From Chloroflexota bacterium (GTDB lineage Bacteria > Chloroflexota > Anaerolineae > J102), in the NCBI GenBank assembly GCA_013151415.1, contig JAADII010000043.1, positions 1 through 50,924 on the forward strand: DNA of 50,924 bases, read 5' to 3'. Below, one piece after another: positions 1 to 50,924 of the stretch. The notes below the pieces were generated by a model, which saw only the letters and a program-made list of their open reading frames with translations, did not search any database and was not told the origin of the DNA. Every line of letters starts with the position of its first letter. The stretch's first letter is position 1. Both the position numbers and the translations under genes were made by a program.

Positions 1-178
1 CCCGCAAGCGGGCGTCATCCACATCACTCGCTCCGGGATACAATATCGGCGCCTCCGCGAACTCCTTATTCTAACTCTTCAATTTGGAAAAGACTTCGTT
101 TGTTTTTACCAGCGATTACCGCTGACTCGTTGTGGACTCTACGCTGTTACATAACGTAAGTCTGACTCCGACAGAGGC
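1..178. other. Left edge, no recognisable gene
   Basis: These bases lie downstream of the helicase gene. The first twelve bases are a short perfect inverted repeat (CCCGC-aa-GCGGG), possibly part of a structure that starts outside the window. Forward frame 1 is open from base 1 to a TAA at 157-159, but the 52 residues show no motif I recognise, so I do not call a gene. Confidence 0.4.
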
Positions 179-1852
179 TCAATGGCCATCAAATTTACGC
201 GCAGGATCAAATCGGTGGTTGTGAAAGATAATAAGATGAGTGCGAGCTCGAGAGCAGCCCACATAGAGTAAGGTCGCCAGGTTGCGTCCGGCCCAAGGGT
301 CCAATTCAGTCAATAGCGCCACTTTGCGTTCAAGGCCCTTGAAAGCGTGCACCGTAGTCACCCAAATGATGCGGTCACCCTCGGTCGGCGGTTTACGGGT
401 GAGCGTGAAATTCCCCAAACGTTTGCCTTCTTTGAAAATAGAGCGATGCTCGGCTTTGGGCGTAAGGATGATCAGATCGCCAGGGGCTACGTCCTCTTCG
501 TTGATGAGGCGATGCAATGTTTGGCGAACCAGAGTTTCAAGTTCTCGATGAGATTCGTATGGAACCCAGACCGGTGGCCGGCCTTCTGGCCCAATACAAC
601 GAATGGCTGAGCCGTTGGGGTGAAAACGGGCCACCAAATGATGGATGGCCTTGGTGTTGCGGCAATTCTCTGTGAGCGAGAAAGGGGGTGAGTCGATAAG
701 ACCAGGGATGTGATCAACGCCGCGATAGAGATTTTGATTGTCGTCAAAAAACACATAAAAGACGCCCTGCTCCTGATCTCTTAGTAGCGACTGCAACCCG
801 ATCCACCAATCTTCTTTGAAATCCTGTCCCTCGTCCACAATGATGGCGTCGTACTGAGGGCCTAATTCATCGATGGCGTCTAACAACAATCCTGGCAAGA
901 ACATGTCGTAGTATTCTTGTCTGTCTTGTGGTGGAGCGGCCCGGATACCGGCCTCCTCGATCATGGCTTCGCAAAGACCGTGAAAGTGGAAGACTTCGAC
1001 ATCATCGGGCGTCCGTTGAGCCAAATATTGCGCTAGAGCCACATTGAAGCAAGTCAACAACACATCGAATCCCTCATTTGCCAGACGCTTGGCTTTCTCC
1101 AGAGCCAGCATGGTTTTGCCCGAACCCGCGCATCCTTGAATCGCCGCGCGACGTTGAAATGCGAGCAAGTCCAATACTCGCATCTGCGCTTCTGTCAACT
1201 CGATGATCCGCTCGTCTTCGTCATTCAATTCCACCCCCAAAGGCGTGTGAATGGTGAACGAACGGGCCAGAAGATCGGTCAGCAGGCGCACGCCATCTTG
1301 CCTTAGTGGATGATGGTTGGGGCGGGCCCAGTAGGTGAACAATGCCTGAATGGCGTGAGCGGGGTCTTCGAGATGTTTTCTATCAAGAACGATTTCACGC
1401 GGCAAATCTGGCCGAATAGGCAAATCGGATGCCTGGATGTCAGGAAACACAACCCCATGTCCGATAGTAATCCAACGGTCGCCCCATCCCGGCAGATTCT
1501 TGAGTTTGCTCAGCAATGCATATTTGCTTTCGGTGGCTTGCTGAACGGGGTTTTTGATGATATGTCCATGACCATATCGGTCGACAGACACCCATTGAGC
1601 GGTGGACGCGTCAAACCCAATGCCTCCGCCCTTCACCTCCAGCACCAACACACCCCCGTCCGGATGCACTATGACGAAGTCCGCTTCACCGTCTCTGGCT
1701 CCGTCAGACGCGCGATCCAACCAGGCCACGCCATAAAAAACAGTGTAAGCGCTAGGTAAATCCGCTAAGGCATGATACACCTTCCGCTCGGCGCTGCGTA
1801 GAGGATCCCGTTGAACATATTCGGGAAGTCTTTCAGGATAAATTCGGGCCAT
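179..1852 (-). CDS. NERD nuclease-domain / UvrD-like superfamily 1 helicase
   Basis: A 557-residue protein joining an N-terminal NERD (nuclease-related) domain to a superfamily 1 helicase core. The NERD part shows EADFVIV and LEVKGG at about residues 54-76, an acidic plus E-x-K pattern like PD-(D/E)XK nucleases. The helicase has Walker A GCAGSGKT (about 241), Walker B IIVDEGQDF (about 336), a late motif VTTVHAFKGLE (about 497) and YVGCSRAR (about 526), as in UvrD-type enzymes. The frame stays open upstream to 2092, but I chose the ATG at 1852 because family members begin with MARI-like residues. No Shine-Dalgarno is evident there; a second candidate is the ATG at 1921. It probably acts on DNA in repair or defence, but no defence partner gene is adjacent. 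The domain call is solid; the cellular role is not known. Confidence 0.88.
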   Translation of the reverse strand: MARIYPERLPEYVQRDPLRSAERKVYHALADLPSAYTVFYGVAWLDRASDGARDGEADFVIVHPDGGVLVLEVKGGGIGFDASTAQWVSVDRYGHGHIIKNPVQQATESKYALLSKLKNLPGWGDRWITIGHGVVFPDIQASDLPIRPDLPREIVLDRKHLEDPAHAIQALFTYWARPNHHPLRQDGVRLLTDLLARSFTIHTPLGVELNDEDERIIELTEAQMRVLDLLAFQRRAAIQGCAGSGKTMLALEKAKRLANEGFDVLLTCFNVALAQYLAQRTPDDVEVFHFHGLCEAMIEEAGIRAAPPQDRQEYYDMFLPGLLLDAIDELGPQYDAIIVDEGQDFKEDWWIGLQSLLRDQEQGVFYVFFDDNQNLYRGVDHIPGLIDSPPFSLTENCRNTKAIHHLVARFHPNGSAIRCIGPEGRPPVWVPYESHRELETLVRQTLHRLINEEDVAPGDLIILTPKAEHRSIFKEGKRLGNFTLTRKPPTEGDRIIWVTTVHAFKGLERKVALLTELDPWAGRNLATLLYVGCSRARTHLIIFHNHRFDPARKFDGH

Positions 1853-1951
1853 CGTCGATCGAATACGAATGATATAGAAATCGGTTAGGCGTCGTTGATT
1901 CCCAAAAACCAAGAAATTCATTTCACCCCGAAACAATAAAACACTATCAAA

Positions 1952-1980
1952 AGTATACAGAGCTTTTCGAAATTGAGCAA
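1952..1980 (-). promoter_or_regulatory. Putative sigma-70 promoter of the NERD helicase gene
   Basis: Reading the minus strand, a -35 TTGCTC (1980-1975), a 17-base spacer and a -10 TATACT (1957-1952). Transcription would begin near 1945, giving a leader of about 90 bases to the ATG at 1852. Called by eye from the motifs. Confidence 0.45.
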
Positions 1981-2233
1981 ATGCATCCTTTAGGTAGTGT
2001 GATCCCATGTGATTGAAATTACAGAGAGGGCTGAACCCTGAGCAAAGTAAAAGGGATGAAACCAGGAAACCATCGATTTTGGTCACGCTCAACCGATCGC
2101 CGTCCGAGCCTCGCGTTGCAATTGCCAGATAACCGAGCGCCTATTCTCAAATACAACAAGGCGCACTCTGCCTCTCACGCTTATCATTCCAAAGAAAGTA
2201 GTTTGGTGTATGCGTATTTGGCGTATCTCACTC

Positions 2234-2263
2234 TTGCAAAAACTTCTATTTAGTTGATATGAT
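2234..2263 (+). promoter_or_regulatory. Putative sigma-70 promoter of the MoxR-type cluster
   Basis: -35 TTGCAA (2234-2239), an 18-base spacer and -10 TATGAT (2258-2263). The predicted transcript starts near 2270, about 50 bases before the first cluster gene, whose ribosome site AAGGAGG is at 2307-2313. Confidence 0.5.
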
Positions 2264-2318
2264 TTTATATCGAGTTTCAGAGCGGTGTTCATTCATATTG
2301 GAGCTTAAGGAGGCCATT

Positions 2319-3335
2319 ATGTTTCCAAATGTGATTTCGCATCCGCTTTCGCTTGGCGAGCTGTTGGACGTAACTTTTCGAATATATCGAAGGCGTTTTT
2401 GGAGACTGGTCCTTACTGCTGGCGGCCTGGTGATTCCAATCCAAATTGTGTCGCACGCGCTGAACTGGGCAAACATGGGGTATGGCCAAAGCCGAGAATT
2501 CGTTCCTTTTGTCGAGGGCGGCGTCAACCCGTCCGCTCCTATATGGCTGATCTGGCTTCAGGTGGGGGTGGGATTTTTGGCGTTATTTCTTGTCACCTTG
2601 TCAAACATCGCGGTGACCTGGCAAGTGAATCGAATTCTCTTCGGCGATGCGCCTTCGGCTAGAGAAAGTTGGCGAAAGGGGTTAAGTTATTTCCTCCGCT
2701 ATATTGCAATCATATTATTAGCAGCGTTAGCGTTCATCATCTTTATACCGATATTAGCTTTGGGCGCCCTGATACCATGCATCGTCATTATAATAGCATT
2801 AGCGCTGCCAATCGTTGTTTTCTATTTCGTGGTGCGCCTGTTTCTCACGCCCACAGCACTTATTGTTGACAATCTTGGCCCTATCGAAGCAATAAAGACA
2901 ACATGGCGAAATAGCTCGGGGTATTTTTGGCGGCTTGCAGGCTACACTCTGTTGCTGTGGATTTTGGGTTTCGCATTCTATTTCGCACCCTTTTTCCTCA
3001 TCCAAGCGCCATTGAGCAGTATATCGATGGAAGATATGCCTCTTATTATATCGCTGTTTGGCATCATCACCAGCGTTCTCAATGTGTTGTGGACGCCGAT
3101 CTATGCGACAGCCTTGGTCGTGCTTTATCATGATTTGAAACTACGAAATCAGCCCGACGCGCATATCGAAGAGCAATTACAGGCATTGGAAGCCGCCTCA
3201 CAGATTGTCGAGTCCGTGGATGAAGAAGACGTGAGTGAGGCTGTTTTGGAAAGCGCGGATATGCCACCATCACACCAGGACGCCGCCATCGCCGAAGGAA
3301 AGAAAAAAACGTCGTCAAGCGATGTCGAAGACTAA
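2319..3335 (+). CDS. Multi-pass membrane protein, GDPD-membrane-domain-like
   Basis: A 338-residue integral membrane protein with about six hydrophobic spans and a charged, acidic C-terminal tail. The opening (LSLGELLDVTFRIYRRRFWRL) and the late stretch with DNLGPIEAIKTTWRNSSGYFW resemble the membrane domain attached to some glycerophosphodiester phosphodiesterases, but there is no catalytic phosphodiesterase domain. I chose the ATG at 2319 over an earlier in-frame ATG at 2259 because AAGGAGG lies five bases upstream of it. It is the first gene of a rightward run that continues with DUF4129, DUF4350, MoxR and DUF58 proteins, so it probably belongs to the same membrane complex. Exact function unknown. 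Confidence 0.8.
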   Translation: MFPNVISHPLSLGELLDVTFRIYRRRFWRLVLTAGGLVIPIQIVSHALNWANMGYGQSREFVPFVEGGVNPSAPIWLIWLQVGVGFLALFLVTLSNIAVTWQVNRILFGDAPSARESWRKGLSYFLRYIAIILLAALAFIIFIPILALGALIPCIVIIIALALPIVVFYFVVRLFLTPTALIVDNLGPIEAIKTTWRNSSGYFWRLAGYTLLLWILGFAFYFAPFFLIQAPLSSISMEDMPLIISLFGIITSVLNVLWTPIYATALVVLYHDLKLRNQPDAHIEEQLQALEAASQIVESVDEEDVSEAVLESADMPPSHQDAAIAEGKKKTSSSDVED

Positions 3336-3455
3336 CGCTATGCATGGCGTTGTTCTCAAAAAGAGACGCGGTTAATGCGGAACATAGATGAGAAATGTAA
3401 AGGATTATTCGGGTTTCTTCTTATTCGCATCTTCTCGAAAGTTGTTTTCCCTTGC

Positions 3456-4445
3456 ATGAGGTCCATTTTGTATCACCGTTTCCTTTCCCCATTGCTTGCC
3501 GTCGCATGGATTTTGGCGTTATCGATGGCGTGCGAAACCGTCGCATTGGCGCAGAGCGAGGCGATTTCCTGGAAAGAATTTCACGCCATCATCCGCGAGG
3601 GCGTCACCGAGCTTGAAGCCGCGTCCGCGCGCCATCAAGAGACCAAAATCCAGGAACAAGTCATTCGAAAACTTCGGGATCGATTGTCTCAGATCGAGGG
3701 CGTGGTTTTGGAAAACGGCGAGATCATTCAGCCCGATTTATCTTTTCTCAATCCCGACGCGCCTGAAGCCACACTGAGCCGATTGCGATTGCTCGACGCT
3801 CAACTTTCTCTGGCCAATAATGACGACACTGAGGCGCGTATGCTGCAATTGGAATGGGTGATGCAAGAAATGAGCGATGAGAACGATGGGTGGATGAAAG
3901 GCTTGCCCAAGCTAACGTCTCAACCCTCGCCATTGTCCCCTGATGAGTTTTCGATTCTGGTCAACATTCTGCAATGGGCGGTGATCTTGCTAGGAGGCGC
4001 CCTATTGGTTTTCATTTTTGGCAACTGGTTTGCAGGATTGCTGAACAGCTTTGTGGAAGATGTGGAGTTGCATCGCAACCGGAAAGAGGATGCGCCGCTC
4101 ACCAAAGAGCGGGCGCGCGCGGAGGCGACTCGATTGGCTAGTGTTGGCAAGTATCGCGATGCGGTGCGGTATCTTTATCTCGCAGCTTTGCTCAAATTGG
4201 AGGAAAGCGGCGTGACCCCGCGCGATCGCAGTCAGACGAATCGCGAGCTGTTAGCCTTGATTCCCGAAAACGAACCCATTCACCAACATTTCCAATCGGT
4301 GGTCGAAATCTTCGAGCGTGCGTGGTATGGCATGTGGGAGCCTGATATGGCCGCCTTTCGGCAATATGAGAAGAAGATCGATCTGCTCGATCGCACGCTC
4401 TCTGGACGTCGAGCCGCTTCTGGCCCGTCCGCTGCTGAAGGTTGA
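3456..4445 (+). CDS. DUF4129 domain membrane protein
   Basis: About 329 residues: an N-terminal signal or anchor segment, a mostly helical outside region, one clear transmembrane helix near the middle (LQWAVILLGGALLVFIFGNW), and a cytoplasmic DUF4129-type end. That end shows RAEATRLASVGKYRDAVRYLYLAA cut here to the pattern R-x3-A-x2-G-x-Y-x2-A-x2-Y-L, then a late F-x-R-x-W-Y-like element (IFERAWYG). The frame is open back to 3375, but MRSILYHRF at 3456 gives a normal signal segment. DUF4129 proteins commonly travel with MoxR, DUF58 and transglutaminase-like proteins. The next gene begins nine bases after the stop, so co-transcription is likely. Biochemical role unknown. Confidence 0.8.
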   Translation: MRSILYHRFLSPLLAVAWILALSMACETVALAQSEAISWKEFHAIIREGVTELEAASARHQETKIQEQVIRKLRDRLSQIEGVVLENGEIIQPDLSFLNPDAPEATLSRLRLLDAQLSLANNDDTEARMLQLEWVMQEMSDENDGWMKGLPKLTSQPSPLSPDEFSILVNILQWAVILLGGALLVFIFGNWFAGLLNSFVEDVELHRNRKEDAPLTKERARAEATRLASVGKYRDAVRYLYLAALLKLEESGVTPRDRSQTNRELLALIPENEPIHQHFQSVVEIFERAWYGMWEPDMAAFRQYEKKIDLLDRTLSGRRAASGPSAAEG

Positions 4446-4454
4446 AATACCGTT

Positions 4455-5654
4455 ATGTTTCGACGCATTCCCTGGGAAGCCATTTTGCTCATAGGATTGT
4501 TCGTCGCTCTGACCACATTTGGCGTCTGGTTCATACGCAGAGAGTCCGCGAGCCAATGGCGACCGCCCTATCATCCTGAATCAAAAGAGCCCGATGGTTC
4601 GCTGGTCTTATGGCGTTGGTTGGAGCGTATGGGTTATCAGACGCGCCGTCTCCCGCCAACCGGGACTGCTTTGCCCAAAGATGTAGACATGATCATTCTT
4701 TTCCCCGGTTTCGAAGGATTCAGCATTGAGGATGCTGAGATGCTTCATGATTGGGTTGCCGCCGGTCATATCCTGGTGTTGGTGGATATCCAAGACGACA
4801 ACCTAAACGAGCAGTTTGGCGTGACGCGACGATGGCTAACAGGCGCAGAATTCGATCCCCAGCTATTTCAGGATCTACCTCTATTGCCGCAAGCTCCCGC
4901 CGCTCTCACAACAACGATCATCACCGACCACAGATTCGTTGTTCCGGAAAGTCTTCCTGTGCTTAGTCATCGTTTCAAGCGGAAAGGATTCCCGGCCGTT
5001 GTGGTGCGCACTGTGGGTGACGGTTTAGTCTGGCACATTGGCCCGGAGGCGGCCCCCACCAATAAGGCTTTACAAGGAGATATAAGACACTTGATTCCCG
5101 CTCTGCTCCGCACAATGCCTCCTGGCGGCGTGATCCTCATCGACGTTTATCATCCCATCATGTCTTGGGATGAAACGTTTGCATATCAGCGGCAGCCCAC
5201 TTTGTGGAGTTATTTCTACACTACAAGTTGGGGTCGGGCCATCGCCTTGGCGGGAGTGTTGAGTTTTTTCTTTCTGTTTCTGCAGGGCAAACGTTTGGGC
5301 CCGCCATTGCCTGCTCTGCGAGAGGTGCAGCGTCGCGAAGCGTCGGAGTATGTCAAAGCCATGGCTCGGCTCAAGCAACGCGCCCGACAGCGCCAATCGG
5401 TGAGTCAATACCGGTGTCGGCGCTTTCGGTTTGCCATCGCCAACGCCTGGCATATCGACGCAGGATTGTCCACACATGAGTTTGTGGCCGCGTTGAGACA
5501 AAGTGATGCACCGCCTACGCGCGACCAACTCCAACGCATCGAACAGGTGCTAATCGGTATGGACGCGATATCATCTGAAGCCGATCTGGTGCGTTTGGCC
5601 GCGGAAGCAGACGCAATCTTACGCGAAATGTCCATTTCAAGCCCACTCTCCTGA
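4455..5654 (+). CDS. DUF4350 domain protein
   Basis: 399 residues with an N-terminal membrane helix ([19 protein letters not shown]), an extracytoplasmic domain starting with the DUF4350 hallmark of a Ser/Leu-rich helix and a short Gly-Tyr strand ([19 protein letters not shown]), and a second membrane helix near residue 262 followed by a basic cytoplasmic tail. DUF4350 looks like a GATase1/ThuA-type fold that has become an envelope-bound component. It sits between DUF4129 and MoxR genes, a well-known neighbourhood. No catalytic triad is evident to me, so an enzymatic role is not claimed. Confidence 0.85.
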
Positions 5655-5689
5655 TTTCCCTTTCCTTCCCACATCTAAGACAAACCATC

Positions 5690-6640
5690 ATGACACTACT
5701 ATACCAACGTTATCAGAAAATCCGCAGTGAAGCCGCCAAAGTCATTGTGGGGCAGGAGGAGGTTATCGAACAGGTTTTCATCGCCTTCTTCAGCGGCGGC
5801 CATGTTTTGTTAGAAGGCGTGCCGGGCACCGCCAAAACCTTATTGGCCAAAACCTTGGCGCGGCTTATCGAGGCCGATTTCAATCGGGTGCAGTTCACAC
5901 CTGACCTGATGCCCAGCGACATCGTGGGCACCAACGTGTTCGACATGAAAAGCGGACATTTCCACCTCAAAAAGGGGCCGATTTTCACCAACATTCTTCT
6001 GGGTGATGAAATCAATCGCGCACCAGCCAAAACCCAAGCTGCTCTTTTGGAAGCCATGGAAGAAAAACAGGTCACCATCGACGGCGTGCGTTTTGGTTTG
6101 AATGATCCTTTTATGGTGCTGGCCACACAAAATCCGGTGGAATATGAGGGCACATACCCCCTGCCTGAGGCTCAGCTAGACCGCTTCATGTTCAAAATTT
6201 TGGTGGATTATCCGCCTCATGAGGTGGAACGAGAGGTTTTGTTGCGTTATCATCGCGGTTTCGATGCTCGAGCATTGGATATAAGCGGGATCCAGTCGGT
6301 CATATCGCCTGCCGAACTGCCCGCTATCCGCGATGAGATCCGCTCCGTAACCGTGGAGGATGGCGTTTTGGACTATATTATCAAGATTGCCGCGGCCAGT
6401 CGTCGCAGTCGCGATCTCCTTTTGGGCGGCAGTCCTCGAGCCAGCATTACATTGTTATTGACAGCCAAAACGCATGCCGCGCTGCAAGGCCGCGATTTCG
6501 TCACGCCCGACGATGTCAAGATTGTGGCTTTGCCCACTTACCGACATCGCATCATCCTTCGTCCCGAAGCCGAGATCGAGGGCATGACTCCAGATGATGC
6601 CGTGCGGCGCATCCTCGCCGGTGTGGAAGCGCCCCGCTGA
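5690..6640 (+). CDS. MoxR-family AAA+ ATPase
   Basis: 316 residues, the usual MoxR length. Walker A is [13 protein letters not shown] (about residues 43-55), Walker B with the MoxR signature is [14 protein letters not shown] (about 103), sensor 1 is [20 protein letters not shown], followed by the arginine-finger region LDRFMFK. The C-terminal lid contains GGSPRAS and the closing DDAVRRIL. MoxR ATPases act as chaperone-like remodelers for partner proteins with DUF58 and VWA domains, here encoded directly downstream and upstream. This is probably the energy-using core of the cluster. Very confident in family, not in client. Confidence 0.97.
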
Positions 6641-6679
6641 GAGAGGGCGACTCCGGTTGAAATAACATGGACCGCGATT

Positions 6680-7999
6680 ATGCAATTGACCCGACGTAGT
6701 TTTGTTTTGTTGCTGTTTTCCATCATTCTTATGGGGTTAGGCGATCTTTGGCGCGGCTTCGCGTGGCTAGGATTGGTCGCTGTGCTCGTCATATCGGTTC
6801 TGATGTTGGTGGATTGGCGATTAACGCCCAATGCAGAGGTTTGGTCTTTGCAAAGAGAGCACGATGAGCGGCTCTCTTTGGCTACATGGAACCGCATATC
6901 CGTCCATATTTATCTACGCCACAGCCCTCGCTCGCTTAGCATCTGGTTAAGAGATGAGGTTCCGCCGACTTTTGGCATTCGAGAGACCGATCGGGTGCTA
7001 TCGGGAAGCGTGGTTGGAGGCGATGTGCGGACTCTTCATTATCGGGTGCGACCGCCGCGCCGCGGTGACTATAGCTTTGGCGATCTTCACTTGCGTTGGA
7101 AATCGGTGTTAGGGCTGTTTCGACAACAGGCGAGTTTCCCCGCGGCCGAGACGGTCAAAGTGTATCCTAACCTCGTGGATGTACGAAAGTACGATCTCTT
7201 GGTGCGACAAAATCGACTCTGGGAATTGGGACTGCGTAAAGCTCGCGTTTTGGGCGGCGGGACCGAATTCGAGCGGTTGCGCGAGTATTTTCCGGATGAT
7301 GAATATCGCCGCATCAACTGGAAAGCCACCGCGCGTCGCGGCAAACCCATTAGCATGGAATTTGAAACCGAACGTAGTCAGAATTTAGTGGCCATGCTGG
7401 ATATAGGGCGCATGATGCGCAGCCCGGTGGGTGATGTGGCTCGACTCGACTTCGCCATCAATGCTGTGTTGCTTCTGGCCTTTGTAGCCACACAAAAAGG
7501 CGATCGAGTGGGCGCCCTCACCTTTGCCGATGTGGTGCAAACATGGTTGGCCCCGCGAACCGGCAGAGGGCAGTTCTTGCGCATGTTGGAAACGCTTTAC
7601 TCGGTGGAAGGACAACCGGTCGAACCGGATTACAACCGCGCATTTCAATATTTTTCAACCCGGCAGCGTAAACGAAGTTTGGTGTTGGTTTTTACCGACT
7701 TCACAGCGAGTTTCAGCACGGACTCGCTTGTCGCGCACATGAGCTTGTTGCGTCGCCGTCATCTCCCTCTGCTTATCACCATTGGCGATCCCTCTATCCA
7801 TCGACTGGCTCGTCAGCCAATCACCGATAGCGCTACACTTTATCAGCGCACTGTGGCCGAACAACTGCTGGATGAGCGCAAATTGATCCTGGAGCGATTA
7901 CAGCGTCTTGGTGTGCTCACTTTGGACGTCCCCGCTGACAAACTCAGCGTCGCGGTCATCGACAAATATCTGGAATTGAAGTCGCGTGCGTTGATTTAA
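6680..7999 (+). CDS. DUF58 domain protein, MoxR partner
   Basis: 439 residues. Two hydrophobic helices at the N-terminus anchor the protein, followed by an immunoglobulin-like region and the DUF58 signature FERLREYFPDDEYRRINWK (near residue 195) with a VWA-like continuation (VAMLDIGRMM, LVFTDFT). The usual MIDAS DxSxS is changed to D-I-G-R-M, so metal binding of the classic kind may be lost. It follows the MoxR gene by 39 bases and very likely forms a functional pair with it. It is the last gene of the rightward run; the next gene points the other way. Confidence 0.92.
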   Translation: MQLTRRSFVLLLFSIILMGLGDLWRGFAWLGLVAVLVISVLMLVDWRLTPNAEVWSLQREHDERLSLATWNRISVHIYLRHSPRSLSIWLRDEVPPTFGIRETDRVLSGSVVGGDVRTLHYRVRPPRRGDYSFGDLHLRWKSVLGLFRQQASFPAAETVKVYPNLVDVRKYDLLVRQNRLWELGLRKARVLGGGTEFERLREYFPDDEYRRINWKATARRGKPISMEFETERSQNLVAMLDIGRMMRSPVGDVARLDFAINAVLLLAFVATQKGDRVGALTFADVVQTWLAPRTGRGQFLRMLETLYSVEGQPVEPDYNRAFQYFSTRQRKRSLVLVFTDFTASFSTDSLVAHMSLLRRRHLPLLITIGDPSIHRLARQPITDSATLYQRTVAEQLLDERKLILERLQRLGVLTLDVPADKLSVAVIDKYLELKSRALI

Positions 8000-8026
8000 C
8001 CTGACTCACGTTACGCACGGACCTAA

Positions 8027-9004
8027 TTATGAGAGAGCCGGTTTTGCCTTGGTTCTTCCAGCCAAAAGCCAATACCCATATAACAAAATGCCGGTTGCAA
8101 TCCCCACAGCGAGCTTGCTCCACCAGGGTAGTAAACTAGGGCTGATGAAACCTTCGATCAGACCGGCAACGACTAACAGGGGTGCGCTTCCCAAAATGGC
8201 TTGCACCCCAACGCGCGCTCGAGTCGCCAATGCGTCTCGACGGCGCTGCAATCCCGGGCGCAGCAACCCATCTCCAACATAGAATCCCACTCCGCCCGAA
8301 AAAAAGATCACGCTGAGCTCGATAAAGCCGTGCGCGACAACGAATTCGGCCAAATATAGGCTCATAGAATGAGCTTGAAGAAACCCGAACAATGCACCGA
8401 TTGTCAGACCGTTGATGAATAAAACATACAATGTCAATATTCCGGCTGTGACGCCTCCGGCGAAGGTGAGAAACATCACCTGAATGTTGCGCGTTAGGAT
8501 GATTGTGGACGCGGCCGAGCGCACCGTGGGTGCGATTTGTGTCCACAGCTCCTCTTCCCGCACCGTTCTTTCCAGTTCTCTCACATGTTCACCCATGATA
8601 ACAGCGATCGCGTCAGGATTGTGCAGTATGATAAAGAACGATGTGAGAGCGGGAATGAAAAAGATGAAAAACGCAGTCAGCGTATAAGGCAACAACCGCC
8701 GATAAAGCTGTGGATATTTCCTGGCGTAGAAATGGCGGAGCGTCTTTCCCCGCATGGGCTTCTCGCGATAGAGAAAGGCGTGAGCGCGACCCACCAGATC
8801 GTTTAGGTGGCGAGTCACTTTTTGGCCAGGAAAATCGCGCTGCGCCAACGCCAGATCTGAGGCCGTCTGCCGATAACGTTGACCCAGTTCGTCCAATTCC
8901 TCCTCCGAAAGCAAGCGTACATCTCTTTCAGCGCGCACCAACAGTTCATCTAGTCTGCGCCATCCTGCCTGATTACGTCTGATAAATCGATTAAGTTCTT
9001 GCAT
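8027..9004 (-). CDS. SpoIIM-like (stage II sporulation protein M family) membrane protein
   Basis: 325 residues. The N-terminal 100 residues are helical and charged (MQELNRFIRRNQAGWRRLDE), then come about five membrane spans including the conserved pattern of N-x2-V, T/F-x-G-G-x2-A-G and the G-F-I/H-G-F-I-E-L element (FVVAHGFIELSVIFFSGG). This is the SpoIIM/DUF95 family, common outside spore formers and often beside RDD and MoxR genes. I chose the ATG at 9004 because GGAG lies six to ten bases upstream and the open extension to 9076 overlaps the opposite gene. There is no sign of sporulation; a membrane-complex role with the neighbours is inferred. Confidence 0.9.
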   Translation of the reverse strand: MQELNRFIRRNQAGWRRLDELLVRAERDVRLLSEEELDELGQRYRQTASDLALAQRDFPGQKVTRHLNDLVGRAHAFLYREKPMRGKTLRHFYARKYPQLYRRLLPYTLTAFFIFFIPALTSFFIILHNPDAIAVIMGEHVRELERTVREEELWTQIAPTVRSAASTIILTRNIQVMFLTFAGGVTAGILTLYVLFINGLTIGALFGFLQAHSMSLYLAEFVVAHGFIELSVIFFSGGVGFYVGDGLLRPGLQRRRDALATRARVGVQAILGSAPLLVVAGLIEGFISPSLLPWWSKLAVGIATGILLYGYWLLAGRTKAKPALS

Positions 9005-9027
9005 AATCAAATCTCCAGAGGAAGCGC

Positions 9028-9915
9028 ATGTCCAATCAAAGCGATTTTTTGTCTCAAGAGTATACCATCGAAACACCCGAAAACGTAGTCTTTAACTACC
9101 GTATAGCCGGCATCGGAAGTCGTTTTATCGGAGCGCTCATCGATCTATCCATTTTGATATTGGTGTTGAGTGCGGTTACATTGATGTTATATGTGATATT
9201 GGGTTTGTTCGGTGTGTCCTCGATCGAACTTTTCCGATTTGATCAAGATGTCGACTGGAGGGTGGGCGCGTTTTTGGCCATTTATTTTCTGGTGACGTTT
9301 GTGGTTTGGTGGGGATATTTTTCCCTTTTCGAATTGTTTTGGAATGGGCAAACACCAGGGAAAAGGGCGGCAAAAACTCGCGTCATACAATCTTCAGGCG
9401 GCCCAGTTAGCCCGCTATCGGTGTTTATTCGTAATCTGGTGCGCATCATTGATTGGTTGCCATGGAATTACTTGATAGGGTTCATTACAATGATGCTGAA
9501 CGACCAATCACGGCGTTTGGGCGATTTCGCAGCCGACACCATCGTGGTTCATGTTCAGCACGACGAAAAAGATATCTTCACAGCAGCAAGCAGCACCCCC
9601 ATGTCCATCAAGCGCCAAATTGCACGTTTATCTGCAGAGGAGATCAGGCGATTGTACGAAACCTACCCTCATATTGCCCGTCTCACACCAACCGAGTACG
9701 AGTTATTGGAAGAGGTGACATTTGGCCCGCTAACCTGGGGTTTAGGGCCGACAGTGCGTCCCCGGCTGGCAAAAATTCTCTCGCCCAAAGTAGGCGGGCC
9801 TCTGCCAGAACCCCTGGGCAGCAATATTGAAGCCACTCGCATTCTAACGGAGATCGCCCTTCTTTATAACATTCATCACGCCAACTCCATCGATAATGCG
9901 ACAGACAAAGAATAA
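9028..9915 (+). CDS. RDD family membrane protein
   Basis: 295 residues. The RDD domain spans about residues 20-165: YRIAGIGSRFIGALIDLSIL (here the R, then R-x-x-G-x-L-I-D), three membrane helices, GQTPGKRAAKTRV, and QSRRLGDFAADTIVV. A soluble helical C-terminal half (from about 190) is less conserved. It has a good ribosome site (AGAGGAAG, 9017-9024). Its start lies only 23 bases from that of the divergent SpoIIM-like gene. RDD proteins are of uncertain function; some act as cation antiporters. The recurring company of SpoIIM and MoxR clusters suggests a shared envelope system. Confidence 0.92.
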   Translation: MSNQSDFLSQEYTIETPENVVFNYRIAGIGSRFIGALIDLSILILVLSAVTLMLYVILGLFGVSSIELFRFDQDVDWRVGAFLAIYFLVTFVVWWGYFSLFELFWNGQTPGKRAAKTRVIQSSGGPVSPLSVFIRNLVRIIDWLPWNYLIGFITMMLNDQSRRLGDFAADTIVVHVQHDEKDIFTAASSTPMSIKRQIARLSAEEIRRLYETYPHIARLTPTEYELLEEVTFGPLTWGLGPTVRPRLAKILSPKVGGPLPEPLGSNIEATRILTEIALLYNIHHANSIDNATDKE

Positions 9916-9975
9916 GAATTTTCGCCCCAGCTTGGGTCTTTCACCAATCGTCCGCGTCGTTCACATCGTTTACGG

Positions 9976-10437
9976 CTAATGCTTGGCTATGCGATTCAAC
10001 ACATACCCCACCGCATCCTCGGGCGAATCGGCCGCGTAGACATCGGGTAGGGGCCAGGTTTTCAGGCCGGCCACGGGTTTGCCCCATTTTAGGGCCAGGG
10101 CCATTTCCGATAGTGTGCCGTATTCGCCGCCCACCGCGATCGCGCCCAGCCCGGCCCGCGCCACGATCGCGTTGCGCGCCTCGCCCAACCCGGTGGCGAT
10201 GGCGATTTGCACCCAGGGATTGGCCTCGGTCGCGTCCTCGCCCGGCAAAACGCCCACGGTGAGCCCGCCGGCCCGGGCCGCGCCCCGACACGCGGCCGCC
10301 ATCACGCCCCCGCGGCCGCCGCACACCACCCCAAAACCCCGCTCGGCCAACAGCCGGCCCACCTCCTCGGCCAGCCTCGCCTCCTCTTCCGAACATTGCC
10401 CGCCGCCGACAACGGCGATGAGGGGTATGGACGACAT
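9976..10437 (-). CDS. TIGR00725 / SLOG-family nucleotide-binding-like protein
   Basis: 153 residues with a Rossmann-like fold of the LOG/lysine-decarboxylase-like superfamily. The N-terminal AVVGGGQCSEEEARLAEEVG, the middle VVCGGRGGVMAAACRGA, and the late IAVGGEYGTLSEMALAL are the three glycine-rich elements of the TIGR00725 group. The ATG at 10437 is supported by AGGGAGG nine to fifteen bases upstream and avoids overlap with mutM. It follows mutM on the same strand after 32 bases, so the two may be co-transcribed. Family members bind nucleotides or related ligands; the substrate of this subgroup is not known. Confidence 0.88.
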   Translation of the reverse strand: MSSIPLIAVVGGGQCSEEEARLAEEVGRLLAERGFGVVCGGRGGVMAAACRGAARAGGLTVGVLPGEDATEANPWVQIAIATGLGEARNAIVARAGLGAIAVGGEYGTLSEMALALKWGKPVAGLKTWPLPDVYAADSPEDAVGYVLNRIAKH

Positions 10438-10469
10438 ATCGCGATGCCTCCCTTTGAAACCGAAAGCAT

Positions 10470-11291
10470 TCATGCATCGAGTCGCTGTTCGACAGGGCAA
10501 AAATGAGTGGCGCGCCCGCCAACCACAATGCGCTCGATCATGGCGCCGCATCGCGGGCAAGGCCGCCCTGTGCGTCGAAACACTTGCAAACTATTTTGGA
10601 ACTCGCCAACCGAACCATCCGGCCGACGATAATCGCGCAACGTGGTTCCCATCTCATCCAGGGCCTGGGCGATGACCCCCTTGACGGCATCCACCAGGGC
10701 CGCGATCTCGCGAGGTTGCAACGAACCGGCCGCTCGCAAAGGATGAACCCGCGCCCGAAAAAGCGCTTCATCGGCATAAATATTGCCCACGCCCGCAACG
10801 ATGCGCTGATCGAGCAATAGCGTCTTGATAGCCGCTCGACGACCGGCCAACTTCTCGATGAAGTACGCCGCGGAAAAACTCTCATCCAATGGTTCAGGCC
10901 CCAGCTTGCCCACCACCTCATCAGGGTCCGACACCAAATAGGCTCGGCCAAACTTGCGCGTGTCATTAAATCGCCAATCGCGACCATTTTCTAAATGAAA
11001 TACGAGTCGATCATGCGGCTGTACCGGCTCCTCGCGAAAAACGACGCGCATGTTGCCCGTCATGCGCAAATGCATGATCAACCAACAGGCATCATCAAGC
11101 TGAAAGAGCATATATTTGCCGCGACGACTCGTTTGCACAACGCGTCGTCCGCGCACGGCCGCGACAAACTCATCCACCGAGGGACGGTCCACCACGCCTG
11201 GCCACAATACGCTCACATCGACAATGACTTGCTCCCAAATCAGGGGAGCGAGCGCGTCGAGAATGGTCTGGACTTCAGGGAGTTCGGGCAT
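10470..11291 (-). CDS. mutM: Formamidopyrimidine-DNA glycosylase (MutM/Fpg)
   Basis: 273 residues, the standard length. It excises oxidised purines such as 8-oxoguanine and nicks the abasic site. The N-terminal MPELPEVQTI supplies the catalytic Pro (after Met removal) and Glu; the RRGKYMLFQL strand carries the conserved Lys; VGNIYADEALFRARVHP is the helix-two-turn-helix; the C-terminal zinc finger is CPRCG...FCPVEQ. All key residues are present, so the enzyme should be active. It shares its strand with the SLOG gene and is divergent from the prenyl-synthase-like gene. Confidence 0.98.
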   Translation of the reverse strand: MPELPEVQTILDALAPLIWEQVIVDVSVLWPGVVDRPSVDEFVAAVRGRRVVQTSRRGKYMLFQLDDACWLIMHLRMTGNMRVVFREEPVQPHDRLVFHLENGRDWRFNDTRKFGRAYLVSDPDEVVGKLGPEPLDESFSAAYFIEKLAGRRAAIKTLLLDQRIVAGVGNIYADEALFRARVHPLRAAGSLQPREIAALVDAVKGVIAQALDEMGTTLRDYRRPDGSVGEFQNSLQVFRRTGRPCPRCGAMIERIVVGGRATHFCPVEQRLDA

Positions 11292-11397
11292 GTGAGATGA
11301 AAAGAGAAGACGAAAAAGCGAGAGAGATGAAAGCCCCGGCGAATGGCGGGCGGCGAATCATGAACTGTGAACCATATTTCACACATTTGGGGCCGAG

Positions 11398-11408
11398 TGT
11401 GGTATGAT
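11398..11408 (+). promoter_or_regulatory. Extended -10 promoter element (TGTGgTATGAT)
   Basis: TGTG-g-TATGAT lies 44 bases before the ATG at 11452. No convincing -35 is visible, as expected for extended -10 promoters. The same TGTG-n-TATAAT form recurs at four other starts in the window. A ribosome-like GGAGG follows at 11433-11437. Confidence 0.5.
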
Positions 11409-11451
11409 TGCCACATCGCGTCCCCAGTCATCGGAGGCCTGAATTTCTATC

Positions 11452-12204
11452 ATGATTCCAAACAAAGCCACCATCGAACGCGTTTCTCCCACCGCCATCA
11501 TGGAGTCGAACCTGGAGTGGGTGTTGGGCGATGAACTGGAACAGGTGCGTCGGCGCATGCAAGAGGCCGTGCAAAGCGATTACCCATTCCTCAATGATCT
11601 ATTGGCCGCACATCTGCATCATCATTACCCGCGAGCGATCATCGTTCTAGGCTCCAGCCTTTTGGGCCACGCCAACACCGACAAGCGCGTCGCTCTGGCT
11701 GCGGCCATCGAGATGCTTTATCTGGCCACCAACGTGCACGACGCCATCCCGCGCGACCTGCTCGACGCGTCGGACGACTCCCGTGCATTGTTGGGAACAT
11801 CGATCTTGGTGGGCGATTACTGTTTTAGCCAGGCGTCGGTTCTGGCCGCCGAGACCGAAAATCCGGCTGTCGTGGCCGCGTTCTCCAATGCGCTGGCCCG
11901 GCTTTCCGAACGTCGAGTCATGACCCTGCTCGAACAACCCGACCAACCGCATACAGACGACGCCATTTTGTATGCTGCGGCCGCGGATGCCGGTTCGCTG
12001 TTGGTGGGGCTGCCGCGCCCTATTCGCTATGCGCTACGCGAAGCGGCTGCCGCCTTCGGCGAAGTGCTCACCGATTCGGAAACCGCGTTGGTCGAGGCGT
12101 TGACCCAACTCGATGCGTTGCTTCAGGACCGCCCTTTTGGCAAACCGCTCCTTAATTGGCTTCGATTCAGAACCAACGAACGAAGGGTCATGATCGAAGA
12201 TTGA
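11452..12204 (+). CDS. Polyprenyl-synthase-like protein lacking catalytic Asp motifs
   Basis: 250 residues, all helical. It resembles the N-terminal half of trans-prenyl diphosphate synthases: AAAIEMLYLATNVHDAI matches the helix that normally ends in HDD(x)2-4D, and LGTSILVGDYCFSQASVLAA matches the following ILVGDYL-type helix. The aspartate-rich motif is broken (HDAIPRDLLDASDDSR), and the second DDxxD motif is missing because the protein ends about 70-100 residues early. It is therefore unlikely to make prenyl chains alone. It could be a regulatory or small subunit of a heteromeric synthase, or have taken another role. No second subunit gene lies nearby. Start is the first ATG after the promoter; MESNLEW at 11500 is an alternative. 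Confidence 0.7.
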   Translation: MIPNKATIERVSPTAIMESNLEWVLGDELEQVRRRMQEAVQSDYPFLNDLLAAHLHHHYPRAIIVLGSSLLGHANTDKRVALAAAIEMLYLATNVHDAIPRDLLDASDDSRALLGTSILVGDYCFSQASVLAAETENPAVVAAFSNALARLSERRVMTLLEQPDQPHTDDAILYAAAADAGSLLVGLPRPIRYALREAAAAFGEVLTDSETALVEALTQLDALLQDRPFGKPLLNWLRFRTNERRVMIED

Positions 12205-12205
12205 T

Positions 12206-12238
12206 GCAAAAACCCCCTGCGAAAACAGGGGGTTTTGC
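12206..12238. terminator. Bidirectional intrinsic terminator
   Basis: A stem formed by GCAAAAACCCCCTG and CAGGGGGTTTTGC around a short GAAAA-type loop. A-rich and T-rich flanks on the two sides let it stop the rightward prenyl-synthase-like gene and the leftward ferredoxin gene. Confidence 0.85.
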
Positions 12239-12274
12239 TTGTAAAATACCGAAAAGGCGCAATTTGCGCGTTTG

Positions 12275-12544
12275 TTACTCCAATGCCGAATAGCCCGGCC
12301 CATCGGTAAAGTAATCGTAATTCAGCTGAATATCGTCCTGATATTCTTCTGGAACATCCTCTTCAGGGAAAATGGCCTCCACCGGACATTCGGGCACACA
12401 CGCGCCGCAGTCAATGCAGGTGTCGGGATCAATGTAATACAGAGGCCATTCCTCTTCGGGGATGCCGGGGACGATGCACTCAACCGGACATACTTCGACA
12501 CATGCGCCGTCGCGAATGCAGAGAGAAGTGATAATGTGAGTCAT
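12275..12544 (-). CDS. 7Fe-type ferredoxin ([3Fe-4S][4Fe-4S])
   Basis: 89 residues, close in layout to Thermus-type ferredoxin. Cysteines are at 9, 15, 19, 23 and 43, 46, 49, 53, followed by proline after 19 and 53. The cysteine that would complete a [4Fe-4S] site near position 12 is absent, so the first cluster is expected to be [3Fe-4S] bound by C9, C15 and C53, and the second [4Fe-4S] by C19, C43, C46 and C49. The acidic C-terminal tail (PEEDVPEEYQDDIQ) is typical. It carries electrons in the cytoplasm. AAGGAG precedes the ATG. It is a single-gene unit between a terminator and the GH31 gene. Confidence 0.95.
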   Translation of the reverse strand: MTHIITSLCIRDGACVEVCPVECIVPGIPEEEWPLYYIDPDTCIDCGACVPECPVEAIFPEEDVPEEYQDDIQLNYDYFTDGPGYSALE

Positions 12545-12676
12545 GGGTCTGCTCCTTTCCGCCCAACACCTTTGTTGGGAAAGACGCAGGGCGGCGAACG
12601 ATGATAAAATCGAATGGGTGCCGAACGTTGAATTGCTGCCAATGTGTTGTAGCAGATATTTCGCCAGAGATCAAAT

Positions 12677-15172
12677 TCAGGATTGAGCAAAGATTATCTT
12701 GATCGCGTTCCAGCCATCGCGAGGGCATTCGAAGCCTTGCGCCGCCCCAACCAGAGGCTGATCATCCACTTCGACCCGAACGATCTCGGCGCCGTGCAAA
12801 TGGATGCGAAAACGCGCATAGTCGGGCGCGAAATCGCCCCGAATCGTTCGAGACAGGAGCAAAGATTCGCGATCGCGCCTCAATTCAAAACGCGTTAGCC
12901 GATACGCGCCCTTCCGATAGTCCAGCGTCTCGCCGTCATCTTCATAGAACCATGATTCGCCTTCACCGAGATAAAGATGCAATTCGAGCGCATCCACGGG
13001 CTGAGCGGTCGCTTGTCGCACCGGTCCTAAAGGAATCACCGCGCCCGCCCGCACATACAGGGGCACAACGTCCAGAGCCGCGGGCCGGGTGAAGTCGTCC
13101 GGCCCGACGCGTAACTCGTCCGTCCAAAAATCGCGCCAGGCGCCGCGTGGAAGAAAAACATGACGATGCTCCGAATCGGGCAATAATACGGGCGCAACCA
13201 ACAGATGATCACCCAACAACCATTGATCATCCAAAAGATGATAAACCGCGTTATGAGGGTCTTCGAATATCATGGGGCGCATGATGGGCAAACCGCGGAC
13301 GCTACACTGCCAAAACGCGGTGTAAAGATAAGGCAACAACCGGTAACGCCATTCGATATACTTACGAGCAATGCGTTCAACCTCAGGGCCAAAGGACCAA
13401 GGCTCCTGTGATGGCGTATGTTTGGCCGTGTGTGTGCGATAAAAAGGCGTAAACGCGGCCATACTCACCCAACGCGCGTACAATTCGGGCGTGGGCGCTC
13501 CGGTGAAACCGCCCACGTCTGCGCCTGTAAACGAGAGGCCAGACATCCCCAGGTTGAGCAGCATGGCGGGCGTCAGGCGCAGATGATCCCAACTACTAAA
13601 ATTGTCACCCGTCCATGAGCTGCCATACCGTTGCACGCCCGCATAGCCTGAACGCGTGAAAACCCAGTTGCGCCGCCCAGGACGCAACTGATTCAAGCCT
13701 TCGTAGCTTGCGCGCACCATTTGCATGCCATAAACCGAATGCGCCTCGCGATGATCGCCCCCCCGGCCCTCCAGCTCATGTTGAACCGCATCGGGAAAGG
13801 TCGAGCCGCCAAAGATGGCCGGCTCGTTCATATCATTCCAAAAGCCATCCACGCCATCCTCCACCAAACCTCGGTGCCACGCTCCCCACCAGGCGCGCAC
13901 TCGGGGGCTGGTGAAATCAGGAAAATAACACTCCCCCGGCCAAACCGGGCCATGAAAAAGCGCGCCATCGGGCAATTTGCAAAACACATCCTTTTCCACG
14001 CCATCCGCACACACAGGATAATCGGGATCGACCTTGATGCCGGGATCGATGATGGCCACCACCTTGAAATCCTGTGCGTGCAGATCAGCAATGAGACCGC
14101 GCGGGTCGGGAAAGCGTTCAGGATGCCAGGTGAAACAGCGAAAGCCATCCATGTAGTCGATATCCAGGTGAATGGCGTCGCACGGTATGCGCCTCGCGCG
14201 CATCTCGCGCGCGATCTCGCGAACAATTGGCGCGCTCTCATAGCTCCAGCGCGATTGATGATAGCCCAACGTCCATAAGGGCGGAAGATTCATGCGACCG
14301 GTGAGCTCGGTGTAATGTTCGAGCAAATCATCGCCGCCCGGCCCGGCCACGAAATCAATGCGCAATTCCGGCCCCGTTGTCTGATATTCGAGATAGTCGG
14401 CTCGATTGACGCCGAGATCGATCTCGCCGCTATAAGAGCTATCGAAAAAGAGACCCGTAAAACGACCGGCGCCTAAAGCGATCAGAAAGGGGATGTTCAT
14501 GTAAAGCGGGTCTGCGCCCAGGTGATAACTTTCTGGGTCCATGGTTGTCAGGTGAAAATGCTGACCGCGGCAGGCCATGATGCAGGCGCGTTCGCCCAAA
14601 CCATAAAGCTGCACCCAATCGGGCAGCTCCTGATGCAAAACGCTTCCACCTTCCCGGCGCCATTGCACCTCCACAATATCGCCTATAAGCGCCTGGCCGT
14701 CCGCATCGGTGAGGCGCAGGCCAAAAGGAGTGCGTCGCACTTCGGCCCGCAAAGCCGCTGTGGCCAAAATGATGTGTTCATCGCCCACCTCTATGGCCAC
14801 TTCGGTGGGACGTTTTTCGAAGAGGGTTGCGTAGGAAAAATAGGGCGGCAGGGGTTCGCTCGGCGCCATGCGCAAGCGGATGATATGCGGCGTAACCGCT
14901 TCGAGCGCGGCATAACCATGTTCACACAGCAAAGCAACCCCTTGCTCGATAACGCGCACATCAACCACCCCTCCCACCGACGCCAGGGCCGCATTTGAAG
15001 CGAAAAAATCGGTCGGAAGACCCGCTCCAAACACCTTTTGTTTTTGCGCGCGATAACGCCATTGCCACCAGGCGCGGCGAGGTCGATAAAGCGCGGTGCG
15101 CAAAGCCGCGCCCGCGCCAATGCGATGAACGCCCTCTCGCAAGAGCGTTAGATTTTCGCGAAATGTTGGCAT
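12677..15172 (-). CDS. Glycoside hydrolase family 31 (alpha-glucosidase/alpha-xylosidase type)
   Basis: 831 residues. The order is N-terminal beta-sandwich, (beta/alpha)8 barrel and C-terminal sandwich domains. HLDIDYMDGFRCFTWH (near 333) is the GH31 signature; the nucleophile aspartate is in DGFWNDMNEPAIF (near 444); the acid/base aspartate is in GSSWTGDNFSSWDHL (near 520); GADVGGFTGAP and PFYRTHT complete the subsites. No signal peptide is visible, so it acts in the cytoplasm. I set the start at MPTFRENL (15172), which follows a promoter, rather than the open frame back to 15847, which overlaps the sugar-kinase gene. Substrate cannot be fixed from sequence alone. Confidence 0.96.
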   Translation of the reverse strand: MPTFRENLTLLREGVHRIGAGAALRTALYRPRRAWWQWRYRAQKQKVFGAGLPTDFFASNAALASVGGVVDVRVIEQGVALLCEHGYAALEAVTPHIIRLRMAPSEPLPPYFSYATLFEKRPTEVAIEVGDEHIILATAALRAEVRRTPFGLRLTDADGQALIGDIVEVQWRREGGSVLHQELPDWVQLYGLGERACIMACRGQHFHLTTMDPESYHLGADPLYMNIPFLIALGAGRFTGLFFDSSYSGEIDLGVNRADYLEYQTTGPELRIDFVAGPGGDDLLEHYTELTGRMNLPPLWTLGYHQSRWSYESAPIVREIAREMRARRIPCDAIHLDIDYMDGFRCFTWHPERFPDPRGLIADLHAQDFKVVAIIDPGIKVDPDYPVCADGVEKDVFCKLPDGALFHGPVWPGECYFPDFTSPRVRAWWGAWHRGLVEDGVDGFWNDMNEPAIFGGSTFPDAVQHELEGRGGDHREAHSVYGMQMVRASYEGLNQLRPGRRNWVFTRSGYAGVQRYGSSWTGDNFSSWDHLRLTPAMLLNLGMSGLSFTGADVGGFTGAPTPELYARWVSMAAFTPFYRTHTAKHTPSQEPWSFGPEVERIARKYIEWRYRLLPYLYTAFWQCSVRGLPIMRPMIFEDPHNAVYHLLDDQWLLGDHLLVAPVLLPDSEHRHVFLPRGAWRDFWTDELRVGPDDFTRPAALDVVPLYVRAGAVIPLGPVRQATAQPVDALELHLYLGEGESWFYEDDGETLDYRKGAYRLTRFELRRDRESLLLSRTIRGDFAPDYARFRIHLHGAEIVRVEVDDQPLVGAAQGFECPRDGWNAIKIIFAQS

Positions 15173-15190
15173 AAGAGACTCGTCGGAATG

Positions 15191-15219
15191 ATGATAAAGA
15201 AGGGATGTGGCGGAGTCAA
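15191..15219 (-). promoter_or_regulatory. Promoter of the GH31 gene
   Basis: On the minus strand, -35 TTGACT (15219-15214), 17-base spacer, -10 TATCAT (15196-15191). Transcription would start near 15184, leaving a leader of only about a dozen bases. This also supports the start codon at 15172. Confidence 0.6.
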
Positions 15220-15274
15220 TCGCTTCGTGAGCATTCTTTCTGGACCAATGGCGCACCCTCTCAAAACGCGAGAG

Positions 15275-15285
15275 TGTGGTACAAT
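15275..15285 (+). promoter_or_regulatory. Extended -10 promoter element of the PfkB kinase gene
   Basis: TGTG-g-TACAAT, 59 bases before the ATG of the kinase. No good -35 is visible at the proper distance. It is divergent from the GH31 promoter, 55 bases away. Confidence 0.5.
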
Positions 15286-15344
15286 GAGATGGTATTACAT
15301 TCGGACGCAAAAACACAAACGAGCAACGAGAGACAAATCGCCCC

Positions 15345-16277
15345 ATGCCCGTCATTGCTGTCATTGGCTCCATCGTCGCCGATATCCTGGTGCAAACGCC
15401 GCATTTGCCCGCCAGCGGAGAGAATATGCATGTCGCTCGCATCGAAGTGTCCACCGGAGGCAAAGCGGCCAACGCCGCGGTGGCATTCGTGCGACTGGGC
15501 GGCCGCGCGCACCTTTTTGGCCAGGTGGGCGATGACGCCTTTGGCCGCATGGCGCAAGACGCGCTCAGGGCCGAAGGCGTAAACATTGCCGGGATCGAGG
15601 TGGATGCGCGCACGCCCACGGGCGCAGGCGTGCTACTGGTCGAGCCAAACGGCGAAACCGCGTTTATCATCGCGGCCGGGGCCAATCTCACCCTGGCGCC
15701 CGAGAGCTTCGAGCAACGCTTTCGCCCTCTTTTGCCGGAGCTGGATGGCTTGCTCTTCAATTTCGAAGCGCCCGAGCCGGTGTTGTTGCTGGCCGAGCGC
15801 CTTGCATATGAACGCGGCGTTCCCGTGTTTGTGGACGCAGGGCCCAACCGGCCCTATTCTCCCCAACTTTGGCGACGCGCCGCCGTTCTCACGCCCAACC
15901 GCCCCGAGGCTGAAAGCATGGTGGGGCATCCTATCCGCAATGACGCCGAAGCTCTGGCTGCGGCGCGCACATTGCTGGCGCAGGGGCCGCAGGCGGTCGT
16001 GCTCAAACTCGATGCGCGCGGCGCGTTGCTTGTCACGCCAGAACAAAGTCACTTCATTCCCGCCCATCGCATCCAGCCCGTAGACTCGGCCGGCGCGGGG
16101 GATGCGTTCACCGCGGGCCTGGTCTTGGCACTGCTTCAAGGCGCCTCGTTACTCGAGGCGGCGAGCTTCGCCAATGCATGCGGCGCGCTGGCCGCCAGCC
16201 GTTTTGGCGCCATGCCCTCCATGCCAAGATTGGAGGAGGTCATGCGCAAGATGACGGTGAGCGAACGCGTTGAATGA
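15345..16277 (+). CDS. PfkB-family carbohydrate kinase (ribokinase-like)
   Basis: 310 residues. PfkB signature 1 is STGGKAANAAVAFVRLGG (about residues 36-53) and signature 2 is DSAGAGDAFTAGLVLALL (about 248), with the catalytic base Asp in GAGDAF and the anion hole in GAGD. N-terminal AVIGSIVADILVQTPHLPASGENM matches ribokinase substrate-lid elements (the conserved D and G-E-N). It phosphorylates a sugar or nucleoside with ATP. Ribokinase is the best guess, since the GGK-N pattern and length fit. It is divergent from the GH31 gene, so the two may be co-regulated. Confidence 0.92.
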   Translation: MPVIAVIGSIVADILVQTPHLPASGENMHVARIEVSTGGKAANAAVAFVRLGGRAHLFGQVGDDAFGRMAQDALRAEGVNIAGIEVDARTPTGAGVLLVEPNGETAFIIAAGANLTLAPESFEQRFRPLLPELDGLLFNFEAPEPVLLLAERLAYERGVPVFVDAGPNRPYSPQLWRRAAVLTPNRPEAESMVGHPIRNDAEALAAARTLLAQGPQAVVLKLDARGALLVTPEQSHFIPAHRIQPVDSAGAGDAFTAGLVLALLQGASLLEAASFANACGALAASRFGAMPSMPRLEEVMRKMTVSERVE

Positions 16278-16354
16278 TCAGATGAAACAACAACCGCGCC
16301 ATTGCGTGTGGGGCAAGCGGCTTTCGGCTCTGGCGCTCGCTTCTTCAGCCACGC

Positions 16355-17404
16355 TCAAATCTCTTCATCTGCATCGAACAGCTGGGGTTGAAGCGGTTCG
16401 CGAGGGGTTGAAACAGGCAAGGGAATGCCCAAGTGTTGATAGGCGCGAGGGGTGGCCACGCGGCCGCGAGGCGTGCGCTCCAAAAAACCCAGCTGCAACA
16501 AGTATGGCTCCACCACATCCATGATGGTGTCCGGCTCTTCGCTGACCGACGCGGCGATGGTCTCCAACCCCACAGGACCCCCTCCAAATTTAAGGATCAC
16601 CGCTTCCAACACCGTGCGGTCCAGCCCGTCCAGCCCCATTTCATCGATTTCCAACAGTTCCAAGGCGTCGGCCGCGACTCGAGCCGTGATCTCGCCCTGT
16701 GCGCGAACCTGTGCGTAATCGCGCACGCGACGAAAGAGGCGCAGAGCCACGCGCGGGGTGCCGCGGGCGCGTCGGGCAATCTCGGCCACGCCCTCAGCCG
16801 TGGCCGGGGTGTTGGTTAGCGCGGCCGCGCGACGAACAATGCCTTCGATGGATTCGACGTCGTAAAAATCAAATCGCAACACAGCGCCAAAACGCGCTCG
16901 CAAAGGCGCGGTGAGCAAAGCCAACCGCGTGGTTGCGCCAATCACTGTAAAATGAGGCAACTTGAGACGAATGTTGCGCGCGGCCGGCCCTTTGCCAATG
17001 ACAATGTCCAGGGCGAAATCTTCCATCGCGGGGTAAAGAATCTCTTCGACCGCGCGTCCAAGACGGTGAATCTCATCGATGAAGAGGATGTCTCCGCGAC
17101 GCAAATTGGTGAGGATCGCGGCCAGATCCCCGGCCCGCTCGATGGCCGGACCCGCCGTAATCTTGAGGTTCACATCCATTTCATTGGCCACGATATGCGC
17201 GACCGTGGTCTTGCCCAAACCGGGCGGGCCATAAAGCAAGATGTGGTCCAGGCTCTCCCCGCGTTGACGCGCCGCCTCGATCAAAATTTCCAGGTTGTTG
17301 CGCACATGATTTTGTCCGTGCAACTCATTGAGCCGCTTGATGCGCAACGCGGCGTCGAGACTATCCGCGGGTTGGGCCTGAGGCGAGACTGGTCGGGAAT
17401 CCAT
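16355..17404 (-). CDS. ruvB: Holliday junction branch migration ATPase RuvB
   Basis: 349 residues. RuvB drives branch migration of Holliday junctions with RuvA. Walker A is [14 protein letters not shown], Walker B is [10 protein letters not shown], sensor 1 is [20 protein letters not shown], and the C-terminal winged helix follows ([40 protein letters not shown]). All elements are present. The open frame extends to 17635, but MDSRPVSP at 17404 fits the family. A promoter with its -10 only ten bases before this ATG implies an almost leaderless message. ruvA and ruvC are not in the window. Confidence 0.98.
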
Positions 17405-17413
17405 AATGAAGCC

Positions 17414-17442
17414 ATTATACCCGAACATCTGTACCGATCCAA
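17414..17442 (-). promoter_or_regulatory. ruvB: Promoter of ruvB, nearly leaderless
   Basis: On the minus strand, -35 TTGGAT (17442-17437), 17-base spacer, -10 TATAAT (17419-17414). The start codon is at 17404, so transcription should begin within about three bases of it. No ribosome-binding site can fit. Confidence 0.65.
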
Positions 17443-17492
17443 GCTCTAATGAACGGGATGCGCGCTTTGGTTCGCGTTGCATGGTTCCAAAA

Positions 17493-17521
17493 TTGACGTA
17501 AACGCGCAAACGTGGTAAAAG
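17493..17521 (+). promoter_or_regulatory. Promoter of the DksA/TraR-type gene
   Basis: -35 TTGACG (17493-17498), 17-base spacer, -10 TAAAAG (17516-17521), the last being a weaker match. A GGAGAG ribosome-like stretch follows before the ATG at 17560. Confidence 0.5.
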
Positions 17522-17559
17522 GTGTGCTCCCACCCTGCTAACGGAGAGAAAGAGACACA

Positions 17560-17967
17560 ATGGACACAAAGCAACAGGAAAAAGAGCGACAAAAATTGTT
17601 GGAACAACGCGAGCAACTGCTAGAAGATATTGCATTGCTCGAAGAAACCTTACGAGGCGAAGTTGATATCGATGTGGAGGAAGGCGATCCCGATGTCATC
17701 GAACGTGAAAAGAGCGCTGCTTTGCTGGCGACCTTGCAAGCCAGGTTGGCTTCCATCGATGACGCGTTGCGAGCCATGGAGGAGGGCCGGTACGGCATTT
17801 GCGAACGATGCGGCAATCCGATTCCGCCCGAACGATTGGAAGTGAAGCCAGACGCCACGCTCTGCGTGACATGTCAGGCCGAGATCGAACGTTTACAACG
17901 ACGCGGCATGGTCGCGCCGCGGCCGCGCTGGGGTCTTGACCTCGAGGCTCGGATCGGTGAGGAATGA
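17560..17967 (+). CDS. DksA/TraR-type C4 zinc finger protein
   Basis: 135 residues. A long coiled coil ([20 protein letters not shown] and following) leads to the DksA/TraR zinc finger, [20 protein letters not shown] and CVTCQAEIE, giving the four cysteines C-x2-C-x17-C-x2-C. A Gly-Arg-Tyr turn ([12 protein letters not shown]) precedes it as in DksA. Such proteins bind the secondary channel of RNA polymerase and modulate initiation, sometimes with ppGpp. The tip of the coiled coil lacks an obvious DxxDxA, so activity like Escherichia coli DksA is not assured. It is transcribed alone, closed by a terminator. Confidence 0.93.
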
Positions 17968-18010
17968 TAAGGTCGAACTTCCACCATTCGACTATCAACG
18001 CATTGCAATG

Positions 18011-18045
18011 AGCGGTTGGAGCGCTTTGTCCTCCAGCCGCTTTTC
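18011..18045 (+). terminator. Intrinsic terminator after the DksA/TraR-type gene
   Basis: AGCGGTTGGAG pairs with CTCCAGCCGCT (one G-T wobble) across an eight-base loop and runs into TTTCTC on the plus strand. It separates the zinc finger gene from the next transcription unit. Confidence 0.75.
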
Positions 18046-18064
18046 TCTGTCTCGCGATTTTCGG

Positions 18065-18070
18065 TATAAT
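18065..18070 (+). promoter_or_regulatory. -10 element before the metallophosphoesterase gene
   Basis: A perfect TATAAT, 54 bases before the chosen ATG. The -35 position carries only a T-rich stretch (TTTTCT), so strength is uncertain. Confidence 0.4.
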
Positions 18071-18124
18071 GAACACTCCAGAACACGCTGAGCCGCTCCT
18101 CTTCATTTCCCCAGGAGAATGTTT

Positions 18125-19543
18125 ATGTCACGCAAAGCCATCATCGTGATCAGCGACACTCACATCGGCGCGGGCGGACGAGAAGCAGGCAACAAGTTGG
18201 AAGACTTCATCTCGGACGCGGAATTCGTCGATTGGCTGCATGATCTGGTTCAGGAATCCAATCGCGACCGCGTCGACATGGATCTGGTCATTAATGGCGA
18301 CTGGATCGAGTTTCTCCAGATTCCCTCGGTCGACCGTTTCGAGCCGCATCGACAATACGAGACCGAGGAATATACGAATCCGGCCGAAAGCGAAGCGTTG
18401 CAGCGATTGGAGGTGCTACGCGAATGGCACCCCAGCATCTTTTTGGGCATGGCCGATTTTCTAAACCCCGGCCCTCCGCGACGCGCGATCACGATTCTTT
18501 ATGGCAACCACGACCCCGAAACGGCCTATCCTGCGGTGCAAGAGCGACTACGCGAGATGCTAAATGCGCAAGAGCACCCTGATCTGCTCACGGTGGGCGT
18601 GCGTCGCTACTTTAAAGATGGCGTGTTCATCGAACATGGCAACGCTTATGTGGAGGAAGTCAACCGTTTCACCGATCCGGATCATCCTTTCGAATCGGAT
18701 AATCCGGATACGGTGGAGCGTCCGCCCGGCTCGTTGTTTGTCACTTACTTCTTCAATCCCATGGAATGGGAGCGGCCCTGGATCGATGGCGTGCATCCGC
18801 TCACATCCCTCATTTTTTACGCACTGGCCTTTGAGCCCCGCTTCGCGCTGGATGTGTTGCGCGTTTTTCTCAAGGTCGCGCCCAACGCTTTGGAAGATAT
18901 TGTCCTGGCCAAAGGCGTGGCTTCCAGCTCGACCGACCAGATACTCGAACAAATCGACGAGCCAGAGCAGGCCGAGGCCATTGCGCAACGATTGCAAAGC
19001 GATCCCGAATTTAGGGCCGCGTTCACTCAGCAAGTGACGCAAGCGCTTATCGAGAAGGGCGCTGCGCCGCCAGCGGTCGAGGGCGTGGCCGGGTTGGCCA
19101 TGGAAATCCCTCCCGAGGTGCGCGCCCGAGAGCTCACCGAGCGCTATTGGCGCATATTGGAAAACAAGGCCGACGAAATCGCACGCGAACATGGCGCTCA
19201 GGTCGTGCTTTTTGGCCATATTCACGAATTTATCGACAAAACATTGCCTTCGGGCGCGAAATATATCAACACCGGAACGTGGGTGTGGAAAGGCGACTTC
19301 AGCGAAGCCCCCGAACAAGTGTGGCAAGACCTGGTGAGAAATCCTGAAAAGTACGCCAACCAGCGCGATCTGCGCTATGCTCGTATCGATTATGACGAGG
19401 GGGGGCGCATTGTCGGCGCGGGCTTGCATCGCATAGGCGGCGAACCAACGCCGCCCCCGCCGCCCGGCCCTCAACCCGAAGCGGGCTTTTGGGCGAAGTT
19501 GATCCTGCTCTTGAAAGACATTTTCCAACGCTTTTTTGGCTAA
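18125..19543 (+). CDS. Calcineurin-like metallophosphoesterase
   Basis: 472 residues with the full set of metal motifs: SDTHIG (about residue 10), INGDWIEF (about 58), YGNHDPE (about 127) and FGHIHEF (about 363). This predicts a two-metal phosphoesterase. Between the motifs lies a large helical insert (about residues 170-340) not typical of the core fold. The end is a Pro-rich linker and an amphipathic hydrophobic helix (FWAKLILLLKDIFQRFFG) that could dock on the membrane. The ATG at 18125 is preferred over 18119 because AGGAG (18113-18117) is at the right distance only for the former. Substrate unknown; UDP-diacylglucosamine hydrolase-like roles are possible but not shown. Confidence 0.88.
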   Translation: MSRKAIIVISDTHIGAGGREAGNKLEDFISDAEFVDWLHDLVQESNRDRVDMDLVINGDWIEFLQIPSVDRFEPHRQYETEEYTNPAESEALQRLEVLREWHPSIFLGMADFLNPGPPRRAITILYGNHDPETAYPAVQERLREMLNAQEHPDLLTVGVRRYFKDGVFIEHGNAYVEEVNRFTDPDHPFESDNPDTVERPPGSLFVTYFFNPMEWERPWIDGVHPLTSLIFYALAFEPRFALDVLRVFLKVAPNALEDIVLAKGVASSSTDQILEQIDEPEQAEAIAQRLQSDPEFRAAFTQQVTQALIEKGAAPPAVEGVAGLAMEIPPEVRARELTERYWRILENKADEIAREHGAQVVLFGHIHEFIDKTLPSGAKYINTGTWVWKGDFSEAPEQVWQDLVRNPEKYANQRDLRYARIDYDEGGRIVGAGLHRIGGEPTPPPPPGPQPEAGFWAKLILLLKDIFQRFFG

Positions 19544-19562
19544 AATCGATGCATCGATAGCC
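19537..19562. repeat. Palindrome between the phosphoesterase stop and the transporter gene
   Basis: A perfect 14-base palindrome, ATCGATGCATCGAT (19545-19558), is enclosed by GGCT and AGCC, giving a longer interrupted dyad. It lies 30 bases before the transporter start. It may be an operator; it lacks a T-run, so it is not a convincing terminator. Confidence 0.5.
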
Positions 19563-19587
19563 TTCCTTGCTGAACACAGAAACGCCT

Positions 19588-20403
19588 ATGTCAGCAAAGA
19601 AGGCCATGGATTTTGGGCAGATATCACCTATGCGCGCGTATAAATATTACGACATCGTCATGGCCTTGTTTGTGACCGTGTTATTGGTCAGCAACATTGC
19701 CAGCGCGGCCAAACTTATCGATTTGCGAGCAAGCATCTTCGGCTTGCCGCTGGCCTTCGATGGCGGCACATTGCTTTTTCCACTCTCTTACATCTTCGGC
19801 GACATTCTCACCGAGGTCTATGGTTATGCTCGCGGCCGAAGGGTGATTTGGGTGGGATTTGGATGCGCGTTGCTTATGTCGCTGACCTTTTGGCTGTTGG
19901 GCCTGTTGCCCGGCGACGCGCTATGGGGCCAATTCGTCTATGAAAACATCGCCCAGGCGACGCCCGGGCTGCCCGCACCCGAAGACCCAGTCGCTTTCGG
20001 CCAATCGGCCTATAACGCCATTCTCGGCGGGGTGAGCACCGGCGCCATCATCGCGGCCAGCCTGTTGGCCTATTGGGCCGGCGAGTTTAGCAACTCTTAT
20101 GTATTGGCGCGAATGAAGGTGTTGACCGAGGGGCGTTGGCTATGGACGCGCACCATCGGCTCCACATTGGTGGGCCAAGGGGTGGACACGGTGATGTTTG
20201 TGGGCGTGGCCACGCTTTTGGGCGTATTTCCTCCGGCCATTGCGCTTAGCCTCATCGTGGCCAATTATATTTTCAAGGTTGGCGTCGAAACGCTGTTCAC
20301 ACCCTTCACATATGTCATTGTCAATGCCCTCAAGAAGGCCGAAGGCGAAGATTATTTCGATCGCGACACCGATTTCAACCCATTTCATGTGGGAGTGAGC
20401 TAA
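19588..20403 (+). CDS. Queuosine precursor transporter (VUT/YhhQ family)
   Basis: 271 residues and about six to seven membrane helices. Family marks include the early VSNIASAAKLIDL, the charged loop GDILTEVYGYARGRRVIWVGF, the mid-membrane GQFVYENIAQA region, and late GQGVDTVMFVGVA and ANYIFKVGVETLFTPF. YhhQ proteins import preQ0/preQ1 or queuine for tRNA queuosine synthesis. A TTG at 19567 would add seven residues; neither start has a strong ribosome site, so the start is uncertain. No queuosine synthesis genes or preQ1 riboswitch are nearby, which fits a salvage role. Confidence 0.9.
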   Translation: MSAKKAMDFGQISPMRAYKYYDIVMALFVTVLLVSNIASAAKLIDLRASIFGLPLAFDGGTLLFPLSYIFGDILTEVYGYARGRRVIWVGFGCALLMSLTFWLLGLLPGDALWGQFVYENIAQATPGLPAPEDPVAFGQSAYNAILGGVSTGAIIAASLLAYWAGEFSNSYVLARMKVLTEGRWLWTRTIGSTLVGQGVDTVMFVGVATLLGVFPPAIALSLIVANYIFKVGVETLFTPFTYVIVNALKKAEGEDYFDRDTDFNPFHVGVS

Positions 20404-20407
20404 ATGT

Positions 20408-20436
20408 TTGGCCGAAAAAGCGGTTTGTGTTATGAT
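20408..20436 (+). promoter_or_regulatory. Promoter of the zinc-ribbon gene
   Basis: -35 TTGGCC (20408-20413), 17-base spacer, -10 TATGAT (20431-20436) with the TGTG extension just upstream (20426-20429). It begins four bases after the transporter stop, so this gene has its own start. Confidence 0.6.
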
Positions 20437-20477
20437 TTCGCGCCACTCCCAAATATAAGGATGCTTCAAACACCCAT

Positions 20478-21032
20478 ATGCCTGAACAATTAGCCAATCT
20501 CATCGGCGTCGGCCTCGAATGGCTGGTCGCCATCCTCGGCGGTCTGTTGGTCGCGTTTTGGGTCGGTCTCATCGTCTGGACATGGCGCGACATTCGCACG
20601 CGCTCGTCCGACATTTTCGCGGCCCTCTTGGCGGCCCTGTTGGTCGCGCTATTCAATGTCATTGGCGTGCTGCTCTATCTGTTGCTTCGGCCCAAACATA
20701 CTTTGGCCGAACAATACGACCGAGCTCTAGAAGAAGAAGCCCTATTGCGCGAAATCGAAAAAGCGCCCAGCTGCCATCATTGCGGCCGTCCGGTCGAAAC
20801 GGACTGGCGCTACTGTCCCTATTGCGAGACCGAACTGCGCCAACCCTGCCCCCAATGCGGCGCGTTGCTCGCGCCTGAGTGGAAACGCTGCCCACACTGC
20901 GGCGCTTTTCCCAACCAAACGCCCATTACAGAACCTGAGCCCGAATTTGTCGCGCCGCCGCCACCGCCCACTGAGATCATCCCCGCGGAGGCGGTCGATG
21001 AGAGGCCCGCCCCCGAAACCTCGGGCGTCTAG
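20478..21032 (+). CDS. Membrane protein with double zinc-ribbon tail
   Basis: 184 residues. Two N-terminal hydrophobic helices (about 11-38 and 50-73) are followed by a short acidic helix and four CxxC knuckles: CHHCG, CPYCE, CPQCG, CPHCG, i.e. two zinc ribbons. The C-terminal tail is Pro/Glu-rich. The hairpin of membrane helices with KHTLAEQYDRALEEEALL behind resembles the phospholipase-D-nuclease N-terminal type of helical hairpin. Similar small proteins occur widely in Chloroflexota but have no assigned function. It probably sits at the cytoplasmic side and binds protein or nucleic acid. Confidence 0.75.
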   Translation: MPEQLANLIGVGLEWLVAILGGLLVAFWVGLIVWTWRDIRTRSSDIFAALLAALLVALFNVIGVLLYLLLRPKHTLAEQYDRALEEEALLREIEKAPSCHHCGRPVETDWRYCPYCETELRQPCPQCGALLAPEWKRCPHCGAFPNQTPITEPEPEFVAPPPPPTEIIPAEAVDERPAPETSGV

Positions 21033-21134
21033 GCGCTCTGCGCGCAGCTCAAAACCAAACGCGGTTTCGCCATTGCAGGGGATGGGCCAAACCGCTTTGG
21101 CGCGTCTAAAAACGCGTGGGCCGTAGGCGAGCTA

Positions 21135-21163
21135 TTGACGTTATCTAGGGAAAACCATATACT
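21135..21163 (+). promoter_or_regulatory. Promoter of the cNBD/bPH2 gene
   Basis: -35 TTGACG (21135-21140), 17-base spacer, -10 TATACT (21158-21163). Transcription would start near 21170, placing the hairpin at 21179-21210 in the first part of the leader. Confidence 0.65.
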
Positions 21164-21178
21164 TGATCAAACGGCACC

Positions 21179-21210
21179 CCCTTACGACCAGGCGAAAACG
21201 GTTGTAAGGG
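21179..21210 (+). promoter_or_regulatory. Hairpin in the 5' leader of the cNBD/bPH2 gene
   Basis: CCCTTACGACC pairs fully with GGTTGTAAGGG (11 pairs, one G-T) across a ten-base loop. It starts about nine bases into the predicted message and ends 34 bases before the ATG. No T-run follows, so it is more likely a stability or binding element than a terminator. Confidence 0.5.
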
Positions 21211-21243
21211 CATGGTTATGGCTCTGGCAGAGACCCCCATTTC

Positions 21244-23706
21244 ATGACCGCCACCTCACCCGACTTCAGCGCCGATCTGGCGCGGTTTTCCATCTTTCGA
21301 GAGCTAAAACCGGACGCCCTGCGCGCGATTCCGGTCGAATCTCGCACTTTTCGCCGCGGAATGCGCCTGTTCGAACAGGGCGAGCCGGTGCGACACCTCT
21401 ATTTGCTTCTCGAGGGTGAGATCCTGCTCAAACACGAAGACGAACGCGGGGAGGGGAGATTGGAGCGCATCGTCAGGTCGGGCGAGGTGTTCGGACGCCT
21501 GGAGCTGGACGTGCCCGAGGGTCAGTTGGGTCGGGCGGAGGTGAGAAAGTTTAGCCGCGTTCTGATCATCGATAAAGAAGTGCTGGTGCGCTTGCGCAAT
21601 CAATATCCTGAGTTGCGCAACCAACTCGACCGCAGCGAAGTGGTGGGGCACCTACGCGCCACGCCCTTTCTTGCGCCTCTCACCGAATTCGAAATCAAAT
21701 GGCTGGCCGACATCGTTCGATTGCGTCATGAGGAACCCAACCAGATCATGTATGAGCAAGGCGCGGAAGCGGATCGGGTTTTCGTGCTTCGGCAAGGCCG
21801 CGTGCGGTTGGAGCATCCTGATGGGCGACGACGCTGGTTGAGCGCGGGGTCGGTTTTTGGCGAACGCGCGGTGTTGCAAAAGGATGGAGCCGCTCGTCTT
21901 CAAGAACTGCGCGCAATCACGGAAAGCGAATGCAGGCTATACGAAATCCCGGCCGACGACTTGCTCGCTCTCACGCGGCGTCATCCAACCGAACCCTGGT
22001 TGCGCGATCCCATCCTGGTGGAGGACTTGTTGCGGACCGCGCCCCTTTTCAAAAACCTGGACAACGAGCAAATTGCGCGGCTGGCGGGATACACCATGCA
22101 GCTACGCTTTCGCCAATCCTATCGCACCGTGGTCAAGCAGAATGTTGTGGATGATTATTACTACATTCTGGTGCGCGGCGAAGCCACCGCGCAAGAAACC
22201 ATCATGCTGGACGGCCGCGAAATTCCCAACCCGCCAGTGCCGCTCAGCCGCGGCGAGGCGTTTGGCGAAGCGTCGCTATTGCTGGGAGAACCCGCTCGAA
22301 AAACCGTTACCACCACCACGCCCACCGAATGGTTGCGTCTTCATCGCATCGACTTCGCGCTCTATCTCGAGAAATATCCCTCGGTTTTCGAGCATCTCGA
22401 GCTCGACGACACCTTGCGCACGCGCTATTTGGGCGCGCGGCGGATTCTCAGCTGGCAGCAAAGCGGCGAGATCATCTATAAACAACTCCGTCGCCACTGG
22501 ATCGTGCTGGCGCGCAACCTGGCGCTGGTGCTTACGGTTATCATTCTCCTGACGACGGCGTTCTCCTTTCTACTGACCAAGGCCAATTTAGCGCTGGCCG
22601 GCGGCATTGGCCTTGGCTTTGTCGCCTGCGTTCTGGGACCGGTGGCGCTGTGGATCGTGTTGGATTATCTGAACGATTATCACTTCATCACCTCGCGACG
22701 CATCGCCCACCAAGAAAAAGTGATCCTGATTCGAGAACGGCTCCTTTCCGCCCCCCTGGAGCAGATTCAACAGATATCACTGGCGCGTGGCTTTTGGGGA
22801 AGGCTGCTTGGATATGGTCATCTTTTCATCAGCACCGCAGCCGACGCCGGGGTGATCCTCTTTGATTTTTTGTCAGAGCCTGAAGAAAACGCTCGCTTAC
22901 TGGAAGAACTCATGCGCCGCGCCAAGGCCAGTGTGAGGGTGGAGCAACAGGAAACCATCCGCCAACAATTGCAAGACCGATTGCACTTGGGGCTGGAAGA
23001 GCGCATCGATCGGCGCGCCTTGCTGGAAGAGCCATTTGCGTTGCGCTCCAACGACGAGCAAAGCAGGGGCAGGCTTGAGCAAATGCGGCAACTGCTCGGG
23101 TTGCGGCAGGCCGATCGCGATACGCTGGTGTGGCATCGTCATTGGGTCGGATTGCTGACTCGCACCACGCTGCCCTTTTTGCTGGCATTGACCGGCATCG
23201 TTCTTCTCGGATTTGGATTTCCTGGTTTGTTGTTTCCAGCCGAATCGAACGGCGCCCCTTCGTTGATCCTCATGCTCGGATTCGTCTTGTTCGTCATTGG
23301 CGCGCCCTGGTTGTGGTGGGAATGGGTGGATTGGGTGAACGACACCTACACGCTCACCAACGAATTCCTGCAACGGCGGGTGGTGAAACCATTATGGTTT
23401 CAGGATATTGTGCGCACAACATGGCTAGAGCGCATCCAAAACGTCACCTACACCAAACCCAACCCCCTAGCTTATATATTGGATTATGGACACGTGGTCG
23501 TGCAAACCGCGGCCGAGCAGGGCGAAATTCGATTTCTCTACGTGCCCCGCCCCGATTTTGTTCAGGCGGAGATCTTTCGCCGCATGGAAAATTACCGCAT
23601 GACCCAGGCCGAAAAACTGCGTCGGGAGCAAAAAAGCGACATGGTGGACTGGCTGGAAACCTACCATCTCCTCATCAATGAGGAGCGGGCCCGCCAGACT
23701 CGGTGA
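21244..23706 (+). CDS. Three cyclic-nucleotide-binding-like domains plus two membrane/bPH2 units
   Basis: 820 residues. Three cNBD-like beta-rolls fill about residues 10-115, 135-250 and 265-385. The third has the best phosphate-binding cassette (FGEASLLLGEPARKT), the second a partial one (FGERAVLQKDG), the first is degraded (FGRLELDV). Two membrane helices follow (about 420-475), then a bPH2 (YdbS/YdbT-like) domain starting LNDYHFITSRRI. A charged helical linker, another pair of helices (about 637-695) and a second bPH2 starting VNDTYTLTNEFLQRR complete it. It is probably a cytoplasm-facing membrane sensor, since the cNBDs precede the first span. The ligand is unknown. A promoter and a strong hairpin leader precede it. 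The gene end overlaps the opposite gene by about 30 bases. Confidence 0.85.
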   Translation: MTATSPDFSADLARFSIFRELKPDALRAIPVESRTFRRGMRLFEQGEPVRHLYLLLEGEILLKHEDERGEGRLERIVRSGEVFGRLELDVPEGQLGRAEVRKFSRVLIIDKEVLVRLRNQYPELRNQLDRSEVVGHLRATPFLAPLTEFEIKWLADIVRLRHEEPNQIMYEQGAEADRVFVLRQGRVRLEHPDGRRRWLSAGSVFGERAVLQKDGAARLQELRAITESECRLYEIPADDLLALTRRHPTEPWLRDPILVEDLLRTAPLFKNLDNEQIARLAGYTMQLRFRQSYRTVVKQNVVDDYYYILVRGEATAQETIMLDGREIPNPPVPLSRGEAFGEASLLLGEPARKTVTTTTPTEWLRLHRIDFALYLEKYPSVFEHLELDDTLRTRYLGARRILSWQQSGEIIYKQLRRHWIVLARNLALVLTVIILLTTAFSFLLTKANLALAGGIGLGFVACVLGPVALWIVLDYLNDYHFITSRRIAHQEKVILIRERLLSAPLEQIQQISLARGFWGRLLGYGHLFISTAADAGVILFDFLSEPEENARLLEELMRRAKASVRVEQQETIRQQLQDRLHLGLEERIDRRALLEEPFALRSNDEQSRGRLEQMRQLLGLRQADRDTLVWHRHWVGLLTRTTLPFLLALTGIVLLGFGFPGLLFPAESNGAPSLILMLGFVLFVIGAPWLWWEWVDWVNDTYTLTNEFLQRRVVKPLWFQDIVRTTWLERIQNVTYTKPNPLAYILDYGHVVVQTAAEQGEIRFLYVPRPDFVQAEIFRRMENYRMTQAEKLRREQKSDMVDWLETYHLLINEERARQTR

Positions 23707-24112
23707 GTATCTCTTTGTAAACTTTGGCCAAACTCTCGCCATATACATCCAATCGCCAGGAGCAAAACCAACCAAATGGCGTGATCTCAACTCGATAGCC
23801 GGTATTGCGCAAACGTTGGGCCAGATCGCAAAATAGGGCTTGAGCAAATTCAGGGTCTGCGCTCCGCCCACCGAGATGGGTGAAACTGTGTAAAACAATG
23901 GTCTTGAACCCGCGCTTGTTGGCCAGCCATTTGAGATGCTTGAGCGCGTGACGAAAAACGCGACGGCTATGATCTTGGTCGCTGGCTTCCACATGAATGA
24001 AGGCCACAACCGCATCCTCCACCGCGCCGGGTGATGCAGTCGGCGCGTCGGGCAGAGTTTGACTAAAAGGCTCCCACGCGAATGAACGCGCCAGAAAAGT
24101 CAGAATACGCAT
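23675..24112 (-). CDS. Stand-alone archaeal-type threonyl-tRNA synthetase editing domain
   Basis: 145 residues with the D-aminoacyl-tRNA deacylase-like fold seen as the N-terminal editing domain of archaeal ThrRS, which removes serine from tRNA-Thr. The match runs the whole length: MRILTFLARSF, VVAFIHVEASD, IVLHSFTHLGG (the catalytic-region His), and PFGWFCSWRLDVYGESLA. In archaeal proteins the latter reads PFGYYK, then a GHP; here the Lys position is Cys and the HP is changed. The editing function is thus plausible but may be altered. The gene follows the EEP phosphoesterase with one base between stop and start, and its end overlaps the opposite gene. Confidence 0.82.
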   Translation of the reverse strand: MRILTFLARSFAWEPFSQTLPDAPTASPGAVEDAVVAFIHVEASDQDHSRRVFRHALKHLKWLANKRGFKTIVLHSFTHLGGRSADPEFAQALFCDLAQRLRNTGYRVEITPFGWFCSWRLDVYGESLAKVYKEILTESGGPAPH

Positions 24113-24113
24113 T

Positions 24114-26084
24114 TCACCACTCGATGGTTGCAGTTACTGCGGGGTGATCCGAAGCCGGGTCGTCGATAAAGCGCGCGTCAAATACGGTTGTTCCCGGCGA
24201 AACAAAGATGTGATCGATCTTATCGGTCGGTTTCTGGCCCCGATCATCCGCCCAGTCGGGCCAACGCGCGGTCCACGAATCGTTCACGACCGAGGTCGTC
24301 AGCCGATATTGTTCGCTATCAGGGCGAAAGTTGAAATCGCCCAGGGCGATGAATCGCACATGACCTTCCCATAACTCCAGAAGCTGTTGTTGCTGGATCA
24401 TCGGCCCGCCGTTGCCGAGATGAGTGACAAACACATCGCGCGTCCACTCGCCCACAGCAACATGGGCCTGAATCACGGCCACTTGCTCGCCCTCGCTATA
24501 AAGAAAATAGGTGCGCGGATTCAGGATAGGATAGCGTGAAAGAAGCGCGATGCCGAAGGTGCCCGTCACCGTCTTGGGGCCGTAATACGAATACATGTCC
24601 AGACGATCGGCGAAATATCGCACCACGTCCGCGTTGCCGTTGGCCACGCGAGCATCGTCCGACTCTTGCAAAGCGATAATATCGGGCGCGATCTGACGGA
24701 TTATCGCCAATTGCCCATCAAAATTGCGCTGCCCTTGCTCGCTATAGCCCTGCTGAATATTGTAAGTGAGAATGGTGACGCGGTCCGACGCCGCGGTTGG
24801 GCTGGAAGGCTGCGCGCGAACCAGGAAAAAGCCGAGAAGAGCGAAAACGGCCAAAGCCAGAACGCCGATGGGAAATCGAGAGGGCGCGGAAAATGGATGA
24901 AAGCGTCCTCGCGTCCACGCCAGCCCCCAAAGCAACACCAGCCCCACCGCCAAATGCACCTCGCCGAATTTATCGCGGAAAAGGGGCCCAACGACGGGAA
25001 TATAATCGTAAACCGTGGTGAATACATGACCAAAAATGGCCAACAACAGAAAAAACGAGGCGGCGGTGAAACCCAACGCCAACCTGGCGGGCGAAGGTCG
25101 CGCCTCGATCAGCGCCTGAATCAGGACGACGAACGCGTAGAACAATACAGGGCTGAGCACTAGCATGGCCCATAAGGGCAAACGCCGCCAAACCGTTTGC
25201 GATGGAGCAAGCAGAGGATAGGCGTTGGGCGAACGGGGAAAATCGACCTGATTCACGCGGATGATGAGATATAGCGCAAGCACAAAAGCCAACGCCGGCC
25301 AAAACGCGAGACCGCGACGAAATCGCGAGGGCGCGTTTGCATGCCAGGTCATCACCCAGCCAAAAATCGCCCACGTCGCCAACAACGCCGCGAGGATAGG
25401 AGCGTAGCTCACGCCGGTCCAGCGAGCCACCACATGAGGCGCGGTGAAAACGAAGTAAAAGAGCGTTAGCGCAGCCATTAAACCCAAACAGAGGGCGATG
25501 ATTCGGAAACGGCCGCGGGTGGCGGTTGGTTGGCCCGACGCGCGCGCAAGCATTGGCTCGCGTGCAGGGCCAAACCATAATGCAGCCGCGACGACAACCA
25601 ATCCCGCACCGATGACCCGGCCCCACCCCACGGTCGAGATATCCAGCCCCGAGCCCAAAATGCGCAGCAAGACCGAAATCATCACGCTTAAGAACAAGCC
25701 CAATCCCATCGTCATGCCCGCGCCCGATTCAGCGCGCCGCGCTTCGCGCGCCAACCACATGGCAAAGAGCAACAGCCAGGCCGCCACGCCCGCGCCGCTT
25801 AATAACATGCGTCCGCGCGTATCCAGCATGGGCGCGCCAAGGCGAGCCGCCAAAACCGCGATCCAAAGAACGCCCATGCTGCGATGGCCCGGCGCGTCGC
25901 GCCATAGAAACAGCAACGCCGGCGAAAACAGAAACAATACGGCAGCAATTTCAGACGGAATGCCTGTGCCCAGAAGCCCAAACGCGTAGACAGTCTCGAT
26001 GAAATCGGCCAACAACTGGAAAAAGAAAAGAAAAAAGAGGGCGAAAAGCGCCATTCTAGCCGCGTTTCCCCGGTCAGCGTTCAT
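24114..26084 (-). CDS. Membrane-anchored endonuclease/exonuclease/phosphatase (EEP) family protein
   Basis: 656 residues. The first 420 or so hold about ten to twelve hydrophobic helices. The EEP domain begins near residue 433 with VTILTYNIQQGYSEQ and carries LQESD (metal Glu), TFGIALLSRYPI, VTHLGNGG (His), ALGDFNFRPDSEQ, KIDHIFV and SDHPAV, the complete catalytic set. The fold cleaves phosphodiesters in lipids, nucleotides or nucleic acids. With this many spans and an extracytoplasmic-looking catalytic domain, an envelope lipid or GPI-like substrate is plausible. It lies one base upstream of the ThrRS editing gene on the same strand. Confidence 0.88.
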   Translation of the reverse strand: MNADRGNAARMALFALFFLFFFQLLADFIETVYAFGLLGTGIPSEIAAVLFLFSPALLFLWRDAPGHRSMGVLWIAVLAARLGAPMLDTRGRMLLSGAGVAAWLLLFAMWLAREARRAESGAGMTMGLGLFLSVMISVLLRILGSGLDISTVGWGRVIGAGLVVVAAALWFGPAREPMLARASGQPTATRGRFRIIALCLGLMAALTLFYFVFTAPHVVARWTGVSYAPILAALLATWAIFGWVMTWHANAPSRFRRGLAFWPALAFVLALYLIIRVNQVDFPRSPNAYPLLAPSQTVWRRLPLWAMLVLSPVLFYAFVVLIQALIEARPSPARLALGFTAASFFLLLAIFGHVFTTVYDYIPVVGPLFRDKFGEVHLAVGLVLLWGLAWTRGRFHPFSAPSRFPIGVLALAVFALLGFFLVRAQPSSPTAASDRVTILTYNIQQGYSEQGQRNFDGQLAIIRQIAPDIIALQESDDARVANGNADVVRYFADRLDMYSYYGPKTVTGTFGIALLSRYPILNPRTYFLYSEGEQVAVIQAHVAVGEWTRDVFVTHLGNGGPMIQQQQLLELWEGHVRFIALGDFNFRPDSEQYRLTTSVVNDSWTARWPDWADDRGQKPTDKIDHIFVSPGTTVFDARFIDDPASDHPAVTATIEW

Positions 26085-26190
26085 GAGCGCACCTCATTGT
26101 CTTGCGACTCGCGTCCTTCTACATTATCGCCGCCCTTATCTTACCATATCCAACGCGCCGTCTGCAATCAGAGGCTCCATCTCCTCCATC

Positions 26191-27144
26191 TCACTCTTTG
26201 GGCCTCCATTGCGGATGAATGTCGTCCGCGGGGTTGTTGGTCAGGCGTTTCACATTGGAGCCGTCGGCGTCCATGATATAGACCTCGATGTTGCCATCGC
26301 GATCGGAAATGAATGCTATGCGCGAGCCGTCGGGCGACCAGGCCGGATCGCCATCTTCGGCCGGATTATTGGTGATGTTTATAAGCTCGCGGCTCTCGAG
26401 ATCGAGCACATAAATCTCCATATTGCCATCGCGATCGCTCATAAAGGCCACGCGCCGACCATCAGGAGAAAACGCGGGGTTTGTGTCGCGAGCGGGATGA
26501 TTGGTCAGATTCTCTTCGCTTCCGTCTGCGCGGCGCAAATAGATCTCTTCATTTGCGTCGCGCGTGGACATAAAGACAATAAGCCGGCCATCGGGCGACC
26601 AATCCCCAAACATGTCCAATCCCAATTCCGAGGTCATGCGCTTAGCGCCAACGCCATCCACATTCACGGTCCATAATTTGGGGTTGGCCTGCACTTCAAG
26701 CGATCCCCCTTGGCCGGGCACGCGGTAAGTGCGGTTGGAGAGGAAAAGCAGTTTTGCGCCGTCGGGCGACCAAGCCGGATCGACATTGAACCCGCCGCCA
26801 TTGGTGACGCGCACCACCTCGCCGCTTTCAATATCCAAAATGTGAATATCGGGATTCCCCTCCCTTTCAGATGCGAACGCGAGGCGTTGGCCGTCGGGCG
26901 ACCAAGAAGGCATGCCATCATAGGCCGGATTTTGCGTCAGATTGACGAGATTTTCACCGTCCTCGTCCACCATATAGATTTCTGCGTTGCCATCGCGATA
27001 ACTTTCGAACGCGATTTGCTCTTTCGCGCCAAAGCTCTGGCACGCGGTGAGCAGGGATAGGGCGGTCAGGAGAAACGCGACCCGCGTCAGCGCGGCCCAG
27101 ATTGGCGCGTTTTTTCGCCATTTCGAAAACGATTTCATTAACAT
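26191..27144 (-). CDS. TolB-like beta-propeller lipoprotein (PD40 repeats)
   Basis: About 317 residues. A signal segment ends in the lipobox LLTAC, followed by six PD40/TolB-type blades, each ending like W-S-P-D-G-x-x-I/L-A-F-x-S-D/E-R (for example PAWSPDGSRIAFISDRDGN). The propeller would sit outside the membrane and bind protein or glycan. No Pal or TolA-like partner is near. Start: ATG codons at 27144 and 27138 and a GTG at 27150 are all in frame; a weak GGAT lies upstream of the first. A closed single-gene unit; function unknown. Confidence 0.88.
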   Translation of the reverse strand: MLMKSFSKWRKNAPIWAALTRVAFLLTALSLLTACQSFGAKEQIAFESYRDGNAEIYMVDEDGENLVNLTQNPAYDGMPSWSPDGQRLAFASEREGNPDIHILDIESGEVVRVTNGGGFNVDPAWSPDGAKLLFLSNRTYRVPGQGGSLEVQANPKLWTVNVDGVGAKRMTSELGLDMFGDWSPDGRLIVFMSTRDANEEIYLRRADGSEENLTNHPARDTNPAFSPDGRRVAFMSDRDGNMEIYVLDLESRELINITNNPAEDGDPAWSPDGSRIAFISDRDGNIEVYIMDADGSNVKRLTNNPADDIHPQWRPKE

Positions 27145-27150
27145 AATCAC

Positions 27151-27353
27151 AAAATCATCCGGGTTTTAGCCATAAAACACCGCCAAAACCGGGGGATTTG
27201 TTGTGGAAAGCGAATCACTCTGAAAACGATTTCAGGGGCCAAAGCCCCAGAGACCCAAACCGTGAACAGTGAACCGCAAAAAGAGAAGAACCCCAGCCCA
27301 AACCGCGACCGCGATTTGAACCAGGGTCGATGAACAAAGAAAAGGATCGACGA
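27151..27353. other. Intergenic region downstream of the ABC transporter
   Basis: Holds GGGGC-caaa-GCCCC (27235-27248), a small hairpin, and a pair of seven-base units (C/A)GTGAAC (27261-27274). No gene, and no clear terminator for the transporter operon. Confidence 0.4.
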
Positions 27354-28553
27354 CTATTCACCGCGCAATCGCGGGTCGAAGGCGTCGCGAAGGCCGTCAC
27401 CCAAGAAATTGAAGGCCAACACCGTGAGGGTGAGGGCCACGCTGGGCACGAGCACAGTCCAGGGCGCCGCGCGTAATCCCTGATAGTTTTCTGAGATCAT
27501 ATTCCCCCAACTGGGGCGAGGCGGGTTGATGCCCAGGCCAATGAAGCTGAGAAACGCCTCCAGGAAAATGTAGCCCGGAATGGCCAAAGTTTCGTAGACG
27601 ATGGCCGGGCCGAGAATGTTGGGCAACAGGTGCTGCGAAATGATGCGACGATCGGTGGCGCCGATCGCGCGCGCGGCCTCCACAAATTCCTTTTTCTTGA
27701 CGCTGAGCACCTGGCCACGCGTGATACGAGCCATGCCCAGCCAGTTGAGAAGCCCTAACGCGATAAAGAGAAAGAACATGCCGCCGAAGGCATTGTCGAT
27801 TTCCACCAGACTGGCCATAAAACTGCGACCGGTGCGCATGACCAAAACAATGAACAAGGCGAACGAGAGCACAATGGCTCCGGCCAGAAATATGAAAAGA
27901 TATTGAATTCCGCCGCCATCCTCGCGCCGCGCCAGCATGACGCCGGCCACAACCGCGACCCCAAAGATAAGGGCCACGGCCCAGCCAAACCAGTCTGGCA
28001 AAACAAACTGCCCCGAAACGGTGCTGCTTTGTTGCCTGGCCACGGCTTTGAAATACACTTGCATCAAAATAATGAACACGAGCAGGGGCAGCGCATAGAG
28101 AAAATCGACCAACCGCATCAGCAAGTTATCGATGGCGGGTCGGCTGTAGCCCGATATCAAACCAATGAGCATGCCAACGATCAAGCTTACGGTCGCGCCC
28201 ACAAAGCCCACGGCCAACGAAACCTGAGCGCCGTAAAGCGTGCGGCTGAGAAGATCTCGCCCCAAATAATCCGCACCCAGGATGAAAATCTTACCCTGAT
28301 ATTCTTCGGCTCGGCCCGTATAAGGAGCGCCGGGAGGCGCGAGGTTATCGTAAAGGCTGGTCCGATCATAAGGGAACGGCGCGATGAGATCGGTCACCGG
28401 CGGAATGGCGATGATGATTTCCAAAACGATGAAAACCAAGGCCGCGATCGCGACCTTGTTCTTGAAAAGCTGATTCATCGCGTCGCGCAACGGCGACCGC
28501 GGTTTTCGCGTGGTGAAATCAACCCTGGGAGCGGTGTCAGTAGCTGCTGCCAT
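27354..28553 (-). CDS. ABC transporter permease, OppC/DppC family, with insert
   Basis: 399 residues. Hallmarks are the N-terminal OppC segment (LRDAMNQLFKNKVAIAALVF), GADYLGRDLLSRTLYGAQVS, the EAA loop EAARAIGATDRRIISQHLLP, and FNFLGDGLRDAFDPRLRG at the end. Family members usually have about 300 residues. The extra length is an insert of about 100 residues between the LLVFIILMQVY helix and the LGLLNWLGMARITRGQ region, bearing one to three added hydrophobic helices and a Ser-rich loop. It acts with the adjacent OppB-type permease as the membrane channel. The start at 28553 has GGAG six bases upstream. Last gene of the transporter run. Confidence 0.93.
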   Translation of the reverse strand: MAAATDTAPRVDFTTRKPRSPLRDAMNQLFKNKVAIAALVFIVLEIIIAIPPVTDLIAPFPYDRTSLYDNLAPPGAPYTGRAEEYQGKIFILGADYLGRDLLSRTLYGAQVSLAVGFVGATVSLIVGMLIGLISGYSRPAIDNLLMRLVDFLYALPLLVFIILMQVYFKAVARQQSSTVSGQFVLPDWFGWAVALIFGVAVVAGVMLARREDGGGIQYLFIFLAGAIVLSFALFIVLVMRTGRSFMASLVEIDNAFGGMFFLFIALGLLNWLGMARITRGQVLSVKKKEFVEAARAIGATDRRIISQHLLPNILGPAIVYETLAIPGYIFLEAFLSFIGLGINPPRPSWGNMISENYQGLRAAPWTVLVPSVALTLTVLAFNFLGDGLRDAFDPRLRGE

Positions 28554-28732
28554 ATGCGTCTCCGAAAATGATATAGAAGAATTGCCTGTTACAAGCGGTG
28601 CATGACGAGCGCTGCTGGGCAAAGCCACACGTTCAGGATGAGGGGTGCGTCATACGCGGCGCTCGCCTCTATTCGTGAAGCTCAAACAATGTGCGCCAAG
28701 TCATGCATGGCCAGAAGTTGGGTGGATAAAGC

Positions 28733-29803
28733 CTATTCGAGCCGCACGCGCGGGTCGAGCCAGGCATAGGTGATGTCCACAAGCATGTTGGCGATGACGA
28801 TGGCCACGGCGTAGAGCAAGGTGGTGCCCAAAACCACCGGATAATCGCGATTGCCCACACTGGTCACGAAATGCCGTCCCAAACCTGGAATGGCGAAAAT
28901 CTGTTCAACGACGAAGGTGCCCGTGAGCACGCCGGCAAACATCGGCCCCAAAATGGTGACCACAGGGATGAGGCTGTTCTTTAGAGCGTGCCGCACGATG
29001 ACGGCCCGCTCGCGCAAGCCCTTGGCCCGAGCAGTGCGGATGTAGTCCTCGCGAATCACCTGAAGCAAGCTGCCGCGCGTGAGACGAGCCAAAACGGCCG
29101 AAAGCCCCGTCCCCAATGTCACCACCGGCAAAACCGCATGATGGAAGAAATCAAAGGTTGGCTTGGGAATCAGGTTCACCCACATGGGAACAGGTTCGCC
29201 CGCGGCAATATATTGCTGAGCAATATTTGAAAAGAGGGGTTCGGCCTTCCAGGTGGCCACCGGAAACCAGCCTAACTTAAGAGCAAACACCCATATAAGG
29301 AATGGGCCCAATACGACATTGGAAATGGATACGCCAAGGATGGCGATGAATGTGGCCGAATAATCAAGCGGCGTGTTATGTTTGAGCGCAGCAATAATGC
29401 CAGCCGGAATGCCTATGCCTATGCCCAACAGCATGGCCAAAAAACCCAACTGCATGGAAATCGGCAGGGCGGTGGAAATAATATCGTTCACTGTGCGCCC
29501 GCGGTAGCGAAAAGAGGGGCCCAAATCGCCCAATAAAACGCCCTTGCTGCTCACCCCTTCTTCGCTCCCTTCAGGGCGGCAAATGGCGTCGCCAATCAGG
29601 TAAGAGCAAAACTGCATCCACATGGGATCGTTCAGGTGGTATTTGGCCTCGAGATTCTTCACCACCGCCGGCGGCAAGCTCTTGTCACCCGCAAAATCGA
29701 AGGGCCCGCCCGGAATCGCGCGCACCAAAGCAAAGGTGAAAAAGGTCACCAGCAATAATACAGGGATAGTCCAGATAATGCGTCGAATGACGAATTGTAA
29801 CAT
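28733..29803 (-). CDS. ABC transporter permease, OppB/DppB family
   Basis: 356 residues. MLQFVIRRIIWTIPVLLLVT is the classic OppB start; the EAA loop is TARAKGLRERAVIVRHALKN; the end is YAWLDPRVRLE. An extracytoplasmic segment around residues 45-85 (EAKYHLNDPMWMQF and a Cys-containing loop) is typical. It forms the channel with the OppC-type permease and is fed by a peptide-binding lipoprotein upstream. The intervening 202 bases hold the heptamer array described separately, which probably separates transcript levels of binding protein and permeases. Confidence 0.95.
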   Translation of the reverse strand: MLQFVIRRIIWTIPVLLLVTFFTFALVRAIPGGPFDFAGDKSLPPAVVKNLEAKYHLNDPMWMQFCSYLIGDAICRPEGSEEGVSSKGVLLGDLGPSFRYRGRTVNDIISTALPISMQLGFLAMLLGIGIGIPAGIIAALKHNTPLDYSATFIAILGVSISNVVLGPFLIWVFALKLGWFPVATWKAEPLFSNIAQQYIAAGEPVPMWVNLIPKPTFDFFHHAVLPVVTLGTGLSAVLARLTRGSLLQVIREDYIRTARAKGLRERAVIVRHALKNSLIPVVTILGPMFAGVLTGTFVVEQIFAIPGLGRHFVTSVGNRDYPVVLGTTLLYAVAIVIANMLVDITYAWLDPRVRLE

Positions 29804-29828
29804 AGCCTCGACACCTTAGGGTGAATTA

Positions 29829-29940
29829 GGATATTAGATATTAGATGCTGGATATTAGATATTGGGTATTAGATACTGGGTATTGGGGATCCGGCATCCA
29901 ATATCCAAACACCCAATACCCAATATCCACCACCTAATAT
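29829..29940. repeat. Inverted array of 16 heptamers (RGRTATT / AATAYCC)
   Basis: 112 bases divide exactly into 16 units of seven. The left half is nine units of form RGRTATT (such as GGATATT, AGATATT, GGGTATT); the right half consists of complements (AATATCC, AATACCC). Centre is near GGGGATC/CGGCATC. A transcript would fold into one long imperfect hairpin. It lies between the binding-protein stop and the OppB-type permease start. The period is exact by direct count; similar short-heptamer families are known in some bacteria, but this set I cannot match. Confidence 0.8.
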
Positions 29941-30005
29941 CATGTGATGGATGAGGCTGGCGGCCTCGCGTGGCGAAACCGCCAGCCTCGTGCAGGCAGT
30001 GAGAA

Positions 30006-31886
30006 TTATTGGAGACCCAGGGCCGCCTTCTTGGCTTCCCAATCGATCTTCCAGGTGTAAATGCCAGGAGGTCCCACCGTGCCGTAGGTGCGGTAGGTGA
30101 CCCAAGGCTTGGTCACGCTGACCGAGGTGTAGTAGTAGATGGGAGCCATCGCGGCCGCCTCTTCCACCAGAATCTCCTCGCCGCGCTTGTACAGCGCTTT
30201 GCGCTCTTCAGGATCGGTGGAAGCGCGAGCCTTGCGCATCAGCTCAACGAACTCGTCGTTGGACCAGCGGACGCGGTTGGCGCCGATTTCGGGGTTGAAG
30301 ACCTCGTTCAGCCAGTTGTTCTGATCGGGGTAGTCAGCGCACCAACCCAGGCGGAAGACATGAGGCACCTCCTCGATGGGCGTGTCCTTCTTGATGGTGT
30401 TCAGATACACCTTCCATTCCTGGTTCTCGATGGCCACGTCCACGTTGAGGGCGTCCTTCCACATGGCGGCAATGGCCTGCGCGATGCGGGCGTGACCCTC
30501 AGAGGTGTTGTGCATCAGGGTGATGGTGCCCAGTTCGGAGCCATCGGCATAACCGGCGTCGGCCAGCCAGCCCTTGGCCATTTCGACGGCCGCATCATAG
30601 CCGGTGCCGCCCATGTCCTCGGGCAAGGCCCACGGAGCGATGTCGGGATCCAGGGCCGCGCTGCCGAAGATCATGCTGGGAGCGAAGGTGTTGGCCGGGA
30701 TCTGGCCGCCCTTGGTCACGTTCTCCACAAGGCCTTTGCGGTCGATGGCGGCCGAGAGCGCGCGGCGCACATTGGCGTCATCCACCGGAGCTTTGGTGTT
30801 GATGAAGCCGTAGTAGTAGGTGCAGGGCGCCGTGGTGACGGTGAATTCCTTGCTCAGAACAGGATCGGATTTCACGCGATCGATCTCGTCTGAAGGCACG
30901 CCGGCCACATCCAGGTCGCCCGCCTCATACATGGCGAAAGCGGTGGAGGCCTCGGTGACCATCACATACTGAATCACGTCGAGTTGGACCTCATCCGCAC
31001 CCCACCAGTGAGGGTTCTTGCGGAGTTCCATGCTGTCATCATGAGCCCATTTGCTCAGCACCATGGGGCCGTTGGTCCAAATGATGCCCGGCTCGATCCA
31101 GCGCTCGGCTTTCTCTTCGATCACCTCTTGCGGCATGGGGAACGCGACCCACATGCTGGCGATGGAGGGGAAGTAAGGCGCGGGATCGGCCAACGTGAAC
31201 TTGATGGTGTAGTCATCGATGACTTCCACGCCCAGCGCATCGATCAGCGCCTGAACTTCCTCATCGCTCATCGCGCCCACATCGGCGGTGTTGAGCTCCT
31301 CGCCGCCCTTGATGATGTAGAGCACGTAGGCGTAATCAGAAGCTGTGCGCGGATCCAGGGTGCGGCGCACGCCATAGGCCACATCATTGGCCGTCACCGG
31401 GCGCATCACCTCGATCTCGCCGGTGCCGGTGTTGTACTTCACCCAATTATTGTCCTGGCGCAGCTTGAAGGTGTACTCCGTGCCGTCCTCCGAAACCTCC
31501 CACGATTCGGCCAGGTAGGGAACCGGCTCGTTGGTTTCCGCATCGATCCAGGTGAGACCTGCGAACAGATCACCCAGAACCTGGATGGAGGCCGAGTCGG
31601 TGGCGAGAGCCGGATCCAGAGTCGGAGGCTCGGTGCCCAGGTTCAGGTTAATGGTCACTTCGGTTGCGGGCGGAGGCGTTGGCGTCACCTCGACGACCTT
31701 CTCTTTCTCGACTACGACCGTCTTCTCGACGACCTTTTCCACCTCCTTCTCGACCACGACCGTCTTTTCAACGACCACGGTGACCTCGACGACCTCAGGC
31801 TCGGCCGGCTGCTGGGCGCATGCCGCCAGCGCCAAAAGCGCCACGACAAGAACGAGAACCAGAGCCATCCACTTGTTGCGTGTCAT
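30006..31886 (-). CDS. Peptide ABC transporter substrate-binding lipoprotein (SBP_bac_5)
   Basis: 626 residues. Signal peptide with lipobox LAAC, then a highly charged linker of repeated VVVEK/VVEKEVEK (about residues 32-68), then the two-lobe binding domain in the usual order: TEPPTLDPALA early, GPMVLSKWAHDDSMELRKNP in the middle, NVRRALSAAIDRKGLV later, and ALYKRGEEILVEEAA near the end. It captures oligopeptides or similar ligands outside the membrane. AGGAGGAG precedes the ATG inside a small palindrome (CTCCTAGGAG). It is the third gene of the leftward transporter run, after the two ATPase genes. Confidence 0.96.
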   Translation of the reverse strand: MTRNKWMALVLVLVVALLALAACAQQPAEPEVVEVTVVVEKTVVVEKEVEKVVEKTVVVEKEKVVEVTPTPPPATEVTINLNLGTEPPTLDPALATDSASIQVLGDLFAGLTWIDAETNEPVPYLAESWEVSEDGTEYTFKLRQDNNWVKYNTGTGEIEVMRPVTANDVAYGVRRTLDPRTASDYAYVLYIIKGGEELNTADVGAMSDEEVQALIDALGVEVIDDYTIKFTLADPAPYFPSIASMWVAFPMPQEVIEEKAERWIEPGIIWTNGPMVLSKWAHDDSMELRKNPHWWGADEVQLDVIQYVMVTEASTAFAMYEAGDLDVAGVPSDEIDRVKSDPVLSKEFTVTTAPCTYYYGFINTKAPVDDANVRRALSAAIDRKGLVENVTKGGQIPANTFAPSMIFGSAALDPDIAPWALPEDMGGTGYDAAVEMAKGWLADAGYADGSELGTITLMHNTSEGHARIAQAIAAMWKDALNVDVAIENQEWKVYLNTIKKDTPIEEVPHVFRLGWCADYPDQNNWLNEVFNPEIGANRVRWSNDEFVELMRKARASTDPEERKALYKRGEEILVEEAAAMAPIYYYTSVSVTKPWVTYRTYGTVGPPGIYTWKIDWEAKKAALGLQ

Positions 31887-32149
31887 AGTTTTCTCCTCCT
31901 AGGAGTCAGGTTGGGAGTAGTATGACGCAGCCCCCTTTGGGAACTGCATCGCCGAAGGGACTGTGCGTCAGCTTGCCAGGCTGGTCACAATCACAACATG
32001 GATTGTTAAGCGTTCTATCACCTCCTCGTGATAAGGATTGGGAAAGTACCGAGCAACGGCTCTCCGCTGGAATAGCGTCCGTCTCCTCGCTCGAGAAGCG
32101 CTCAAGCGCTTTTGACAAACGCTCAAAAACCGGTGAGGGAGCCAAGCTC
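31887..32149. other. Intergenic region before the binding-protein gene
   Basis: 263 bases. Holds the ribosome site palindrome CTCCTAGGAG (31896-31905) and the inverted element TCACCTCCTCGTGA. I could not find a convincing promoter on the minus strand, so the binding-protein gene may be read from the ATPase genes upstream. Confidence 0.4.
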
Positions 32150-33160
32150 TCAGTACAAATGGCAAGCCACCCAGTGCTCCTGGTCGTCCGCGCCGATGTT
32201 CTTCCATTCGGGATCGACTTCCGCGCAAATGTCCATCACCCGCGGGCAGCGCGTTCGGAAATTGCAGCCCGAAGGCGGATTGATGGGACTTGGCACATCG
32301 CCTTCCAAAATGATGCGCGTGCGCTTCTCCTCGATGTAAGGATCAGGAATGGGCACGGCCGATAAGAGAGCCTGAGTATAGGGGTGTTGGGGGTTCTCGT
32401 AAAGGGTGTCGTAGTCGGTCAATTCCACGATCTTCCCCAAGTACATCACGGCGATGCGATCGGAAATGTATCGCACCATCGAGAGATCGTGGGCGATGAA
32501 AAGATAAGTCAAACCAAACTCGATCTGCAAATCCTTCAACATATTCACGATCTGCGCCTGGATGGAAACATCCAACGCAGAGATCGGCTCATCGCAAACG
32601 ATGAAGTCTGGATTTAGAGCCAATGCTCGAGCCACGCCAATGCGCTGACGCTGCCCGCCGGAAAATTCGTGCGGATAGCGATTGACGAAATAAGGGTTCA
32701 GCCCCACCACGCGCAACAACTCTTGCACGCGCTCCCGCTTTTCTTTGCCTTTGGCAATATTGTGCACCTCCAGAGGTTCGCCAATGATGTTGCCCACGGT
32801 CATGCGGGGATTGAGCGACGCGTACGGATCCTGAAAGATCATTTGCATCCGTCGCCGCTGCTGACGCAAACGCTCTCCCTTCATGGTGGTCAGCTCCTCG
32901 CCCTCAAACTTGACGCTGCCGCCCGTGGGCTTGTATAGCTGCAAAATCGCGCGACCGGTGGTCGACTTGCCGCAACCCGACTCGCCCACCAAACCCAATG
33001 TTTCGCCTCGCTTGATGGTGAAGCTGACGCCATCCACCGCCTTCACATCGGCCACTTTGCGCTGGATAAGAATCCCCTTGGTGACGGGGAAGTACATTTT
33101 CAGATCATTGACTTCGAGGAGGACGTTGTTCTTGCTGTTCTCAGACACGTTGACCTCCAT
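32150..33160 (-). CDS. ABC transporter ATP-binding protein, OppF/DppF family
   Basis: 336 residues. Walker [14 protein letters not shown], signature [15 protein letters not shown], Walker [13 protein letters not shown], switch His in [14 protein letters not shown], and the oligopeptide-transporter C-terminal extension [15 protein letters not shown] with its Cys pattern (possible Fe-S site). It powers the adjacent permeases as a dimer with the OppD-type ATPase. Its start overlaps the end of that gene by 20 bases, which implies coupled translation. Confidence 0.96.
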
Positions 33161-34151
33161 TCTTGGACTGGTCCGCGATCACATCTTCCCAGCGCCAACA
33201 GGCGACTCGATGCAAGGGCGTGACATAATCGGTGGGAGGATCTTCTTCGGTGCAACGATCCACCCTGTAAGAGCAACGCGGGGCGAACGGACACCCCGGC
33301 GGAAGATCGACCAAATCGGGGGGCAAACCCTCGATGGGAATCAATTTCTCATCGTGCCCCTGGTCCAGACGAGGAATGGATTTGAGCAAGCCGAGCGTGT
33401 AGGGATGATGAGGGTTGGCGTATAAGTCGTGCACCTCGGCCTCTTCCACGATCTTGCCCGCATACATCACAATCACCCGATCGGCAATGCCGGCCACCAC
33501 GCCTAAATCATGGGTGATCCAGATAATGGCCATGCCAATCTTTTCGCGCAATCCCTTGACCAGGTCCACAATCTGCGCCTGAATGGTCACATCCAAAGCC
33601 GTTGTGGGCTCATCGGCAATGAGCAATTGCGGGTTGCACGATAACCCCATGGCAATCATCACGCGCTGGCGCATGCCGCCCGAAAACTGGTGGGGATAAT
33701 CGTCCAGGCGTTTCTCCGCTCCCGGAATGCCCACCATCTCCAGCAGTTCAATGGCTCGCTTCCGGGCTTGCTCTTTATCCATGCCCAGATGCAACTGAAG
33801 CGCCTCCATGATCTGAAAGCCGATGGTGAGCACGGGATTGAGCGAGGTCATGGGATCCTGAAAGATCATGGCGATGCGATTGCCGCGCACTTGCCGGATC
33901 TCATCATCGCTCATTTGTAAAAGATCCCTGCCCTCGAACAACACTTCACCTGCCACAATTTTTCCCGGCGGCTGGGGGATAAGCCGAATCAAGGACATGA
34001 CGCCCACGCTTTTGCCGCAACCGCTCTCCCCTACAATGGCCAGTAGTTCGCCCTTATCGAGCTTGTAGGAAATGCCGTTCACAGCCTGAACGACGCCTTC
34101 CTCCGTGAAAAAGTAGGTCTTAAGTCCTTTGACCTCGAGTAATGTGGTCAT
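33141..34151 (-). CDS. ABC transporter ATP-binding protein, OppD/DppD family
   Basis: 336 residues. Walker [13 protein letters not shown], signature [15 protein letters not shown], Walker [13 protein letters not shown], His switch in [13 protein letters not shown], and the C-terminal [14 protein letters not shown] extension. I chose MTTLLEVKG (ATG 34151) because AAGGA stands six bases before it, while it touches the alternative ATG at 34157 directly. The gene opens the leftward ATPase-binding protein-permease order. Two promoter-like pairs lie upstream. Confidence 0.95.
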
Positions 34152-34245
34152 TGCCATTCCTTTTTGCGATGAAGCCAAATTCAATGAAAACCAAACATGA
34201 GCACACGCGACGCTCCTGCAGCGTTGAAGCAGCGTCGGGAAAATC

Positions 34246-34274
34246 ATTATAAGGCCAGCGCCAACGACGCGCAA
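34246..34274 (-). promoter_or_regulatory. Second promoter of the peptide transporter operon
   Basis: On the minus strand, -35 TTGCGC (34274-34269), 17-base spacer, -10 TATAAT (34251-34246). It lies about 30 bases downstream of the first pair. The transcript then passes a seven-base stem (CGACGCT/AGCGTCG, 34208-34237) before the OppD-type start. Confidence 0.45.
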
Positions 34275-34275
34275 A

Positions 34276-34305
34276 AGTGTATCACGCCGTTTGTGGCGAT
34301 GTCAA
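34276..34305 (-). promoter_or_regulatory. First promoter of the peptide transporter operon
   Basis: On the minus strand, -35 TTGACA (34305-34300), 18-base spacer, -10 TACACT (34281-34276), with a GTG-a extension upstream of the -10. Leader to the start codon is about 118 bases. Confidence 0.6.
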
Positions 34306-34393
34306 GCAAGTTACAAAGTGCAAGAAGCTTACAATAATTCTCGCCGCCCGCGCAACTTCGTCATAGGCGAAGAAGGATATCTTCGCAAAGGCG

Positions 34394-36349
34394 TCATTTC
34401 GTATAGAGATTCATGTCCACATGCTCCCAAAAGGGCGACGGCAATAGGGTCACATCGATTTCGCCCAAAGAACCCAAATCCCACAAACGCGCCATCTCCA
34501 AATCGCCGATGAGCGCGGGATCGAGGTAATCGATTTCGCCGTTGAGCAAACGCCCTATGGCGGCGTCGGCGTCGGGCGTAAAGAGAAGGGTCACTTTCTC
34601 CAGCGCGGGCGCTGGCTGAAAATAAGGGTTGCGCTCAAACTGCATCATCTCGCCTTTGCGCCATTCGCGCAAAACAAAGGGGCCAATGCTGGGGCGGGCT
34701 TCGGTCAGCTCGGGCGAATCGCGCCATGTTTCGGGCGGCGCATCGGCCAGCAAACGACCGTCGGCCAGCGCCAAATGAGCGGGATAAAGCTCGCGCCAGG
34801 GAGGCAAGAAATAGGTGGGGCTTTGGTAACCGGGCAAGTAGGTGACAACGGCCTCGAGACCGGGGCCAAAAGCGATATCTTGCACCGCGTCGCAGGCCGG
34901 TGAGGGCGCCTGGCTGCACTCGAATGCATAAGCCAGACGGATGTCGGCCGCCTGGCCGGGCCGCCCATCGCTCCACACATAATCTTTGAACAAATAGCGC
35001 ACCGTTAATTGAGGAAGCTCGATCTCAGATGCGCCGTCATATATTTTGGCAACGCCATCGATCAGCAGAGGAACGCCTTTTTCCAAATCGACAGCCTCGC
35101 CCGCGGCCGAGTAAACCCTATCTCCAGCGGCCGTCTTCACCAGGTTGAGCTCGGCCAAGCCATTTTCTAGAGTGGGCAGCGGATCTAGAATGCGAGGCTG
35201 ATAATCATAATCGTATTCAGTCCACAACGCGCCCACCCCGATTTGAGCCGCATGACGGGCCGCGGACGACGTCTCGAGGGCGGTGAGCATCGATGCGGGC
35301 TCTTGCGAAAGGCCGATGGTCACTGTCGCGCGATCATCGATTCGGCGCCACATCTCGATGTTGGCCGTGGGCAATTCGGTGGGATTCGCCCGCACATTCT
35401 GCAAAATGGACCGCCAGGCCATCGCTTCCGCGCGTTGAAACAGGGGAATGGAAACCGCGTCCGCGACGAATCGCTCTTGCAAGGTCTTATATGCCGCAAT
35501 GCGTTGGTCGCGCATCAGCGCGCTGCGCAAGACGCGCAAAGCCTGCTCAGCGCCAGAATCGCACCACCCCATGTAATTTCGACCCCGCCAACCATTCTTG
35601 GGCAGAGGAATCTGCTGACAGCCATAGCGGGCGTACATGTCCGATTCTGGCTGCGCGCGCCAGGCGAATGCGGCCAGCTCGAAATCGCGGCGTTGGAGCC
35701 CGGTTCGCTCGCCAAACCACCAGCCGGCCGGCGTATGTTGCCGCACCAGTTGCACGCCGCATGCTTCGAACTGCGCTTCGAGCGTTTCGGCCCAAATTTG
35801 CCGAAATTGAGCGTCTGTCGTGGTCAGTTTCAACGCCAACACATCGCCGGAAGCGTTCAACCGATAGGGTTCGCCTTGGGCAAGCGTCCAACCGGCCTCG
35901 TCAAGCAGCCTCGCCGCTTCATCGGGATCATAACGAACAAAGTCTTCGTAAGGGCCGCCATAGGCCCAATGCTCTCTGGGCAAGAAACTATCCATTTGCA
36001 AGGCGCGGCCAACGCCCTCATCCAAATATGGATAGACCGCCGCCACCAACGCGTCGCGATCGACGCAGAGCGCCAGCGCGCGGCGCACCCGCGCATCGCC
36101 CAAAATGGGGTGCGGTTGGCTAAAGGGCTCAGGGGTCGCCTCCACAATGACGGTCTCTCGCACCACTTTCTCCACCACCACCGTTCTTTCCACCTCGACC
36201 GTCACCTCTCGCACTTGAATTTCGGGCTTGGGCGTAGGCGAGGCGCAAGCCGCCAAAGCCAAACCCACCAAAAGATAAAGGCCAACGAGCAAATGGCTGC
36301 GCGTGTTATGCGTGTCAGACATGCGTATTTTTCTCATCAGTGATGGCAT
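34394..36349 (-). CDS. Solute-binding lipoprotein with circularly permuted SBP_bac_5 fold
   Basis: 651 residues. Signal peptide with lipobox LAAC (Cys near 35) and a charged VVVEK-type linker, then the binding domain, but with halves swapped. DARVRRALALCVDRDALV (about 85) and YKTLQERFVADAVSIPLF (about 300), normally late elements, come first. VTIGLSQEPASMLTAL (about 342), GPFVLREWRKGEMMQFERNP and LLNGEIDYLD, normally early, follow, and the chain stops at HVDMNLYTK, which usually precedes the VRRAL element. The other binding protein in the window (30006-31886) has the normal order. The gene begins six bases after the guanylyltransferase stop and may be read with it. Ligand unknown. Confidence 0.88.
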   Translation of the reverse strand: MPSLMRKIRMSDTHNTRSHLLVGLYLLVGLALAACASPTPKPEIQVREVTVEVERTVVVEKVVRETVIVEATPEPFSQPHPILGDARVRRALALCVDRDALVAAVYPYLDEGVGRALQMDSFLPREHWAYGGPYEDFVRYDPDEAARLLDEAGWTLAQGEPYRLNASGDVLALKLTTTDAQFRQIWAETLEAQFEACGVQLVRQHTPAGWWFGERTGLQRRDFELAAFAWRAQPESDMYARYGCQQIPLPKNGWRGRNYMGWCDSGAEQALRVLRSALMRDQRIAAYKTLQERFVADAVSIPLFQRAEAMAWRSILQNVRANPTELPTANIEMWRRIDDRATVTIGLSQEPASMLTALETSSAARHAAQIGVGALWTEYDYDYQPRILDPLPTLENGLAELNLVKTAAGDRVYSAAGEAVDLEKGVPLLIDGVAKIYDGASEIELPQLTVRYLFKDYVWSDGRPGQAADIRLAYAFECSQAPSPACDAVQDIAFGPGLEAVVTYLPGYQSPTYFLPPWRELYPAHLALADGRLLADAPPETWRDSPELTEARPSIGPFVLREWRKGEMMQFERNPYFQPAPALEKVTLLFTPDADAAIGRLLNGEIDYLDPALIGDLEMARLWDLGSLGEIDVTLLPSPFWEHVDMNLYTK

Positions 36350-36355
36350 GGCGAT

Positions 36356-38863
36356 TCAGTGTTTCAAACTCTCGAGCCAGGCCGCTTTTTCTTCGAGCAG
36401 CGCCTGGGCCTGTCGCCGAGTGGGCGCTTCCACGCAAAGGTGGAGCAACGGTCGGTCGGGGTCGGGCCGCACATGCATCCAGGATTCGTCATCGAAAAAG
36501 ACTTTCACGCCGTCCGTGGCGTCCACAGGGCGTCCGTCGGCCCATTCATTCACCAAACGCATAACGCGGCCTTTGGCGTCTAGGGTGCAGCTTACGGTGC
36601 GACATTGCCAATAAAATGGCGGAATATCGGCCAGCACGTCGGAGAGGCGCACATGATGATGAGCCAGGCATTGCAAAAGGCTGGCCAACGCAAACATGCC
36701 GTCGGGCACAGGATGAAGCGCGGGCAGGATGAAATGGCCTTTGCCATCCACGGCCAAAGTCACATCCTCTCGCGCGGCCATGCTCATGAGGGCGTGCAAA
36801 TCCACCTTAGTGCGAATGACCCGCCCGGAGCGTCGGGCCGCGAGGCGCTCGAAGACCGAAGGCAGTTCGACCGATACGGCCACGGTGGCCTCGGGCCAAT
36901 TGCGCCAGGCCAATTCGGCCAGCGCGGCCGCGGCCAACGAATCGCTCACTCGCCGCCCCAAATCGTCCACCAAAAAGACCTGACTCCCGCTCACATCAAG
37001 ACGAGCGCCCAGATCAAGCTCCATTGCAGCCACCACCTTGGTAAGCAACGTCATTCCGCGCTCCCATTCTTCGGGCAACACCGAGAGCTTTTGCGGGTTG
37101 ATGGTGGTGTTCAGGGCCAGCGCATCCACGCCTAGCTCGGTTAAAATCGGCTCCAACACATTGACGGTGGTGGCGTGCGCATAATCCACAGCAATGTGAA
37201 AGCCCGCATCGCGCAGTTGGTCGCGATCGAGCGCCTGCATAAAGGCGCGAATATACGTCTTTCGCTCTTCGGGAAAGTAGGAAATCGCGCCGATATCGTC
37301 CAATTGGGCGCGACGAAAATCTTCGCGAAAGAAGAGACGCTCGATCTCGCGCTCTTTGGCGCGCCCCAGGTTCATGCCGTCTTCATCCATGAACCGGATA
37401 TCGACCACGCGCCGATCGAAGGGCGAGATGCGCACATGCACCCCCGCTTTGGCCTCGGTGGTCCGAGTTAGATACCGAGCCACAGGAATGGGTTCGGCTC
37501 GCAAGTCCCACACATTGACGCCCGCCGCCGGCAAACCGGAAATGATGGCGCGCTTGATCATGCGCGAGGTGGGATGCCAATCGCGATTAATGGTCACATA
37601 GCTGCCTTTGGGCAGGCTGGCTCCAAACGCCACCCCCAATTTGGCTGCAAATTCGGGCGTCAGGTCCACATTGACTACGCCGGTCACGCCAAAACGGGTG
37701 AACAGCACGCGCCGACCATGAGAGCCCCAAACAATGCTTTCGCGAATAATGGCTCCGGCGTCGATCTCTTTGCCGGGCCATAATTTTACATTGGGGCTAA
37801 TGACAGCGCCTTCGCCAATGATGCATCGATCACCGATCATCGCGCCCTCTTGCACAAACACGCGACGTTTGAACACGCATTGTCGGCAGATCAATGCCCC
37901 GTTAAGCTGCGTGTCTTCGCCCACATAACACCCGCGCCAAATAACCGAGCGAGAGATTTGGGCGCGATTGTCGATAACCGTGTCATCGCGAATGACGGTG
38001 GGGCCCTGGATGACAACCCCGCCCTTGATCTGCACATTATGTCCCAAATAGATGGGGCCATAAAGCCGCGCGTCGGGCGCGATCTCTACATTTTCGCCCA
38101 CCCAAATGTCGCCGCCAATGGGTTTGCCCAAAGGCTCGTGTTGCACGCGATTGTAGAGCACATCGCCGTTGGCCTGAAGATAGGTGGCGGGCGAGCCGAT
38201 ATCGCACCAATAGCCCCCAATATCGCAACCAAACACGCGGCGACCCTCCGCCATGAGTTGCGGAAAAAGGTCATGGCTGAAATCGAAGGCGGTGTGAGGC
38301 GGAATCCGTTTGAGCACCGAAGCCTCGAGCGCATAAACGCCTGTGTTCACCAGATCGCTCACCACATCGCCCCAGCCGGGCTTTTCGATGAAGCGCGTGA
38401 TTCGTCCATCGGCCTCGGTGATCACCATGCCATATTCCAGCGGATCGCTCACCCGATGCAAAGCCACAGTCACATCGGCTGCGCGGCTGCGGTGAAACTC
38501 GAGCAAGGCGGCGATATCAATATCGGTGAGCGCGTCGCCGCTGACCACCAAGATGGTTTCGGTTTCATCCACAAGCCCCGCCCTAAGTGCGTTGGCCACC
38601 CCGCCCGCGGTGCCCAAAGGCACATCTTCTATCAAATAATCGAAACGAACGCCGATATTCGCGCCGCCCGGCAAGTAATTTTGAAACCATTCGGCTTTGT
38701 GCTGAAGGGTGAGGATCATGTGATGCAGCCGATGCCGTTTGAGCCAGTCAACAATATGGCCGATCACCGGCTTGTTGACCAGCGGCATCAATGGTTTGGG
38801 GCGATTGACGGTGAGAGGCCGCAGGCGCGTGCCCTGCCCGCCGGCCATGATCACGGCTTTCAT
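36356..38863 (-). CDS. Mannose-1-phosphate guanylyltransferase fused to degenerate phosphomannomutase
   Basis: 835 residues. N-terminal nucleotidyltransferase MAGGQGTRLRPLT with PKPLMPLVNKP, then left-handed beta-helix hexapeptide repeats (about 250-375), then a phosphohexomutase-like part (about 380-835). The transferase part should activate a sugar-1-phosphate, GDP-mannose being the usual product of this type. In the mutase part the phosphoserine loop TASHNP is replaced (GVHVRISPFDRRVV) and the metal loop DGDxDR reads DVSGSQVFLVDD; a closing VRPDPDRP replaces the phosphate-binding RPSGTEP. So that half is likely non-catalytic and may serve in allostery or assembly. An intact mutase is encoded divergently next door. 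Confidence 0.92.
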   Translation of the reverse strand: MKAVIMAGGQGTRLRPLTVNRPKPLMPLVNKPVIGHIVDWLKRHRLHHMILTLQHKAEWFQNYLPGGANIGVRFDYLIEDVPLGTAGGVANALRAGLVDETETILVVSGDALTDIDIAALLEFHRSRAADVTVALHRVSDPLEYGMVITEADGRITRFIEKPGWGDVVSDLVNTGVYALEASVLKRIPPHTAFDFSHDLFPQLMAEGRRVFGCDIGGYWCDIGSPATYLQANGDVLYNRVQHEPLGKPIGGDIWVGENVEIAPDARLYGPIYLGHNVQIKGGVVIQGPTVIRDDTVIDNRAQISRSVIWRGCYVGEDTQLNGALICRQCVFKRRVFVQEGAMIGDRCIIGEGAVISPNVKLWPGKEIDAGAIIRESIVWGSHGRRVLFTRFGVTGVVNVDLTPEFAAKLGVAFGASLPKGSYVTINRDWHPTSRMIKRAIISGLPAAGVNVWDLRAEPIPVARYLTRTTEAKAGVHVRISPFDRRVVDIRFMDEDGMNLGRAKEREIERLFFREDFRRAQLDDIGAISYFPEERKTYIRAFMQALDRDQLRDAGFHIAVDYAHATTVNVLEPILTELGVDALALNTTINPQKLSVLPEEWERGMTLLTKVVAAMELDLGARLDVSGSQVFLVDDLGRRVSDSLAAAALAELAWRNWPEATVAVSVELPSVFERLAARRSGRVIRTKVDLHALMSMAAREDVTLAVDGKGHFILPALHPVPDGMFALASLLQCLAHHHVRLSDVLADIPPFYWQCRTVSCTLDAKGRVMRLVNEWADGRPVDATDGVKVFFDDESWMHVRPDPDRPLLHLCVEAPTRRQAQALLEEKAAWLESLKH

Positions 38864-39044
38864 AAAGGCATCGAACCGAACTTAGGGGAAGTCACTTTAG
38901 GGCCTATTGGTTTTGCGTATGATCGCCGGGGCGAACCAAAATAGAGACAGGGAAACGGCGAACGCCGGCCATCAACAAAAGTTCGCAACACAGGCTTTAG
39001 CATACCACAGATTGCGCCCGACTTCGTAACCGAAGCCCCCAGGC

Positions 39045-39074
39045 TTGGAACTCCTGGCCCGCGTGTGGTACAAA
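39045..39074 (+). promoter_or_regulatory. Promoter of the phosphohexomutase gene
   Basis: -35 TTGGAA (39045-39050), 18-base spacer, -10 TACAAA (39069-39074) preceded by TGTG-g. Its transcript would carry the whole heptamer array in a leader of about 180 bases. Confidence 0.5.
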
Positions 39075-39150
39075 TCAGAGGCTTGGTCGCCCCTCATGCA
39101 AAAACGACCTGCACGCCCTTCTACGTCTTCACCCTTTCATGCTGAAACTC

Positions 39151-39239
39151 ACGTATTGCCTGTTGCGTATTGCGCAAGTCGATGGGGAAAAGACCTGCAT
39201 CTAGATGAAATAATACGCAATGCGCAATACGCCAATATC
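39151..39239. repeat. Inverted array of GCGTATT heptamers
   Basis: The left arm holds ACGTATT, GCCTGTT, GCGTATT and GCGCAAG in exact seven-base steps; the right arm holds AATACGC, AATGCGC, AATACGC and CAATATC. The arms pair over about 21-24 bases with few mismatches and enclose a loop of roughly 33 bases. It resembles the array at 29829-29940 in period and symmetry but uses another heptamer. Confidence 0.7.
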
Positions 39240-39259
39240 GAACAAGAGGAGCCCGCTCC

Positions 39260-40699
39260 ATGGGAATACGATTTGGCACCGATGGCTGGCGCGCCGTCAT
39301 TAGCGAAGATTTCACATTCGCCAATGTCGCGCACGTGGCCCAAGCCATCGCCGACATCGTCAATGCCGATGCTAATGGCGACTCACCCACGCTGGTTGTG
39401 GGATACGACACCCGCTTTCTTTCCGATCGTTTCGCGGCTACAGTGGCCGAAGTGTTCACAGCCAATGGCATTCGCGTGTTGCTGAGTCAGCGCTTCGCGG
39501 CCACGCCGGCCATATCCTACGCCATCCTTCATCACAAAGCGCAGGGGGGCGTTATGATCACGGCCAGTCACAATCCCCCGCGCTACAACGGCCTTAAGCT
39601 AAAAGCCACCTATGGCGGCGCGGCCAGCCCCGAAGCGGGTCGCCGCGTGGAGCAAGCGCTGACCCACAATCTGAGCACAGGTCGCGAGCCGCGCCGCATG
39701 AAGTTAAAGGCCGCACAACGACAAGGTCTGCTCGAATTCTTCGATCCCTATCCGGCTTACGCTGCACACGTGCGCAGCCTGGTGGATCTGCAAGCCATTG
39801 CCGAGTCTGGTCTGCGCATAGTCATTGACGCCATGTATGGCGCCGGCATCAACTACACCGACCGATTACTACGCGAAGCGGGCCTGGAACCCCTTACACT
39901 GCACCACGAAATGAATCCGGGGTTCGGTGGGCTTCATCCCGAACCGATTGGCCGTTTCCTCACCCCCCTCAGCCAGGTTATGCAACAGCAAAAAATGGAC
40001 CTGGGACTGGCCACCGACGGCGATGCAGACCGCATCGGCGCCATGGCCGCTTCGGGTCGATTCATCGACCCGCACTGCATTATGAGCCTGGCATTGGATT
40101 ATCTGCTTCAACAGGGTCAACGAGGCGCGGTGGTGAAAACTGTGAGCACCACGCAAATGCTCAACCTGTTGGCCGAAGAACATGATCTCACCGTACACGA
40201 GACGCCAGTGGGCTTTAACCACATCTCAGACCTCATGCTGAGCGAAGATGTGCTCATCGGCGGCGAGGAATCGGGCGGCATCTCGATCAAGGGTCATATT
40301 CCAGAAGGAGATGGCGTGCTCATGGGGCTGCTTCTGGCCGAGTTGGTGGCCAAGCAAGGAGGCGATATCGAAGCCCTTATCGAAGGGGTTATGGAACGCA
40401 TTGGCCATTTCGCCTACGCGCGCCACGATTTCAGGGTGGAGCCTTTTTCCAAACCCGAACTCGTGCGTCGCCTCGTGGATAGCGCGCCCGCCAGCCTCGC
40501 CGGCCAGCCTCTGGTGGGGTTGAACACTCGCGATGGCGTGAAATATCTTCTGGCCGACGACAGCTGGCTGCTCATTCGCCCCTCCGGAACCGAGCCGGTG
40601 CTGCGGGTTTACGCCGAAGCGCACTCAGACGAAGCTGTGCAGGCGTTGTTGCAAGAAGGCGCAGCGTTGGCCAAAATGGCCGACCTCGAGCTGGCCTAA
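39260..40699 (+). CDS. Phosphoglucomutase/phosphomannomutase family enzyme
   Basis: 479 residues. All four active-site elements are present: the phosphoserine loop MITASHNPPRYNG (about 96), the metal loop LATDGDADRIGA, the sugar-binding GGEESGGISI and the phosphate-binding RPSGTEPVLRVYAEA near the end. It interconverts hexose 1- and 6-phosphates. The start FGTDGWRAVISEDFT belongs to the family. AAGAGGAG lies before the ATG. It stands divergent from the fused guanylyltransferase and could supply mannose 1-phosphate for it. Glucose versus mannose preference cannot be told from sequence by eye. Confidence 0.95.
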   Translation: MGIRFGTDGWRAVISEDFTFANVAHVAQAIADIVNADANGDSPTLVVGYDTRFLSDRFAATVAEVFTANGIRVLLSQRFAATPAISYAILHHKAQGGVMITASHNPPRYNGLKLKATYGGAASPEAGRRVEQALTHNLSTGREPRRMKLKAAQRQGLLEFFDPYPAYAAHVRSLVDLQAIAESGLRIVIDAMYGAGINYTDRLLREAGLEPLTLHHEMNPGFGGLHPEPIGRFLTPLSQVMQQQKMDLGLATDGDADRIGAMAASGRFIDPHCIMSLALDYLLQQGQRGAVVKTVSTTQMLNLLAEEHDLTVHETPVGFNHISDLMLSEDVLIGGEESGGISIKGHIPEGDGVLMGLLLAELVAKQGGDIEALIEGVMERIGHFAYARHDFRVEPFSKPELVRRLVDSAPASLAGQPLVGLNTRDGVKYLLADDSWLLIRPSGTEPVLRVYAEAHSDEAVQALLQEGAALAKMADLELA

Positions 40700-40973
40700 A
40701 TCGTTGCGATCTCATGTTCGGCGCCGACTATTGAAACGCACCCCGCGCGAACGCCGACGATTTGACACCCCCTCTCACCCCTCCTATAATCATTTGGTTT
40801 GCTATTTTCCATACTTTTTCGCAAACCCTGATTTTGGAAACCTGACCCAACTCGGTCTGTCATCTTCGAAAAAGACATGCGTTTTGCTCTGTCGAAACGC
40901 TTCAAAACCGCCTTTTAGGGCCGAAGTTGGTCCGCTTTCGAATAATTTTTTTTCTGTTCAGGACCTTATCCTC
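40700..40973 (+). other. secD promoter and leader region
   Basis: 274 bases between the mutase and secD. It holds the secD promoter and a transcribed leader of about 177 bases with no gene. I see no strong hairpin and no known riboswitch in it. Confidence 0.5.
40762..40790 (+). promoter_or_regulatory. secD: Consensus sigma-70 promoter of secD-secF
   Basis: A perfect consensus pair: TTGACA (40762-40767), 17-base spacer, TATAAT (40785-40790). Start of transcription should be near 40797. Confidence 0.8.
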
Positions 40974-42323
40974 ATGCGTCGAGATATCATCACTCTTGTG
41001 TTCATCCTCATTCTCACCGCCTTTGCAGCATATGTGGCCATTCCCAACGCGCATCCCGAATGGTTCACCAATCTTGTTGCGGGTCATCAAAATCCGGCCG
41101 ATGCGCTGACCCTTCGCCTGGGGTTGGACTTGCAAGGCGGCACGCAAGTGGTGCTCGAGGCCGACTTGCCAGAAGGACGCCAGGCCAGCGCGGAAGATAT
41201 GGAAACGGTGCGCACTATTATCGATCGTCGCGTCAATGGTCTGGGCGTCACCGAACCGCTCATCCTGGTTAGCGGCGATCGCATTATCGTGGCGTTGCCC
41301 GGCGTTGAAGACCCCGACACCGCCATCGCCACGCTGAAAGGCACAGGGCAGTTGGAATTTGTAGAGATGGGACAAACCCCCCTGCCCGAAGGCGCGAAAA
41401 TCGTCACATCGCTCGACACCAGCGGCGTGACCACCGACACCGTCGTCTATAAAACCGTACTCACCGGCGATCAATTGGACAGCGTGGATGTGACGCGCGA
41501 TCCCAACACACAGGAAGTGGTCATCGCCTTTGAGTTCAAGCCTGAAGGCGCCAAAATCTTTGGCGAATACACCACCGAAAATGTAGGCAATTTCCTCGGC
41601 ATCGTGTTGGATAAAACCGTGCTCTCAGCGCCGCGCATCAACTCGCCGATCCCGGATGGCAGCGGCATCATTCAGGGCGATTTCACCCTGGAAGAGGCGC
41701 GTAATCTTGCCGTGCAGATGCGATACGGCGCTTTGCCCGTGCCTCTCACTGTCGTGGATGTGCGCACGATTGGCCCCTCGTTGGGTGAAGATTCGGTGCG
41801 CTCCAGCGTTTTGGCCGGAACCATTGGCGTGATTATCGTGCTCTTGTTCATGCTGGTTTACTACCGGCTTTCGGGTTTTCTGGCCGATCTGGCGCTGATC
41901 TCGTATGCGCTTTACAACATGGCGGTCTACAAACTTCTGCCTGTGGTGCTCACATTGCCCGGCATCGCCGGATTCTTGCTCTCCACAGGCATGGCCGTAG
42001 ACGCGAACATTCTCGTATTCGAGCGCATGAAGGAGGAATTGCGAGCAGGACGCTCGCTGCCCAATTCGTTGGAGGCCGGATTTTCTCGCGCCTGGACATC
42101 CATTCTCGATTCAAACCTTTCCACCTTGATCTCGTGCGTCATTCTCTATTATTTCGGCTCCAACTTCGGCGCTTCCATTGTGCAGGGCTTCGCCATCACC
42201 TTAGGCATTGGCGTGCTCATTTCCATGTTCACAGCCATGATCGTCACCCGCACCTTCCTGCGCATTGTGGTGGGCTTTTTCGGCGCTCGATTGCGCGAAC
42301 ATCTCTTCCTCTTTGGGGCCTGA
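40974..42323 (+). CDS. secD: Protein translocase subunit SecD
   Basis: 449 residues, a compact SecD. With SecF and SecYEG it uses the proton gradient to pull secreted chains outside. The first helix is followed by the D1 signature LRLGLDLQGGTQVVLEADLP; the periplasmic P1 region contains RRVNGLGVTEPL and ALPGVEDPD; the membrane half carries RYGALPVPL, GMAVDANILVFERMKEEL and RTFLRI. The open frame reaches back to 40704, but MRRDIITLVFI at 40974 starts at the first helix and has CAGGA upstream. secF follows after 104 bases. Confidence 0.97.
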   Translation: MRRDIITLVFILILTAFAAYVAIPNAHPEWFTNLVAGHQNPADALTLRLGLDLQGGTQVVLEADLPEGRQASAEDMETVRTIIDRRVNGLGVTEPLILVSGDRIIVALPGVEDPDTAIATLKGTGQLEFVEMGQTPLPEGAKIVTSLDTSGVTTDTVVYKTVLTGDQLDSVDVTRDPNTQEVVIAFEFKPEGAKIFGEYTTENVGNFLGIVLDKTVLSAPRINSPIPDGSGIIQGDFTLEEARNLAVQMRYGALPVPLTVVDVRTIGPSLGEDSVRSSVLAGTIGVIIVLLFMLVYYRLSGFLADLALISYALYNMAVYKLLPVVLTLPGIAGFLLSTGMAVDANILVFERMKEELRAGRSLPNSLEAGFSRAWTSILDSNLSTLISCVILYYFGSNFGASIVQGFAITLGIGVLISMFTAMIVTRTFLRIVVGFFGARLREHLFLFGA

Positions 42324-42427
42324 TATCCGTGATCAGAAGTTTGGACGCGCACAGACCAAACGACCAACGGATTCACCAAATCATCACCGTCCCATTGTCT
42401 GGCATTCATTAATCGTTGAGACTACAC

Positions 42428-43384
42428 ATGTTTGACATTTTCCACATCGTCCAACAACGGCGCTGGTACTATCGTTTTTCCGCGCTGCTCATTTTGCCCG
42501 GGTTGATCTCTATCCTGGCCACATTGATTCTCACTGGCTCGCCCCTCTTTTTCTCGGTCGATTTCACGGGCGGCACATTGTGGGAGGTGCGCTTCAGTCG
42601 GCCCATTGCGCCCGGTGATGTGGTGCGCATATTCAACGAAAACGGCATTACCGACGTAAGCGTGAACACTGTCGGAGATGACCGCACGCTTGACATCCGC
42701 ACCGCTCAAATCACGCCCGAAGAGAAAGCGGCTTTGTTGGCCGCCATGACCGAGGCGTTTGGCGAAGCGCCCGAAGAGCTTGTTTTTCGCTCGGTTGGCC
42801 CCTCCATCGGCCATGAAGTGACTCGCACAGCCATCATCGCCGTAACGCTCGCTTCGCTGGTCATTTTGGGTTTCATCACATGGGCATTTCGCAATGTCGA
42901 GCATCCGGTTCGTTTTGGTTCGGCCGCGATTTTGGCCATGCTCCATGACATCCTCATCACCATGGGCTTTTACTCCATCATGGGGTGGATTGCAGGATGG
43001 CAAGTCGACGCCTTGTTTCTCACGGCATTGCTCACCATTATCGGTTTTTCAGTGCAAGACACCATTGTCGTATTCGACCGCATTCGTGAAAACTCGCGAC
43101 GACGCCGCGGCGAAGATTTCGACACCATCGCCAACCGTTCTCTGCTCGAAACCATGCAGCGCTCCATCGCCACCCAAATTAACGCCATGTTCGTGATGAT
43201 TGCGCTGCTGCTCTTTGGCGGCATTACGATCCGTCCCTTTATCGCCACCATGTTCGTGGGATTGCTTAGCGGAACCTATTCTTCGCTGTTCATCGCCACG
43301 CCATTGCTTTCCTCATGGCATCATGACGAGATGAATCCATTGAAACGATTTCGTCGGCCGCGCAAACAATCGGCCACCGCCTGA
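42428..43384 (+). CDS. secF: Protein translocase subunit SecF
   Basis: 318 residues. Six membrane helices; the D1-like start FSVDFTGGTLWEVRFS, the middle VGPSIGHEVTRTA, and the conserved GFSVQDTIVVFDRIRENSR are SecF hallmarks. I prefer the ATG at 42428 (MFDIFHIVQQ) over a TTG four codons upstream. It completes the SecDF pair and is followed by a strong terminator. Confidence 0.97.
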   Translation: MFDIFHIVQQRRWYYRFSALLILPGLISILATLILTGSPLFFSVDFTGGTLWEVRFSRPIAPGDVVRIFNENGITDVSVNTVGDDRTLDIRTAQITPEEKAALLAAMTEAFGEAPEELVFRSVGPSIGHEVTRTAIIAVTLASLVILGFITWAFRNVEHPVRFGSAAILAMLHDILITMGFYSIMGWIAGWQVDALFLTALLTIIGFSVQDTIVVFDRIRENSRRRRGEDFDTIANRSLLETMQRSIATQINAMFVMIALLLFGGITIRPFIATMFVGLLSGTYSSLFIATPLLSSWHHDEMNPLKRFRRPRKQSATA

Positions 43385-43393
43385 ACGTCTCAT

Positions 43394-43430
43394 CGCACAA
43401 AACCGGGTCGCTTGTCGCCCGGTTTTGCGC
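43394..43430 (+). terminator. Intrinsic terminator after secF
   Basis: CAAAACCGGG (43398-43407) and CCCGGTTTTG (43418-43427) form a ten-pair stem around a ten-base loop, with the T-run inside the descending arm. It ends the secD-secF unit. Confidence 0.8.
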
Positions 43431-43529
43431 GTTCGAGAGTCGTTCACAAACCCCTTAAGCAGATGAACCATCTCGCGTGCATCCAAATGCGTTGAGGACT
43501 GCGTAACATGAATTAAATCTTTGAGATTC

Positions 43530-43535
43530 TATAAT
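43530..43535 (+). promoter_or_regulatory. Possible -10 of the alcohol dehydrogenase gene
   Basis: A perfect TATAAT stands 17 bases before the ATG, so any message would have a leader near ten bases. No -35 match is visible at 16-18 bases. Confidence 0.35.
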
Positions 43536-43552
43536 TATCGTCTTTCATCGCC

Positions 43553-44509
43553 ATGCGAGCGCTTGTTCTAACCGAATTCGGTTTGAAGCTGGATGCAAAC
43601 TATCCTCAACCCGAGCCTAAGCCAGGGGAGGCGCTTTTGCGCTTGAGGATGGCCGGGGTGTGTGGCACAGATTTGGCGCTCATGGCCGGATATAAAGGGG
43701 GATATCGGGGCGTGTTGGGGCATGAGTATGTGGCCGACGTGGCGGCCGCGCCCGGAAATGAAGACTGGGTGGGTCGGCGGGTTGTGGGCGAAATCAACAC
43801 CATGTGCGGCAAATGCGAGCATTGCCGTCGCGGCCTCACCACGCACTGTTTGCACCGTCGCGTGTTGGGCATCGAACGCTGGGATGGCGTTTTTGCCGAT
43901 TATTTTCTAAGCCCCCTAGCCAACCTTCACCCCATACCCGATGATCTTCCCGATGAAATCGCTGTGTTCACCGAACCCACCGCTGCGGCCTACGCGGCTC
44001 TACGCGACGCGCCGCCCGACGCGGGCGATCGCATTGTCGTTTTTGGAGATGGACGCCTGGGACAACTTATCGCGCAGGCGTTTCGGGCCGAAGGCTTCAA
44101 TCCTTTGCTTGTGGGACATCATGAACAAAAACTGGCCGTTGCCGCGAGATTGGGAATTCGCACCGCGCGCGCCACGCCGCCGGACGAAGAATTTGACCTG
44201 GCCGTGGACGCCACAGGTCGCCCCGCGGCCTTGAGCCAAGTTTTGGGCGTCCTGCGGCCGCGCGGAACGCTCATTTTGAAAAGCACATCGGCGCAACCGG
44301 CCCATCTGGATACTGCGGCCATCGTCGTCCATGAGATCAAGATCATCGGCAGTCGATGCGGGCCATTCCCGCAAGCCATCGCTGCGCTCGCCTCGGGCAA
44401 GGTGGATCCACGGCCCTTGATTCATGAAATATTTGCTTTGGACGAGGCCCCAACAGCCTTGCGCAAAGCCGCGGAACCGGGCGTTCTGAAAGTCCTCATT
44501 CGGCCATGA
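43553..44509 (+). CDS. Zinc-dependent alcohol dehydrogenase, MDR family
   Basis: 318 residues. The GroES-like half has the catalytic-zinc start GVCGTDLALMAG and GHEYVADV, and the structural zinc lobe CGKCEHCRRGLTTHC with four cysteines; the second half is a Rossmann fold with VFGDGRLGQLIAQAF. The GxGxxG is G-D-G-x-L-G, close to normal. It oxidises an alcohol or polyol with NAD(P). Sorbitol and threonine dehydrogenases are the nearest well-known relatives, but the substrate is not resolved. It is monocistronic by position. Confidence 0.93.
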   Translation: MRALVLTEFGLKLDANYPQPEPKPGEALLRLRMAGVCGTDLALMAGYKGGYRGVLGHEYVADVAAAPGNEDWVGRRVVGEINTMCGKCEHCRRGLTTHCLHRRVLGIERWDGVFADYFLSPLANLHPIPDDLPDEIAVFTEPTAAAYAALRDAPPDAGDRIVVFGDGRLGQLIAQAFRAEGFNPLLVGHHEQKLAVAARLGIRTARATPPDEEFDLAVDATGRPAALSQVLGVLRPRGTLILKSTSAQPAHLDTAAIVVHEIKIIGSRCGPFPQAIAALASGKVDPRPLIHEIFALDEAPTALRKAAEPGVLKVLIRP

Positions 44510-44511
44510 TC

Positions 44512-44522
44512 TGTGCTATAAT
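44512..44522 (+). promoter_or_regulatory. Extended -10 promoter of the surface protein gene
   Basis: TGTG-c-TATAAT just after the dehydrogenase stop, 65 bases before the next ATG. No good -35 is present. A clear AAGGAG ribosome site lies before that ATG. Confidence 0.55.
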
Positions 44523-44586
44523 CCCTTTTTGCTGCGGCGAAACCTGGTTCGCGGCGTATCTCGATGTCAAAGGAGAGTGAAATTTC

Positions 44587-46887
44587 ATGCGTTCTCGCTA
44601 CCTACTTTTGGTGATTTTAGCGGTCGTGGCCGGTTGGATGGCCATCGACCTGACGACTCCCGCTCCATCCACCGCGGCTCCGGCCGCGGCGCCCGACGCC
44701 GAACTTGCATACATTGACACGGCCAGCTTCATTCAGGTGGTGGACCCGGTGGCGCAACCGGGCCAGGCGCCATTCACCTGGACCAGTTCATCCGCCGGTT
44801 GGACCAACTTTACGGTGCTCGACGTCAATGCAGACGGCATTGACGAGATTCTCGCCATTGGCGGCGGCACAGCGCGTTTGTGGAATCCAACCGCGCCCGG
44901 CGGCGGCCCCGCCCCCAGCTTCCTGGAAACCCTGCCCAGCGGTTTTGTCTACACCTTTGTCGCTGCGGGCGATGTGATTCCCGGCGATGGCGGCCGCGAT
45001 GAAATTATCTTGCAACGCACCGACGATCGCGGGAATAGCTCTTACAGCATTCAAATATACGACGGCGATGAAACCGGCACACAATGGACCAAGGTTTACG
45101 ACGAACTTTTCGGCGGGCCCTGGATCCGATTGGCCACCGGCGATTACAACGGCCTGGCCGGCGACGAGCTGGTGATGGTGCGCGAGGTGGACAAACGCAT
45201 CAAGATCATTTCCCGCACCGATACAGGCGGTTGGGGCGTGGTGGCCGACAACACCTACACCTTTCCCTGGATCGACGTGGCCCTGGGCAATGTGAATCCG
45301 GGCAATGGCGCGCTGGAAGAATTAGTGACCACGCGCGGGGGCGTGCTGGGCACATTCCCCTCCATCCTCGTATTCTGGTATGCGCCCCCTAACCCTGTGG
45401 CCGACGCGCCCAATGGCCAACGCACCGCGTTCCCCTACTTCACCGATATCGCCTTGGCCGATGTCACTGGCAGCGGCGATCAAGAAGCGTTCTTTATTCG
45501 CGATCCCCAAAAGGATGACGGCATCTCCATGATCGGTCTCAATTGGGGGGCCGACTCCTTCCCCGCGGTGTGGGATAATCCTGGCCTGGCATTGGGTCGC
45601 GATCTCAAGGCCATCACCGCCGGTGATGTGGACGGCGACGGTCTGGACGAACTCGTGATTGCGCGCGCCTCAAGTTACGAGATATTCTGGAATCCCGGCG
45701 TCGATCCCAACAACCGCAGCGGCGCCATTGGGGCCCCATTGCGTTCACCCGTCGTCATTGGCGCAGGCAATTTCGACGGCAGCGGGCTCGAGCCTCCTCG
45801 CATGAGCGTTAGCGCCGATGTGATCGAATTCCAGATGTTGCGGGGCGGCGCGAACCCCGCGCCTCAGACATTCGAAGTAACCAACGTGGGCGGTGGCGGC
45901 GCCTTCCTCTACGATGTCAGCGAATTCGAAGATTGGCTCACGGTGACGCCCATCGAAGGAACCACGCCCGGCACACACACCATCAGCATCAACGGCCAAA
46001 ACCTGACTCCCGGCGTTTATGAAGCCACGATTTCGATCACCGCTCGCAGCAACGCAGTGCTGGACAGCCCACAACAGATCACGGTGCGGCTTACGGTCAT
46101 TCCCACAGGGCCGCTGCTCGAGGTGGAGCCCGCCTCCATGAATTTCGCCTACAATGTTGGCGGCGTTTTGCCCGACCCGGTGACCATGTCCATTCGCAAT
46201 GCGGGGGATGGCGGGCCGCAAAACTACGCCATCACCGTTTCCACCGATGACGGCGGAAACTGGTTGCAAGTGAGCAAGGTTCGCGGTCAGACCGATGATA
46301 CGGTCACAGTGTCGGTTGCGCCGCAAAACCTGCGACCAGGCGCTTATTCAGGCCAGATCCGCGTGGATGCAGGCGACATCGAGGGCAGCCCGGCGGTGAT
46401 CCCGGTGTCTCTCACCATCGAAGCCACAGGCATGGTGGTCACGCCCACCGAGCTGACAATGGTCGCCAATGCAGGCGCCAACAGTCCTTTGGCTTATGTG
46501 CACATTGGCCAAGCGGTCGAAGGCCAGAACGCCATCCATTGGTACGCTTACGCTGTGCCTTCGGGCGATTGGTGGGACATCCAGCAGTCGCTGGCCGATC
46601 GCGATTTTTCGGTGGAAAAAACAGAGGATGGTTTCCGCCTTGTAGAGGCCAATGGCGCAGTGCGGCAACTAAGCACAGTGGATTGGGTCATTCTCACGCC
46701 CAACAACGGCTTCACGCCCAACGATATGCAGATCAGCCTGGACATGGATAAAGTGCCGGTGGGCGCCAGCCGCGTGACGATTTTGGTCGATGGCGGCCCG
46801 GGCACGCCCAACCGCTTCCAGGGCGTGGATATGTTGGTCTCTATCAACAATGGCGGCCCCTGGTTGCCCATCATTCTCCAACCCTGA
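44587..46887 (+). CDS. Secreted FG-GAP / BACON-like surface protein
   Basis: 766 residues. Signal peptide (YLLLVILAVVAGWMAI), then a beta-propeller of FG-GAP type with calcium-like turns DVNADGIDEILAIGG, GDVDGDGLDELVIA and others (about residues 40-395), then two to three BACON-like immunoglobulin domains with NVGGGGAFLYDVSEFEDWLT, the recurring P-x-x-L/M-x-F and G-x-Y-x-A/G-x-I-x-I patterns, and a final domain beginning MVVTPTELTMVANA. No membrane anchor at the end. It is probably a secreted adhesin or binding protein. It is closed by a terminator shared with the gene on the other strand. Confidence 0.85.
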   Translation: MRSRYLLLVILAVVAGWMAIDLTTPAPSTAAPAAAPDAELAYIDTASFIQVVDPVAQPGQAPFTWTSSSAGWTNFTVLDVNADGIDEILAIGGGTARLWNPTAPGGGPAPSFLETLPSGFVYTFVAAGDVIPGDGGRDEIILQRTDDRGNSSYSIQIYDGDETGTQWTKVYDELFGGPWIRLATGDYNGLAGDELVMVREVDKRIKIISRTDTGGWGVVADNTYTFPWIDVALGNVNPGNGALEELVTTRGGVLGTFPSILVFWYAPPNPVADAPNGQRTAFPYFTDIALADVTGSGDQEAFFIRDPQKDDGISMIGLNWGADSFPAVWDNPGLALGRDLKAITAGDVDGDGLDELVIARASSYEIFWNPGVDPNNRSGAIGAPLRSPVVIGAGNFDGSGLEPPRMSVSADVIEFQMLRGGANPAPQTFEVTNVGGGGAFLYDVSEFEDWLTVTPIEGTTPGTHTISINGQNLTPGVYEATISITARSNAVLDSPQQITVRLTVIPTGPLLEVEPASMNFAYNVGGVLPDPVTMSIRNAGDGGPQNYAITVSTDDGGNWLQVSKVRGQTDDTVTVSVAPQNLRPGAYSGQIRVDAGDIEGSPAVIPVSLTIEATGMVVTPTELTMVANAGANSPLAYVHIGQAVEGQNAIHWYAYAVPSGDWWDIQQSLADRDFSVEKTEDGFRLVEANGAVRQLSTVDWVILTPNNGFTPNDMQISLDMDKVPVGASRVTILVDGGPGTPNRFQGVDMLVSINNGGPWLPIILQP

Positions 46888-46915
46888 CCCCTTCTTTAGC
46901 AATTCCACCCCTCCA

Positions 46916-46950
46916 ACAAAGCCGCTTTCTCTCAAGGAAGCGGCTTTTGT
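46916..46950. terminator. Bidirectional terminator between surface protein and sirtuin
   Basis: AAGCCGCTT pairs with AAGCGGCTT around a ten-base loop, flanked by ACA on the left and TTGT on the right. The two genes converge here. Confidence 0.75.
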
Positions 46951-46960
46951 TCTTCCCAGA

Positions 46961-47728
46961 TCAGATGGCCCGCACCAATCGAGGCAGCATATCCGCCACG
47001 TCGCCCTGCAATCGCGCGTCCGCCAAATGATCGTAAGGCGTCATGCCCAAATTCACCAAGATCAATTTAGAGCCGCTACGCACAGCCAGGGCCGGCAGAT
47101 CGGCGGCCGGCATCACTTCCAATGAGGAGCCGGCCACAATCATCAGATCACAATGCAAGGCCTCTTCCTGCGCGCGCAGAATTTCGGCCTCAGGCAATGG
47201 CTCGCCAAAAAGAATCACATCCGGTTTCATCACAGCGGCGCAACTGGGACAACGAGGCATTTCTCCGCGGCTGACGAACGCATCGAGATACGTAGCCGAG
47301 GGTTCGCGATGACCGCATGCCAGGCAAGAGACCGTGCGTAAATGGCCATGAAGTTCGATAACCTCGTTGACGCCCGCCTTCTGATGCAACGCATCGATGT
47401 TTTGGGTGATCAATGCGCGCAATTTGCCCAAACGCTCCAACTCAGCCAACGCAAAATGAGCCGGGTTTGGCTTGGCCTGCAAGACCGTTTTGGTCAAAGG
47501 CCGTATCCATTCGTAGAAGCGCTCTGGCCTGGCCCGAAAGCCCCACAACGACGCCACTTCCATCGGGTTGGCGAAATTCCACAACCCAGAGCCAACGGAG
47601 CGAAAGTCAGGAATGCCGGAAGGCGTGGATACGCCCGCGCCTGTAAGCGCCACCACGCGTTGCGCTTCTCGCAAGATATCGACGGCTCGTTGAAACGCCC
47701 TTTGATCGAGGCGTGAACGGCGAAACAT
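46961..47728 (-). CDS. NAD-dependent deacylase of the Sir2 family
   Basis: 255 residues. GAGVSTPSGIPDFRS is the NAD-binding start; TQNIDALHQKAG and the catalytic His in ELHGHLRTVSC follow; the zinc module has CLACG and CPSC (four cysteines); VAGSSLEVMPAADLP and NLGMTPYD complete the Rossmann part. The enzyme removes acyl groups from protein lysines using NAD. The class (U or III-like) is not resolved by eye. All key residues are kept. Confidence 0.95.
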   Translation of the reverse strand: MFRRSRLDQRAFQRAVDILREAQRVVALTGAGVSTPSGIPDFRSVGSGLWNFANPMEVASLWGFRARPERFYEWIRPLTKTVLQAKPNPAHFALAELERLGKLRALITQNIDALHQKAGVNEVIELHGHLRTVSCLACGHREPSATYLDAFVSRGEMPRCPSCAAVMKPDVILFGEPLPEAEILRAQEEALHCDLMIVAGSSLEVMPAADLPALAVRSGSKLILVNLGMTPYDHLADARLQGDVADMLPRLVRAI

Positions 47729-47816
47729 AGGCGACTAGATAAAATGGGTTAAGATAGCGCAGGTCGAAATCGCGACTTGGGCTGAAATTGGGCGGTCAAT
47801 GACCCCAACTGAGGCT

Positions 47817-47846
47817 TTGACACCTGTCTTTCAATTATTGTACACT
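47817..47846 (+). promoter_or_regulatory. Promoter of the CDP-alcohol phosphatidyltransferase gene
   Basis: -35 TTGACA (47817-47822), 18-base spacer, -10 TACACT (47841-47846). Predicted leader of about 70 bases. The same -35/-10 hexamers and spacing recur upstream of the peptide transporter. Confidence 0.65.
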
Positions 47847-47922
47847 AAAACTTATCAACAAGCACGGTCGCGACTCGTTTGAAGCGCCGTATGCACTCAC
47901 TCTGACAAGGATATTTTAGCAC

Positions 47923-48504
47923 ATGATTACCGATTGGGGACGACAAACCTTCAAAGGTTTGTTCGAGGCCATTGCCGAGGTGCTTCTCAGGCTACATCTC
48001 ACACCCAATGTGGTCACCTTCATTGGGTTCTGCATCAATCTCCTCGCTGCATTTTTTATTGCCCAAGACAAGATATTTGTCGCCGGCCTTTTGTATATCT
48101 TCGCCGGTTTTGGCGACGCCATCGACGGAACGCTTGCTCGCAGGATTGGCGTCAAGAACAAATTTGGCGCTTTTTGGGACAGCACATTGGACCGATTAAG
48201 TGAATCAGTCGTCATGGGAGCTATCGGCTATTGGTCGGTTTTGCAAGGCAATGCCCTGGGCGTAGCTCTTGCATTTGCGGCGCTCATTGCCAGTTATATG
48301 GTCAGCTATACGCGAGCGCGCGGCGAGGGCCTGGGCGTGCAAACCAAGGTGGGTTTTGGCACCCGGGTCGAACGCTACATCGTGCTCTCGGCCGCACTGG
48401 TGCTGGGCTATCCTTTATATGGTCTGGCTATTATCGCCATTTTGGCGGGAGTCACTGTTCTCCAGCGCATTTACGATGTGTGGAGACAAATGCGCATGAC
48501 TTGA
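47923..48504 (+). CDS. CDP-alcohol phosphatidyltransferase
   Basis: 193 residues. The defining motif D-G-x2-A-R-x8-G-x3-D-x3-D is complete in DGTLARRIGVKN followed by KFGAFWDSTLDRL (about residues 68-90). About five to six membrane helices surround it. It transfers a phosphatidyl group from CDP-diacylglycerol to an alcohol such as inositol phosphate or glycerol phosphate. The length and motif fit phosphatidylinositol phosphate synthase-like enzymes, but the acceptor is not certain. Confidence 0.93.
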   Translation: MITDWGRQTFKGLFEAIAEVLLRLHLTPNVVTFIGFCINLLAAFFIAQDKIFVAGLLYIFAGFGDAIDGTLARRIGVKNKFGAFWDSTLDRLSESVVMGAIGYWSVLQGNALGVALAFAALIASYMVSYTRARGEGLGVQTKVGFGTRVERYIVLSAALVLGYPLYGLAIIAILAGVTVLQRIYDVWRQMRMT

Positions 48505-48554
48505 AAAACCGCCTTTTTGGCATCCACCCGTAGCTTTTATCCGGCTACCTCGTC

Positions 48555-49133
48555 TTGACTCGTAAACAGACGGTGTCACGCATTCCCCCAGACGAGGTGA
48601 CATTGGTGGAACGGGCCGCAACTCGCGATCCGGACGCCATTGCTTCCCTCTACGACATTTACGCACCGAAGATATACAGTTATGTATATCATCGGATAAG
48701 CGACCCTGTCCTGGCTGAAGACCTTACTGGACAGGTGTTTTTGCGTATGCTGGAAGCGCTCCAAGCCGACAAAGCATGGAGAACATCCTTTTCGGGCTGG
48801 CTTTATCGCATCGCCCATAATTTGATTATTGATCAATATCGAAAACGAAGCCGAGCCGATTTCACCAATATCGACGACGCCCCTCACCTTCCCGCCAGCG
48901 GCGATGACCCCTTTCAAACCGCGGCCGCCAGGCTGGATAGTGATGCGCTTATACGCGCCATCAACTTGTTAACCGAAGAGCAGGCCCAGGTCATCACCCT
49001 CCGTTTTCTCGAAGGATACAGCATCGCCGAGGTGGCCAACGCGCTTGGCAAAACCGAGGGCGCGGTCAAGGCTCTTCAATATCGGGCCATAGCCAGCTTG
49101 CGTCGCATTATGACCGATCCATCCGCTTCATGA
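48555..49133 (+). CDS. ECF RNA polymerase sigma factor
   Basis: About 192 residues. Region 2 shows IASLYDIYAPKIYSYVYHRI and DLTGQVFLRMLEAL with SGWLYRIAHNLIIDQYRKRS; region 4 is LTEEQAQVITLRFLEGYSIA and KTEGAVKALQYRAIASLRR. It directs transcription of a set of stress or envelope genes. The start is uncertain: the frame opens at a TTG (48555), while GTGs at 48573 and 48606 are alternatives, the last with GAGGTG before it. It is followed by its anti-sigma with overlap ATGA, so translation is coupled. Confidence 0.95.
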   Translation: MTRKQTVSRIPPDEVTLVERAATRDPDAIASLYDIYAPKIYSYVYHRISDPVLAEDLTGQVFLRMLEALQADKAWRTSFSGWLYRIAHNLIIDQYRKRSRADFTNIDDAPHLPASGDDPFQTAAARLDSDALIRAINLLTEEQAQVITLRFLEGYSIAEVANALGKTEGAVKALQYRAIASLRRIMTDPSAS

Positions 49134-50924
49134 ACCACGAAGAACAGGAACGCTACGAGCTTTTCCAGCAATTGCTGGAAAACCTGGAGCAAGAAGGCGA
49201 GCTTCAGGATGTCTCCGCGCGCGACTCGAAGCTGCAAGAAGAGATGGCGGTCATGTTGGAGATGGCGCAGGCTTTGCGAGCCGCGGCCAGACCGATTCCT
49301 AATCCTGAACCGGCGTTGGCTCGCGCCCGAGCGCGCGTTCTGGCGGCCATTCCCGCTCAAACAGCGCCGGCGCGGCCAAAGCCTGCGCCGGTTCGCGGCC
49401 CTGCCTGGCAAGCATCCTGGCGCCATCTTTGGCGACAATTGGGGCAAAGCTTGGGTCCCCGGCCGGTTCCCGCCTGGGCCACCGCGGTTGCAGTGACCTT
49501 GCTCCTATTCGTCATTATGGGGGTCACCACCCTGCGCGTCTCGGCGCACGCTTTGCCCGGCGATCCCCTTTACCCTGTCAAGCGACTGAGCGAACGCGTT
49601 ATTTTGCTGACCACCTTTGATCCGCACGAACGAGCCGAACTGGAAAATCAATACCAGCAACGTCGCAAGGAGGAAACCCAACAAGCGCTTCAGGAAAACA
49701 GATTGGTCGAGGTGGAATTTCAGGGCGAAATTACAGCCATGGAAGGGGAGTATTGGCGCGTCGACAAGTTCCTCGTGAAGATCGCCTTTGACCGAGCGCG
49801 TTTTGCCCAGTTGCCTTTGGGCGCGCGCGTGTTCATTCGGGGACGAACGACGCCCGACAACTTGATCGAAGTGAATTATTGGCGATTGGTGCGCTTGCCT
49901 CCCACACCCACGTTCACGCCGGTTCCCAGCCCCACGCCCACAGCCTTGCCGGTGGGATTCAAGCTGGATTCGCGAGCCACCGACACCCCCGCGCCGCCCA
50001 CCTACACGCCCACGCGCCGACCCACGCGCGCGCCGCTTATGCGACCGCGACGCACAGCCACCCCCACCCCAACGCGCACCCCAACCTTAACGCCCACACC
50101 CACCCCCACAGTTACGCCAACCGCCACGCTCGCCGTCCAGATCGCCACGGGCGTGATCACCGAAATCGCACCCGATCGTATTGTGGTGGCCGGAACGACA
50201 TACATTCGCGCAGCCACGCTCGATCTATCGCGCATCCAGGTGGGAGACGAAGTTCGAGTTCATTATCAAACATGGGCCAACGGCCAAAAAGTGGCGATCC
50301 AGGTGGATTTGCTCCGTCGTCCCAGCGAAGAGCCCACCGCAGTGGCGCCTCCTGGCAGAGTGTCGGTCAGCGGCCTGGTGCAAGAGTACATCGCCGGACA
50401 GCACATTCGCGTTGTCGGGCGACGATTTGCCATCACCGAAGCCACCACTATCATTGGAAGGGTTTTCGTTGGCGCGTTCGTCAATGTGGTTGGCCACATA
50501 GCCAATGACGGCGTCACCTTGGTCGCAGAACGTATTGAAGCCAAACCTTTGCCTGAAGTGGCCTTCGACGGCATAATCACGGCCATCGAAGGCCAGCGCC
50601 TAACCATTCAAGGGCGTTTGGTGGACATCAGCCAGGCCCAGGTGCAGGGCCAGCCAGAAATTGGCGCTTTTGCTCAGGTAGTGGGCTGGCTACAACCCGA
50701 TGGCGTGGTTCTGGCCCGAACCGTGGCCATTGCACCGCCCACCAACACGCCAACATCCACGCCCACCCTCACCTTAACGCCCACACCCACCCCCACATCG
50801 CGGCCCCAAGCCACCCCAACCCCCACGCCCGTTCCACCCACCCCGCCTCCTGTCTTCCCCACGGCCACGCCCACCTCGAAGCCCACCAAACCAGCCCCAA
50901 CCAATACGCCGGTTCAGCCCACAT
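49130..50924 (+). CDS. Membrane anti-sigma-type protein with DUF5667 and DUF5666-like domains (incomplete at the window end)
   Basis: The frame opens at the ATG overlapping the sigma stop (ATGA) and remains open to the last base, 598 codons without a stop. The cytoplasmic start is acidic and helical (EEQERYELFQQLLENLEQEG), one membrane helix follows near residues 118-140, and then DUF5667 (LPGDPLYPVKRLSERV, with QYQQRRKEETQQAL). Next come DUF5666-like beta-barrel units near residues 198, 338, 410 and 476, separated by Thr-Pro linkers. It should sense an outside signal and hold the sigma factor. The end is missing because the window ends. The linkers are highly repetitive. Confidence 0.85.
   Translation, partial: MNHEEQERYELFQQLLENLEQEGELQDVSARDSKLQEEMAVMLEMAQALRAAARPIPNPEPALARARARVLAAIPAQTAPARPKPAPVRGPAWQASWRHLWRQLGQSLGPRPVPAWATAVAVTLLLFVIMGVTTLRVSAHALPGDPLYPVKRLSERVILLTTFDPHERAELENQYQQRRKEETQQALQENRLVEVEFQGEITAMEGEYWRVDKFLVKIAFDRARFAQLPLGARVFIRGRTTPDNLIEVNYWRLVRLPPTPTFTPVPSPTPTALPVGFKLDSRATDTPAPPTYTPTRRPTRAPLMRPRRTATPTPTRTPTLTPTPTPTVTPTATLAVQIATGVITEIAPDRIVVAGTTYIRAATLDLSRIQVGDEVRVHYQTWANGQKVAIQVDLLRRPSEEPTAVAPPGRVSVSGLVQEYIAGQHIRVVGRRFAITEATTIIGRVFVGAFVNVVGHIANDGVTLVAERIEAKPLPEVAFDGIITAIEGQRLTIQGRLVDISQAQVQGQPEIGAFAQVVGWLQPDGVVLARTVAIAPPTNTPTSTPTLTLTPTPTPTSRPQATPTPTPVPPTPPPVFPTATPTSKPTKPAPTNTPVQPT

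Follow-up and report, generated by a model that had tools for sequence, protein, structure and literature searches.

A circularly permuted family-5 solute-binding lipoprotein and its relatives in Chloroflexota

The protein encoded at 34394-36349 on the reverse strand of a 50,924-nucleotide contig from a Chloroflexota bacterium (the whole stretch that we analyzed, hereafter "the window") is, judged by sequence comparison, a family-5 solute-binding protein that has been cleanly circularly permuted, with a match to that family that lies far beyond chance. It is not a one-off but a diverged member of a phylum-level family of single origin. We hold with high confidence that the window protein belongs to a permuted branch of the family-5 (cluster C, OppA/DppA-like) lipoproteins, that it adopts a clamshell fold, and that its counterparts act as the binder of an Opp importer in most relatives.

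Order of segments in the window protein

The reading frame at 34394-36349 was intact and encodes 651 amino acids. We compared the protein with a reference profile of 20 ordinary-order Chloroflexota relatives (645 positions) and found that it aligned in three blocks: residues 16-77 on profile positions 12-70, residues 82-334 on positions 393-641 (i-E 5e-58), and residues 341-649 on positions 77-384 (i-E 4e-55). Only ~14 positions of the profile, all in loops, were absent. The N-terminal region (residues 1-77; 36119-36349, on the reverse strand like all features of the window given below) carries a signal peptide, a lipobox (LALAAC, with Cys35), and a VEVERTVVVEKVVRE linker. It is followed by what is canonically the second half of the protein (35348-36106), which comprises lobe III together with the returning hinge strand and the C-terminal portion of lobe I. 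A short seam (residues 335-340; 35330-35347), placed by the profile and modeled with a pLDDT of ~97, connects the former C-terminus with the former N-terminus of the mature chain: the usual end of the chain (..IAEWEKG), a few residues, and the usual mature start (GADTLIIG..). The canonical first half then comes second (34403-35329), with lobes I and II and, as the outgoing hinge strand, FWEHVDMNL; both halves were matched by profile as well as by structure. The new C-terminus and the stop codon (34394-34402) lie where ordinary relatives have the loop that leads from hinge strand 1 into the VRRAL helix.

Domain searches gave the same picture. SBP_bac_5 (PF00496) was the sole Pfam family above its cut-off, matching the window protein in two stretches (E 3.1e-33; 115.8 bits against a cut-off of 32.4) and likewise matching all 75 of 75 aligned family members. 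The best stretch, residues 78-240, corresponded to the end of the Pfam profile (positions 208-356 of 368). A phmmer comparison with AppA (1xoc) placed query residues 547-610 on chain residues 176-241 and query residues 78-334 on chain residues 273-516, i.e., in swapped order, each with an i-E of ~1e-6. All segments of SBP_bac_5 are present by the profile, and Pfam, phmmer, and the profile alike show that they lack the usual linear order. With the second half running ahead of the first, the window protein is a permuted offshoot rather than an ordinary SBP_bac_5 member. A collinear reading of the whole chain was ruled out, none being returned by Pfam, by phmmer against the PDB, or by the ordinary-order profile. 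The NCBIfam models all scored far below their cut-offs for the permuted protein, and the PDB sequence matches were ordinary-order chains, matched piecewise, with no solved structure of a permuted member among them.

These results bear out the sequence-only reading of this DNA, which had proposed a circular permutation by comparison with the neighboring binding protein at 30006-31886. That neighbor, an SBP_bac_5 lipoprotein by Pfam, does have the normal order (residues 120-532 collinear with Pfam positions 1-363). The proposed retention of signal peptide, lipobox, and linker agrees with the first profile block, and the new ends do fall in a single loop, as had been supposed. The motif positions given there were right except for YKTLQERF, which starts at residue 287 and not at about 300.

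The break point sits between the motifs WEHxDFN and PHPxLxD-VRQA, where ordinary sisters carry a loop, e.g., WEHMDFNTLARTNKDSKERKAPHPLLGDKTVRQA. Permuted proteins end on WEHIDMNLFTK and start their swapped part with TTPHPILSDxRVRQA. Most of them also retain a lipobox pattern (83 of the 87 permuted open reading frames with an untruncated N-terminus). The likeness to the known cluster C proteins (AppA 1xoc, DppA, NikA, OppA) extends over the whole length, with all segments, signal peptide, and lipobox, as well as to the Opp-type permease genes that adjoin most permuted relatives. The differences are that the permuted proteins are reordered, that a hinge strand has become terminal, and that the lipid anchor has been moved by the swap from lobe I to lobe III.

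Operon context, the window copy, and unusual relatives

In most relatives, the permuted protein probably serves a dedicated Opp-type importer as its binding protein, because the permease genes lie right behind the permuted gene. oppB was the next gene in 65 of the 71 relatives with enough downstream sequence, and the order oppB-oppC-oppD-oppF was found in 46 of the 52 in which it could be tested. In these organisms, the protein would bind an Opp-type substrate (a peptide, metal chelate, or sugar) and pass it on to the adjacent OppBCDF.

The opp genes around the window copy belong to an ordinary system. They comprise oppD (33141-34157, with a likely ATG start at 34157), oppF (32150-33160), oppB (28733-29803), and oppC (27354-28628), the last three assigned by Pfam and by identity comparison. 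The window oppD shared 68-74% identity with its counterparts in ordinary systems versus 53-56% with those in permuted operons, and the window oppB was 57% identical to an ordinary-system oppB versus ~31% to the permuted type. From these identities, we assign the genes to an ordinary system whose own binder is the protein at 30006-31886. On its other side, the permuted gene starts seven bases downstream of 36356-38863 (reverse strand), a fused mannose-1-phosphate guanylyltransferase/phosphomannomutase-like gene with a nucleotidyltransferase, hexapeptide repeats, and a phosphomannomutase-like part; the same pair of genes also occurs in one other genome (G003).

Within the window lineage, the dedicated permease appears to be gone and the protein has diverged. 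Its part in transport is doubtful; it may act as an accessory binder of the neighboring Opp system, or have taken on or be moving toward a new role. It could instead be an orphan, decaying or repurposed, with no importer left to serve, an alternative to which we give slightly less than an even chance. In its favor, a permuted-type oppB was not found in the window genome (best match 43% over part of the chain), the adjoining genes belong to the ordinary system, and the 236 bases that separate the permuted gene from oppD contain a promoter-like site. Among the 75 aligned members, the window copy and one relative (L053) had also diverged most: the window copy sits on a long branch (0.58-0.61, versus mostly 0.1-0.3) and keeps 98 of 113 near-invariant residues (87%), compared with 74% for L053 and 99% for the median member. 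Seven of its 15 losses fall within residues 226-241, which, through the alignment to DppA, we take to be a stretch near the ligand. On the other hand, the 651-codon frame, the lipobox, and the linker are intact, and L053, which shows the same layout without a family-type permease, has an intact frame as well, which together suggest selection. Binding proteins may share a permease, and the genome that appears to lack the family-type oppB is 98% complete but not closed.

Among the other relatives, we observed several departures from the common architecture. One gene (L171:1006-2250, reverse strand, 415 amino acids, in the single-contig genome G400) encodes a single-lobe derivative with one lobe III, and another (L168:5248-7554, forward strand, 769 amino acids, in G324) carries two lobe III copies in tandem. 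In both, the returning hinge strand (PLFLR) is fused directly to the outgoing one (WEHIDFNL), lobes I and II are deleted, and a new beta-rich C-terminal domain follows, whose tail reads, for example, VFLPMVMR. It would be odd for half binding proteins to stand free on the cell surface. Three Chloroflexus members (L066:7752-10217, L077:5603-8185, and L179) are permuted, lack a lipobox, and have no Opp genes in the flanks examined. Their chains are extended by a C-terminal domain of the same kind, which ends in LYLPIINR or LYLPLLHR and for which no Pfam match was obtained; the new C-terminus evidently tolerates fusion. In the single-contig genome G468, the permuted gene (L180:1204-3244) is split over two frames (480 + 210 codons) by an apparent frameshift in a copy that is otherwise well conserved and operon-type, which reflects either a sequencing error or a recent inactivation. 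Lastly, a tandem pair of ordinary family-5 binding proteins (L037:13011-17408, in G003) lies behind a permuted gene and oppDF.

Predicted fold

We modeled residues 74-651 with AlphaFold2, using 75 family members as input, and obtained a compact single unit with a mean pLDDT of 95.1 and a pTM of 0.91, free of low-confidence stretches even at the seam. With VIA-align 2, a sequential aligner, the two halves were superposed on AppA separately. Model residues 5-265 matched 1xoc residues 273-520 (Z 24.1 over 243 residues), and the second half, folded alone (pLDDT 92.8), matched 1xoc residues 21-320 (Z 20.4 over 244 residues); these ranges are complementary parts of one chain. The behavior of the new C-terminal end depended on the rest of the protein. 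In the second half folded alone, the last 12 residues (FWEHVDMNLYTK) had a pLDDT of only ~40-50, whereas in the whole chain the same end formed a confident strand (model residues 558-573, pLDDT 93-95). We read this ordering, seen in the whole chain only, as pairing of the last strand with the first half, as in an ordinary hinge.

The model accordingly predicts a closed chain with the usual clamshell of two lobes plus the extra cluster C domain. Both hinge strands are predicted to be present, the last one (FWEHVDMNL) as a free end that returns to pair with the first half. The earlier expectation that a closed domain could still form, and not two half-domains, agrees with this prediction. A memory of the family could favor the known fold in AlphaFold2, although the permuted order is unlikely to have been in the training set.

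We consider it improbable that the swap, while real, yields a domain-swapped dimer or two loosely tied half-domains in place of one clamshell. Such an arrangement could be imagined since one hinge crossing is no longer covalent; moreover, C-half constructs of ~257 residues have been crystallized (3lvu, 3pam), relatives reduced to the first lobe exist, and a swapped dimer would be compatible with the AlphaFold2 monomer model. The high single-chain pTM, the ordered seam, and the last strand that becomes ordered in the whole chain only argue for the single clamshell.

Origin, distribution, and meaning of the permuted family

To place the swap, we computed trees of permuted and ordinary-order proteins for the C-half, the N-half, and both halves joined. 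In each of the three trees, the permuted proteins formed one side of a single branch with a support of 100. The C-half tree put three ordinary-order proteins (L132 in G044, L133 in G289, and L134 in G319) nearest to them, in a joint group with a support of 98, and the joined tree agreed on these nearest relatives (support 95). The three are closest in both halves, are lipoproteins, and share the WEHxDFN and PHPxLxD motifs, but their order is the ordinary one, and a loop of ~14-17 residues occupies the site at which both ends of the permuted proteins lie. The swap thus most likely happened a single time, starting from an ordinary-order protein, and most likely before the family spread within Anaerolineae and Chloroflexia, unless the family spread by transfer. 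That the protein is instead a chimera, with its halves drawn from two different binding proteins, is quite improbable, more so than the swapped dimer: the very nearest ordinary group was less firmly resolved in the N-half tree than in the C-half tree, yet in both half trees the permuted clade fell into one and the same region, near L133 and L134, the joined tree was well supported, and in the profile comparison the two halves together supplied every segment once, with no overlap.

We envision that the permutation from one ordinary-order gene would have begun with a tandem duplication. The first N-half would then have been lost from within the gene, leaving the export signal and the linker, and the C-half of the first copy would have been fused to the N-half of the second copy, with loss of the stop codon, the spacer, and the second signal peptide between the copies; the final C-half would have been removed last. 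The sequence-only reading had suggested duplication followed by loss of the outer halves. The duplication is still something that we infer, no duplication intermediate having been found, and loss of the outer halves alone is too simple: the first copy retained its signal peptide and linker, which are the family's own, so its first half must have been lost internally.

Homologues with the same order, which the sequence-only reading had suggested looking for, turned out to form a phylum-level family in Chloroflexota. A search of 60 relatives gave collinear homologues of the permuted protein in six genomes (39-50% identity) as well as pieces at contig ends in further genomes. The window protein as a single-sequence query found no match in the genome contigs, since this copy has diverged at the pattern positions, but the family was recovered when 84,980 species genomes were scanned with a profile. 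This GTDB scan, which also covered phyla outside Chloroflexota, yielded 161 relatives, the best 80 of which were all Chloroflexota (Caldilineales, Anaerolineales, Thermoflexales, Chloroflexaceae, Oscillochloridaceae, and Roseiflexaceae). A scan of viral contigs revealed no permuted family member. Among 151 Chloroflexota genomes drawn evenly, 14 had a full-length permuted match, all in Anaerolineae and Chloroflexia according to kinship codes, with no intermediate scores at the cut-off used. Aligned to the ordinary profile, 88 of the 92 permuted sequences, counting that of the window, showed the swapped order, and 84 open reading frames ended exactly four residues past WEHxDxN. Carriers include the isolates Chloroflexus islandicus, Oscillochloris sp. 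ZM17-4, and Candidatus Chloroploca asiatica, as well as single-contig genomes. An assembly or annotation artefact that fused two half genes, a misassembled junction being among the findings that the sequence-only reading had named as able to undo its claim, can be dismissed for practical purposes even though the window comes from a draft genome of 197 contigs, because the same seam and end recur in 97 open reading frames (91 distinct) from many independent assemblies, isolates and single-contig genomes among them.

An open-access literature search found no permuted family-5 binding protein, which does not prove novelty, and one relevant case of natural permutation among solute-binding proteins. 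TpMglB-2 (Tp0684) of Treponema pallidum, assigned to "Cluster Bc", is a naturally permuted, lipid-anchored binder of an ABC importer, for which glucose binding and closure were demonstrated and for which the permutation was proposed to be an adaptation to anchoring (PMC4990184). A permuted binding protein can therefore bind and close. The family described here resembles TpMglB-2 in its natural circular permutation and its lipid anchor, but it is an independent case: TpMglB-2 has the Type I/cluster B sugar-binding fold, is cut in the N lobe with a fourth crossover added, and has a permuted part that poorly matches its counterpart, whereas the present proteins belong to SBP_bac_5, are cut in the loop between lobes I and III, have clearly homologous segments throughout, and have a known ordinary-order sister. 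Since the sisters of ordinary order are likewise lipoproteins and have a linker of this kind, anchoring itself cannot explain the swap in this family; which lobe bears the anchor could be the reason.

Few natural permutations have a known ordinary-order sister, an origin that is single and datable, and both break point and operon conserved, and domain databases hide this one by displaying two SBP_bac_5 fragments. We see an even chance that these proteins make up an undescribed, ancient class within cluster C ("cluster Cc") that was permuted once and serves dedicated Opp importers in Anaerolineae and Chloroflexia, in which the tether would pull on lobe III and the free hinge strand would alter the coupling between closing and delivery, and which would also have been the source of the single-lobe surface proteins. 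The natural before-and-after pairs in this family allow one to ask how moving the anchor and cutting a hinge strand affect a Venus-flytrap binder.
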